A DNA stretch of 64,000 bases, from assembly GCF_027579695.1 (NCBI RefSeq), contig NC_083583.1, positions 21,962,599-22,026,598 of the forward strand, in the 5' to 3' direction. The translations under genes were made by a program, and so were the position numbers. The stretch is from Neoarius graeffei. Its lineage: Eukaryota > Chordata > Actinopteri > Siluriformes > Ariidae. Below are positions 1-64,000 of the stretch, piece by piece; position 1 is the stretch's first letter; the number at the start of each line of letters is the position of its first letter. The notes under the pieces are model-generated. The model was not told where the DNA came from. It saw only the letters and a program-made list of their open reading frames with translations, and did no database searches.

Positions 1-217
1 GAGGTGGTGTGATAGCTGTTACAACCCTGAAATATTTTCCAGCAACAGCACATAACTTTTCTGTTCATAGTTACATTATATATTCTAGCAGAGTCATTGG
101 CTCACCTCTCTTTCTCTCACTTGAAGTTATGAAAAAAAAAAAAACCTTACAGCTTTACCTCGGAGTGTTGCAAAGCTCTGACACTTGAGAGTCCTTCCAA
201 AAATGCTAAATAAACAT

Positions 218-586
218 CTCATCTCATCTCATTATCTCTAGCCGCTTTATCCTTCTACAGGGTCGCAGGAGCCTATCCCAGCTGACTACGGGCGAAAGGC
301 GGGGTACACCCTGGACAAGTCGCCAGGTCATCACAGGGCTGACACATAGACACAGACAACCATTCACACTCACATTCACACCTACGGTCAATTTAGAGTC
401 ACCAGTTAACCTAACCTGCATGTCTTTGGACTGTGGGGGAAACCGGAGCACCCGGAGGAAACCCACGCGGACACGGGGAGAACATGCAAACTCCGCACAG
501 AAAGGCCCTCGCCGGCCACGGGGCTCGAACCCAGGACCTTCTTGCTGTGAGGCGACAGCGCTAACCACTACACCACCGTGCCGCCC
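218..586 (-). mobile_element. tRNA-derived SINE, family A, full length
   Basis: This is the reference copy of a ~370-bp family found 19 times here. In sense orientation it starts GGCGGCACGGTGGTGTAGTG with a pol III A box, has a B box (GGTTCGAGCCC) about 45 bp on, a ~230-bp body, and ends in a (GAGAT)n-type tail. Here it is antisense and flanked by a 13-bp target-site duplication, GCTAAATAAACAT, at 205-217 and 587-599. The open frames on both strands (for example [16 protein letters not shown]) are not genes. Confidence 0.95.
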
Positions 587-1425
587 GCTAAATAAACATG
601 TCTACAGTAAACTTCACCACATCAACAATACACATTTTAATCAGCTTACAGTGTCTTGCAAAAGTATTCATCCCCCTTGGTGTTTGTCCTGTTTTGTCGC
701 ATTACGAACTGGAATTAAAATGGATTTTTGGGGGGTTAGCACCATTTGATTTACACAACATGCCTACCACTTTAAAGATTTATTTATTTAGTCACAAACA
801 ATAAGATGAAAAAACGGAAATCTGGAGTGTGCATAGCTATTCGCCCCCTTTCGTATGAAACCCCTAAATAAGAGCTGGTCCAACCAATTCACTTCATAAG
901 TCACATAATTAGTTGATTTAAAGGTCCCATGGCATGGTGGTTTGTTGACGCTTTAAACGGGCTCGTGGAAGTTTCTAGATGTTATATCCGCAGCCTTTCT
1001 CGAAATGAACCCTCGGCACGTAGATATAGCCTCCTGGGAGAAAGCCCCATTTCAGCGCTTTTCCCAGTGCGTCGTTTTGCTAATGAGAAGCAGGAGGCGG
1101 GGAAGGGTAGAGGGTGGGGGCGGGTCTTATCATTAATATTCATGACATGTAAACGTGTTACCTCTGATTGGCTAACAGCACTGTGACGCTACCTCCAGTG
1201 GGTCAGAACAAGCGGATGTGGGTGTCTTACTATGGCGAGAGAGAAGGAACAAACCGCGAAGGGAAAAATACCGCGCGCTGACGTCATTAAGGTGCGACGC
1301 GAGGAAGTAAAATAAATTCAACAAATGCTTGGGTTTTTACTGAACAAACAAACAAATAAAATGAACGAGTGACTTAAAAAAAAGAATGTGGGTGTCTTTG
1401 TAAAAACTGTTTTGATTGGCTATTA

Positions 1426-1732
1426 TAACAGAGCATGCTGCATGCTTTTTGGTTTTGTAGCGCAGAGTACCTGGCTAACTGCAGGAAGCGGTTAGCTGCA
1501 CAGCTAATGTAGCCATTGCAAGGCTAACGTGGCACCGATTTTAAAACAGGGCAAAACATAAGCTCATAAGTTACAGTCAATTTCCAGACTAAACTCAGTT
1601 TAACAGAGCATGCTGCATGCTTTTTGGTTTTGTAGTGCAGAGTACCTGGCTAACTGCAGGAAGCGGTTAGCTGCACAGCTAATGTAGCCATTGCAAGGCT
1701 AACGTGGCACCGATTTTAAAACACGGCAAAAC
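1426..1732 (+). repeat. 132-bp direct repeat pair inside the THAP element
   Basis: Copies at 1426-1557 and 1601-1732 differ at only a few positions. Each starts TAACAGAGCATGCTGCATGC and ends GGCAAAAC. A 43-bp spacer separates them. Confidence 0.85.
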
Positions 1733-1754
1733 GACTTAACAGTTATACACTTAC

Positions 1755-2054
1755 TTGTTCGGTGTTTGAGGCTGATGCGGCAGGGATGCTTGGCACAGAC
1801 CCAGGCTTCAGTAACAGTTGATGTGCAAAACCTGCCCGGTACTGTCCCAAGTTGTGGAAACATTCATCAGGAAAATGCTTCCGACAAACATACACTGTCT
1901 TAGGTAGACTCGACGGCGTATTATTGAAGTAAATAAAATTAAGCCACTGCGTCTTCAGGGGCTCTCCCGTCGGCAGTAAAAACAGACTCCTTTCTGTGTT
2001 GTCACATCCATGTACAGCGCAACTTCCATGTTTCGCTCGCTTAGGTGGTGCCAT
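1755..2054 (-). CDS. THAP-domain first exon of the transposon at 922-2333
   Basis: MAPPKRAKHGSCAVHGCDNT starts a C2CH THAP-type zinc finger: C-x4-C, then about 40 residues on YVCRKHFPDECF gives the C-x2-H pair. A GTAAGT donor after NTEQ (donor GT at 1754-1753) suggests the exon once spliced to a transposase exon that is now lost. Without splicing it would be a 103-residue solo THAP protein. Confidence 0.7.
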
Positions 2055-2445
2055 GTTGTTGTGTCCTCTATGGTCTACTCACTACAACTGGGCGGGCAAT
2101 CCATACGGTGGGTGGGAATCCAGAGGGGGGGCGTGGGGATCATCTCTCTTGCTGACGTCAGCAAGGGAAGAGCTTCTCAACGCGCCGTTTTGATGCGCCA
2201 TTCTCAAATATTGGGCATAGTTTGGTTTACACATTATGACATTTCTAGCCACTGGGTTGACTTAAGAAGGTCAGAGGAACTCGTTTTAACATTAAAAAAC
2301 CTCAGAAAGTGAAAATTTCATACCATGGGACCTTTAAGATCCACCTGTGTGCAATCAAAGGATCACATGATTGGTCACATGATGTCTGTATAAATCAACC
2401 TGTTCTGGAAGGACCCTGACTCTGCAACACTACTAAGCAAGCAAC

Positions 2446-3338
2446 ATGAAAACCAAGGAGCCTCCAAACAGGTCAGAGACAAAGTTGTGGAGAAGTATAG
2501 ATCAGGGTTGGGTTATAAAAAATATCCCACGGAGCACCATTAAATCCATTATAGCAAAATGGAAAGAATATGGCACCACTACAAACCTGACAAGAGAAGG
2601 CTGCCCACCAAAACTCACAGACCAGCCAAGGAGGGCATTAATCAGAGATGCAACAAAGATAACACTGAAGGATCTGCAAAGATCTATAGTGGAGATGGGA
2701 GTATCTGTCCACAGGACCACTTTAAGCTGTACACTCCTCAGAGTGGGGCTTTTATGGAAGAGGGGCCAGAAAAGTCACTGCTTAAGACAACATGTTTTGA
2801 GTTTTCCCAACAGCATATGGCAGACTCCCCTAACACATGGAAGAAGATTCTCTGGTCAAATGAGACTAAAACTGATCTTTTTGGCCATCATGGGAAATGC
2901 CACGTGTGGTGCAAACCCAATGCCCTGAGAACACCATTCCTACAGTGAAGCATGGTGGTGGCAGCATCATGCTGTGGGGATGTTTTTCATCTGCAGGGAC
3001 AGGAAAGCTGGTCAGGACTAAAGGAAAGATGGATGGCACTAAATACAGGGCAATTTTGGAGGAAAACCTGTTTGAGTCAGCCAGAGGTTTGAGACTGGGA
3101 CGAAGGTTCATGTTCCAGCAGGACAATGATCCTAAACATTATTGCTAAAGCTACACTGGAGTGGTTTAAAGGGACACATTTAAATGTCTTGGAATGGCCT
3201 AATCAAAGCCCAGACCTCAATCCAATTGAGAATCTGTGGCATAACTTGAAGATTGCTGTACACCAATACAACCCATCTAACTTGAAGGAGTTGGATCAGT
3301 TTTGCCTTGAGGAATGGGGCAAAAATCCCAGTGGCTAG
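2446..3338 (+). pseudogene. Tc1-like transposase remnant
   Basis: Three overlapping frames together read like a Tc1 transposase: an N-terminal helix-turn-helix part (PRSTIKSIIAKWKEYGTT), the catalytic-domain piece [25 protein letters not shown], and the end LEWPNQSPDLNPIENLWHNL. Frame changes near 2760, 2920 and 3130 break it, so no active enzyme is made. Confidence 0.9.
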
Positions 3339-3805
3339 ATGTGCTAAGCCAATAGAGACATACCCCAAGAGACTTGCAGCTGTAATTGTAGCAAAAGGTG
3401 GATCTACAAGTATTGACTTTGGGGGGGGGACTTCTGTTTTCATCTTAATTATTGTCAAAATAAAACAACAGTGTGCACCTTTAAAGTGGTAGGCATGTTG
3501 TGTAAATCAAATGGTGCTAACCCCCCCAAAAATCCATTTTAATTCCAGCTTGTAATGCGACAAAACAGGACAAACACCAAGGGGGATGAATACTTTTACA
3601 AGACACTGTATGTAGGGCGTCTGCAATACAAGTCCCTGTAGAAGTTGTTACTCTAGAAACAATAAGAGCGTTGATATAAACCTTGCAGATGGAACTGCTG
3701 TCCAAGTTGCTGATTAAAAAATGAATCAGCACCACTACAGTATTATTGATGTGGAATCAGACCCACATAACTCATAACTGTTATGGTAATGCCGAGCTAC
3801 AAATT

Positions 3806-4178
3806 CTCATCTCATTATCTCTAGCTGCTTTATCCTGTTCTACAGGGTCGCAGGCAAGCTGGAGCCTATCCCAGCTGACTACAGGCGAAAGGCGGGGTAC
3901 ACCCTGGACAAGTCGCCAGGTCATCACAGGGCTGACACATAGACACAGACAACCATTCACACTCACATTCACACCTACGGTCAATTTAGAGTCACCAGTT
4001 AACCTAACCTGCATGTCTTTGGACTGTGGGGGAAACCGGAGCACCCGGAGGAAACCCACGCGGACACGGGGAAAACATGCAAACTCCGCACAGAAAGGCC
4101 CTCGCCGGGCACGGGGCTCGAACCCGGACCTTCTTGCTGTGAGGCGACAGCGCTAACCACTACACCACCATGCCGCCC
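3806..4178 (-). mobile_element. SINE family A, full length
   Basis: Antisense copy with a 12-bp duplication GAGCYACAAATT (3794-3805 and 4179-4190, one mismatch). Confidence 0.94.
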
Positions 4179-4919
4179 GAGCCACAAATTATTTTCTGTT
4201 TTTTTTTTTTTTAAATAAATAAATGGTTTTAGCTCTAACTGAACTTAATTTACAACCCCAAATCAGACAGTTGGGACTGTATGCAAATAAAGAAAGCAGT
4301 GATTCTCTTACTTTTGCATTTTATTACAGACAGTATGAACCCACAATATTTAATGTTTTCTCGTCAGCGTCATTTATTTTATTAATATACATCTATTCCT
4401 GCATTTCAGGCCTGCAAGACATTCCAAAAAAGTTAAGAAGTGGGCAGTTTGGCGCTAGTAATGAAGTAAAACAAGTAAATAATGATGTGATTTGAAATTG
4501 GTGATATCAACAGGTGATTGAGATCATGATTAGGTACAAAATCAGTATCCAGGAAAGGTCTAGTCTTTTGAGGTGCAAAGATGGGCTGAGGATTTCCAGT
4601 TTGTCAGCAAATGTGTGAGAAAATTGTTTTTAAACCCTTCAATGTTCCTCAAAAAATGTAGGAAGGGATTTGGATATTTCACCTTCTATGGCACCCATTA
4701 AACAATTGAAGGAATCTGGAGGTGTTTTGGTGCATAAAGGGCAAGGGCACAAGCCTAAGCTGAACACCCATGATCTCTGATCCCTCAGACAACACTGCAT
4801 CAGGAACCATCCTTCATCTATAGCTGATATAACCACATGGGCTCGTGATTACTTTGGCAAACCTTTGTCAAACACTACGATATGAAGTTGCGTCCACAAA
4901 TACCAGTTAAAACTTTACT

Positions 4920-5258
4920 GTGCAAAAAGGAAGCCTGATGATAACTGTGTTCAGAAGCACCATTGACCTCTCTGGGCTCTGGGATGGACCATCACAGTGG
5001 AAATGTGTATTGTGGTCAGAAAAATCAGTATTCCAGGTCTTTATTGAAAGAAATGGATGGTGTGTACTCTGGAGCAAAGTCGTAAAGGACCACCCAGACT
5101 GTTACCAACAAGTCCAAAAGGCAGTGTGCGTCATGGACATGGAGACAACCCCATACCTTGGCGAAGGTAACCTTTACTTCTTTGATGGCAGCATTAATGC
5201 AGAAAAGCACATTGAGATTTTGGAGCAGGACAAGATTTGGGGATCCGGCATCTCCTGA
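4920..5258 (+). pseudogene. Tc1/mariner transposase remnant
   Basis: Reads through a degraded catalytic domain (SQWKCVLWSEKSVFQVFIER and later NLYFFDGSINAEKHIEILEQ). Stops and frameshifts bound it and the C-terminal part is cut off by an insertion. Confidence 0.75.
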
Positions 5259-5435
5259 GGAAGGTTAGCTGTGGGGAGTGTCAGGGAGATGTCCCTGTTC
5301 ACTGCCCTGCCACCGGGAGATGTTAAGGGGCGAAACATCTAGCCAGCTGATGAACCCACAACTAACCTGGCAGACACCGGTGGTGGTGCGGCAGGCCTAG
5401 AGCCTAGCAGGTTAACATCTACCTGTACAAATCAG
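5237..5435. mobile_element. insertion with nested hairpins, possibly Penelope-like 3' end
   Basis: This stretch is foreign to the Tc1 copy around it. It holds an inverted repeat GGTTAGCTGTGGG / CCCACAACTAACC (about 5262-5369) and within it a second hairpin AGATGTT / AACATCT next to GGGGCGAAACATCT and CTGATGA. CTGA(n)GA plus CGAAAC near the end resembles the tails of Penelope-like elements. The assignment is tentative. Confidence 0.4.
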
Positions 5436-5600
5436 TGTGGCGAATTTTGAAATGAAAAATATGATGACCCTGTACTGTTGCACACCTTAAGACCTGTTTG
5501 CAGGAAGAATGGGACAAAATAACACCTGAAACGCTTGATGTCTTCAGTCCCTAAACACCAATGGGCTGTTGTATTGTTTTGAGTGCAATACAGGTCAAAG

Positions 5601-5978
5601 TCTCATCTCATCTCATTATCTCTAGCCGCTTTATCCTGTTCTACAGGGTCGCAGGCAAGCTGGAGCCTATCCCAGCTGACTACGGGCGAAAGGCGGGGTA
5701 CACCCTGGACAAGTCGCCAGGTCATCACAGGGCTGACACATAGACACAGACAACCATTCACACTCACATTCACACCTACGGTCAATTTAGAGTCACCAGT
5801 TAACCTAACCTGCATGTCTTTGGACTGTGGGGGAAACCGGAGCACCCGGAGGAAACCCACGCGGACACGGGGAGAACATGCAAACTCCGCACAGAAAGGC
5901 CCTCGCCGGGCACGGGGCTCGAACCCAGACCTTCTTGCTGTGAGGCGACAGCGCTAACCATTACACCACCGTGCCGCC
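5601..5978 (-). mobile_element. SINE family A, full length
   Basis: Antisense copy inserted in the Tc1/mariner element. The flanking duplication is not obvious. Confidence 0.92.
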
Positions 5979-6122
5979 TATTTACAAATCATTGTTTTCA
6001 TTTCAACATATCATCCCAAATTTTTCTGATTTTGGGGTTGTACAAGTGCATGTTCTGGATTTATTGATCCAACAATGTGATTATAAACGATCAAATTTCC
6101 TTGTTTTGTTTGTCATTGTCAG

Positions 6123-6170
6123 GGCCATGTTTGCACCTGCCTGTTTATCACATGAGATTATCACAAGAAA
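6123..6170 (+). CDS. notum: notum, penultimate coding exon (partial gene)
   Basis: Notum is a secreted alpha/beta-hydrolase that removes the palmitoleate from Wnt proteins and so damps Wnt signalling outside the cell. This 48-nt exon reads AMFAPACLSHEIITR plus two bases of a split Asn codon, which I recognise as the conserved stretch just before the Notum C-terminal domain. It has a TTGTCAG acceptor (AG at 6121-6122) and a GTGAGT donor at 6171. Its phase joins exactly to the exon at 6294. The catalytic core exons are absent: 1-204 and 3611-3793 are the only non-repeat stretches upstream and hold no exon I can see, so they should lie before the window. Teleosts carry two co-orthologues (notum1a and notum1b); which one this is cannot be told. 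Confidence 0.9.
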
Positions 6171-6247
6171 GTGAGTATTCTGTCTTTGTCCTGTCCTCCT
6201 TTTCTTATTGATGATGCTGCTATTCTCCAGTTGGCCTACAGCCCCTT

Positions 6248-6250
<3 letters not shown>

Positions 6251-6280
<30 letters not shown>
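6251..6280. repeat. (TG)n microsatellite next to the notum acceptor
   Basis: A pure TG dinucleotide run occupies the polypyrimidine-tract region of the last notum intron, about 10 nt from the acceptor. It will vary in length between individuals and may affect splicing of the last exon. Confidence 0.85.
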
Positions 6281-6282
<2 letters not shown>

Positions 6283-6293
6283 GCTCTGTCTAG

Positions 6294-6609
6294 TTACTGG
6301 ATGGATGTGCAGGTGAAGGGCACGTCTCTGCCTCGTGCTCTGCAGTGCTGGGACCGCAGCCTCCAGAACAGCCTCCGTAACAACAGCAGTCATCGCGCTC
6401 CGCCTCGTGCATGCCCACTGCATCTGATCGACAGCTGCCCATGGCCTCACTGCAACCCGACGTGCCCTACAATCCGAGATCAGCTGACCGGACAAGAAAT
6501 GAGTGTTATCCAGTTCCTTACTCATATGGGCTTTGACGTGCAGCGCATGGCACAGCAGCAGGGTATGGAGGCCAGTACGCTACTGGGCATGCTCAATAAT
6601 GGCAACTGA
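6294..6609 (+). CDS. notum: notum, last coding exon and stop
   Basis: The exon starts after a TCTGTCTAG acceptor (AG at 6292-6293), completes the split Asn codon and continues YWMDVQVKGTSLPRALQCW. It ends GMLNNGN and TGA at 6607-6609. The stretch CPWPHCNPTCPTIRDQLTGQ, rich in Cys and Pro, is characteristic of the Notum C-terminus. Identity rests on this long run of conserved residues. The intron before it is only 123 bp and carries a (TG)n run that ends about ten bases before the acceptor. The ORF is intact, with no frameshift. Confidence 0.93.
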
Positions 6610-6796
6610 GCCATGTACACAGAAGCTGAAGGAAACTACACACACACATTTACATTACGTTACCTTACCAGTGTATGAGTTAAGCAACAAAATGTCAGTA
6701 TGAACTGAAACGTCTGTTGTAAGTGAAAGATATTTGCAGCCTATTAACAAGGATGTGAATTCATTCATTTTCAAGGAAGATGGAGCATCTGTAGCG

Positions 6797-6797
6797 C

Positions 6798-6846
<49 letters not shown>
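6797..6846. repeat. (TG)n(AG)n compound microsatellite
   Basis: A compound dinucleotide repeat, TG then AG, lies in the putative notum 3' UTR. Confidence 0.85.
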
Positions 6847-6852
<6 letters not shown>

Positions 6853-7188
6853 AGACAATTAAAAAAAAAATACAGTACTGAGAAAAGGGCAAATTAAACC
6901 CCTGAAACTCACTTAAAGTCTTAGGACAGTTGCAGTCACCATCAATAAATGTTTCAAACACATAACTATACAACTCCAAATCAAGACTCCCAACTGTTGC
7001 ATTCAAACGACAAAGAAAGAAAGTTTACTAAAGCCGTTCTTGGAGTTTTATCCAATTCTACAACTCTGGAACAACACGATGGAAAAAGTTGGAATTGAAG
7101 GTTTTGTGGTGTCCAAGCACCATCCCACAAAACTGGTCCCAACACCACAAACAAAGCTCTAAATTTTACAATTGGTTTGAAGATTTTT

Positions 7189-7562
7189 CTCATCTCATTA
7201 TCTGTAGCCGCTTTATCCTGTTCCACAGGGTCGCAGGCAAGCTGGAGCCTATCCCAGCTGACTACGGGCGAAAGGCGGGGTACACCCTGGACAAGTCGCC
7301 AGGTCATCACAGGGCTGACACATAGACACAGACAACCATTCACACTCACATTCACACCTACGGTCAATTTAGAGCCACCAGTTAACCTAACCTGCATGTC
7401 TTTGGACTGTGGGGGAAACCGGAGCACCCGGAGGAAACCCACGCGGACACGGGGAGAACATGCAAACTCCACACAGAAAGGCCCTCGCCGGCCACGGGGC
7501 TCGAACCCGGACCTTTTTGCTGTGAGGCGACAGCGCTAACCACTACACCACCGTGCCGCCCC
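7189..7562 (-). mobile_element. SINE family A in the notum 3' UTR
   Basis: Antisense copy with a 16-bp duplication TGGTTTGAAGATTTTT (7173-7188 and 7563-7578). Confidence 0.95.
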
Positions 7563-7597
7563 TGGTTTGAAGATTTTTATTTAAAAAAACCCCGATG

Positions 7598-7880
7598 TCC
7601 AGCATGGTGGTGTAGCAATTCTATCCTCTTTTGATTGAGCTCTGATTACTGTTGGTGTTGAGTTTTCGGTCTTTTTTTCGTGTGCGTCTGTGAGGTTTGT
7701 CTGGATTCTCTGGCTTCCTCCCAAAACCATGCTGGTACCGTAGGTCTGTAGATTAGCTGTGATAAATTGGCTGTGTGTGTGAACAGTGCCCTGAGATGGA
7801 CTGACATCCCATCCAGGATGTATTCCCACTTCTTCGTGCCCAGTGTTTCTGGAATATAGCCTACTGCAAAGAGAATATAC
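7598..7880 (+). mobile_element. diverged tRNA-derived SINE, family B
   Basis: Sense orientation: AGCATGGTGGTGTAGCAATT at the head, CTCCCAAAACCATGCTGGTA and GATGGACTGACATCCCATCC in the body. The layout is that of other fish tRNA SINEs but the sequence is clearly different from family A and has many substitutions. Confidence 0.65.
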
Positions 7881-8960
7881 TGAAAATGAATGAAAGACTG
7901 AAGTTTTTCCCCCCTCCCCCCTCTTTACTGACTTCCATTGTAAGTGAGTTTGAATGAACAGCTTTTCTCAGTACAGAAAAATCCTTGTCTGTTGTAATCA
8001 CACAAACTTTACACTACAGTTGATCAGGTTGCATGATCTTTCTTCTTTTTTTCCCCCTTTGTATTTCTTTTCTGAGGATATACAGAGTCTGTGTTTTAAC
8101 CGAGGATGCAAAATCCCCACTGAAACGTACATAATGTGTATTTGCATAGCTAAAATGTTTAATGGGACGGGTAACCCTCCAGCTCTCCAGACCTCACTGT
8201 TTCGAAGCCATGTGGAGGTAGTTTCACTGTAACAATAAGCTTTTTTTTTTTTTTAAGACGCCCCCTACTGGTGCCTCAAGCAAACTGCAGCAAGGGGTCT
8301 TTTCATTGTATCTCAAAATGTCAAACTGGGTGGGGTTTGTGTGTTGTGGGTCTTTTTTTTCTTTTTCTCCTCCTTTAACCTTTGACTCTTTAGTGCTTTG
8401 GATTTTGACATGTACAGCAGGACCACGGCACCATAAGATGAGCTGGACTGTTGAAGCCCTGTGGTGCTACAAGAACCTTTTTTTAAAATTAGGTTGTCAT
8501 TTTATATAGCACTTTTTTTTTATTTTAAAGTTTCATACCAGTCTCTCAGAACTGTATAAGGAAATGACCTGGTTTCCTCAGGATGAGCCAGTGTTCGCTC
8601 CACCAGAGGAAGGAAGAGACTGCTAACACAGGAGGCGCTGCTCACCCAACATGAGCTCATGGGCATTTTTATTATTTTAAAATTTTTTTTATTTTGGATT
8701 TTATTATTATTTTAGAGAAACACACGTGCTATTCTCAAAGAACAAAGATTCAGCTTTTAAACTCCGTCATTTTGTAACGTTCTTAAAGAGAAGATAAGCT
8801 TAAGTAACACTGATGAAGTTATCTATTTATTTTATTTTGTGAATCATATTTATGAGTAACTGAGACAGAGAAGAGATTCTTTGTAAGGTGTACATACCTT
8901 TTCACTTTTTTCTTGGCTGTTTTTATTCGCATGTCTTTGTAATAAATCTTTTAAGATGCA

Positions 8961-9487
8961 TTATCCTGGCAAAAAAGTTTACTGTTTTCTACTTTTTTTT
9001 TTTTAATGGCAAATTGTAGTAAAGGGGGTCAATAACTTCACTGTAAGGCCAAGTCTATGCTTGGCGGGTTTTCTTTTTTTAAATAACCACAGCACTGTTG
9101 AAGCCTCAGATCTGAAGGTCTGGATTAGTTGTCTAACAGCAGCTCTAACAGGACTGCCGACTGTACTTTAATACGCTCGTTCTAATGTTATGTTACTGTT
9201 CTTGTAACAAGTTATTTACAGGGACTTGGTGGACATGATGAATCCAATTCAAGTCTAATAATAAACAGATTAATAAAGCATGACGTTTAACAAAAAAACA
9301 CTTAATATGGTGAAGATTTCTATAAGTAGATGTTTAACAATAATGGAAGGCATCTCCAGTGTCGGTGCTTTTTGTAAAGGTCAGCAAGTTTTCCGTCATG
9401 CAAAAGTCTTCAGGACTTTGTCCTTTGCGGTTTCTCAGTAAAGTACAGCGGTGACCTTTTTTTTTTTTTTTTTTTTAAGTTTGTGAA
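8961..9487. other. intergenic, no gene seen
   Basis: AT-rich sequence with poly-T runs (8990-9004, 9459-9477). No exon or full repeat was recognised. Confidence 0.6.
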
Positions 9488-10255
9488 TCCTTTAGAATTT
9501 TGTCAAATTGGCAAATTATAAATGTTCTGGAGTCCACAATCAGGAGAACGCTGAACAACAATGGTGTGCATGGCAGGATTGTAAGGGGAAAGCTACTGCT
9601 CTCCAAAAAGAACACTACTGCACCATTCCAGTTTGCTACAGATCACGTGGACAAGCCAGAAGGTTATTGGAAAACAAATTGTGGACATTTGAGGCCAAAA
9701 TAGAGCTTTTTGGTGTAAATGAGAAGTGTTGCATTTGGAGAAAGGAAACACTGCATTACAACCTAAGAATTTTATGCAATCTGTGAAACATGGTGGTGGT
9801 AGTATCATTGGTTTGGGCCTGTTTTGCTGCATCTGGGCCAGGACGGCTTACGACCATTGATGGAACAATGAATTCTGAATTATTCCAGTAAATTCAAAAG
9901 GAATATGTCAGAACATCTGTCCATAAACTAAATCTCAAGAGAAAGTGGGTCATGCAGCAAGACGATGACCCTAAGCACGCAAGTCATTCTACCAAAGAAT
10001 AACTCTTTCTTCTTTAAGCAATGTTTTGGAATGGCCAAGTCAAAGTCCTGACCTTAATCCAATAGAAATGTTGAAGGCCCTGAAACAAGCAGTCCATGTG
10101 AGAAAACCCACCAGCGTCCCAGACTTGAAGCTGTTCTATACAGAGGAATGGGCCAAAATTCCTCCAAGCCGATGTGTGGGACTGATCAACGGTTACTGGA
10201 AATGCTTATTTGCAGAGTTTTTGCCACACAACAGGGTTTAAATTTTTATTTTAGG
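9488..10255 (+). pseudogene. Tc1-like transposase remnant, third family
   Basis: Fragments in two or three frames read like a Tc1 transposase: the end of the DNA-binding part, a window around GGGSIIGLGLFCCIWARTAY, then QQDDDPKHAS and LEWPSQSPDLNPIEMLKALK, EEWAKIPPSRC. Termini are missing or too decayed to place, so it is an old inactive copy. Confidence 0.85.
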
Positions 10256-11427
10256 AGTTCATTTTACCAAGGAGTTCACTATATAGAATTCCCTAGGTAG
10301 GGACTAGTGAAGGAGTGAGTGATTTTGGAGACAGCCATGGTCATTATTGCACTACTACTGCCACCCACTGACATGGAAGAGTATTTAATTACTTAGCCAG
10401 CCACTACATTGCAGGTACAGATGCTCAACAATGGCAAATTATTTGCCACAACTAAAAAATACTTTTTTTTTTTTTGACCGATTAAGTGAAATTGGACAAT
10501 TTCCCACGGCACACCTGACGATCTCTCATGGCCACTGATGTGCCATAGCACAGTAGTTGAAAATCGCAGGTCTAAAAGCAAAGGATCACATACTTTTGCC
10601 ACATACTGACAAGTAATACTGGATCTTTTTTGTTTCAATGGGTTCTCTTTATCTACTTTTAGGACTTGCGTGAAAATCTGATGGTTTAGGTCATATTTAA
10701 GCAGAAATATAGAACATTCTAAAGGGTTTGCAAGACATGTAAGCACCACTATACTTTTTTTTTTTGGTCTCGTTAGATTCAAGAGAGAAGAATAAAAAAA
10801 GATGCTGGTAAGGGAATGACTACTTGTAACTGCTACAATGCAACTTAATATTGTGGAACGTCCACAAGTCAAGTGTAGCTTTAAAGGGTTAAAAATATTT
10901 CATGTCCATTAATAAATTAATTTGTAATTATTGGCAAATCACTGTGATTTAAGAGGGGGGAAAACGCTTTGGTGCATGCTGTTTTAGGAAAATAATTCAT
11001 ATGAGGGCTTTGCTACAGGAGAACATCATGCCACCGAGATTCAGAGTGGCTGTAGAACTAAATAATAATAAAGCGTGGCAGGATGGTGTCTACAACTAGA
11101 GTTTTGTCTCATTTATGTACCACTTGAGACAGTTTTTGAGTACAACAATAACTCAGTAATACTAGAAATAGTTTTATAAATGCACAGTAGTGATTTCCAA
11201 CACTGTAACTAAAATCACAGACTCCCTGCCTATGCTTCACCGACCCCCTGGGGCTGGTTACTACTGAGAGAGCCACCGTTCCAGAGTACATACTTTTGAA
11301 TGAAACATATCATGAATTGTGTCTCAAATCAAAACCAATCATGATGACAGGAATGTTTTAAAGAGAAACTAAAAGACCTTGATGTGATAAACACAAAGTG
11401 TTACTTTTAATCCTGCAGATAAGGTTA
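10256..11427. other. intergenic between notum and tmc6, old repeat debris
   Basis: Contains several poly-A/T runs and a stretch near 10480-10580 that looks like an old DNA-transposon end. A 159-codon open frame on the - strand (10393-10872) has no domain I recognise and spans poly-T runs, so it is not called a gene. Confidence 0.5.
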
Positions 11428-11441
11428 GAACGTGAAATAAT

Positions 11442-11805
11442 CTCATCTCATTATCTCTAGCCGCTTTATCCTGTTCTACAGGGTCGCAGGCAAGCTGGAG
11501 CCTATCCCAGCTGACTACAGGCGAAAGGCGGGGTACACCCTGGACAAGTCGCCAGGTCATCACAGGGCTGACACATAGACACAGACAACCATTCACACTC
11601 ACATTCACACCTACGGTCAATTTAGAGTCACCAGTTAACCTAACCTGCATGTCTTTGGACTGTGGGGGAAACCGGAGCACCCGGAGGAAACCCACGCGGA
11701 CAACATGCAAACTCCACACAGAAAGGCCCTCGCCGGCCACGGGGCTCGAACCCGGACCTTCTTGCTGTGAGGCGACAGCGCTAACCACTACACCACCGTG
11801 CCGCC
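11442..11805 (-). mobile_element. SINE family A
   Basis: Antisense copy with a 14-bp duplication GAAYGTGAAATAAT (11428-11441 and 11806-11819). It has an 8-bp internal deletion, reading GCGGACAACATGC, shared with the copy at 35020. Confidence 0.94.
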
Positions 11806-12061
11806 GAATGTGAAATAATGGCAAGTATAAACTGTACCTAAAATAACGGCTAAAATAATATCAGCTACATCATCAAAAATACTGCTTGCTAGAAAGTTGC
11901 AAATGAGCAGTTTTTCATTTTTAGAGCGATCTGCTGCCTGCAAGACCATTTCCAATTGCAATTAAAATATCGTCACCCTAGCTTTGTGGTCAGTTGTGCT
12001 GACTGCGAGATGTAAATATTTGGCAACTTCTTATCTTGAGCTGTAGGTCACAGATTTACCG

Positions 12062-12713
12062 TAAAGTGCAGACTTTACATTTATTAAAATTTATTGAAAA
12101 CAGAAACAAAAAGAATCATACTATAAAATCATTCACTGTACAAAAAAAATTAAAACGGAGATCTCCCTTTGTCGAGTGGTCCCCCCCCCCCCCCCCCATG
12201 TGTGAGTAGCGACCTTGTATTTTGTTAAGAGATACTGTAATAACCTCTATATTTTAAATACATATTAAAATTCACCTTTTAGAATAAGATGACCATTCCA
12301 TAAATACTTTTTCACAGACTTGGTTATAGAATTACATTTTCTCAGGTGCATTTGTTGCATTCTTTCCTTATACAACATTTTCCTGCTCTCTTCTTTGAAA
12401 ATAAAAGTTTTACTAGAAATATATGAGAAAACATTTCCAGAAATGTGCAAGTTACTGCAAGATGAAACAGCTTGAAATTGAAAAAAAGATGTATCTTAAA
12501 AAAATCCCTTTGAGGAGCAATAAAATGTTTCTGTGCAGTCCAGTAAAAGCCTAAGTGCATCAACTGGGGTGATGCCCTCAACGGCAAGCTGTAGTAATTT
12601 CTGTGGCGGATTTGCAGCGTTACTTCCATTAGCCTGTATTATGGCTCCAGGACAGCAGGAGGCTCCAGTTGCAACATCACAATTAACACTGAGAATTAGA
12701 CAACTTGGAGAGG
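12062..12713 (-). other. tmc6: tmc6 3' UTR with poly(A) signals
   Basis: Downstream of the tmc6 stop the - strand is AT-rich. Two AATAAA signals lie at 12095-12090 and 12085-12080, giving a 3' UTR of about 0.63 kb. A poly-C run (about 12181-12197 on +) lies inside. Confidence 0.6.
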
Positions 12714-12731
12714 TCATGAGATACTGGACTC
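12714..12731 (-). CDS. tmc6: tmc6 coding exon 20 (last five codons and stop)
   Basis: After an ATTTCAG acceptor the frame reads ESSIS and then TGA at 12716-12714. The C-terminus of the family is variable, so homology cannot confirm these five residues. Reading through the GTTAGC donor of exon 19 would give a different end. Confidence 0.68.
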   Translation of the reverse strand, partial: ESSIS

Positions 12732-15700
12732 CTGAAATGGAGAAACATAATCAAAGCAGGAAGCCATTTCACTGGCTTCAGATAAGACTTTGTTTGCAAA
12801 AATAAGTGCATATTGTAGTGTTGGTGTTTTTTTTGGTGTGTGTGTGAGAGAGAGAGAGAGGTGTGAGATGGGCTAACCTCTCTGGTTGTCCTGCTGTGAT
12901 GCTGGGATTGTGGACGTTTCTGCTCATGGATATCTTGTAATCTAGTGATGAGAAACTTCTTGTCTTCCCCCTCCTGGAAATGAGAATGTAATGATTTATA
13001 ACCAGAGGTGGACAGTAACGAAGTACATTTACTTGAGTACTGTACTTAAATACCCTTTTTGAGCATCTGTACTTTACTTGAACATTATTTTTTTGGGAAA
13101 CTTACGACTTTAACTTCACTACATTTGAAAGACAAATATCGTACTTTTCACCCCACTACATTTCTATCAAGTTCCTCGTTACTATGAAGCGGCTTTGAAA
13201 GTGGATGTTTTTTTCTTTTCTTTTCTAAAACGTGATTGTTTTTTTTTCACAGGTGACACTGAGACAGCCGATCAGTAAATCACTAGGGTCACGTCACGTC
13301 CATAGACTGTATAAAATCAAATTCAATTATTTCTCAACAGCATTATTTAACACGATCAGTCAATGGCAGAATGGAAGGAGGTGGTTCTTCTGGGGAATGT
13401 ACGCACTCATGGCTTTACCGAGAACCCATGTTTCAGTTTTCTGAAAGGATTAAAGATTCGTTTCGTTTTAAATGCTTGCTTTGTTTGCTGAAAACGAACC
13501 ATATCACGGCCTACAAAAACTCACCGTCCAACCTGTGGGAGCATATTGAAGTATGTAAATGTTTTATTCCAAGAGAAAGCTTGCAATAAAGTTGTCTGTG
13601 CTTTTAGAACTAGCGATAACGTTGCAATCACTATGCAGTCTGGTTAGTCAAAGGACTTTCTATGAGATTTGCCCACCAAATTGCCGTAGCCTTGTCCACG
13701 GCTAACGTTTACACATAGCTAGTTAACCTGGACACTGTTAGTTAGCATGTAAAAACGGAGTTACGCTAACATGAATAACGTTAACTTATCTGAAGTCCTT
13801 TCAGAAATATATATGTTGGCATAATCTTGCCAAATAAACAGAATGTAGAAATCTTTCTTTTCTAGTTGCGTTAGCTACCCAATATGATTTCGAGTTTGAA
13901 AAGAGTTTGCTAGCATGTCAGGTGGAGTTTCACTGACTAGCTAGCTTAACATTAAACCACCATGATGGCACAGCATGCGTTCATTTTGTGAATTCACATT
14001 TCTGTCTTTGGTAACGGCATTAGGTTTTAAGTGTTGTGGCAATAATACAACAATGCGTTGACAGAAAATGTACTTTTGATACTTAAGTATTTTTAAAAGC
14101 AAGTACTTCAGTACTTTAACTTAAGTAAAAATTTGACTGGACAACTTTCACTTGTATCAGAGTAACATTTGACCAGTGGGATCTGTACTTTGACTTAAGT
14201 AATGAAGTTGGGTACTTTGTCCACCTCTGTTTATAACTGTATGGTTTTTTTTTTTCCAGTGTTTCACTTTTCTACCCTAAATTATTAAAAGCATACAGCT
14301 GGAAAATAAAGGAAGAATGGAGACAAAAATGAAATTGATCATTTTTCTCCCTCACCCCAAATAAAGTCAATGAGCCAAAACATGATTAGTACATAATATT
14401 TTTTCTTTTGCACTGAAACCAGGAAGCTAAAGTAGATTTGAAGTAAAATGCATATGTAACCCAAAAAATACATCATTAAATCATTAGGTCACTTAAATAA
14501 ATAGCAGGAAGAATCTGTATTTACAAAGACGTTCATATAAAATGAACTTTCACCTCAAGGGTCTAGGGCATGGGTCATCAATTGGCGGACCACAGACTAC
14601 CTACAGACCCAGCAAAGTGATTTAGTAAACTGAACAGGAAAAAAAAAAATACTGCAGCAGAGGTGTTCCACATATGAAAAGACTGGCTGTACTTCAGCAG
14701 CTCCTGATTTCTAAGCACGACCCTGGTCAGATTCTGTAGCAGATCCTCTGTTGTGGCCAAATCACATGCATTTATATAAATGATTTAGCTGAAAGCAGTT
14801 CATCAGAGCAAGAAGGTCCTGGGTTCGAGCCCCGGGGCCGGCGAGGGCCTTTCTGTGTGGAGTTTGCATGTTCTCCCCGTGTCCGCGTGGGTTTCCTCCG
14901 GGTGCTCCGGTTTCCCCCACAGTCCAAAGACATGCAGGTTAGGTTAACTGGTGGCTCTAAATTGACCGTAGGTGTGAATGTGAGTGTGAATGGTTGTCTG
15001 TGTCTATGTGTCAGCCCTGTGATGACCTGGCGACTTGTCCAGGGTGTACCCCGCCTTTCGCCCGTAGTCAGCTGGGATAGGCTCCAGCTCGCCTGCGACC
15101 CTGTAGAACAGGATAAAGCGGCTAGAGATAATGAATGAGATGAGTTCATCAGACCAGAAGATATGCACAGTTATGGAGTCATTAGGCCAGAAAAAGAAGA
15201 CTTTACACAGATTTTTTGTTTTATTTACATCATGGCTTAAAAAAAAGAGAATATTTTTAAAGCTGAATCAAGAGAAGTGCATGTTTACTCTTCCTGCATT
15301 AAAAGGGACACATTATGAACTGACTTTAGTGTTTGTGCACATACATTTGGATATCTGGAGTACCAACCAACAAACTCTGAAATAAGAAACCCAGTCAGTT
15401 TCTTTTAGGCGGTCTATTTCAGAAAATGTGAGCTTCAGCAAGCCTTTCGAATTCAGCTCCTCTTTCTATGTCACAAGAGGAGTTCGTTAGAATTATTGAG
15501 GTTTTTCACCCACGTGACCAAGTCATGTGATGCATCGTTAGGCTGCCATTTTGGACGTCACGGCTCGAATCAGTTTGAATGCGAGGAAGGCGACAAACGA
15601 AAAACATAAAAGAAAAAGGAGCGTATAAGAGTTTGGATGCCTACAAATATTTTGTGTCAGGCTGGGTAACATGCCTACATCAGCGGGTCGTCCCTGGAGC

Positions 15701-18700
15701 CGGTGGTCGCCATCTTATTACAGCTAAGGTTTGTTCACATTTTCATTTACTTTCGGTCCTCAGGATAAACAAAATGTTATTAAATGTCATTGAAATAACT
15801 TCTTAGTCTGTTGAGACATGACCCGTTATAAATTTGCTGTTACCAGGCAATGACCAAGAACTGTATTATTAGGGTCGGTGTCTGTGTTGTAGCAGTGTAC
15901 TAGCAGCTAGCTGTTAGCACTAGCTAATGTCAACAACATAGCTAGTATGTTACTGTAGCAATGTTTACGTTCAGTCATTTGGATGACTGTTAAAACCTTT
16001 CAGTCTCAAGTTTTTCCTTTACTGTATTTACTAGTTTACTGTAATTATGATCCGGCAGCTATTTACACCGGATCCAGTGTAAATAGCTGCCGGAGCGTGC
16101 TCCGGCTTGCTCCCCCTCAAATTAAGCAGCGCGCTCCGGGAGCAAGCCGGAGCGCGCTGCTTAATTTGAGGGGGAGCAAGCCGGAGCGCGCTCCGGAACC
16201 TCGGCCGGAGCACTCCGGAAGCAAGCCAGAGCACGCTGCTTAATTTGAGGGGGAGCAAGCCGGAGCGCGCTCTGGAACCTCGGCCGGAGCACTCCGGGAG
16301 CAAGCCGGAGCGCACTGCTTAATTTGAGGGGGAGCAAGCCGGAGCGCGCTCCGGCAGCTATTTACACTGGATCCGGTGTCTGTAACACATTTTTTTTTCA
16401 AACTGGTTCTCCCTCTCTGTCTGCAGCATTAGTATGTAGCTTGACCTTCAAAATGGCGGACACCGGGGCGTCACGTGACCCTGTGACGTCAGGTGAAAAA
16501 CCTCAATACCATCCTCTCATCCGAGGATCTCCACTCATGGCTTGAGAACTGCCTTTGTGAATGAATATTCATGAGGAATGTGTTACCTGATTGGCCGGTG
16601 GAAGAGTGAGGTGGGGTGAAGTGGTGCATTATCATTTAAAGGAACAGACACTCAAATCGGCCATTTAGACAGGGTGAGAAGGGAGCTGTGGTGATTTATG
16701 CTTGTGGTATTTTGACCAAAGTACATCACAGACATTTCATTAATACCTCAGGGAACTGGGTCAACTTGTGGAAAAAAGGGGTATAATGCATCACCTTCAA
16801 GTTAAAAAACAAACAAACAAACAAACAAACAAACAAACCAAAAAGAAACACACAACCCACACACACAACCCCATCATATCTGTTCAGAGACTGTGGCACT
16901 AATCAAAAATGGTAACATGAAACTCTCTTATTTCAGTCATAAGGTAATCTATTTATCTTGTTTATAGCTATAAACATCACTAATTGTTAAGTGTTAAAAT
17001 GTAACCCATCATTCAGTCAGGTTAGTTGCTTATCCAAAGGTTTAATATAGATATTTAAACACTGCCTAAAAGGGGAGCTCTTGATGAGTATATGAGCAAA
17101 ATATCACCATGCACCTGTTCCTGCTTAGAGCACAATCACAGCGTATACATATAAAGACTCTCAGGCCCACTTTACACGGGGACGGTCTGAAACAAAAACG
17201 CAAAAGTCCGTTTTCGTTCTCACTTTTTTCCGCGTCTACACTAGGGTTGGGCGGTATCCAAATTTTGATACCTTTAAACCGTCTCTGTGTTTTCCCGGGG
17301 TATACGGTATTACCGAGAAAAAAATAATATTTTGTTTCGGCCTACTGTGTAACGTGCGCCTATGCCTCAAATGTACTATTTAAAAGCAGCATAGCGAATT
17401 GTGTGCATTGTGGTATGGATTAAGCAGCAAAGCGAATTTTGTGCATTGATGAATGGATTAAGAGATATTTCAAAGCATCACGCAACTCTTCCTTCATCTT
17501 GAAAATAGCATTCAACTGTCGTTTACACATGTCTGCGTTGAAACGCATTTGCAGCACTATTTCACCTGCTCCATCAAAAAAAAGTACACGATGAGCAGGA
17601 TCATACCCTTTCAAGCATGGGAAATAAAAAAAAGAAAAAGAATCAACCAATACCCAAGTCCGTTTAGACTGCGCGATAAACCATATTCTTCAGCGCAAAT
17701 GAGGCGAACCTAATTCAAATGCGCGGTAGCTGCACAAGGCAAAATCATATGGGCCCACGTCATGCCATGGCGGGGAAATTAATAATCAAATGGCCTTACC
17801 TTGCTTAAAACGTTGTCTCGATCACATAACTCCTTACAATTATTCCACTTAAATCCATATGGTTTAACACACCCAACAAAGATAGCAAGCGCATTGCTAA
17901 TTCCCACCAGAAACCGAACAGTTTACGCTACGATGTTTTCTTCCGTTTCTTCAGTAGATGACATTTCAAACGTTTATTACCCACATCCCAAATGTCATAC
18001 GTTATATTATTTTACCTTGTTGTTACTCATGTAACCTACTCAAAACACAACTCATTGGAGAGATCTCGTGGAAGTGGAGTACCCCAGGCTATGGTGTGCC
18101 TTAGGGGACATATTAGATTTTTCGTTTGGTTTGAAACCAAAATGCTGCCACACTGCCCATGTTGTATTTTTTTTTTGCCACTAACTCGTTATCTTGACTT
18201 GCCATCTTTCAACCGCGGTCTCAGTCTCTTTTTTTTTTTTTAGATAGGACAGTATAGAGAGACAGGAAATGAGCGGGGGAGAGAGAGAGACGGGATCGGG
18301 AAATAACCTCGGGTCGGAATCGAACCCGGGTCCCCGGATTTATGGTACGGTGCCTTAGCCATCTGAGCCATGACACCCCCGGTCTCAGTCTCTTGCGAAG
18401 CTTTCTGTCAGACTCCAAAATGTCACGCAGGGTTGCCATGGTAACGACATAAACAACCCTGCACGCAATGAAAACTTCTTTAGGAAATTGATAGAATTAG
18501 TGAAAATACGATCACACAGTTATTCGGGATGATCTTCAATTTATTATTTTATATTATGACCTCATGTACTCCATATTTATTTAGATATTATATATTTTTT
18601 TAAAATGACGGTAATGAGACCGATACCGTTGGTACTTTTGGATACCTCGGGATACCTTCTTACCGTAATACCGCCCAACCCTAGTCTACACGACCGTTTT

Positions 18701-21700
18701 CAAGGAGGAAATCTGCGTCTATACGGTGACGCATAAATGTGTGGAATTCAATTGGATGTGCATGCCAGGCGGCCAGGTGGTGCTGTGAAAGACCTCCGTT
18801 ATGTCTGCACGCATGCGCAACGTCTTCCGTCTTGTCTGATCTGCACATCTGCGCCGCGAAAACTTTGACTACTCTGGCTATGGTAAGTAAGAAAGTAAGT
18901 AAAAAAGTAAGAGCATACTATACCCGCCTCTGTTCATTAACGGTATATGTGCAGATTCGGTATAGATGTTCGAAGGACTCCTGGACGTTTATTAAAGCTG
19001 CCAGAGCAGCTTGAAGGTCCGGTGGATCGATGTAATCAGACATGCTCTTACTTTTTTACTTATTTTCTTACTTCCCGGGCTGGCATGTACAGTATATGAC
19101 ATATGTATGACGTAAACGCGTACCCGACGTGAGCAGATCCAAGCAGAGTTTCGTGTATTGGGTAGTTTAGACGGATATGTAACGGGGGCTGTTTTTAACT
19201 TATCCACTCTGGAAGGCGTTTCAATTTTTTCCATTTTTCAGCCTCGGAAACGCCGTCCCCGTGTAGACGAAAGGCACTTCCGATAAAATATTTAGTCGTT
19301 TTTACCCGACAGCGTCCTCGTGTAAACGGGCCCTCAGTAATATAGACTTTGTCAAATAGTATACGCTCTGTGTCTGATGTTACAAAGCTTTGTATTTTGT
19401 GTCACTTTTCTGGTTTTGACCCCGTTTTTTTTTTTTTTTGGATTGTGAGTATTGTATTACCTCTGATATCCTGTCTGTGCCTCACTTGACCACTAACTGA
19501 TTTTCGACTCTCCCTTTGTTGAAGTTTTGGATCTGTTTGCTAACATGCTTTCAACAAAACTCTTCCTGCGCTTCCATCTGCCTACCACCCTTACATGACA
19601 GAAACGGTCAACTGTCCAACAAGCTAGTGGACTAATAAAATTGTTTTAACGAGTTTTATATGGGCGGCATGGTGGTGTAGTGGTTAGCGCTGTCGCCTCA
19701 CAGCAAGAAGGTCCGGGTTCGAGCCCCGTGGCCGGCGAGGGCCTTTCTGTGCGGAGTTTGCATGTTCTCCTTGTGTCCGCATGGGTTTCCTCCGGGTGCT
19801 CCGGTTTCCCCCACAGTCCAAAGACATGCAGGTTAGGTTAACTGGTGACTCTAAATTGACCGTAGGTGTGAATGTGAGTGTGAATGGTTGTCTGTGTCTA
19901 TGTGTCAGCCCTGTGATGACCTGGCGACTTGTCCAGGGTGTACCCCGCCTTTCACCCGTAGTCAGCTGGGATAGGCTCCAGCTTGCCTGTGACCCTGTAG
20001 AACAGGATAAAGCGGCTACAGATAATGAGATGAGTTTTATATGAAACTTGTCAATATCTTCTGTAAAATGCGTTAGTAAATAATCCATTATTTTTTAAAA
20101 AGCAAATTAAAAATAAACCCATCTATCTTATGTGAATAAAGATACAAATTTCGTCATCCAGTGGTCAAGTGTTTATGATACGTTGCCTTGCGCTTATGAA
20201 CAGGTTCCCTATGGTGGTACACGTTTGTACACATGTCGTATGGTCAAGCCATCCAAAAAAAAAAAATTATTCTCACAGACTTACATTTTCGATCTGTTCC
20301 TGCAGCAGCTCAATAATCTTCCTTTGTCCATCCACTACTTGGCTGTGGAAGTAGATTATTATTCTGGAGAAGAAGAAACAGATATTAGTCATGCTTTTCG
20401 TTCATTTTTCTTCTCTTGCAACAACATGTTTATTTTGACTGGGGTTTGTTAAATGAGATAGGAAATGAATGCATGACTCACAGGAAGATTCCAGAAGCGA
20501 GAAACAGGAAGAAAGGGTTCTCCACCAGGTATGTATGAACCCAGGTGAGCCAAGTCAGATAAGGGTCATCATGGGCCAGCGCTTCCACCCACTTTTTTCC
20601 TGCCTGAAACATGGTGTTGAGACCACGGAATGGCCCGCAGCTGTCAGATGGCTTTATCCTGTACCACAGGAACATGCCGGAACATGTGAAAGAAAGGAGG
20701 AGGAAGTTTAAGGATAAATCACATGACAACAAAGAATCACACTTGGTGAATGACTTGTTAACTCACGTCCACATGGTATAGGTAACGCACACTGATGCAC
20801 CCAGGAAAGAGGGGAAGCAGAGGAGGGTGATGAAGAAGGTAGTCATCTGACTTGCCCTCCACGGCTTTCTGGGAGCCTGACAGTTCATCATTAGACTCGT
20901 CTACATGAGCGAGAGAGAGTTAAATACTCAGTGATTAAAAAAAAAAAAAAAAAAAGCTGCTTTAATAGGGTCTTCAGGACAAGGCTAAACTTTTTTTAAA
21001 ATAATTAATTATACAAATGTCTACATTTTTATCCATTTAATTACATTTAATGTTGTGGAATGCACATGAATCAAGTTAATTCCTGATCTTATTTATAGCA
21101 GTTACAACAGCCATTTCCTCACCAGCCTCTTTTTTCTCCCTCTTGAAATTAATAATACAAAATTATTCATAATTAAAAAAAAAATCCTTTTAGAGCTGCC
21201 GTTGTAGAAAAATGTATTAAAAACCTACTGATCAATCAGATTTGAGAATTTAACACAGCTATTGCATTATTATTTATAAATGTTGTACTTACAGAGAATA
21301 ATAAAACACTATATTGCTTTATTGGGAGTGTGCTGCACTGCGTAGGTTCTAAACAGGGGCGATTTCTCAGAGACAACAAGGGAAGCCGAGTTTCCCCTAA
21401 AATTCTCTCCCCAAACTGCGGCGTCTACGATGTTGAATTCTCATTTAAACAATAACTTGCATAACATAATATATGCCCAAGATTGTATTTACGTTCATAA
21501 CTATCCTGTAACTTATTTGAGTGATGTCTGACGAACTTGCAGTTCGCTATGAGAATCACCTTTGCTGCCAGGCTGTAACCTTTCTTATTTCAATGGGCTC
21601 TATGGACTGGCAGCAGTGTTGCCAGATTGGGCGGTTTAAGTGCATTTTGGCGGGTCTTGAACATATTTTGGGATGGAAAACGTTAGCAGTATCTGGCAAC

Positions 21701-24700
21701 ACTGACTGGCAGCCGGGTATCCGTTGCAGTCTACGAGACGGCTCTGAACAGCCAATTTCGGCTAGTTGTTATTGGTTAAAATCAACAAAATCGTCACTTC
21801 CAGGGAAGCCGGGCTTCTCTGGGACTAAACAAGACAGTGGGAGGGACAAGAAGCCGGGCTGATAAAGGATTATTGGAGGTAGTGTTTGAAAGACATGAGG
21901 AGGGCGGTACTTCGGCGAGGAACATGGAAGCATGATCAGTCAGTCCCTAGCGGATGTCGAGAAAGTGTAGTCGTGTGCCAAAGTGCTGTCCGAATTTCTT
22001 TTCATATAAACGTTTCTTCTCATTGATTCTCTGTACATTTACTCTGTAAATAAATGTAAATATTACTCGTTGTGCTCCGTTAACTTTCATCCATTCTATC
22101 AGTTTCATCATTCGTGAATTCACTCGTTTATTTCATTTGTAGTTCAATCTGGTTGTAGGCTAGCTTGAGCCTTATTGGGATCTGCAGTGCTAGCTGCTAA
22201 CAGAAATTGGTGAAGTCTCTGGAAAGCACAACCAGCTGGTATGACAGGGTCACAGACCATTTTCTGGAAAAGGAACGGAGGGCAGAATTTGTGTATAAAC
22301 AGTGTTCATGTTCATGAATCTGAAGTATATACACACTTCAGTAATGTTAAGAGAATGGTGGGCTCTGTGTTATAGGTTATACCTGGGTATAATATTCAAG
22401 GTTCTGTGTGTTGCATAGCCTACCTGGTTATGAATTTCCAGACTGTGTTGCAGAAGATGTTCAAGGATGTGTTGCACAGCTGGGTGTTGTGTTAAAGACT
22501 CTGTGTTGCATATCAGGGTATGATGTTCAAGGCTCTTCGTTGAATAGCCAGTGATTTTTGGATGTTTGATATTTTTGATTAAGGATATGAGGCACTAGCC
22601 TGGCAAGCCAGACTATAACATGAAATGTACATGCAAAAATACTTTCTGCCACTAGGTAGGGTTGTCTAGTTCACTATGCTAATGGGGCACACCTTTCTAT
22701 GCTTTGATATCCGGCCTACAGGTTTTACGATGAATGCGTAAAATAGGCTTCCCCTGTTTTAAAAACCAGCAGCCGCCACTGGTTCTAAAATACCATTGTG
22801 TATGACCCTACGTAGGGACCATATATGTAGAGTGAATAGGGACTCATTCAGATAAGGTCTAACTGTATGTTGGATGGTCTAAACTTTGAAAAATGAACAA
22901 CTGAAAATGTAGAAGAAGAAGAAGAAGCCTTCTTTAAAAAGATAACTGAAAACAGAGCTAAATAATCAGCAAATGCAATGCATTAAACTTCAAATGAATA
23001 AAACACACACAAAAATAAAACAAACAAACAAAAACACACGACAACCCTCACCTTTTTCATGTAGAAAAGCAGGAACAGCTTGATAACCTGCACTGCAGGT
23101 AGGAGGGGCGTAAACAACACTCCCAACCTGCACACCACCACACAACACATTAGCCCATTTCTAAACCTCACGGTACATTTTAATGCCATTTTCAGGCTGC
23201 ATGCTCAAAACAGAAACCAGAAGTGCGTTTGCATCAATGTTCCAGGAACCATATGAAGAAATTAACATTTCTGAAGTGAGAAAACCAGTTCCTGAATGAC
23301 TTCCTATCCTAGAGCACGTCGAAATGCAGCATCTCAGCAAAATTGGAAGAGGTCAAGACTTAAAATGGCATTGTATTTATTGTGTGAATATGTTAAAGTC
23401 ACTCATGCATTTATCAATCCTCGATTCAAGAAATATACATCCTTAAACTCGATTTAATTACAGCCACAAAAACTAACATTCAGGGGTGGGTTTCCCAAAA
23501 GCATCGTAGCACAAAGATCATCGTTAAATGGTAGAGCGAGCATCACAATAAACACACTCTCTCTCTCTCTCTCTCTCTCTCTCCTAGTTAAGATGCTCTT
23601 AGCGTTAAGAGGCTTTTGGGAAACCCACCCCAAGAACAGTCAGTGCGTTTACATGCACATCCAAATCGAGCTACTGTCGGTAATCGAGCTAAGGGTCCCA
23701 GCAGGGGTGCCAGAGAAATCCAATCCTACATGCACACAAGGAAATCGAGCTATTGTGTGAGGTACACTGTGCACCCAAGCCACAGGTGGCGCTACACACC
23801 CCATCGTGTTGGTACACTTCCAGTTGTCGTCATGAAGAAGAGCTATTCAAGAGTATAAACAAAGTTATCAGTTCCGTGTTCACAAGAAGAACGACGATGA
23901 GGACAGCAACATCGAGAGATGTTGTTCCTCCTGACCTCTTCTGCTGCTCGCTACCATTACTGTTGTCATGCCGACCGAGGCTGTTGTGTTTCCCGCTTGT
24001 GGTCTCGTCACTCGTCACTTCCGGAAGGGGCAGTGCTGAAGTAAGTAGCTTGACTACATAGCTCGATAGGGTTTACATGCACTAAGTAGCTCGGCTACAA
24101 TCGCATAATCTAGGTCGCGTAGCTCGATTACGAGAAATCCAGTTCAGTTCGATTTCAGCTGAGCTAAGGTGTTTCCATGGCATTTAGAACTTCGATTTCA
24201 GTCAAGCTACGGCAGAAATTCGATTTTCTCTATGTGCATGTAAACGCACTGACTGAAAGCTTGTCAGACCGTATTCTGATGTGTCTCATGGGCAGCGTAA
24301 ACAAACCCAAGAGTGACAAGGATACAGAACATAGTAAAGTTGTGTGTCAAAACACTACAGTGGTGTATTTATGGTTTAGTGGCAGGAATAGGATACAGTC
24401 ATGGTTTGTGTGTATTCCATTGCCGTTTTGCTATTTATTACTTGAAAAGTGTCACTGATTACCAGATAATTGTGTTTCAAGTGGCAATATGCATCCCGAT
24501 GCTTACTACTGCATTTTGGACACATTTTGTACGACGTGGCAGCAAAGGCCATGCCACTAGAAGTGTGTACAGAATACACATCAGAATGATTTTGATACAC
24601 CACAAATTCATGCAGTGGACAAATCTGTCTTTCTCGACCCAACCACATGCTAATCAAGCTTCCCATCCCCACTTCCCAACTTCATCAAGTATGGCATTAT

Positions 24701-27700
24701 GGGATGGGTTATTTACCAAGCTAATGTCTGTCCATATATGAGCTCGAGGACATTCCGGGCAATATCAAACACCGGCTTTCTTTCTCTCTTCAGAGCCTTC
24801 TGCGAAAACAATCTAAAGGAGGAGAAGATGTAAACATGTCAGTTTAAGCAAAATGTTTTGCTGGAGTGTAAAATCTTGTATGTTTTTTTTTTTTTTAATT
24901 ATTTATTTATTGCTTAGCGTATCAGGTCTAAGTGGTGCAGTTTGGCAGAGAGCTCACCGCCACAGAAACTCCCCAAAGAAGCTATCGAGCATTGTGAAGA
25001 TGAAGTCCATTAGCAGGAATCTATATAGTTCCTGCCCCACAAAACTCTCCCAGCACTGACGAGAACATAAAACAGCAACACACACATACACACAATTGTC
25101 ATGCATCCGTTTTACAGTTTACGATTGTATAGTTAAACATGTGGGGCTTCTGGCACAACTTTGATCTTTCATGACTGCCCTTTCCTATACAACATCCTGC
25201 CTGCATACCTGCTGGACTTCCTTCATAAATATTAGCAGTCTGGCTAATTTTGTCCTTATAAAATGGCACTAATGCTAGGACACTTTGTTTCTAGGCTCTA
25301 GATCATTGCTTTTTAATGAAATGTACAGTTAGTGTTTCTAAAAGCACCAAACAGAGGTGTGGCTCAAGCCCCATCAATAAATTAAGAGTGTGACGTTGTT
25401 ACTCCCATGCAGGCAAGAGCCTGTGAAGTATACTGGACAAGTAACGTATAAAACATGACAGGTCATGCTGTTATAGAAAGAAAATCAAAATCAATGACAA
25501 GGTGATGTGTCCAACATGAAGCGAGGTTCCCGTCATCACCCCAAAGTTGATTATTTCCCCCCCACATGTCCATTATTTGAATATTTCCAGCATTTCTGAA
25601 GCGTTTTATTTCTTTTATCCCAAAGTAATGTCAATGATTATGGTTTTTAATTTAGTAAAAAATGTTATTACATACTTTTATCAATTTATCCATTGTAGCA
25701 GCTATTTGTTTAAAAAAAAAAAATCCACAAAATGCAAAAATACTCTATCCTGAAAACTTCTCCATGGCTCAAAACAGACTCCTTTCGAAAATGTTAAATA
25801 AACTTTGCCATACCAACAAATTAAATGTTTTTCTTTGTTAATGTTTTTTTTTCCGTTTCCGTTTCCGGTTGAGAGTACGTCGTGCGCATTCTGGCTGCCG
25901 CTTCTCACCAGAGCTTTTTTAATTTTATTTTCTTTCTTTTTCAATTTTCTTTTTTTTTCTGTGTGTTTGTGTAGTTTGATGCTTGAGTGTTTTGTCCGCC
26001 GGTGGTGGTGTAGCTCCGGACCCAGTTTTGGGCGTTGGTTCCCTCCAGGCCTTGGTTCGCTGTGGGTGATGCCTGTGCTCCCAGCTGTGGACTGCAGTGA
26101 GCTCGTTGCTCATTTAACATCGTGGTTGTCCAGCGCGCTGCGCTTTAACGCTTGGCGTGATGTTCCGAGTGATGTTGCTCGGTGGCGTCGCAGCGGCTGT
26201 GCAGGCGGTTTGGGACACACCAGCGCTCTGTGTGGCGGAGCTTCTCTGCTCGCTTTGTGGATCCACGGCGTGGTGTTCGAGCAATGTGGCTGACGGCGTC
26301 ACGGCAGCTGTGCTGGAGATGTGGGACTCGTTTTCATGCGCTTTTTGGTGGGACTGTGGCTGCTACACCACGGGAATTACATCCTGACCCCTACTTGGTG
26401 GACTTTTTACTTTTTATTATTTATTAATTTATTTATTTTTTTTTCCCTTTATTTTTTATTTATTTATTTTTTCTTTGTCTATAATTGTAAAGCGTCCTTG
26501 GGTTTTTTGAAAGGCGCTATATAAATTCAACTTATTATTAGTAGTAGTATTATTAATGTTCATCATTCATTAATTGTTTTAAATTTGCCTTAGACTGTGA
26601 GGAGTGTCCTCCATTCAAGTCCCTGTGAACGAGCTGTTACTATAGAAACAGTGTACTGAAATAATACTGGCTGGCATTGAGTGGTTTATCAGATTCCATT
26701 CAGCTAGCATGATGTCTTTTGACTCGTTCAACGAGTTCAAGATCATGCTCGCTGAACGGAATATATCCGATATACCACGAAAAAAAGCCATCCAATATTA
26801 TTATACATACACGTTCTTTTCAGGTGTTCAACGTGTCTTTCTCTTTCAGAATCTTCCGTATTTAACGAAGCAAACCTGGCGGCCATGTTTGTTTACAAAT
26901 TGTCACAGTCGCTCGCTAGCACAGAAGTTTTACGTCTCCGACGTGTGACATCATGTTGTCTTGACAACCGTGCGATATCGTAAACCATATTCAACGCTCG
27001 TTCTCCATTGGGTAGAGTGACATAATACACACAGGATAAGTGATATGCTAACAATATTGCATGCTATCAAACCAAATGAATGAAACCTGCTAAAAGGGAA
27101 TAGGACACGTTTTTATTCCATCGGAAAAGTGTCCTGTATGTATAATAATGCATTATATTGCATTAATATAAACCTGCCCTTTGACTTACAGAACTGTCAG
27201 AGCTGCAGTTGTAGAAAATTAATCAACGTCAGCTGAAGCACACGGAGGTTAATTTATTACAACATTGTCATATTTCCCACCCATAATGTATTACGTTTCT
27301 CAAAAGTAACTGCAGTTGAGTAAATGCAGACTGAGCTTTGTGCAGGATTTATAAAATACCATGTGAATCTCTCACCTCTGGTTTCTTTTGGCCAGATGCC
27401 ACCTTACCCAGCCAGTGATGACACAAGACTCCAAGCATGCTCACTTTCAGCATTAAATTCCTGTCAAAGAGAGACACAGCATACAGAAAGAAATGTAATA
27501 AACGGATGTTTTAGCAGGCATTCTTCAAATTAACTGCACTTTCAATACAGTTTTTCCTCCAAGTAAGATTAATGTAAAGCACTATACTAGTAATGCTAAC
27601 AAACATGCAGTTGTTGTTTCTAGCAGTGAGAATTTCCAATGATTGTATTGGAAAGAAACCTGTAAATTCATGCATTTGACATGGAAAGGGGCAACACTAC

Positions 27701-30700
27701 ACGACTGTTGTTCACGTGGTTAAAATTGCAAGAACACTATTGTTTGAGGGTGTATTCAGACCAGGATAGTTCGATAGTTCACTTGCTTTGGTCCGAACCA
27801 AATGTTTTTTTTATTTTTTCAGTTTGGTGCAGTTCGCTTTCACACTGTACATTTTAGTAAGCGGACCAAAATCTGTCAACAAAGCCACGCGCCTGGAGGT
27901 CATTCAGCTATTGGTCAGAGACGACACGCGCACAAAGCGCTGTTCTGGGGAGCGCGTGAACCCCTTCTCCTTCATTTTCTCACTGAATACAGCAAACATG
28001 TCGGCATTTTTGTGTGTTCTCTCCAAAAGCTCAGATATGTGGACATCTGCCCATATATCCACAAGGGTACGCGTTTCTTCCTCGGCCCACGTTTGCCCCC
28101 TACTCATTTTTTGTACTCTGTAGTCTAGCCTACCACTGGTCTGAATGACTGAACGACTGTTGTAAGGTTCCCTTGACAACCGAAACAGTGTTTGCACTTT
28201 GCGGTGGAGTGTCAAGACTCTGTTTCCCATAATGCTCGACAAACGACGGAAGCTCCCGAGGTACAAAAAAGCAAAACTGTCGGATTAGGTCCGGTCTGCT
28301 TTCACACCTCCAAAAGGTCCGCACCAGGGTTCCTTTGGTCTGGACCGAGTCCGACCTTGCAGCTCGGTCTCGGTCCGCTTGTTTGGTCCGGACCAGAGTT
28401 CGGTGATTTGTATTCAGATCAACCCAAAAGGTCCGGACCAAGGGAAATTTGGTTCGTTTGGTCCGGACCAAACAACGTAAGTGTGAATACGCCCTGAGAC
28501 TTGGAAATACGGGCACCAGGCACGAATTTGCTAAGATTATCTGAGGCTAGCTAGTTAGAAAAATGTAGAAGAGACATCTCATATATGGCATATGAGAGAT
28601 GTAAACTTACTAAGACTTCATGTGATAGCCTCAATCTCAGACAAGACTGACATGGGTTTCACCATAAGGAGAAATGTCAACGTTGTGTTGCAACTCGCAA
28701 CTCTTCAGAAAATACTACAAAAGGTGCGTTATTTGAGCATACCATATGACACTCACTCACTGACCATTTTTAGGAACAGCTGAAGTTTGGAAAAACGTTG
28801 GTCAATTTCCAATCTTCAGCTGTCCAATTTCTATAATCCTTTGCCTAACGTAGCCTTGGATTCCTCTTCTTATTTATGAATACGAATACTTTATTGTCCA
28901 CATGTGGAAATTTGTCTTCAGTTTCACCAGAGACATTTAAACAATTAAACATTAAAATCACAATACACAAATCAAGCATTCAAGCACTGCATTTTGCAAA
29001 AACAGAAGAGAAAACTAAATTATTATAAAATACATTAGCACTCAAAAGAGTGTTTAAAAGAATAAAATAGCTGAAAAGTAATAAATATCATAAATCTCAT
29101 CTCATTATCTGTAGCCGCTTTATCCTGTTCTACAGGGTCGCAGGCAAGCTGGAGCCTATCCCAGCTGACTACGGGTGAAAGGCGGGGTACACCCTGGACA
29201 AGTCGCCAGGTCATCACAGGGCTGACACATAGACACAGACAACCATTCACACTCACATTCACACCTACGGTCAATTTAGAGTCACCAGTTAACCTAACCT
29301 GCATGTCTTTGGACTGTGGGGGAAACCGGAGCACCCGGAGGAAACCCACGCGGACACGGGGAGAACATGCAAACTCCACACAGAAAGGCCCTCGCCGGCC
29401 CCGGGGCTCGAACCCAGGACCTTCTTGCTGTGAGGCGACAGCGCTAACCACTACACCACCGTGCCGCCCAATATCATAAATATAATAATAAATAAGTAAT
29501 CAGACCAATAAAAAGGACTGGGGTGAATTAAATAAAAATCCCTGTATTATTTATCGCCCTTATTCCTTTTGGGACGAAGGAGTTTTTAAAGATGTTCTTA
29601 TTAGCGTTGGGCACTTTAAAACGCCTCCCAGAGGGTAGAAGCTCGAATTCACAGTGAAGCGGGTGGGAAGGGTCATTTACGATTTTCCTGGTTTTGTTTA
29701 AAATCTGTTCATCATACATTATACTTAAGTGCTTTTGTGGCTTTCCTATTATCTTTGTAGCCATATTCACTATTCTCTGTAGCTTAGTTTTTCTCTGCAT
29801 GTTCAAGTTACCATACCACATGATCATATGAAATGATAGAATGCTTTCAACAAGGTTTTTATACACTGTTTGTAGGATGTCCTTGTTCACACCAAAGTCA
29901 GAAATGGACACATTGGGTTCCATTTGACAGAAATAGAACCCAGTGTGGTCTTCTGCTATTGCAGCCCATTTACCTAAACATTCCAACAGCCTTCCTGTGT
30001 CATACTCTGCTCTGGATATCCACTCCAGAGATTACGAATCTCTCACACCAGCGCCAATCCTAATCCGGAACGGGAATTCCTTCATGTCTGCATTCACGTC
30101 CTGGTTTTCTCTACTGTTATAAAAACGCTGTTCTCAGACAGGAACTTTGCCAGAACGTCTCGCTTTGCTTCTAGCTGTTTCTATGCCTCTGTTATGGTTC
30201 ATGGTTGTTTGCTCAAGCTCATTTTCCTAGTTCATGTTTTTTGTACTAAGGGTTTATTTCTAGTTCATGATTTTTGCACTAGGTTTTTTCTTGTTTTTGT
30301 TTTTTTGTCCTAGCATTTTTGTCCTTGCCTGTTTCGTGTTTTTGTCTAGTTTTCTGTTTCTTGTTATCTGGATTATTTTGCCATTTGTTTTTGTCCCATT
30401 TGTTTACCATTGTGCCACACCCTTTTCCCTGGATTAAATCTCTCTATTTATTTGATTTACTGTCTGTGTTCTGCGTGTGGATCCTTATCCCACCACACCT
30501 CCATGACCCCTAACACCCTGTTGGCTCAACCTAGTCTAGCCTTACTCCACGCTCATCAACAAGGTGTTTCCATCTGCAGAAATTGTGTTTTGGTTTTTTT
30601 TTTTGGAGTTTTGCACCATTCAATATAAGTCCAGAGATTTGTGTGTGGAAATCCCAAAAGAACAGCAATTTCTGAAATACTCAAACCAGATTACCTGGTA

Positions 30701-33700
30701 CCAATAACGATACTTCATTATATCCACATTCACTGGATGTGAGCAATCACATGCTCTGATAGCCTAGTAGTAGCCAATCAGCTCATATACCATGAGTAGA
30801 GAGAAACAAAACGGCGCAGCATGTTGCTGAACCAACCAAGGACGAAATAAAAACTCTACTTGAAAACAAAACCCCAGAAATTATCAAGTATTTAAAAGAA
30901 ACAGAAATAGCTAAAAAATATAGTTCCCTCCCCAATATCTCCTGTTCCACACTCCAGCCCAGTCGGTGGTAGTAGTAATGCACCTTTTAAGTTGGTTTGC
31001 CAACCGCCAAAAACGCTAAAGATGACGAAAACCCCAAAAATACAAAAAAAGGGCAACAAAATATGGAATGAACGTATTTGATGGTAAGAACATATTATTT
31101 TTTGAGAATTATTATTACACTTTTCACAAATTGCTACTGTCATTTCAATGGTTTGTTTACATTCTAAGCAGAAATGATTTTGTTGGACGTTTTGCATCAA
31201 GTTATTTATTGCAAAAAATAAAAATGCTCCGTTTCTCAAAATCTAGTGAATGTGGATAGAATAAAACACTTATTCCACTCAATCTCGTCGTACATGGCTT
31301 ATAGCCGACGAGGCGCATATCAGCTCGCGTACGACTCGATTTCGTCGAATAACTGTCAAATAGTCAAAGTGACTGAGATCACATCCCCCCCAATAATGTG
31401 GACTGATGTGAACATTAACCTGCAATCTTGACCTGTATCTGCATGATCGGCTGGATCGATAACTACATGAATGAACAAGTGTTCCTAATAAAACGAACAG
31501 TGAGTCTTTGCAAAAAAAGCAGGATGGGAATTTCTGGATGCAAAATGGAAATTATACAAAATGCTACAACACTGAGGCACAAACTTGTTATGCACCAGAA
31601 TTCCACTTTAAATTGTACACAATACAGTTTTGGCAATTCATCACTTGTCCAGCTCCAAACACATCACGCAAATGTGATCAGAAGAGAACCAGTTCGAGGA
31701 GAGGTGGAGGGCTCACTAGGTTTTTAATGACGCTTCTTGTTTTAAAAATAAATAAGTAAAGGAACCACCTTGGTAAAGAACACACCATCTAGTATGAGAG
31801 AGTGTAGTGTTTTTGCTGTAGTTCGGGAGGGCTACCTGAAAATGGCGACATAGTTGGGTGTGCTTGGCGACTCGTACTCTTCCATCCAGGCCACAACGTT
31901 GAAGAAGCCGGGCAGGAGAAGGTTAATGGAGGACACAACCACAGGGAGAACCAGCATTCTCGTTTCCTTCCGCAGGTCACTACTGGTAGTGTCCAAATAA
32001 TGCTACAGATAACAGCAGGGGACAGAATGGGACACAGAACTGGAAGCATCAGTTGTCACAGGCCTGCAGGGGCCGAATATGCGCACACAACTTTGGAATT
32101 CGCCCCCACTGACTGTGAGAAATGTAACATTCACTGATAACTTTTTATAAAATGCAGACTGAGAATGGGAGTGACTGTAAAAACAAGGACGCTAATTAAA
32201 AGCACCCGAGCTCAAGGAACAGGAAGTCAAGAGTTCAGTTAAAAGCCACAACACATTGTGCAAAACAGCAGCTTGTACATTATTCAGCCTCTACCATTTT
32301 TTACTGGAATTGAAAAACATAGAACAGGCCATGCCCACTGCAACAAGCAATAAACTGGGAACACGATCAGGGACTTGTTGCTTGCTAATACAAAAGCGTG
32401 AGCAAGCTACATTATGAATATGCTGAATATATGAATATTCTACCCACTTGTGCCAAATACACTGAACAAATGTTTGTGTGTGACAGTATGTTTCCCACCT
32501 GGTACACATAGTCCGAGAAGTAGTACACGCCAAGGGAACACACTACAGTGCTCCCAATGCATATGATCCAGGCCAGCAACTGGATGCACAGAACTGACAC
32601 GCGCCGCAAGACCGGAGACTTCACCTTCTGACGGTTCACCTCTGCCACCAGCTCCTACACACGGCACGCAGAGTGAGAGAGAGGTCTGCACCAGTGATGT
32701 TTGTGTCTATGGATTTGACTTATTACAATATAAATTATTTCAATCATTTCTTTTTTAAGAAATGACCGTGTACGAGTGAGGCTGCTTACTCTGAGCTGAG
32801 TGGTGATGTCTTCAGATTGCAGTTGAACAGAGGATTTCTTGAGAACTTTAAAATCCCAAGAACTGAAGACTTTTATGGCAAGCAGACCTTTGGACCGGTC
32901 AATCCGGAAACTCTGTCCAAAAGACTTGGACATACTGTAAAGAGAGACATGTAAAAGGCAATGCAGTCAGCTGTGTATTATTAATATACTGTACAGATTT
33001 AAAGGGATAGTTCGGGATTTTTGACATGAATCTGTATGGCATCCCCATCAATAGTGTCGTGCAAACACACTGACTTACCCCTGACAGCATCCTGTGAGTC
33101 CAGTTCTTGTCCAGTTTTGGTCCAGACGAAAGTAGTCCGGCAAGTTTGTTGGGGTCACGAAAGTAAAACGTTTTTCGTCTCAAAACAGTATGTGTTCAAA
33201 AGAGTGATATATTTGCATCACAAAACCGTTGTCAAATAAAAAGTCAGACCTCGAAATCGCTTGGCACTATTTTCTCTCCCTTCTTATCACTGCGCGCTGG
33301 TACTTTCGTCTGGACCAAAACTGGACAAGAACTGGACTAAAACTGGACAAGAACTGGACTCACAGGATGCTGTCAGGGGTAAGTCAGTGTGTTTGCACAA
33401 CACTATTGATGGGGATGCCATACAGATTCATGTCAAAAATCCCGAACTATCCCTTTAAGCATCGCCTAAAAGCGGACCTCCCAATTTTTAGCCCTCAATT
33501 TATCACACCGTGAATTAGATTACTAGCTTCAATGTGATGTCACAGTAAGTAAGGAACAGAAAAATACGAGATAAAATTCTTGGATAAAAATTAAAACGTT
33601 ATCAATAAATTTTTTTGACTACAGACATTAGAATTATAACTATATTACACCAACGTATTTGAATGCAGTAATTTAACGTTAATTAGATATACATTTACCT

Positions 33701-34643
33701 TTACTAGGACGTGTTCTTTTTTATAGGAGCACATTAAATATCGCTCTCTAGCGCACTTAGCAGTTAATTTTTCAGGCTTTTGTAATCAATACCAGTACGT
33801 TCACTGTATCATAGAGTATCTTCAGTTAGGGGTGCGAGCGAGCATCCATAAGATGAAAAACTCTGATGCGCCCACAACGTATACTCAACAACTACGGAAA
33901 ATCCCAGCCCTATGGATCGCACCACTGCTCGTCCTGCTGGGCTCGGACTTAAAACAAAACTTTAGGAAACAGAGCGGATTTCACAGTACCGTCATGAAAG
34001 CTATTGTAGTGGAGCCAATCAGAATCGAGGCAGACACGGAAGGACGGAGCACGGAATTGACCTTCACCTTGGTCGACGTTCAAAATTCACTTCGATACCC
34101 ATCATTACCCTTTTTTCTTAGGTATGGAGCTCCGCTATAATATGCAGTCAAGTCTAATAACTGCTGGACTGCCATCAAGGACTCAGACGGTGATTAGATA
34201 AGAGTGAACTGAAACATAGTTTTATTCTCACAAAATGCACTGCAAACACAGGCTTAAAGGAACAGTCACAAAACTGAGATGTACACAATCTTCTCTAAAA
34301 TGTGTTTGATCGGTTAAAAGAGACATATTTGTTGTTTGCTAGTTGCCTAAAACAAATACACTTGTGTGGTTTGACATTACCGTACTAAACTGCATTTAGA
34401 ACGACGGTGAAAATCGGATTCCTTTCCCGAAGTCTGTTTATGGTGAACCTGACCTGTACACGAGGATGATGCAGGTGATGAAGAATGCCATGCCGATGGT
34501 GAAGAAATAGGCAAGAGACATGTTATAGGATAGATGAGTGCCACAGGAATCATTTTTTCTATCATGTTTGCAGTCCTCTGTAAAAGTGTAGTTACTGTAG
34601 TAGCCATAGTACATCAAGGACTCCTTAAAACAACCCTGTGAGT

Positions 34644-34683
<40 letters not shown>

Positions 34684-37600
34684 CGGTAATTGGTACAAAT
34701 TGATAATGGTCACAGAATAATCCTGTAGTGCATTAATCCTCATGTTACATTACATTACAGGCATTTAGCAGACGCTCTTATCCAGGGCAATGTACAACAT
34801 ACCCAAAGCAGCCTGGGGAGCAGGTGGGGGTTAGGTACCTTGCTCAAGGGCACTTCAGCCATTCTTGCTGGTCCAGGGAATCAAACTGGTGACCTTTTGG
34901 TCCCAAAGCTGCTTCTCTAACCATAAGACCATGGCATGTTCTGTTTATGACTTATGTCTTTTGATTTTACAGTAATACAACTAAGATTAAAACAGGTCAA
35001 AATAATAATTTTTTTTTTAGAGTCACCAGTTAACCTAACCTGCATGTCTTTGGACTGTGGGGGAAACCGGAGCACCCGGAGGAAACCCACGCGGACAACA
35101 TGCAAACTCCACACAGAAAGGCCCTCGCCGGCCACGGGGCTCGAACCCGGACCTTCTTGCTGTGAGGCGACAGCGCTAACCACTACACCACCGTGCTGCC
35201 TGCATTAATACTACAATTACAAAAGTGTAAGTTATCTTTGCCAAGGGCACGGACACAACCCCATACCATGACACACCCTGGCTTTTGGACTCATCTCATC
35301 TCATTATCTCTAGCCGCTTTATCCTTCTACAGGGTCGCAGGCAAGCTGGAGCCTATCCCAGCTGACTACGGGCGAAAGGCGGGGTACACCCTGGACAAGT
35401 CGCCAGGTCATCACAGGGCTGACACATAGACACAGACAACCATTCACACTCACATTCACACCTACGGTCAATTTAGAGTCACCAGTTAACCTAACCTACA
35501 TGTCTTTGGACTGTGGGGGAAACCGGAGCACCCGGAGGAAACCCACGCGGACACGGGGAGAACATCCAAACTCCACACAGAAAGGCCCTCGCCGGCCACG
35601 GGGCTCGAACCCAGGACCTTCTTGCTGTGAGGCGACAGCGCTAACCACTACACCACCGTGCTGCCTGCATTAATACTGCAATTACAAAAGTGTAAGTTAT
35701 CTTTGCCAAGGGCACGGACACAACCCCATACCATGACACACCCTGGCTTTTGGACTGATTGCTGGTAAATGTCTGGATGGTCGTTTCTGTCTGTGGTCCA
35801 GAGCACACGGCGTCCATTTCTTATCCAACCAAAAAAAACCCACACCAGGAATACAGATTCAGTTTTAACTGGTATTTGTGGATGTAATTCTGTATTGTAG
35901 TGCTTACTACAATATGGCCCATCTGTGCCCATGTGCCCACTACAGGACATTTATAGGGCACAGTGCCTCTGCCACGCCACAAACATCATTAGAGACTGAT
36001 CACACTCCAGTCACCATCTTTTCATTCTGCTGCCCTCTGGAAGGCGCTTCAGGTCCTTAAAAAAAATCTCGCACCTCCAGACTTAAGAACCGTTTTTATC
36101 CAAGTGCTATTAGAGAACTAAACTCTAAAGAACTGATCTTTTGGAGTGTGCAATATGATCAGTCCTGTGTAATATGCACTTTATTTACTGTTCTTGTGAT
36201 TGTCCCCTATGTATGGCTTTTACCTCACCTTTTATTGTCTTAGTGTTTTATTATTATCTTTTGATGTTTTTTTTATGTTAAGGTTTCTTATGATCTCTTT
36301 GTGTTTTTATATGATCCACTAGAGAAATAGAATTTCGTTGTACATTGTGCAATGACAATAAAAGGAAATTGGAATGTGGTTATATGAGCTATAGATGAAT
36401 GACTGTTCTTGATACAGCGCCATTTGAGGGATCAGAGATCACAGGTGTTCAGCTTAGGCTTGTGCCCTTGCCCTTTATGCACCAAAACTCCTCCAGATTC
36501 CTTGAATCGTTTAATGATATTATGCATCATAGAGGGTGAAATATTCAAATCCCTTCCTATCTTTCTTTGAGGAACATTGTTTTTAAACATTTCAATAATT
36601 TTCTCACCCGTTTGTTGACAAACTGGAGATCCTGGGCCCATCTTTGCTCCTCAAAGACTAAGCCTTTCCTGGATACCGATTTTGTATCAAATTATGATTA
36701 CAGTCAATCACCTGTTGACATCACCAGTTTCAAATCGCATCATTATGTAATTGTTTCACCTCATTACTAGCCCCAAACTGCCCCATCCCAACTTTTTTTG
36801 GAATGTGTTACAGGCCCAAAACACAGGAAATGGATGTATATTAACAAACAAAATGAAGTTGATCAGACAAAACATGAAATATCTTGGGTTCATACTGTCT
36901 GCAATGAAAGATTTAGGAGAAAAAAAAATCACTGCTTTCTTTTTTTTTTATTGGTTTTTCCCATACCATACCAACTTTTTTGACTTGAAGTTGTACAACA
37001 AACTCTATGAGGTCCTCTTCTTTACACCAGAGCATCATACTGGCACATACAATCTATACCAACAAAGTTTCTCAGCAAGGTATTGGGCCAAAAGGAACTG
37101 CCAGAACAACTTCAATGACCTTGATCGTACAAGTATCTGAAACTGTACTGGAGGATGAACACCATTCTTCCCAAAGCATTCCCTCATTTGGTGTTTTGAT
37201 TAAGGAGCTGTCCAACATGTCTCTTAAAAATCTCCTGCAGTGTTCAGTTGGGCTGAGATCTGGTAAATGAGACATATGAGCACATAAGCATACATTATGT
37301 TCATACGGAGTCTTACCGTCCCAGTGAGCACCTCGAGGCCATATTGTACACATGAGTCTGAGGTCTGTGTCTCTTCATAGGGCTGACGTTCGTGCCGCAC
37401 AGCTTGGGGGATCACCAGGAAGAACCCCGTCACCATGAAGAGGAAAACATTAAAGAAGAACAGCTTCCTGAGGAAGACGAAGTAGGAGAGGACACCTGTC
37501 CCGAAACGACCACTCACTGTCTTCAGAGCCGTCTGCCATAACCGCAGTGAGGAGACGAAAGACAACCAGCTGTACCAGCTTTGTCTCAGAGTCTGATAGA

Positions 37601-40600
37601 CACAGAGGGGAAAAAAAGTGAAAAATCAATCCCTTAAAGGAACAGTCCACCGTACTTCCATAATGAAATATGCTCTTATCTGAATTGAGACGAGCTGCTC
37701 CGTACCTATCCGAGCTTTGCGCGACCTCCCAGTCAGTCAGACGCAGTCAGACGCGCTGTCACTCCTGTTAGCAATGTAGCTAGGCTCAGTATGGCCAATG
37801 GTATTTTTTGGGGCTGTAGTTAGATGCGACCAAACTCTTCCGCGTTTTTCCTGTTTACATAGGTTTATATGACCAGTGACATGAAACAAGTTCAGTTACA
37901 CAAATTGAAACGTAGCGATTTTCTATGCTATGGAAAGTCCGCACTATAATGACAGGTGCACTAACACCTTCTGCGCGCTTCGGCAGCGCATTGATATCTG
38001 AGCTCCGTATCAATGCGCTGCCGAAGCGCGCAGAAGGTGTTAGTACGCCTGTCATTATAGTGCGGACTTTCCATAGCATAGAAAATCGCTACGTTTCAAT
38101 TTGTGTAACTGAACTTGTTTCATGTCACTGGTCATATAAACCTATGTAAACAGGAAAAATGCGGAAGAGTTTGGTCGCATCTAACTACAGCCCCAAAAAA
38201 TACCATTGGCCATACTGAGCCTAGCTACATTGCTAACAGGAGTGACAGCGCGTCTGACTGCGTCTGACTGACTGGGAGGTCGCGCAAAGCTCGGAGAGGT
38301 ACGGAGCAGCTCGTCTCAATTCAGATAAGAGCATATTTCATTATGGAAGTACGGTGGACTGTTCCTTTAAACTTCAACACTAATAGCAACATTATCAGCA
38401 TTTCAGTTATAAACATTGTTACAAATTACAGTACAACAAAACATTATACTATCAAATACAATCCTATCAGTTGTATTAAACTAAAAAGACTGACAGAAGT
38501 GCATTTTAAAAGCACTGAGGTTTGGCAACATGGCGCTGCAATTTACAACTGACGCGAGTTGTGTGTTAAAGGAGAACTGAAGGCAATTTTTTTTATTATC
38601 AAAATTCTATTTCTCATTTTATTAAATATAGGAATGCATTTTTGATAGCAGGGCGGCACGGTGGTGTAGTGGTTAGCGCTGTCGCCTCACAGCAAGAAGG
38701 TCCGGGTTCGAGCCCCGTGGCCGGCGAGGGCCTTTCTGTGTGGAGTTTGCATGTTCTCCCCGTGTCCGCGTGGGTTTCCTCCGGGTGCTCCGGTTTCCCC
38801 TACAGTCCAAAGACATGCAGGTTAGGTTAACTGGTGACTCTAAATTGACCGTAGGTGTGAATGTGAGTGTGAATGGTTGTCTGTGTCAGCCCTGTGATGA
38901 CCTGGCGACTTGTCCAGGGTGTACCCCGCCTTTCACCCGTAGTCAGCTGGGATAGGCTCCAGCTTGCCTGCGACCCTGGAGAAGGATAAAGCGGCTACAG
39001 ATAATGAGATGAGATTTTTGATAGCCATTTTGTCACTGCTATAGCAAGTTATGAGTGTTTGAAATATGCTCTGTAATATATCAGTCCATATGTCAAAGCA
39101 ATGGCCGTAAACGAGATTCCTTGAGACCTGTGCGAGACATCGCAGGATGGAAGTAAAACGTACAGCGGAAATCAAAGTGACCAACATCTGCCAACGTTGT
39201 CAAAAGACGCGCGCGCCCTCTTTCGAATGCTGACGTAATCAAGCCAGAAGTTTTGTTTGTTTTGATAGCAATCAGGAAAGTTTGAAAAAAGTCGGCAGTA
39301 ATCGTCATTTAAACTCGTTTTTGTGCAATACTTCGTTTGGAAAACAGTTTTCAAAATGGCGGCACTGACACCTGGCTGACACTTCACGTTTCGAAGTCTC
39401 GCGAAGATCGCGCGGATAAGCGACGCCTGCTGTGGACCAAACTAACTAAATTCAACATGGCTAAAAACTGAACGGGCCAATAAGTATAATATTTAATTGC
39501 AATTAGTTGCCAATACGAGTCACGATATAAAGTTAATAAAACCGAAAACATAATTGAATAACACGTTAATTAAGAAATAAAGCAAGTTTAAAAATGACTT
39601 CAATTCTCCTTTAATGTAGGCTGTTCATGAAACATTTATTTCTTTGGTTTCTTGTGCTTGGTTAGTAAATATCACATGCAAATGCCCATCATAGACATTA
39701 GATTATTATAAACGTGTTTTTGCACTGTAAATAATCAAATTCTTTCATCCAGTCACATTTTCACTCCTAAGCCGAGTAACATGGAGCTTGTTATAATTTA
39801 GTTGAGAGAAGAATGTGCACTGCTGCTGTAGATCTCTGGACATTCATGAGACTTTATTTTCAGAAGGTTAACCATCAGTTTAGCTCACGCCAACCTTACA
39901 CTGAGCCTTCTAGCCAGGCTTGGGACCAGCGCTGAGTATGCACTGCCTTGTACAACCCCAGTGACTGGGTATTTTACCTAATCTGCACATCTTTTAACTG
40001 TGGTGGAAACCGGCGCACCCGGAGGAAAACCCACACAGACACGGGGAGAACATGCAAACTCCACGCAGAAAGGCCCCCCGTCAGCCATGGGGTTCAACCC
40101 AGAACCATCTTGCTGTGAGGTGACAGTGCTAACCACTACACCACTGTGCCACCCTATCATTAGATGATATATAAGCATGTACCGTTTCGATTTTGGGCAC
40201 AATATAGCATAAATATTTGGACATTGTTTCTATTCCAGTGGATATGCATGAAAATCTGGGGCATCCATTCCAACGCAGCGCTAATAGCTTGGTCGAGAGC
40301 AAGTGAGAATGCATGTCCATGAGGTGCTTTGCAGTATGCAAAATTGCTCAGAGTTTGGAGAGAGGGACTCACAATTAAAATATGATCTCTGAAGTGGCTG
40401 CAGCAGGGGACTCGGTTGAGGTAGGTAGAGCGGCCAGTTTTATTCGAAGCCAAACGTCTGTGTGAGAAAAAGATAGAACGATTATATTACACACGGCAGC
40501 ATATCCACAAACGCCACCACATTACACAATACGACTTGCAATGAGCATGATATGCTTCGAGATCAACATTTTCTTTGACATACAGTACTGTGCAAAAGTC

Positions 40601-43600
40601 TTAGGAACATGTAAAGAAATGCTGTAGACCAAAAGTGGCTTAAAAATAATGAAAATGTTTCAACATTTAAAAAACAACCCACACTCTGAACAGCAGTAAG
40701 CCATAACAAATGAAACAAAGTCAATATTTGGTGCGAGACTATCCTTTGACTTAAAAAAAAAAGCAGTCTAAGGTACAATGTGTGCAGTTTTATAAGGAAA
40801 TGAGCTGTAGGTTTTACTGAGCATCTTACAGAACCAGCCACATTTCTTCTGGACACTTCGACTGTCACACTCGCTTCTTAAATTTTGCAGCAAAACCCAG
40901 CAGCCTTCATTAGGTCTCATTCATCTCATTATCTCTAGCTGCTTTATCCTGTTCTACAGGGTCGCAGGCAAGCTGGAGCCTATCCCAGCTGACTACGGGC
41001 GAAAGGCGGGGTACACCCTGGACAAGTCGCCAGGTCATCACAGGGCTGACACATAGACACAGACAACCATTCACACTCACATTCACACCTACGGTCAATT
41101 TAGAATCACGTATTTGGACTGTGGAGGAAACCGGAGCACCCGGAGGAAACCCATTCGGACACGGGGAGAACATGCAAACTCCGCACAGAAAGGCCCTCGT
41201 CGGCCACGGGGCTCGAACCCGGACCTTCTTGCTGTGAGGCGACAGCACTAACCACTACACCACCGCGCTGCCCACTATTTTTTTCTGTAACGTTTAATTT
41301 TGTGCTGGAAAACGAACGTTTGGAACTCTAAAACGTTTTTGTACTGACTAGATAATGTAGAAGTTATAAAATAGAAATCTAGAACAAAGTTTGTATGGAA
41401 AAGATTTAAATAAAAAATAGGGTGCTCAAGACTTTTGCACAGTACTGTATTTGAGCAACTTCTTTCAAAACTTGTTTACAAAGTAAGTCCAGGGCAGTTG
41501 TTAGTGCAGTTAATAAATGTTTGAAGAATGCTTTGTTAATTCTGCATAATGACTGTTGTTGTTTTTAAAACACACACACTTAACAGCGTAATACCTCTAA
41601 TAAGTGAAGGAACCACAGGTTTAGTGTCCCTGCTGGCTGGCTGTACCATAATGTGTAGCATTGCCAATGTGTTCCCCACTGGGTTTTCTGCTCCAAACAT
41701 TTTTCCATCTGCAGTGTCGAATTCAAGCAGTTAGTCGAACCCTGTGCTTACACCAGCACATTTTTTAATTTCCTCAAGAAAGTAGTTTTTACAACATTAT
41801 TCCATTATATCAAAAGAAGGCATGGATACACTTGGGAATGAAGTGATTGACAGTCTTGGCAATGTGCTGGACCTTGGTGTTGGGAGAAGGGGGCGGGACT
41901 ACCAAATGAGTAAGTGTGCCCAAATTTGGCTCGTCTCCATTGCACAAACTCTGCCTCCAAATGCAACATGGTGGAAGAATTTTGGCTTCATTACTATAGA
42001 ACAGAAGGCCATGGGTGGATACTTGTATACATAAAAGGCATCAACAAGGTCCAGCCCTACCAAATCCTACTGGATTGGCTGCTCTTAAAAACAGGCTACC
42101 TACACCCTGGATAGACTACGAAAAGTTGGGCTGTACATGTTTTCAAGTGGAATGGTATACCTTTGATGTAAAAGAAGCTACCAATATTAAAAGAGTGCTA
42201 ACTGTTACCGTGAGATTACTGAGAAAGTTTGAGGTTAAGCTCACTATGCTTAAGAAAGTGCCGAGGAAGAGACCGAATGATGTGACCATAGCAACAATAA
42301 ACGTGAGAATGCTGTCTGATGATATTAAGCCTGCAACCACCTTGGATGCATTTTGATCATTATGTTACGACGTTTGTTTCCTTCAAGAAGCCAGAAAAGC
42401 CAACGAGGGTGTGACTGAAGGGAAAAGTGGAGCACATTTCATTTGGTCTGGACGGACCAGAAAGAAGACAGCAGGTGTTCGAATCATCATATCCCCTCAA
42501 GTAATACTACAAAATATCACATACGTTAACTCACGGCTTCTCCTGAACTTGGTTGAGATTTATGGCCTGCGACTCACTCTGCTATGTTACTATGTGCCAA
42601 TTGATGGCCGTAATTAAAGTCAGAAAGACGTTTTACCATGAGTTCTGTAAACTACTAAAGATTGTACTCATAAGGGGGTTCCTGGGACATGACTTCAATG
42701 CCACAATAAATGGTGACGTGAAAGACCTCTACTCATGCATGGGGCTAATTCTTGAATCCCATGTCCATACCACCACCACCGCCAACAGCTTTTGGAGCTC
42801 ACTGATGAATACAATCAGAGACTGGATAACACCATTTGACCATCGAAGGATAGGCTGATGAGTACTTGGCACTCGGCAATGGGTTTTGAGAAACAACTGG
42901 ATTACATCCTTACCAGCAAATTTTACTACAGATGTGAGAAAGTGTCGAGTAAGAAGAGCATCATCAAAGCTCTCTGAGACTGAACATTACTTCATTGAAA
43001 TGGTAATGTACATTCAGGTGGGGTTTACATTAGACCGTATCAGCGGATCATCAGATTAACGTTTTTAAAACGATTAGCGTGCACACAGCAACACCAATAC
43101 ACGATTCGCGTGCACACAGCAACACCAATACACGGATACGCTCGGCTCCGCAGGCATCCTGCGCTCCAAATCACTCCGCCCTGAACAGCGAGTGCCCTCT
43201 GGAGGGTGCGCACTCCGGCCCTGCGCAGCTCACAGAGCGCGCGAGTATAGCGCACGAGCAGTGATTCGGGACTGAGCCGCTGTGTGTGTGATCTCAGTGC
43301 ATATCACTTACCACTTGCAAGTGGAAGGATGGCAAGCCTAAAGACAATCATAACTACACAATGGGCAGTATTTGCATCAGTATTTGCAGTATTTTCATAC
43401 TTTTATACTCTTTAATGAAAGGTGATACAAGGCGGAAGTCCACGCCGTTTTTCAGCAGTCGGGTCACATGACCAACGCCAGCGAATCAGGAAGGTGGATG
43501 TCACAGTGACGTTGTCCAATGACGACGCCAGCTAGAGCTCAGCACAGCGTATCCGCGTATTCTCAATGTTTACACAGCACCGGACCAGACATGATCTGGA

Positions 43601-46600
43601 TTGAATACGTGGACCCTGGCGGATTCCCGTTTCCCGGCGTTTCCAGGCGTTTTAATGTAAACGGACAGTGCATCCGCGAAGAAAACGAGACAGATACGGT
43701 CTAATGTAAACTTGGCCCCAAAGTGTTAGACAATTACCTAAGAAGACTCGACATAGCCCACAGAGACCCAAACCTTGTTTAGATGTACTGCAAAATAGAA
43801 CTTCCAGAATTGAATGCGAGAAGAAGCTTAATGAAGTATTAGCAGACGAGCCACCAGACGAAATAGAACAGCTGAATGATTTGCCAAGGCTTAGAGGAAG
43901 TGACACGAAAGAGGAGAAAACATGCTTATCAACCAGTTCTACAATGCCGAGGTCAACACCATTAACATTGCTCAAGAACAGCAAGAGGTTGCGAGTGAAT
44001 TTACTCTAATGAAAAACTCATCTCATCTCATCATCTCTAGCCGCTTTATCCTTCTACAGGGTCGCAGGCAAGCTGGAGCCTATCCCAGCTGACTACGGGC
44101 GAAAGGCGGGGTACACCCTGGACAAGTCGCCAGGTCATCACAGGGCTGACACACAGACACAGACAACCATTCACACTCACATTCACACCTACGGTCAATT
44201 TAGAGTCACCAGTTAACCTAACCTGCATGTCTTTGGACTGTGGGGGAAACCGGAGCACCCGGAGGAAACCCACGCAGACACGGGGAGAACATGCAAACTC
44301 CACACAGAAAGGCCCTCGCCGGCCCCGGGGCTCGAACCCAGGACCTTCTTGCTGTGAGGCGACAGCGCTAACCACTACACCACCGTGCCGCCCCTAATGA
44401 AAAACTATCACATGCAATTAGTCAACTAAAAATCTGATCTCAAAAAGGAAGCTACATGAGTATTTCTCTGCCCACTTCAAGCAAAATGAAAACTTTACAT
44501 TTCTACAAAGTTGGCAAACCCAGAGAACTCATGTTAAAAAGATGACTTGAATGCAGCAGATGATCACAACCAGATAGCTCCAACAGAGACAGAAGTTATA
44601 GTGCACATGTGAAAGTTAAAAACCACACTACACAGAAGTGCATGGGTGTGGTCAAAACAGAGTCAAATATGGGACCGGTTCACCACAACTTGTAAAATAT
44701 CTCCTCCTTATCACTCTGATTTGGTCTGCGCTGTCAGTACCAAATCATTAGGTCAAGGCTTATGTGTCATTCCAACCATATAGGGGAGAGCGGGGTAAGA
44801 TGAGCCAGGGGGTAAGATGAGCCACCCCCTGTTTCTAAGAAACAGTAAACAAATGTGACCGTGTGACCACATTCAAAGGGGGGCGGGACCATTTACTTAC
44901 ACTTGTGGAGAGGAGCACCACATGTCAAACTAGGTGAGGGAGATATTTATAAAAATGTGTTTTTGTGCTTTCTAAGTCAATTCCATGTTTGTCCACAGTG
45001 AAGATGATTTAGAGAAGACAAAAGTAGAATAATATTTAGACACATTAGGGTTAAGTTAGTGGCTTTCTAAGCTATGATATGAATGCTAATAAAAATAATT
45101 TGGATTAGCCTAATCCCCTTTATTAGCATTTTTCTACAAAATGGTGGCCACGGGGTAAGATGAGCCATTAGATATGGGGCAAGTTGAGCCACTGGCTCAA
45201 CTTACCCCATTGGTGGCTGAGCTTACCCAATATGGATGACACTTAAGTTTTCACATTTACTGGTCATATATGACAACAACAACAACAACAACAAATAAAC
45301 AAATAAATAATATGTTAATATAAATAATGTGTTTAAAAGGTTTTTAATAAATAAAATAATGCCCTCTGTTATTACAGGTGTGCATGATGCCACACTCATA
45401 CAAAAGAAAAACAGACAGGGCCGCACAATCCCGTGCAGTTTTGGAGAGAGCCGCAGAGGAAGTCAGGAAAGGCAGGCCTATTCGGGCTGTGGCGAGGGAT
45501 ATGCATTTGGACAGGATGACTCTGACTAGGTTCATTGAAAAGATAAAGAATGGAGAGGTAGAGACCAAGTTGGTGAAAGTGCATTACTTCATTGGCCAGA
45601 TAATCAAATTGGATGTCTTCGAAATAGAGGCAAGATTTCTCAAAAGAAGCCGGTCATGCCATGGCTCTGCAAGAAAGCCAACCTTTGTCTTCAAAGAGAA
45701 AGATGAGGCTGTCCTGTCAAGACAGGATATTGTGAAAAAATTGCCCCGCCCCTTTACTGTTGGTGGGACAGCACGGAGGGAGAGGCAAATGGTGTTCCCT
45801 TGCAATTTGAATGCTTGGAACATTGAATAATGATGAAATGATTGAATGATTGATGGAATGATTGCTGCATGTTTTAGCAATGTTTTAACCTACTGAAAGA
45901 AATAAGATTTTTTGGCACTGCTCTACTGTTTTAGTAATTTCTATAATATAGTATATCTCTCATTCCCTCTCTAACCATCCCTCTTTCTATCTATCTATGC
46001 ATATCTCTCTCTCTGTCCATCTATCTATCCCTCCCTATCCCATCTCGTTCTATCACCTCTCTCTTCATCTCCCCTTCTCTATGCAACGGCCCTATCCCCC
46101 ACTTGATTGACTTGACTTGATTCATTGATTGCACTTCAAATAATAAAAGTTGTTTACTTTGTTAACCTAACATGTTTTGTGTTGGCTCAATTTACCCCAC
46201 ACAGTGGCTCATCTTACCCCGTGCATGGGGTAAGTTGAGCCACTTGACATTTTTTTTTCACTCTAACCATAAGAGCTTATCAATTATTTTTTGCTCAGAT
46301 AGTAACAGTACACTTTGAAATTTGGTATGGTGTGTAGACTGGAAGCAAAAATGGCTTTAAAATGTAGTTATGATGAAAAATGTAAAAAGTGGCTCATCTT
46401 ACCCCGCTCTCCCCTACAGTTGGTACAGTACACAGTTAAAATGAAACGTTTCTCCAGGACTATGGTGCTACATTAACATCACAAATACAACAAAGTGCAA
46501 GAGTGCAGCGAGTGCAAACATTGCAGACAGTAAACTACACACAACAAAGTGCAGACAACAAGGACCGTGCAAAAACGACAGCTAACACAACCAGTACCAG

Positions 46601-49600
46601 TATTGCCAACCTGTTACTGTTAACGTGCAGAAAGTGGAGTGTGCATATTGAGGTATTATATGTTCAAGGAAATAAATAAATGTAAACCTTGTGTGTGTGA
46701 GAGAGAGAGAAGCATTGTAGGCAACACTGCATTATTGTTCACTGTGCAAAGACTGCAGTGGGAGTGGTGTGATCAACAGTCCGTGTGCATCAGTCCAGTC
46801 CCTCAGAGTTGAGAAGTCTGATGGCATGTGGAAAGAAACTGTTACAGAAGCCTGGCTGTGAAGGCCCGAATGCTTCGGAACCTTTTTCCAGATGGCAGGA
46901 GGGTGAAGAGATTGTTTGAAGGGTGAATGGGGTCATCCACAATGTTGGTAGCTTTCCGGATGCAGCGTGTGGTATAAATGTCTGTGATGGAGGGAAGAGA
47001 GACTCTAATGATCTTCTCAGCTATCCTCACTATCCACCGTAGAGTCTTGCAATCAGAGATGGTGCAATTCCCAAACCAGACCGCGAGGCAACTGATCAGA
47101 ATGCTCTCAATAGTCCCTTCTTAGATCGATGAGGGAACACTCTGAATTCAAACGATGCATTCGTGGCCGCTATGGGCGGTCAGAGTCCTCAGACTCGTGG
47201 GGTTAACCTCAGAGTAATCATGATTGTAGAGCCACACCTTCCATGTCTTTTTTCCCCTCCCCCAGTCACTGATTCTTCAGAAACAACCTCTACATCTGTA
47301 CAATTCATTTCTTTAGAGAGTGGACTACATTTCAGAGGGAAGAATGTGTGGTTGTGTGTGAACGATGTTTAACCTTAAAGGGCATATCACGGGTAAATTC
47401 AGGAGCAAGATCAATGTAATTCTCCTATTTTATATTAAACTTTGGTCAAATATCTGTCACATTTTGCATTTTGTGCAATTTTTTTACCTTGTACAATACC
47501 AGAAAAATTCAGTTGAAATCAAGCCATTTGAGCTGAAATCGTCCACCTCTGAAAAAACTTGGCATTTGGATTTCCCGGCAAACATTGATTTTCATGACGT
47601 CATCTGCGGGACACCTCCCTCTGAATCCTACATCAGCGCTGATTTGTTTATGAGAAAACGACCTGGTGGTTTTCTGCAAATTTCTTCAACGTTATCGTGT
47701 AATTATTAAAATGGTTAACAGATGTATCGTCGGAGGGTGTAGCAACACCAATCTTGATGGGATTAGTACTCATCGTTTTCCAAAAGACCGGACAATGAGA
47801 GAGAAACGGGAGCGCTTGGTTTACACAGGCTGTGCACTGAAACTGCGCAAAGCTCGCGCAGCCTGCTGGCGCTTCCGCAGGTAAAGTCACGATTCTGGCT
47901 CCAGCCTCCCTTGGGATTTTTCCAGACGCGGTTTGTTATTTTATTCTTTTCTGCTGTAGACAGATGGCCTTGTGCAAAATTACCCTTCTGGATGAGTGTG
48001 TAAAGGGACATACTTTCATATAAAAAAAAAACTAAATTGGTCCAGAATAGGGCGGCACAGTGGTGTAGTGGTTAGCGCTGTCGCCTCACAGCAAGAAGGT
48101 CCTGGGTTCGAGCCCCGGGGCCGGCGAGGGCCCTTCTGTGCGGAGTTTGCATGTTCTCCCCGTGTCCGCGTGGGTTTCCTCCGGGTGCTCCGGTTTCCCC
48201 CACAGTCCAAAGACATGCAGGTTAGGTTAACTGGTGACTCTAAATTGACCGTAGGTGTGAATGTGAGTGTGAATGGTTGTCCGTGTCTGTGTCAGCCCTG
48301 TGATGACCTGGCGACTTGTCCAGGGTGTACCCCGCCTTTCACCCGTAGTCAGCTGGGATAGGCTCCAGCTTGCCTGCGACCCTGTAGAACAGGATAAAGC
48401 GGCTTGAGATAATGAGATGAATGGTCCAGAATATGCCCTTTAACACCTCCCTTTCTGCCTCATCAGTATAAATCGGGGGGAACAGAACTGCATTGCTCTA
48501 GTATTGGAAAAGTTTGATCAACTTTTTCTAAGCTATATTTCATCCAAAAATATTTAGAGTCTAACAGCTTGAATTTGCATTATATATCCTCATATTTCAA
48601 CCACTTTTCTGGACAGAATTCAGCAGCTGCCTTTAGAGTCATTTTAGAGATATAAATCAGCATGTTAGGCTGGGTTTTTTTTGTTTGTTTGTGTTTTAAA
48701 GTGGTGGTGAACTTCATGATGAATCTGCCACAACGAATCTAGAGAACCAGTAATGTTCTGTTCATTCTAAAAGCAATGAACCCATTATTTTTGCATTAAT
48801 CTTTTATAAATGTTGCTTACTAAGACAATATTATCTGTGTACATGCTAGAGAACACCTTCACAGTCAAGATAGTGGCGACCATAAAAACTGTTTCATGCT
48901 GTGCTCAGAAGGCAGACATTCTGTTCATACCGGTAGAATACATACCACAATAACATGCAGCCAAGCTCAGCACTGGCTCAGTATTATTTGGGGGGAAACA
49001 CCACACACACACACACCCACCCACAACAGGAGGGACAACAATGTATTATGTGTAGAATGTTTACCTGAGTTCAATTTTCTCGGTCATGTTCAACGGAATA
49101 GCTTTCAGCATGCGCACTCGATCCCCCACAGACAGGTTCTGCAAGTTTTTCACCAGCTGCGCTTTCTTATCCTCTGCACGCAAACACACACACACATACA
49201 AATTTTTCACATGTTCTACTAACCATTCACATGGTTTTCACATTTATTTGTTACTGTTTGCTTTCTAGACACACACGTATACAAATACAAAACAAGTCCC
49301 CCTCACCCTCCCTCTCAAAGTTCTCAACATTGCTGTCGACAGGGTAGCCGCGGATGCTGGGCCGGGCAGAGTGGGAGAAAGAGTGGATGGAGGGTCGGCT
49401 CTGTCTGTGTCTGCACATCTGCATGGTGCGAGCATAATACTGAGAGAGGATCGCCCCTCGACTGCGTCCTGGGACAGAGAAAGACAAGATGAGAAAATGT
49501 GATTAAAGTCCATAGTGCCAACAATGAAGATGCTTCATATAATCTATGGTTTTGTTCACACAGCAGTGCAAATCAGTTTTTTTTTAAATATATAAATACT

Positions 49601-52600
49601 GTGCCTAAATTACAAGCAACCAAATAAACCAGATATCTGCACTGGTTGCAATAATAACAAAGCAACTTGTACCTAATAGTGTGAGTGTAGCAGGTGGACA
49701 GGGTTAAGAGTAATTCTAAATTGGGAAGAAAGTTTTTGGGGTGATCTAGAGGGAAAATAACTAACATAGCATACCCAGGCCCCATTTCCCCATTTTATTT
49801 ACGTGATCTCTGTCTCTTCCTTTCTCTCTCTCAGTAGTGAGGTAAACATGCGTGTGTGGGTGGAGCAGAGCTGAAACAGCAGAATGAACGTCGTGCAAGC
49901 TAAAGAGCTGCAACTTTGTTCCAAGTTTCATGTTACAGTTTGCTAACTGTGCCAAGGGGCAGAAACGTTTGAAGAAAAAAAAAAATCCCTTGGGTTTGCT
50001 TTACTCTCTGAACAGCATACTGCTGCCAATGTTGCAGCAAGGAGGTTCAAAGGTTAGATATTTATCTGTGGATTAAGACCCAAGAAGTGAGATTCAGGCA
50101 TAACTTTGCTTACATTGTCAATGAATTCAGGCAACTAAGAGGCACAATATAAACACTAGGGTGCATCAGTTGCCCTCACTTTCATAAAATTTGATGCATT
50201 TTTGTTTGGGTGTTCCTTTTCACCAATAAAGACATCCTGTAAAATTTTTTGACCATATTCAAAAGTCTAATGGTGGCACCATGAGGTTCATTTTTTGCCA
50301 AAAAACGCTTATTTTATGTTTTCATGTAAGGTTTGAGTCACAATGTTGGACTCCATTTATTGATTTCTTGTGACCCAGAGATCATGTTAAATCACGTTTG
50401 AAGTTTGCCCAACAGCATGTGGCAGACTCCCCAAACACATGGAAGAAGATTCTCTGGTCAAATGAGACAAAAATTTAACTTTTTGGCCATCATGAGAAAT
50501 GCCATGTGTGGCGCAAACCCAACACCCTGAGAACACCATCCCTACAATGAAGCATGGTGGTGGCAGCATCATGCTGTGGGGATATTTTTCATCTGCAGGG
50601 ACAGGAAAGCTGGTCAGGACTGAAGGAAAGATGGATGGCACTAAATACAGGGCAATTCTGGAGGAAAACCTGTTTGTGTCAGCCAGAGACTGACACAATT
50701 TGAGACTGGGCTGAAGGTTCACGGTCTAACAGTACAATGACCCGAAACATATTGCTAAAGCTACACTGCAGTGGTTTAAAGGGAAACATTTAAATCTCTT
50801 GGAATGGCCTCGTCAAAGCCCAGACCTCAATCCATTTGAGAATCTGTGGCATAACTTGAAGATTGCTGTACACCAACGCAACCCATCTAACTTGAAGGAG
50901 TTGGATCAGTTTTGCCTTGAGGAATGGGGCAAAAATCCCAGTGGCTAGATGTGCTAAGCTAATAGAGACATACCCCAACAGACTTGCAGCTGTAATTGCA
51001 GCAAAAGGTGGCTCTATAAAGTATTGACTTTGGGGGTGAATACTTATGCACACTCCAGATTTCTGTTTTTTCATCTTAATTATTGTTTGTGTCACAATAA
51101 AAAACAATGTGCACCTTTAAAGTGGTAGGCATGTTGTGTAAATCAAATGGTGCTAACCCTCCAAAAATCCATTTTAATTCCAGCTTGTAAAGCAACAAAA
51201 CAGGACAAACACCAAGGGGGATGAATACTTTTGCAAGGCGCTGTAAATCTCTCTACATCACTCGTGAGGAAATCAGTGAATGGTTTTGATAAATTTGGGT
51301 ACTTTTTGTTCGTCAATGCATCTATATAATAAAAAGAAAAATCACACGTTGGCTTGAAGATATAAAAGTTTATCTTCTCAAGTTGAAAAATTTGCATTTT
51401 TCATACAAAATGCATCAAGGATCCGAGTGACGCATTTAAATAATATTGGATGGCGTTGAGTGGTATATAATAATAAAACATTTTATTTGTAACACACTTT
51501 GCATTTAGAGCAAATCTCAAAAGTGCTACAAAATAGAAACATCATTAAAAAGACAGAAACAAAACATAAAAATGAACAGAAATAAAGCATAATTAAGAGC
51601 AATATGTTCTGCTAAAAAGAAATGTTTTAAGTCCTTTTTTAAAACGCTCAGTAGTCTGTGGTGCCCTCAGATGGTCAGGGAGGTCATTCCATAGGCGAGG
51701 GGCAGCAGAACAGAAGGCTCGATCACCCATGGTGCTGAACTTAGTTCTGGGGTGGTGGAGGCGATTTGAATGAGTAGAGCGGAGGGATCATGTTGAGATT
51801 AGTGGGGTGAGTAATTTTTTCGGATAGATGGGGGCATTTCCATAGATGCACTGGTGAGTAAGAAGGGAGACCTTGTATTCAATCCTGGCAGACACAGGGA
51901 GCCAGCGAAGTGAATGGAGAACAGGTGTGATATGTTCATATTTTCGGACTCTCATCAGGATCCTTGCAGCGCTGTTCTGAAGTCTTTGAAGACTCTTGCT
52001 AGGGATCCCAGTGAGAAGTGCATTGCAATAATCCAGCCTGGAAGAGACGAAAACGTGTACCAACTTTTCAGCATCTGCTAAGGTGAGAGTGTAATGGAGT
52101 TTGGCAATATTTCTGAGATGGTGAAAACAAATCTTGCAAAGAAGTTTGATATGGGTTTCAAAGGTGAGTTGAGGGTCAAATTTTACACCAAGGTTGGTGA
52201 CTAACGAGGAGATGGGAACGTAATGCTGATTATGGAGGAAGACTGGATCTGGTGTGGGGGTACCAACCAAGATTGCTTCAGTTTTGGAGCTGTTCGGCTG
52301 GAGAAAGTTGCGATTCATCCACATCTTTATCTCCTCCAGACAAGCAGTGAGTGTAGATAGAGACGGTGATTATGGCGAAGATGCAGAGGAATGTGTATCT
52401 GTTTTTATATAAAAAGTTGTGTCATCAGCGTAGCAATGAAATGAAATTCCATAGCGACTAATGACATGACCAAGAGGGAGCATGTATCGAGTGACCAGGA
52501 TGGGGCCAAGGACTGACCCCTGAGGGACCCCACAGGTGACTGTGTCCGGGATCTTGCATTTCCAAAGGAAATGTACTCTGTTCTGCCAAGTGAGATAAGA

Positions 52601-55600
52601 TTTGAACCAGTTCAGAGCCATGCCAGCGAGTCCAATGGTGTGATGTAACCGGTTGAGGAGTATACCATGGTCAACAGTATCGAATGCAGCAGACAAATCA
52701 AGAAGAATGAGGAGGGAAAGTGAGCCAGCGTCAGCTGCCATCAGTAGGTCGCTTATAACTCTAACCAGAGCTGTTTCTGTGCTGTGGGCAGAGCGGAAAC
52801 CAGACTGAATTTTTTCAAAAAAGTTATGCAGAAGGTGGTCAGCGACTACTTTTTCCAATACTTTGGAGAGGAATGAGAGATTGGAAATGGGCCTGTAACT
52901 GGCAAAAACTTCTGGATCAAGAGTGGGTTTTTGAGAAGTGGTCTGATTACAGCGGCTTTTAGAGTAGATGGAATATAGCTATCCTGAAGGGAAAGGTTTA
53001 TTACAGTGGTGATCAAGGGACTTATGGCAGAGATATTTGCTTTCACAAGGGCTGTAGGAAAGGGGTCAAAGACACAGGTGGAGGGTTTCATTCTCCTCAA
53101 CCTCTTGCTGTGAAATTTCTGGAAAGCAGTTAAGGGCCTGGGAGGTCTTAAACTGTGAGTAGGCAGCTGAGACAGGTAGAGTGGAAGAACCAGAAAGGAC
53201 AGAATAAATTGAGTCAATTTTTGTTTTGAAGGTGGCCATAAAGTTATTACAGTGCTTTTCTGTAGTTTTTGTAAGTGAAGGGGTTTGTGATTTGAGAAGA
53301 GGATTGACAGTGGAAAATAGCTGCTTGGAATTTCCAGGAGGCGGCACGGTGGTGTAGTGGTTAGCGCTGTCGCCTCACAGCAAGAAGGTCCTGGGTTCGA
53401 GCCCCGGGGCCGGCGAGGGCCTTTCTGTGTGGAGTTTGCATGTTCTCCCCGTGTCCGCGTGGGTTTCCTCCGGGTGCTCCGGTTTCCCCCACAGTCCAAA
53501 GACATGCAGGTTAGGTTAACTGGTGACTCTAAATCGACCGTAGGTGTGAGTGTGAATGGTTGTCTGTGTCAGCCCTGTGATGACCTGGCGACTTGTCCAG
53601 GGTGTACCCCGCCTTTCGCCCGTAGTCAGATGGGATAGGCTCCAGCTTGCCTGCGACCCTGTAGAAGGATAAAGCGGCTAGAGATAATGAGATGAGATGA
53701 GATGAATTTCCAGGACTATTTCTGATGACATTTGAGTAGAACTGTGACCGTGCCTCTCTAAGGGACTTTGAGTAGGCCTTTTGGTGTTCCTGATACGCTA
53801 GCTTGTGAACTGTAAGACCTGAAGCTTTAGGACGCTGTTCGAGAGCACGCCCATTTGCCTTCATTTTCCGTAGCTCACTGGTGAACCAGGGGGCAGAGCC
53901 GGAGAAGGTGACTGTTCTGGTTTTAACAGGAGCATGGAGATCCAAAATGCTGCTCAAGGTTTTATTGTAGAAATCCACTGTGTCATTGGCTGATAAAGTC
54001 TGTATGAAGAACATGCTGGAGATCAACTGTCAATTTCTGGATTGATGCTATTCAATTTTCTAAAGCAGATTTTGCGTTTGGGCTTGATAATGGGAGATAA
54101 TAATGACAGCTCCACGGAGACGGCCTTGTGGTCAGACATACTCAGATCATACACAAGTAGATTGCTGAGAGGGGCAGAGTCAATGATGACCAGATCAAGA
54201 GTATGCCCCTTGGTGTGTGTGTGTGGGGACATCAACAAGTTGTCCAAGGTTAAAACAATCCAATAATTGGAAAAATTCAGCTGCAAAACAGCAGGAGGGG
54301 GTATTGACATGGATGTTCATATCTCCAAGTATTATAATATTGGCAGAGGTTACACAGAATGTTGAAAGAAGGTTGCTTATCTCAGAGATGAAACGTGGGT
54401 TTGGTTTGGGTGGCCGATAAATGAGAAGTATTGTCATGGAGAAAGGAGGGTTACATTTAAATGCCAGGCATTCAAAAGAAGATAGCTCCAGGGGCAGAGG
54501 AGACAAATCCAGATCACTGCAGTAAATGACTGACAGACCACCACCACGACCTGTGCTGCGGGCTTTCTGTAGGTAGCAAAAGCCAGGAGGACAGGTCTCA
54601 TTTAGAACAGAAAAAACGTCTGGTTGATGCCAGGTTTCCGTAAGGCACATCAAGTCCAAACACCTGTCCAGAATATGGTCATGTACGAAGCAAAATTTGT
54701 GAGAGATTGTGCATTAAACAGTTCAATTTTGATATTAGATGAGACAGTGAGTCTCTGTATTGGCCAAAGTAGACTGAAATCCACTCCACGTTTTCCATCC
54801 TGCACCGTGAGTGGTGTTGTCATAGAAACTCCAGTGCTACTAGTCTGAAGAGCAACAGTGCTTCGATGATGTGTCTGAGATGCCACAGTGCGTGCAGCTG
54901 ACCAGAAGGATGGGGTGGCGTGACCAAACTGGGAGTAAGCAAACTTCCTATGGGCGCTTTTGTGAATATAATGGGGCCGGCGAAGAGCCCAAGTTGTTTA
55001 ATAATTAGCTCCAGATTTTCGATGTCCGTTGGTATGTTTTTCTCTTGTAAACAGAGGGGAACCATCAGGGCCTTCAGTGAAGGCCCAAACATATCAGCAT
55101 TCTCGAATGCCAATATGAGCTTAACCACAAGCGCAGCAGTGCAGTCACCTTCCAGCCAGTGTAGCATTCATCAGTAGTGTTAACAAATGCTAATAAAGCA
55201 GTCAAGCCAGTGCTATCGAGAGCAAGTAGCACAGGCTAATGACCGAGAAACTAACATTTGTCTACAGACTCTTCTTCTACGCATGCTCACCACAGTATTT
55301 TTCACTCAGACTTCAGTATTCATTTCCCTGTGTAATTTACTTAGATACTTTTAAAATAAACATCGACTACTACACACAATGGAGCAATCTGGCAGCCAAA
55401 ATTCTCCCCAAATCTTCTGCTTTTAATGAAGCAAACATCGCGGCCATGTTTGTTTACAAATTGTCACAGTCACTATCGCAGAAGTTTTACATCTCCGACG
55501 TGTCTCTTTTCCAGCTTTTCGATGTCCGTTGGTATGTTTTTCTCTTGTAAGTATGCATGAAGAATATATAATGAAGTTTTGGTAGCCTTTCGGCTGGTCA

Positions 55601-57815
55601 GCGTGTCTTCAGTTTCAGTTTATTTATTTAGTGCTTAATCCTAGCAGTAGCACTGGATTAGCCTCGCCTTCTCCCTTTCCCAGCGGACAAAGAGATGATT
55701 CTGTGCATGCACAGCAGTAAAGCTGTCATTGGATCTTCGCATGAGCTCCGAAGTGTGACGTCGTGTTGTCTTGACAATGTGCAATACTGTAACATATCAC
55801 GAGTGACCACATCTTAATACTGCATGCTTAATACTGCATGCTCATTCTCCCCTGGGGAGAGTGGCGCGATACATGTACCGTAGGATAAAAGTGATATGAT
55901 AACATTGCATGCTATCAATAAACCCACTAGAAAGGAATAGAATACATGTTTTTATTCCATGGAGAAATTGGCCCATATGGATAATAATTTCCGATCTTTC
56001 ACTCCGATGAGGTCACTCCCAGTGGTTTCCCGCTGACTCGTCGTGCATTGTCAAAATGGCAAACCGGTTCAAAATTTAAATTCTTTGGATTAACTTGTGT
56101 ATTTTTTGTGGAGGGCGGCACGGTGGTGTAGTGGTTAGCGCTGTCGCCTCACAGCAAGAAGATCCTGGGTTCGAGCCCCGGGGCCGGTGAGGGCCTTTCT
56201 GTGTGGAGTTTGCATGTTCTCCCCGTGTCCGCGTGGGTTTCCTCCGGGTGCTCCGGTTTCCCCTACAGTCCAAAGACATGCAGGTTAGGTTAACTGGTGA
56301 CTCTAAATTGACCGTAGGTGTGAATGTGAGTGTGAATGGTTGTCTGTGTCTATGTGCCAGCCCTGTGATGACCTGGCGACTTGTCCAGGGTGTACCCCGC
56401 CTTTCGCCCGTAGTCAGCTGGGATAGGCTCCAGCTTGCCTGCGACCCTGTAGAAGGATAAAGCGGCTAGAGATAATGAGATGAGATTTTTTGTGGATGTG
56501 TCCCTATAACAAAGAACATTACACAGTGACGCAAAGATCTGAAGTTTATCTACTCGTGTTGAAAATATTTTCACTTGCTCACTCGTGATATGTTCACCAC
56601 TCTTAGATAAAGTTATTTTTGCACAACCTTGTAATATCCTATATTTATTTTGTATTGTATTATCATTGGCAACACACACACACAAACACACACAGACACA
56701 CACACACACACACACACTCCTAAAGCAGCACTAACCAATGGTGCGGCTCGGCATTGAGGAAAGAACTCTGAGAGTGTCTGAAGACCAGCGCTCATCCACC
56801 AATGGTTCAGTCGTGCCGCCATACTCATCAATGGCAAAGGATGAAAAATCATCTGAAACAAATGAAGAGACATATGGCCATTATAACACACACAAAATAA
56901 CTAGAACAGAAAGAATTGTCTTTGTGTCATTCTTTGTTTACTCTTCTAAAAGTAAAAAGAGAGTGTATGCTTTAATTTGGGCATGTTCTCTAGAGCACAG
57001 GGTTCATCAACTCCTGGACCACAGCCCACATGCGTACCCAGCAAAGTATTTCAGAGATCAGACTGAGCACTTGAAAAATAATGGACGAAAACTGATCAGT
57101 GTATGAAAATAAGCTGGCTGTAGTTCAGCGACCACAGTTTAGTTAGACACGAATAGTAGTAGCTTCTGGAACGTGTCCTTTATTGCGACCAGCATGCACT
57201 TGTGATAATTATTTAGCTGGGGGGTAAGCTTTCAGACACTTCCATAACATTTTCATTATTTACTCTCTCTAGTCTGATTATTACAAAGTGACAACATTGC
57301 TTGTCGTAAACACAGTTGACTATGAAAACAGCATTTTAAATGACAACTGGGCAAAAAAGAAGTGCTTCAATTTCAAAATCGGTTCAGAATCTGTCGTGCT
57401 GATCAAAAACGGTCAAATGAAGCAATACTGCAAAACAAAAGATAATTACATATTGATGTGTCATTTATAGTGATTAATATATCACTAATTATTAAGGATT
57501 AAAAGGTAAAGGTTGTGTTTTTGTTATTTGCTTATGTAACTGGACCTTCAAAAAAATTTTAGTTGAATACTCCTGTTATAGCAGTATGTGATGTGAAAGT
57601 CTGTATGTGTGTACCTTCGGGCTCTTCCCTTAGAGGATACATCTCTATTGTCTCTGTTTGGCTGTCAAGATCTTGACTCTGTTCCTGAATAAGCTTACTG
57701 AAGGAGTCATGAACCACATTCTCATCCATAGGGCTTCTAAAATATAAAACCACACAAAGGATGGGTAATACTGGCAAAATATCATATTGCAATACTACAA
57801 AATGTTTGCATGATT

Positions 57816-57881
<66 letters not shown>

Positions 57882-59613
57882 CAGCTGTAGTGTACATGAT
57901 ACGAAGGAACTGTTGGTCTTGTGTGCGAGGTGTAAAATTCTTCATGAGACAAATGGCAGTACAGGATGTGGTCAGTTAAGTGCAAAGCCACCAGAAAACC
58001 GTGAACAAGGAGTTAAGAAGCGACAAACCCGCTAGCTCCTCATATGAGGAACTAGGTTAGGGTCTCAGACTAAGTGAGCAAAGACTAATGCCGCTTTTCC
58101 ACTACCAACGCGGCCGAGTTGGGCTGAGCCGTGCCGTGCTGAGTTGGGCTGAGTCGAGCTGAGCCGGGCTGTTGGAGTTGCATTTCGACTACAACCGCGC
58201 TGAACCGTGCTGGCTGGAAGTGGGTGGACACATTGGGTGGAGTTAGCGAAAGTGGGTGGACGTCACGTGATGTCGTTAGGCGGCGCAAACAGTGACATCA
58301 GTGACCTTTTAAGCGGTAGTCTCACAACCCGGATAGTAAACAATAAACATGGAGGACATGGAGTCGTTAGTGTTGCTGGTCTTGGTGCTGTGGCTTGTTG
58401 TCACCGACAACGCCAACAGATACTGACAAGAGTGTATAGATGAGGCGAGGTGCATAAGGCTCAGAAATTCTCGTAATTCGTAATTCTCTTTCTTCCGGGT
58501 TTACGGTGTTTACAGATCCCAGCATGCTCGCGGGGTGTGTGTGGGCGTGTGAGGACACTCCTCCTCACCAATCAGTACACAGGGGAGTGTCTCCTCACGC
58601 CCCTAGCCTCACTCAGCTCGGTTTGGCTCGCTTCAGCCCCGCTCCAAAACCGTGCAAGTTTTGGGGGCTGAGCAGGGCTGAAGCGAGCTGAGTCGTGCTA
58701 TTCTTAGATAGTCGAAACGCGAGCCGTGTCGGGCTGAAGTGAGCTGAAGCGAGCTGAAAAAGGGTAGTGGAAAAGGGCCATAAATGGGGTTTTTAAAATG
58801 TCTTAAAAACCCAGTTTTTTATTTGTGCTTTAAAGAAAAGCTTCAGCAACGAGGCTCTTTAGTGATGAGGGTTATGTCCTGAGATACAAGTGTGAAGAAA
58901 AATCAGAATTATTTTATTAATCCCCGGAGGGAAATTCAAATTTGCTACCAAGCTCCTGAATCAAAGAAGAAGTAAACATATCTAAAAATAGAAGATAAAA
59001 TCATCTGAAAAAAGAATAAATAAAAATAAAATACATTTAAATAAAGTTCAATAACTTAAGTAAAAGCAAAATGAAGTGATTTTATATACAATGATGTATA
59101 CAAAAATGGTCATTCATAGGAGCGTAGCTGTGTAAAATCTTGCGATGACGCCAAATACAAAAGCTCACATTTGAAGGGTAGTGCCAGATAACCACCGGTG
59201 ACACCTCACCATATCAAAAGACAAAAACAAAGGGACTGACTGGCACATGACACGAGTATTCACATGTTCAGTGCTTCAGCTGTGACACAAACAGGCAGAA
59301 CAAAGACAATTGTCTCTTATAGAATGCAGACCCGCTAAAACAAAGTACAAGAACGCTTGAAAACACGGCTTTCTGTCCAGCTCAGAAGGAGGAAGCAGAT
59401 AAAAAGCCCGAATGTACACACCATAATGGCCTAGTACATACAGTAGTGTAGATCACACAGGAAGGCAAGAGAGGGTGTGAAAGGGTGCAAAGGTAGAAGC
59501 AAATAACGCCGACAAAAGGACAGTGTGGCATTTTAATGAGTAAACAATACTTACTCCAGTCCTGGCTCCATAAAGTGGACATCTGTGTCGAAGCTTATGC
59601 TATGAGCTGCCAT
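12714..59613 (-). CDS. tmc6: tmc6 (transmembrane channel-like 6 / EVER1), complete coding gene of 20 exons
   Basis: TMC6 is a multi-pass ER membrane protein of the TMC family; in mammals it works with TMC8 and CIB1 and has been linked to zinc balance and keratinocyte antiviral defence. Coding exons in transcript order: 59613-59555, 57736-57615, 56852-56736, 49468-49307, 49173-49065, 40457-40373, 37592-37317, 34635-34454, 32934-32790, 32654-32499, 32002-31836, 27460-27376, 25055-24958, 24812-24717, 23127-23052, 20900-20767, 20658-20482, 20363-20285, 12973-12878, 12731-12714. All borders are GT-AG and all phases agree, giving 2439 nt and 812 residues; mammalian TMC6 is about 805. The TMC signature CWESFVGQE is at residues 556-564. 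The N-terminal [11 protein letters not shown] block and the order of hydrophobic segments match TMC6 rather than other TMCs. Long introns are full of transposons, yet every coding exon is intact. Confidence 0.93.
12878..12973 (-). CDS. tmc6: tmc6 coding exon 19
   Basis: Residues 776-807, [20 protein letters not shown] and a polar end. The EGEDK-FLI--L motif continues the TMC6 tail after QIEN, so the 7.3-kb intron is bridged with confidence. TTTCCAG acceptor, GTTAGC donor. Confidence 0.92.
13003..14229 (+). mobile_element. hAT-type element with a BED-finger exon
   Basis: Ends CAGAGGTGGACAGTAACGAA and GTCCACCTCTG, flanked by the 8-bp duplication TTTATAAC (12995-13002 and 14230-14237), as expected for hAT. 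The subterminal parts are long imperfect inverted repeats (GTACTTAAATAC / GTACTTTGACTTAAGTA). It lies in tmc6 intron 18. Confidence 0.88.
13371..13589 (+). CDS. solo BED-type zinc-finger exon of the hAT element
   Basis: [20 protein letters not shown] then NLWEHIEVC gives the C-x2-C ... H-x3-C pattern of a BED finger, the usual N-terminal domain of hAT transposases. The catalytic part is absent, so the product, if any, would be a small DNA-binding peptide. Confidence 0.55.
   Translation: MEGGGSSGECTHSWLYREPMFQFSERIKDSFRFKCLLCLLKTNHITAYKNSPSNLWEHIEVCKCFIPRESLQ
14808..15142 (+). mobile_element. SINE family A, 5'-truncated
   Basis: Starts within the tRNA part (GCAAGAAGGTCCTGGGTTCG), so the A box is missing. 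The duplication AGTTCATCAGA (14797-14807 and 15143-15153) shows it was truncated on insertion. Confidence 0.93.
15579..15728 (+). CDS. exon of an ISL2EU-type second protein (SWIM/YqaJ N-terminus)
   Basis: [18 protein letters not shown] then RHLITAK, followed by a GTTTGT donor-like site. The [15 protein letters not shown] run is one I associate with YqaJ-type exonuclease proteins of fish ISL2EU transposons, ahead of their SWIM finger. The remaining exons are missing. Confidence 0.5.
16047..16380. repeat. GC-rich palindromic minisatellite
   Basis: About 2.7 copies of a ~80-bp unit (starts near 16138, 16216 and 16297) built from GGAGCAAGCCGGAGCGCGCT and CTTAATTTGAGGGGGAGCAA. The block is bordered by inverted and direct copies of CCGGCAGCTATTTACACYGG. 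It is open on both strands and gives Pro/Arg-rich pseudo-ORFs. Confidence 0.85.
16806..16838. repeat. (CAAA)n microsatellite
   Basis: About eight tandem CAAA units. Confidence 0.9.
17242..18683. mobile_element. non-autonomous hAT element
   Basis: Ends TAGGGTTGGGCGGTATCCAA and TACCGCCCAACCCTA, flanked by the 8-bp duplication GTCTACAC (17234-17241 and 18684-18691). No transposase was found. A SINE of a third family is inserted at 18231-18379. Confidence 0.9.
18231..18379 (-). mobile_element. short tRNA-derived SINE with poly(A) tail, family C
   Basis: Sense strand reads GGTGTCATGGCTCAGATGGC at the head, GGGTTCGATTCC as B box, TCATTTCCTGTCTCTCTATA and a poly-A end. The 15-bp duplication CGGTCTCAGTCTCTT (18216-18230 and 18380-18394) is exact. 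Confidence 0.9.
19663..20031 (+). mobile_element. SINE family A, full length, sense
   Basis: Exact 12-bp duplication GAGTTTTATATG (19651-19662 and 20032-20043). A box near 19676-19690, B box GGTTCGAGCCC at 19716-19726. Confidence 0.95.
20285..20363 (-). CDS. tmc6: tmc6 coding exon 18
   Basis: Residues 749-775. It finishes the last membrane helix ([11 protein letters not shown]) and starts the cytosolic tail ([15 protein letters not shown]). A GTAAGT donor opens a 7.3-kb intron. Confidence 0.92.
20482..20658 (-). CDS. tmc6: tmc6 coding exon 17
   Basis: Residues 690-749. It has the conserved [20 protein letters not shown] loop, then [14 protein letters not shown], the start of the last membrane helix. 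Confidence 0.95.
20767..20900 (-). CDS. tmc6: tmc6 coding exon 16
   Basis: Residues 646-690. [20 protein letters not shown] leads into a hydrophobic helix ending YTMW. Donor GTGAGT. Confidence 0.94.
21354..22781. mobile_element. non-autonomous hAT-type element
   Basis: Ends CAGGGGCG and CGCCACTG, flanked by GTTCTAAA (21346-21353 and 22782-22789), an exact 8-bp duplication. Subterminal GGGAAGCC / GGCTTCCC repeats occur at both ends and in the middle. It holds a 91-bp hAT MITE at 21614-21704. Confidence 0.85.
21614..21704. mobile_element. 91-bp hAT MITE
   Basis: Ends CAGTGTTGCCAGAT and ATCTGGCAACACTG, with the exact 8-bp duplication ACTGGCAG (21606-21613 and 21705-21712). Confidence 0.92.
23052..23127 (-). 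CDS. tmc6: tmc6 coding exon 15
   Basis: Residues 620-645, [20 protein letters not shown] then FYMKK. The PLLPA-Q--K motif is one of the best conserved in TMC proteins. Confidence 0.95.
23483..23632. mobile_element. short foldback MITE with (CT)n core
   Basis: Terminal repeats GGGGTGGGTTTCCCAAAAGC and GCTTTTGGGAAACCCACCCC are perfect inverts. A CT microsatellite (about 23558-23583) lies in the middle. Confidence 0.85.
23637..24255. mobile_element. MITE with CAGTGCGTTTACATGCAC ends
   Basis: CAGTCAGTGCGTTTACATGC at the left and GCATGTAAACGCACTGACTG at the right are perfect inverts. Inside are many ATCGAGCT-type motifs in both directions. No coding potential was recognised. Confidence 0.85.
24256..24716. 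other. tmc6 intron 14 sequence, nothing recognised
   Basis: No repeat family or exon is seen on either strand. A 142-codon + frame (24313-24741) overlaps exon 14 antisense and is taken as chance. Confidence 0.45.
24717..24812 (-). CDS. tmc6: tmc6 coding exon 14
   Basis: Residues 588-620. It has a basic loop ([10 protein letters not shown]) followed by [18 protein letters not shown], a conserved TMC stretch. A Trp codon is split over the next intron and completes correctly. Confidence 0.94.
24958..25055 (-). CDS. tmc6: tmc6 coding exon 13 (TMC signature)
   Basis: Residues 556-588. It opens with the family signature CWESFVGQE, then [20 protein letters not shown], a membrane segment. The GTGAGC donor splits an Arg codon completed by exon 14. 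Confidence 0.95.
25840..26545 (+). mobile_element. internally deleted L2-type LINE
   Basis: A GC-rich start (about 25860-26390) that resembles a LINE 5' region runs straight into a L2-type tail, GTAAAGCGTCCTTGGG and GGCGCTATATAAATTCAACT, with no reverse transcriptase between. An open frame at 25805-26293 is probably leader sequence and not a gene. Confidence 0.5.
26590..27140. repeat. unclassified interspersed repeat, copy 1
   Basis: Shares blocks with about 55240-55980 (GCGGCCATGTTTGTTTACAA, TTGTCACAGTC, AGAAGTTTTACRTCTCCGACG, GTTGTCTTGACAA) and with short pieces at 3620-3680 and 51410-51470. Family unknown. Confidence 0.7.
27376..27460 (-). CDS. tmc6: tmc6 coding exon 12
   Basis: Residues 527-555, [20 protein letters not shown] followed by a Lys-rich end. 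It contains no long open frame of its own and was found by its splice sites and phase between exons 11 and 13. Confidence 0.92.
27748..28495. mobile_element. MITE with AGGGYGTATTCA ends
   Basis: GAGGGTGTATTCAGACCAG at the left and GTGTGAATACGCCCT at the right are inverted. Internal GGTCCGGACC palindromes recur (28387-28480). Frames on either strand are low-complexity reads of these. Confidence 0.75.
29096..29469 (-). mobile_element. SINE family A, full length
   Basis: Exact 12-bp duplication AATATCATAAAT (29084-29095 and 29470-29481); inserted in the Rex-type LINE 3' region. Confidence 0.95.
29528..29986 (-). pseudogene. LINE ORF2 C-terminal fragment
   Basis: 152 open codons of a non-LTR retrotransposon C-terminus, with the family motif [19 protein letters not shown]. 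The 5' part, including the reverse transcriptase, is absent (5' truncation). Confidence 0.8.
30600..31500 (+). repeat. fish interspersed repeat, split by a nested element
   Basis: GAACAGCAATTTCTGAAATACTC style sequence at 30660-30702 continues at 31354-31500 (CAAAGTGACTGAGATCAC, TGTGAACATTAACCTGCA, GTGTTCCTAATAAAACG). I recognise the two halves as one common fish repeat whose class I cannot name with certainty. Confidence 0.6.
30709..31347. mobile_element. nested element with TATCCACATTCACT repeats
   Basis: Inserted in the repeat above, flanked by AATAAC (30703-30708 and 31348-31353). Inverted TATATCCACATTCACTGG / CTAGTGAATGTGGATA repeats lie at 30719-30738 and about 31243-31260. Confidence 0.6.
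31836..32002 (-). CDS. tmc6: tmc6 coding exon 11
   Basis: Residues 472-527. It includes [20 protein letters not shown], a membrane helix with the Asn and Pro usual in TMC proteins, and then [16 protein letters not shown]. Confidence 0.93.
32499..32654 (-). CDS. tmc6: tmc6 coding exon 10
   Basis: Residues 420-471, from [20 protein letters not shown] through a hydrophobic segment (about 438-462) to YYFSDYVYQ. Only 135 bp of intron separate it from exon 9. Phase 0 on both sides. Confidence 0.93.
32790..32934 (-). CDS. tmc6: tmc6 coding exon 9
   Basis: Residues 371-419 ([20 protein letters not shown], then [13 protein letters not shown]). The SWD-K motif in a cytosolic loop is typical of TMC proteins. 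Confidence 0.94.
33003..33454. mobile_element. TTAA-target foldback MITE
   Basis: AGGGATAGTTCGGGATTTTT and its inverse close the element; TTAA at 32999-33002 and 33455-33458. The arms are about 150 bp each and include GATGGGGATGCCATACAG and CCAGTTCTTGTCCAGTTTTG. It lies in tmc6 intron 8. Confidence 0.9.
34454..34635 (-). CDS. tmc6: tmc6 coding exon 8
   Basis: Residues 311-371. It carries [15 protein letters not shown], several potential N-glycosylation sequons and the next hydrophobic segment ([20 protein letters not shown]). Donor GTCAGG. Confidence 0.94.
34645..34678. repeat. (AG)n microsatellite beside tmc6 exon 8
   Basis: GA/AG run on + (CT on the tmc6 strand) directly upstream of the exon 8 acceptor; it forms part of its polypyrimidine tract. 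Confidence 0.85.
34743..34931 (-). mobile_element. tRNA-derived SINE, family D
   Basis: Sense strand starts GCCATGGTCTTATGGTTAGA, has a B-box-like TCACCAGTTTGATTCC and ends AAATGCCTGTAATGTAATGT. Inserted in tmc6 intron 7. Confidence 0.75.
35020..35197 (-). mobile_element. SINE family A, tail half missing
   Basis: Antisense copy that begins in mid-body (TTAGAGTCACCAG). It shares the GCGGACAACATGC deletion with the copy at 11442. It is followed by a 93-bp flank that recurs at 35665. Confidence 0.9.
35198..35757. repeat. 93-bp flank present twice around a SINE
   Basis: GCATTAATACTRCAATTACA ... CACACCCTGGCTTTTGGACT occurs at about 35198-35290 and 35665-35757, the second in its natural place inside the Tc1/mariner copy. 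Confidence 0.88.
35290..35664 (-). mobile_element. SINE family A, full length, in a duplicated block
   Basis: Antisense, without the 8-bp deletion seen in its neighbour at 35020. Both copies are followed on the + strand by the same 93-bp Tc1-derived flank with one difference. Confidence 0.93.
35960..36378 (+). mobile_element. LINE 3'-end insertion
   Basis: Ends TAGAATTTCGTTGTACATTG and TGCAATGACAATAAAAGG, a LINE-type tail with a poly(A)-like signal. A C-terminal ORF2-like piece (LPSGRRF-type, here [10 protein letters not shown]) precedes it. It splits the Tc1 copy. Confidence 0.65.
36432..36641 (-). pseudogene. Tc1/mariner transposase, DNA-binding part
   Basis: QKIG-type Tc1 helix-turn-helix of about 60 residues, stopped after [15 protein letters not shown] fragment only. 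Confidence 0.8.
37317..37592 (-). CDS. tmc6: tmc6 coding exon 7 (first TMC membrane segment)
   Basis: Residues 219-310, the longest exon (92 codons). It holds the conserved [20 protein letters not shown] region followed by the hydrophobic run to about residue 270, and an extracellular/luminal part with Cys near the end ([13 protein letters not shown]). Phase 0 on both sides. Confidence 0.94.
37638..38366. mobile_element. 729-bp near-perfect palindrome (TTAA-target foldback element)
   Basis: The arms 37638-37998 and about 38005-38366 are inverted copies with only a few mismatches; the loop is a few bases near 38002. Ends AGGAACAGTCCACCGTACTT and its inverse; TTAA at 37634-37637 and 38367-38370. 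Each arm encodes the same 74-codon frame on opposite strands (37855-38079 - and 37925-38149 +). It lies in tmc6 intron 6. Confidence 0.93.
38570..39610. mobile_element. TTAA-target element, split by a SINE
   Basis: AGGAGAACTGAAG at the left and CTTCAATTCTCCT at the right, TTAA at 38566-38569 and 39611-39614. The SINE at 38650-39013 is inside. No THAP frame was recognised. Confidence 0.75.
38650..39013 (+). mobile_element. SINE family A, full length, sense
   Basis: Exact 12-bp duplication ATTTTTGATAGC (38638-38649 and 39014-39025). Confidence 0.95.
39965..40155 (-). mobile_element. old SINE family A fragment
   Basis: Head half only, with many substitutions (CCATGGGGTTCAACCC in place of the B box). 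Clearly older than the other copies. Confidence 0.85.
40373..40457 (-). CDS. tmc6: tmc6 coding exon 6
   Basis: Residues 190-218 ([20 protein letters not shown] and on). The paired Cys and the Arg-rich character match the TMC6 segment just before the first TM helix. TCACACAG acceptor, GTGAGT donor, phase-0 exit. Confidence 0.87.
40583..41447. mobile_element. Tc1-derived MITE with a SINE inside
   Basis: CAGTACTGTGCAAAAGTCTT and AAGACTTTTGCACAGTACTG are perfect inverts; TA at 40581-40582 and 41448-41449. Without the SINE (about 40914-41273) it is ~500 bp and non-coding. Confidence 0.93.
40914..41273 (-). mobile_element. SINE family A with a small deletion
   Basis: Antisense. It lacks about 20 bp around 41105 (AGAATCACGTATTTGGACTG). 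Confidence 0.92.
43020..43721. mobile_element. MITE with TTTACATTAGACCGTATC ends
   Basis: TGGGGTTTACATTAGACCGT at the left and ACGGTCTAATGTAAAC with TTGGCCCCA at the right. A tandem 32-bp motif (GCGTGCACACAGCAACACCA) occurs twice at 43077-43140. Confidence 0.8.
44019..44393 (-). mobile_element. SINE family A, full length
   Basis: Exact 13-bp duplication CTAATGAAAAACT (44006-44018 and 44394-44406). Confidence 0.95.
44783..46414 (+). mobile_element. pogo-like transposon, non-autonomous
   Basis: Perfect inverted ends GGGGAGAGCGGGGTAAGATG and CATCTTACCCCGCTCTCCCC with TA at 44781-44782 and 46415-46416. The motif GGGGTAAGATGAGCCA or close variants recurs eight or more times in both subterminal parts. 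It carries one coding exon with a psq helix-turn-helix. Confidence 0.9.
45387..45830 (+). CDS. psq/HTH protein of the pogo-like element
   Basis: Starts after an ATTACAG acceptor-like site; [20 protein letters not shown] then [20 protein letters not shown] is the psq-type helix-turn-helix of pogo transposases. The tail ([20 protein letters not shown]) is not the DDE domain, which is absent. About 147 residues; an internal deletion product. Confidence 0.7.
   Translation: MPHSYKRKTDRAAQSRAVLERAAEEVRKGRPIRAVARDMHLDRMTLTRFIEKIKNGEVETKLVKVHYFIGQIIKLDVFEIEARFLKRSRSCHGSARKPTFVFKEKDEAVLSRQDIVKKLPRPFTVGGTARRERQMVFPCNLNAWNIE
46430..47125 (-). mobile_element. LINE 3' fragment
   Basis: On the - strand 47030-46842 reads [20 protein letters not shown] and [15 protein letters not shown], the C-terminus of a non-LTR ORF2 related to but different from the copy at 29528. 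Its 3' UTR extends toward 46430. Confidence 0.65.
47711..47884 (+). CDS. THAP-domain exon of the transposon at 47379-48439
   Basis: [20 protein letters not shown] then [12 protein letters not shown]: the C-x4-C start and the H-x-FPKD motif of a THAP finger. A GTAAAG donor-like site lies at the end (about 47881). The C-x2-H half would be in a later exon that is not present. Confidence 0.65.
   Translation: MVNRCIVGGCSNTNLDGISTHRFPKDRTMREKRERLVYTGCALKLRKARAACWRFRR
48050..48421 (+). mobile_element. SINE family A, full length, sense
   Basis: Exact 12-bp duplication TGGTCCAGAATA (48038-48049 and 48422-48433). Confidence 0.95.
48440..49064. other. tmc6 intron 5 sequence, nothing recognised
   Basis: Ordinary AT-rich intron DNA with a short CA run (about 49002-49020). 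Confidence 0.5.
49065..49173 (-). CDS. tmc6: tmc6 coding exon 5
   Basis: Residues 154-190 ([20 protein letters not shown] and on), a charged, probably helical cytosolic segment that precedes the first membrane helix. Donor GTAAAC; the next intron (40458-49064) is 8.6 kb and very repeat-rich. Confidence 0.9.
49307..49468 (-). CDS. tmc6: tmc6 coding exon 4
   Basis: Residues 100-154, beginning [20 protein letters not shown] and ending NFEREG. The RSRGAI-SQYY run is a TMC6 hallmark that lies ahead of the first membrane segment. Clean CAG acceptor and GTGAGG donor. Confidence 0.92.
49500..50384. other. tmc6 intron 3 sequence, nothing recognised
   Basis: AT-rich; 50190-50340 looks like old repeat sequence but could not be assigned. 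Confidence 0.45.
50385..51243 (+). mobile_element. Tc1-like copy, first family, 5'-truncated
   Basis: Same family as 649-3608: transposase scraps ([40 protein letters not shown]) and the right inverted repeat ending GGCGCTG. The left end is missing. Confidence 0.9.
51788..52324 (-). pseudogene. L2 ORF2, C-terminal part
   Basis: [40 protein letters not shown] and [20 protein letters not shown], the usual L2 end. 178 open codons, but with a stop near the RT part (about 52325-52369). Confidence 0.9.
52370..53335 (-). pseudogene. L2 ORF2, reverse transcriptase
   Basis: [52 protein letters not shown] and [10 protein letters not shown] are RT blocks 2-5, with the YADD catalytic site intact. The upstream part (to 53335, before the SINE) has frameshifts. 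Confidence 0.92.
53340..53703 (+). mobile_element. SINE family A inserted in the L2 LINE
   Basis: Exact 12-bp duplication GAATTTCCAGGA (53328-53339 and 53704-53715). Sense orientation, thus opposite to the L2. Confidence 0.95.
53529..54310 (-). pseudogene. L2 ORF2, linker between endonuclease and RT
   Basis: Two frames (54310-54023, and 54026 onward) read [18 protein letters not shown], then [20 protein letters not shown] and [10 protein letters not shown], which are typical of the L2 linker. The second frame runs into the SINE at 53703. Confidence 0.8.
54195..54659 (-). pseudogene. L2 ORF2, endonuclease domain
   Basis: [34 protein letters not shown] and [12 protein letters not shown] are the ET-W, GGG- and GD-N signatures of the APE-type endonuclease. 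The frame is closed before the linker, so the ORF is broken. Confidence 0.88.
55240..55980. repeat. unclassified interspersed repeat, copy 2
   Basis: Matches 26590-27140 in several blocks. A 33-bp piece (TTTTCGATGTCCGTTGGTAT) occurs here at about 55516 and again at 55017, inside the region assigned to the L2 5' end. Confidence 0.65.
56113..56484 (+). mobile_element. SINE family A, full length, sense
   Basis: Exact 12-bp duplication ATTTTTTGTGGA (56101-56112 and 56485-56496). Confidence 0.95.
56670..56717. repeat. (CA)n microsatellite beside tmc6 exon 3
   Basis: CA run with a few interruptions, about 20 bp past the exon 3 donor on the tmc6 strand. Confidence 0.85.
56736..56852 (-). CDS. tmc6: tmc6 coding exon 3
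   Basis: Residues 61-100, ending [12 protein letters not shown], with a TTGTTTCAG acceptor and a GTTAGT donor. The [13 protein letters not shown] junction with exon 4 is the TMC6 N-terminal block. The following intron, 49469-56735, is the largest on the 5' side of the gene and holds an L2 LINE and a SINE. Confidence 0.85.
57615..57736 (-). CDS. tmc6: tmc6 coding exon 2
   Basis: Residues 20-61 ([19 protein letters not shown] and on), an acidic hydrophilic cytosolic N-terminal part. The acceptor is ATTTTAG and the donor is GTACAC, a weak match to consensus. Phase in 2, phase out 1. Confidence 0.82.
57819..57867. repeat. (TA)n microsatellite
   Basis: About 24 TA units followed by a poly-T run, about 80 bp upstream of the tmc6 exon 2 acceptor in transcript terms. 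Confidence 0.92.
58090..58782. mobile_element. MITE with GCCGCTTTTCCACTACC ends
   Basis: TGCCGCTTTTCCACTACC at the left and GGTAGTGGAAAAGGGCCA at the right. Subterminal parts are runs of GAGCTGAGCC-type motifs. Located in tmc6 intron 1. Confidence 0.85.
58783..59554. other. tmc6 intron 1 sequence with a short LINE-tail remnant
   Basis: ATTTTATTAATCCCCGGAGG at about 58912 looks like the end of a LINE 3' UTR. The rest is unassigned. Confidence 0.4.
59555..59613 (-). CDS. tmc6: tmc6 coding exon 1 (start codon)
   Basis: Encodes residues 1-20, starting [20 protein letters not shown], with the last Glu codon split. The donor GTAAGT follows directly. This ATG was chosen because the reading frame runs on through all later exons; upstream of it on the - strand there is only a short uORF. 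Confidence 0.82.
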
Positions 59614-59723
59614 CTTCGCTGTAGTCCAAGGGTCCTGCCTCAACCCGTCACTCAAAATTCACCAAGACACAAGCTAAATGCCTTGCACTTGCTTCTACTT
59701 TCTGTCATTCTGCTGCAACAGCT
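59614..59723 (-). other. tmc6: tmc6 5' leader in the ATG exon, with acceptor site
   Basis: A good acceptor (CTTGCTTTCAG, AG at 59725-59724) precedes the start codon by 110 nt. The transcript therefore probably begins in a further upstream non-coding exon that I could not locate. The leader holds a 19-codon upstream ORF (59708-59652) that ends before the main ATG. Confidence 0.55.
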
Positions 59724-60828
59724 CTGAAAGCAAGTAAAACAGAGAGACAAAAAGAGAGAGACGGGATTTGCTTTATTAAAAAAGGTGTTCGCTACTTCAT
59801 GTTTCAACAGGCTCGTTTTCCAATATGGAAATACCTACACACACACACGTTCCAGAGGAAACAAGAATGAACACGATATGTCAGCATCAAAGTCAACGCA
59901 CAATCACTATGATCCAAGTTAAATTCTTAAAACAAACAAAAAAACACAACTGCGAAACATTTCCACATACTTCTTAATCTTTCACGACTTCAGTTTTTGC
60001 TGCGCTTCTCGATCTCTGCTACTTCTCATTTTACAATAAAGTGGGATTCAATGCGTATGAGACACTTCGTAAACCCTGATTAAGCAACGATGACGACTCA
60101 TTCAGATGGAACTAAGAGTAGCAGATTTTTCACATTAAAATCAGAAGCGTCTGAATAAACATACTGGAGTTTTTTTCCGTGATGATTATATAGATTCAGA
60201 ACGTTTAAATACATGCAGTCACACGAACACTGCAACCCTGAACAGTGTTATTTCCTCTGGCCTCACACCAAATTCAGCTGGTGGAGTAACATTTATGTAG
60301 AAAGCTACATTTAGGTCTCTGGCATAAACATTAATTTTTTAATAAACCAGAAAAAACCTCAACAAAATTTTTGGTGGCCATGATTAATAAGTTTGCTTAT
60401 AATGATTGGTGGTAATTTCTAGGAATCATCTCAAATTACATGACAAATCATCCTCATGCCCTTTTTTTTTGTAAGCATGTCATTTATGTACTGTTGAGAA
60501 TGCAAACGCAACTGTACCTTCACTCTGTTTTCTCATTTTGACAAATGCCTATTAAAATATGTTGGATAAAAGTGTAGACTCATGCACTTTGTTCTTACAT
60601 ACAAGTCTTACAGACTCACTTATTCAGAATTAGTGACTTAAAACTATATATTTATGCAGGTAAATTTACACTCGTTCCAACTCTACACACCTGCTTAAGT
60701 TGATTTTCTGGGCTATTCATTCAGATTTCACTGAAGCATTACCAAGAGCTTTTTCCAATAGCACCTGCCTTTAAATGTGAAAAGGGGGAAGAAAAAATAA
60801 ACAGGGATAGAAAATGCAGACTGAAGAA
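59724..60828. other. tmc6: tmc6 upstream region, no gene seen
   Basis: About 1.1 kb of AT-rich sequence with no CpG-rich block, so it is probably intron between an upstream leader exon and the ATG exon and not the promoter itself. Confidence 0.45.
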
Positions 60829-60840
60829 GTCTCTCATCTC

Positions 60841-61200
60841 ATTATCTCTAGTCGCTTTATCCTGTTCTACAGGGTCGCAGGCAAGCTGGAGCCTATCCCA
60901 GCTGACTACGGGCGAAAGGCGGGGTACACCCTGGACAAGTCGCCAGGTCATCACAGGGCTGACACATAGACACAGACAACCATTCACACTCACATTCACA
61001 CCTACGGTCAATTTAGAGTCACCAGTTAACCTAACCTGCATGTCTTTGGACTGTGGGGGAAACCGGAGCACCTGGAGGAAACCCACGCGGACACGGGGAG
61101 AACATGCAAACTCCACACAGAAAGGCCCTCGCCGGCCACGGGGCTCGAACCCGGACCTTCTTGCTGTGAGGTGACCGCGCTAACCACTACACCACCATGC
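60841..61200 (-). mobile_element. SINE family A
   Basis: Exact 12-bp duplication GACTGAAGAAGT (60829-60840 and 61201-61212); the head is shortened to CACCATGC. Confidence 0.94.
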
Positions 61201-61437
61201 GACTGAAGAAGTAATTCAGCTTATTTTCTTTGCTGTCAGATGTGATGTAATCTAATCTAATATAAAAGCAAGAGACAATTTAAAAAGACTGATAATGATA
61301 TGGGAAGGAGACAATGGCAAGCATAGAAATAAACCAAAATTAGTCTAGTAAAGTGTATTGCCAATATACTGCTGCATAAATAGTCCCAATTGTAAATTAT
61401 CACATTAAACACTACAAATTTGTTTTAAGTTCTCACA

Positions 61438-61686
61438 TCGGGAGAGGCAGGGTACACCCTGGACAGGTCGCTAGTCCATTGCGGGGCCAATAGAGCACGA
61501 TAAACAGCCATCCACACTCACACCTATGGATAATTTAGGAGTAGCCAGCTGGTGTAATCCACATGTCTTTCGACTGAGGGAGGAAACCGGAGCACCTAGA
61601 GGAAACCCAGTCAACTGGTAGGTTCAAATGCAAAACCTGTCTGCTGCAAGATAACAGTGCTGACCACTGCATCATCATGCCACCCT
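61438..61686 (-). mobile_element. diverged SINE related to family A
   Basis: Recognisable blocks (GGGTACACCCTGGACAGGTC, GGAAACCGGAGCACCTAGAG) but with many changes and a short body. Either an old copy or a sister subfamily. Confidence 0.7.
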
Positions 61687-61903
61687 AAACCGCGCCTATT
61701 ACATAGCTAGGGTTACAGTGGGGAGCCAGTCCTCTGGTAAGAAGGGTAATTTTGCACAAGGCCATCTGTCTATAGCAGAAAAAAATAAAATAACAAAACG
61801 CATCTGGAAAAATCCCAAGGGAGTCTGGAGCCAGAATCGTGACGTTACCTGCAGAAATCTGTGGTTGGTAGAAGAGAGCAACTGGACTTGCTTGAAAAGT
61901 CTT

Positions 61904-61940
61904 GAAGACGTTTCGCCTCTCGTCTGAAAGGCATCCTCAG
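61904..61940 (-). ncRNA. hammerhead-like motif, arm 1
   Basis: On the - strand: CTGAGGA, a stem GCCT / AGGC with a 10-nt loop, then CGAAAC and GTC. This is the order of the catalytic core of a hammerhead ribozyme (CUGANGA, stem II, GAAA). Penelope-like elements are known to carry such motifs. Stems I and III are weak. Confidence 0.35.
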
Positions 61941-62570
61941 TTCTGTCTGTCTAATAGGGAGTATCAAGTATTTATCCTCTCATGGATCATCATCATAGAA
62001 TCCGAATCAGAATGCTAATGGCTGCATTGTAGGTGGCTGATAGATGTCATAGACACCCACCTCTGTTCAGTGATGGTTGTTCCAAGTTGACAAAAATGAA
62101 CGATCCTCTCTGGCTAAGATGTCTGCCAGTTTTCTGGAAGTCCTCTCATACTCCCACACCAGTGAAGGGAACTCATCCCAAAGTGCGTAGAAACATATCT
62201 GTGAAGATACTCAGTCATCCAGGTACATAGTAATCTGTGGTTGGTAGAAGAGAGCAACTGGACTTGCTTGAAAAGTCTTGAACTGGACTTTTCAAGCAAG
62301 TCCAGTTGCTCTCTTCTATGTTTCTACGCACTTTGGGATGAGTTCCCTTCACTGGTGCGGGAGTATGACAGGACTTCCAGAAAACTGGCAGACATCTTAG
62401 CCAGAGAGGATCGTTCATTTTTGTCAACCTGGAACGACCATCACTGAACAGAGGTGGGTGTCTGTGACATCTATCAGCCACCTACAATGCAGCCATCAGC
62501 ATTCTGATTCGGATTCTATAATGATCCATGGGAGGATAAATACTTGATACTCCCTATTAGACAGACAGAA

Positions 62571-62607
62571 CTGAGGATGCCTTTCGGACGAGAGGTGAAA
62601 CGTCTTC
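62571..62607 (+). ncRNA. hammerhead-like motif, arm 2
   Basis: The inverted partner of the motif at 61904. Stem II reads GCCT / AGGT, so one pair is G-U, and the core is CTGAGGA ... TGAAAC. Probably a more decayed copy. Confidence 0.3.
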
Positions 62608-62639
62608 AAGACTTTTCAAGCAAGTCCAGTTGCTCTCTT

Positions 62640-63231
62640 CTACCAACCACAGATTTCCGCAGGTAACGTCACGATTCTGGCTCCAGACTCCCTTGGGATT
62701 TTTCCAGATGCGTTTTGTTATTTTATTTTTTTCTGCTGTAGACAGATGGCCTTGTGCAAAATTACCCTTCTGGATGAGTGTGTAAAGGGACATACTCATC
62801 TCATCTCATTATCTCTAGCCGCTTTATCCTGTTCTACAGGGTCGCAGGCAAGCTGGAGCCTATCCCAGCTGACTACGGGCGAAAGGCGGGGTACACCCTG
62901 GACAAGTCGCCAGGTCATCACAGGGCTGACACATAGACACAGACAACCATTCACACTCACATTCACACCTACGGTCAATTTAGAGTCACCAGTTAACCTA
63001 ACCTGCATGTCTTTGGACTGTGGGGGAAACCGGAGCACCCGGAGGAAACCCACGCGGACACGGGGAGAACATGCAAACTCCGCACAGAAAGGCCCTCGCC
63101 GGCCACGGGGCTCGAACCCAGGACCTTCTTGCTGTGAGGCGACAGTGCTAACCACTACACCACCGTGCCACCTAAAGGGACATACTTTCATATAAAAAAA
63201 CCCCGAAATTGGTCTAGAATATGCCCTTTAA
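62640..63231 (+). mobile_element. 3' part of a THAP-type TTAA element, second copy
   Basis: From GCAGGTAACGTCACGATTCT to TAGAATATGCCCT it matches 47878-48439. The SINE at 62797-63172 is at a different place from the SINE in the other copy. The 5' part, including the THAP exon, is replaced by the inverted repeat. TTAA at 63228-63235 region closes it. Confidence 0.8.
62797..63172 (-). mobile_element. SINE family A, full length
   Basis: Exact 14-bp duplication TAAAGGGACATACT (62783-62796 and 63173-63186). Confidence 0.95.
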
Positions 63232-63629
63232 GTGTTGTTCATAATTTATCAATAAAAATTCAGTCCTCCACATAAGCAAATGTCTACAATAATGATGTCT
63301 GAATATCAGTGTGTGCAATTTGGGGATTAAACCCTCACTGTGGGCATGTAACTGAATTCTGAATATGGTCTTTACTAAAACTATAGCAAAGCACACTAGA
63401 TACAGACTGGTCCTACATATTATTAACTCTAAACATATGCTAAATTTTCTCACATGCCCTGAAACCAAAGGCGTGTTTATGTGAATCAGAAACATGCAGA
63501 GAACTAGTGAGAGGGCCAGCTTGAGAGCATTTTGAAATGCTGAGCACATTTCCCACCCCTTTTCAACGACTGTATCTGACCCGCAGACTTATAAAACAAA
63601 CCTAACAAGTTTAGGGAGAAAAATATTAC

Positions 63630-63763
63630 TTGGCAATTAATTCATCAATATTTATGGGTCCTTGGCTCATGTTTATATGTGCGTGGGAAGTTTGGAAACC
63701 GGCACTTTTCAGATGTGTGTGTAGGTGGTCCAGCACGATGACACAGATGACATCAGCAGACGG
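63630..63763 (-). CDS. possible internal exon of an unidentified gene
   Basis: A CTAACCACAG acceptor (AG at 63765-63764) is followed by 44 open codons and a GTAATA donor-like site. Only this frame is open; the other two hit stops. It reads PSADVICVIVLDHLHTHLKS and ends INIDELIA, which looks protein-like, but I do not recognise the family. On the - strand upstream of tmc6 it would belong to a tandem neighbour whose 5' part lies beyond the window. No second exon was found. Confidence 0.3.
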
Positions 63764-64000
63764 CTGTGGTTAGAAATCAGAGGAAAGATGAATGAGGCAA
63801 GTTCTGTTTCAGTGCTCATATAGAAACCCTCTAAACACTGAAACAATCCTGAATTGAGAATCAGTTTTCAGTGCTGTAAACTGCAGCTGTTGTTCTTTTT
63901 CTCTGTGTGTTCAAAAAAAGAAAAAAAAAGAAGTCTTTTATTGCAGCTGTGTGACAGAAAAAGTAAAGCGAGTAATAGGGAGATAAAGAGATTTATCAGA

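Follow-up and report, generated by a model that had tools for sequence, protein, structure and literature searches.

Fish genomes reportedly carry Angel elements, short inverted repeats of teleosts that are able to fold back on themselves and are said to be shorter than the palindrome described here; they are likened to it by description, not by sequence. A long perfect palindrome is expected to be unstable, and we know of no settled account of what keeps the two arms of a palindromic transposon alike. The Angel work (Izsvak et al. 1999) is cited alongside the definition of T2-MITEs, whose signature is a TTAA site with the terminus AGGRR, and which are presumed to belong to Kolobok (PMC6004289). 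RR...YY termini set Kolobok apart from piggyBac, and a P2X7 part occurs in the Kolobok protein KolX, according to the sections cited of PMC9587614. Galileo offers a precedent for exchange between arms, as sequence inserted into one of its inverted repeats may later become part of its partner repeat (PMC4168063).

We analysed a window of 64,000 nt from Neoarius graeffei that contains a near-perfect palindrome of 729 bp. We consider it likely that this is a non-autonomous DNA transposon, a long palindromic MITE of Kolobok/T2 type that arose by internal deletion and whose arms exchange sequence. The element is of an ordinary kind, in an unusually clean palindromic form.

Structure and genomic copies

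The palindrome occupies positions 37638 to 38366 of the window, exactly the limits and length given in the preliminary description. Counted with the flanking TTAA, its arms (37634 to 37996 and 38008 to 38370) are 363 nt each, 99% complementary and separated by 11 nt, with mismatches at four pairs of positions (37708/38296, 37844/38160, 37957/38047, and 37959/38045). Outward, pairing ends right after the TTAA on both sides (a flank extension of 4). Inward, with one 1-nt gap and one extra mismatch, it reaches the GAGCTC at the centre, and the palindrome is therefore nearly spacerless. The ratio of observed to expected CpG is 0.99 in the palindrome and 0.57 across the window, and a value of 0.98 is attained by about 5% of 729-bp segments. 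The features discussed below are as follows.

37593 to 37594, minus strand: acceptor-like AG of a putative TMC exon, with a protein match at about 37398 to 37571
37634 to 37637, no strand: TTAA flank, putative target-site copy
37638 to 37996, plus strand: left arm, 359 nt, with terminus AGGAACAGTCCACC
37855 to 38079, minus strand: mirror 74-codon ORF, overlapping the plus-strand one, read as chance
37925 to 38149, plus strand: 74-codon ORF across the centre, read as chance
37997 to 38007, no strand: 11-nt centre TCTGAGCTCCG around GAGCTC, common to the best 40 copies in either orientation, in some slightly changed
38008 to 38366, minus strand: right arm, the left arm inverted, with 4 mismatches in 359
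38367 to 38370, no strand: TTAA flank, putative target-site copy

The two ORFs had been described as the same 74-codon frame, encoded once in each arm. A frame of this length is present on both strands, since the symmetry of the palindrome makes every frame appear on both, but the two proteins are not identical and differ at the centre. Nor does each arm hold one, as both ORFs span the centre and overlap each other. The idea of a shared gene was dropped: a Pfam search of the ORFs gave no match, and an ATG ORF of at least 74 codons is present in 11.05% of 2,000 artificial palindromes with dinucleotide-shuffled arms. Both ORFs are probably chance by-products, though a figure of 11% is not proof.

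A count of genome copies and an alignment of arms within and between copies had been proposed, and both were run. The fish's own genome (2.34 Gb) yielded 878 candidates, of which the best 40 (the window copy and 39 others) were scored and compared. These best 40 are 98-99% identical over bases 1-737 of the query (3-737 in one copy). TTAA stands at both ends in 38 of them, which upholds the earlier proposal that the palindrome moved as a unit with TTAA duplication; one exception has TTAG at one end, and the other lacks its first two bases. With its 729 bp, inverted repeats, a near-chance ORF and 7,705 exact 32-nt ends in the genome (3,908 + 3,797; 0 and 0 for the reversed-pattern control), the family has the make-up of a MITE. 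Among the 80 flanks of the best 40 there are six flank-to-flank matches, including one inside a single copy; all flank-matching copies were retained. For two copies, L030 and L052, the flanks correspond on either side, and a single insertion may have been duplicated there.

To obtain a sample under lighter selection, we took every element behind the 100 places listed first on contig C1, over about 41 Mb of that single contig and with one exact end required. It gave 68 elements, with both ends located in 52, and the modal length with TTAA was 737 (16/52, counting duplicates of the same insertion). Six C1 loci between 20.9 and 28.7 Mb (L072, L073, L076, L077, L105, and L118) represent one insertion with common flanks, 97-100% alike over 100 bp in the printed pairs, and the element at these loci therefore sits inside a larger duplicated unit. 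Searches beyond this genome gave no matches for the left arm in a plasmid collection, for a 31-base pattern in genomes of bacteria and archaea, or for a second pattern in viral contigs. Nine viral stretches with 16-mer matches were rejected as relatives, their likeness to the element ending at 16-17 nt; eight of the nine hold one related stretch, and one differs.

Host locus and predicted hairpin

The minus-strand ORF adjoining the palindrome matches PDB TMC-1 (E 5.8e-6 for residues 19-76), with TMC-2 a weaker match (E 0.0079). Pfam returned no match for this ORF fragment, and a search of the window for a TMC motif gave none. The gene and the repeats look fish-like. The element's TTAA is 39 nt upstream of the acceptor-like AG (37594-37593). 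On the strength of the TMC-1 match and this nearby AG, we infer that the palindrome copy landed in an intron of a putative TMC-family gene. The preliminary description had placed it in the tmc6 pre-mRNA, and a putative intron of a TMC-family gene agrees with that placement as far as the family goes, although Pfam gave no match. Other features of the window include a THAP-domain ORF at 1743-2078 on the minus strand (PF05485, E 8.5e-11), an ORF at 2437-2928 with weak, below-cut-off matches to Tc1/Sleeping Beauty-type transposase domains, overlapped by a repeat that recurs near 50.4-51.2 kb, and three 79-nt units in tandem at 16131-16367, with many short inverted repeats.

A copy in such an intron would give an RNA hairpin of about 360 bp, any role of which is a candidate one. 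The single long hairpin envisaged earlier agrees with prediction: the RNA fold of the palindrome is -720.5 kcal/mol, beyond all 20 shuffles (mean -205; 0/20 as stable), and for the DNA fold 0/20 shuffles are likewise as stable.

Superfamily and origin of the palindromic form

Both ends of the palindrome begin with AGGAA, which has the AGGRR (RR...YY) form given for T2-MITEs and Kolobok in the cited sections, and they adjoin the TTAA target site seen in 38/40 of the best copies. Within the window, TTAAAGGRR occurs 11 times against 3.66 expected, above all 100 shuffles. Sites with paired ends belong to the palindrome and to the intervals 32999-33458 and 38566-39614; the site at 34254 has the same first 14 nt as the palindrome, and those at 3166 and 50776, which lie within a repeat pair, are probably not element ends. 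The element at 32999-33458 is a MITE whose inverted repeats of 127 bp show 2 mismatches and whose ends are TTAAAGGGATAGT. At 38566-39614, the inverted ends (TTAAAGGAG...) are 25 bp long and 88% alike, and a SINE-like repeat is nested in the element.

We take PF20478 (P2RX7_C) to be the P2X7 part of the Kolobok protein KolX; of 150 candidates scored in the genome, 124 match it. Thirty of these loci were cut out. In two (L149 and L151), a near-copy of the 39614 terminus lies about 800 nt from the match (38 and 39 of 40 nt, one end each); given this near-identical right end, 38566-39614 may be Kolobok-derived. L156 also carries the TTAAAGGGATAGT end, and a KolX-like match lies about 1.5 kb from it. 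At another KolX-like locus, L146, the end of the palindrome family is present and points away from the PF20478 match; none of the 30 loci connects a KolX-like match with the ends of the palindrome family. A single pattern (terminus plus non-family bases) used to seek an autonomous partner gave two matches, neither autonomous as seen: L058 looks like a plain family copy, and L057 has a diverged arm followed by other sequence. In L057 and L127, the diverged family arm is followed by a long frame of 1,513 aa from stop to stop, gypsy-like in appearance. A transposase from another Kolobok element would have moved the palindrome into TTAA sites, and some of the further copies came from duplication of larger units.

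Other accounts of the palindrome were weighed against this one. Palindromes that look perfect are a known type of artefact, and a fold-back during assembly or sequencing could in principle have produced this one. The limits of the palindrome, however, coincide exactly with TTAA, and the 40 scored copies lie at differing places with common ends (two slightly changed) and a common centre (some slightly changed). Because these copies match throughout while their flanks are mostly unrelated, an assembly artefact is unlikely as the source, and we give fold-back of either kind almost no credence. The palindrome might instead be maintained as a selected RNA hairpin in the putative TMC intron, as a small-RNA or ADAR substrate or in the control of splicing. 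Its predicted fold and an acceptor-like AG only 39 nt off speak for such a role; with the family's end scattered 7,705 times through the genome and Rfam returning nothing for the palindrome at E 0.1, we think it very unlikely. A palindromic MITE of piggyBac type would also have TTAA flanks, and a few piggyBac families encode a KolX-like C-terminal protein too (PMC9587614, in the section cited), so that the PF20478 matches are compatible with piggyBac. Against this, piggyBac termini are not of the RR type, whereas the palindrome begins with AG, and more fully with the AGG that falls on the Kolobok side of this division (PMC9587614, same section). The enrichment of TTAAAGGRR in the window also counts against piggyBac, which we regard as improbable.

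For a Kolobok/T2-type element, the palindromic form has a ready source in its longer relatives. In these, the same arms of about 350 nt enclose about 140 nt of interior sequence in the 860-bp class and about 300 nt in L059; L064 reaches 1,677 bp, some of it possibly another insertion. Because the arms are the same, the palindrome was probably made by internal deletion from a progenitor with long inverted repeats, a direction of change that we infer. Such a progenitor would have had terminal inverted repeats of about 350 nt flanking a longer interior, and repeated internal deletions would have shrunk this interior until the 11-nt asymmetric centre remained. One class has a centre of about 30 nt (33 pattern matches at no more than 2 mismatches; 1 for the reversed control). 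A snap-back origin, from a class whose centre contains GGCC, was also considered. By eye, plain internal deletion takes equally many changes, and L062, with arms of two types, resembles a recombinant and is atypical of its class. We examined 12/32 further matches of the L062 class; four of the 12 had one arm unaligned (123-149 differences) and were unused, and the duplication states obtained with these 12 were unreliable and excluded from use.

Exchange of sequence between arms

The best 40 copies have in common an asymmetric centre, found in either orientation and slightly changed in some, which makes arm conversion testable. Each copy was oriented by its centre, and variants were compared at mirrored arm positions, with CpG sites kept separate because they mutate repeatedly. 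From the C1 sample, 25/52 elements were used after dropping duplicated insertions, two elements without the centre, and other lengths. Compared with 2,000 substitution-matched shuffles, mirrored non-CpG variants were in excess in the top 40 (17 vs 2.9 expected, shuffle maximum 9), in the 25 C1 copies (16 vs 3.6, maximum 10), and in the pooled set (25 vs 8.4, maximum 16). Mirrored CpG variants showed a slight excess inside the shuffle range in all three (24 vs 19.2, maximum 25; 26 vs 22.7, maximum 27; 36 vs 32.6, maximum 38).

Variants were also found in both arms of one copy more often than under random arm pairing (1,000 permutations), with 50 vs 21.8 in the top 40 and 38 vs 14.9 in C1 at all sites, and 34 vs 14.0 (maximum 23) and 23 vs 9.5 (maximum 17), respectively, at non-CpG sites. 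This permutation breaks subfamily structure too, and the both-arm excess therefore does not count events; part of it may reflect old symmetric subfamilies, not many events. Among copy-private variants in the pooled set, three are in both arms and 98 in one. From the mirrored non-CpG excess and the symmetry within copies, we conclude that sequence passes between arms, as shown statistically at non-CpG sites in two samples.

The homogenisation achieved by this exchange is weak. At non-CpG sites the within-copy deficit F is 0.24 (top 40) and 0.20 (C1), meaning that arms differ 20-24% less than random; at CpG sites it is 0.07 and 0.13. The arms of the top 40 differ by 6.35 per 363 within a copy and by 7.5-7.8 between copies, and with its 4 mismatches the window copy ranks with the more symmetric ones. 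So small a deficit indicates that exchange alone does not hold the arms identical, and their high identity is mainly due to recent spread. Recent origin and arm conversion had been offered as alternatives; arm distances and mirrored variants indicate that both hold, with recency explaining most. Could the arms be alike through youth alone, without transfer between them, the mirrored variants being recurrent mutations? The nearness of the within-copy difference to that between copies fits this idea, as do mirrored CpG variants inside the range of chance recurrence. Against it stand the mirrored non-CpG variants, above all 2,000 shuffles in both samples, and site 75, where the same two rare alleles occur on both arms (7 and 7; 4 and 5 copies). 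We judge youth alone to be unlikely.

Several further observations bear on exchange between arms and copies. Among scorable C1 copies with the palindrome's centre, 17 have a 10-bp unit in both arms, four (L063, L084, L089, and L124) have it in one arm, and two (L096 and L126) lack it. A tally that took in all 52 elements (both arms in 17, one in 4, 'neither' in 15, with 16 unscored) was discarded as overstating concordance: 14 of the 15 'neither' elements are of other centre classes, and three are one duplicated insertion. The change is one of a tandem-repeat unit and could be recurrent slippage. The four-gamete test was violated in 13/15 pairs of six chosen non-CpG sites across 80 arms. One member of the six-locus group, L118, has its centre reversed relative to its five same-flank partners; its outer markers (sites 96 and 109) are still those of the group, and its differences from them lie inside, at sites 211, 247, and 340. 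This one case fits an inner replacement from another copy, or an inversion plus conversion, after the insertion was duplicated. Within groups with common flanks, symmetric post-insertion changes at L073 site 354, L077 site 307 (both CpG sites), and L071 site 112 (own count) were set aside as possible chance doubles. As to mechanism, the arms probably pair with each other as a hairpin or cruciform, or else with further copies lying in either orientation, and repair or recombination would then carry sequence across.

More tentatively, and short of calling it probable, we propose that near-spacerless 0.7-kb palindromes are retained in their thousands by a vertebrate genome, their arms and copies exchanging sequence after insertion and their centre acting as an orientation tag. 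If this is true, arm conversion and central inversion could be counted across the genome by means of the tag. With its thousands of copies, its scattered insertions, some of them duplicated, and its fixed orientation tag, the family makes a useful natural assay. It would allow the rates at which arms are converted and the centre is inverted or revised to be measured in a vertebrate from sequence alone.

Comparison with known systems

A literature search with limited journal coverage turned up no account of arms exchanging sequence in a palindromic MITE with dispersed copies. The T2-MITEs of Xenopus resemble the palindrome in their TTAA site, terminal AGGRR, non-autonomous nature, and young, homogeneous members; the palindrome differs from them, as they appear in the cited part of PMC6004289, in its arms of about 350 nt and its almost absent spacer, and the string 'palindrom' has 0 occurrences in the main text of that paper. 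Made1 / hsa-mir-548 is an example of a MITE turned small-RNA source (PMC1784062, in the part cited), to which the palindrome is likened as a MITE from its sequence alone. The Galileo and Foldback-like transposons of Drosophila have long, dynamic inverted repeats, as the palindrome does, but Galileo belongs to the P superfamily and makes 7-bp target duplications, in contrast to the TTAA of the palindrome (PMC4168063, in the sections cited). The palindrome is thus foldback-like in its working only, with sequence passing statistically between its inverted arms.
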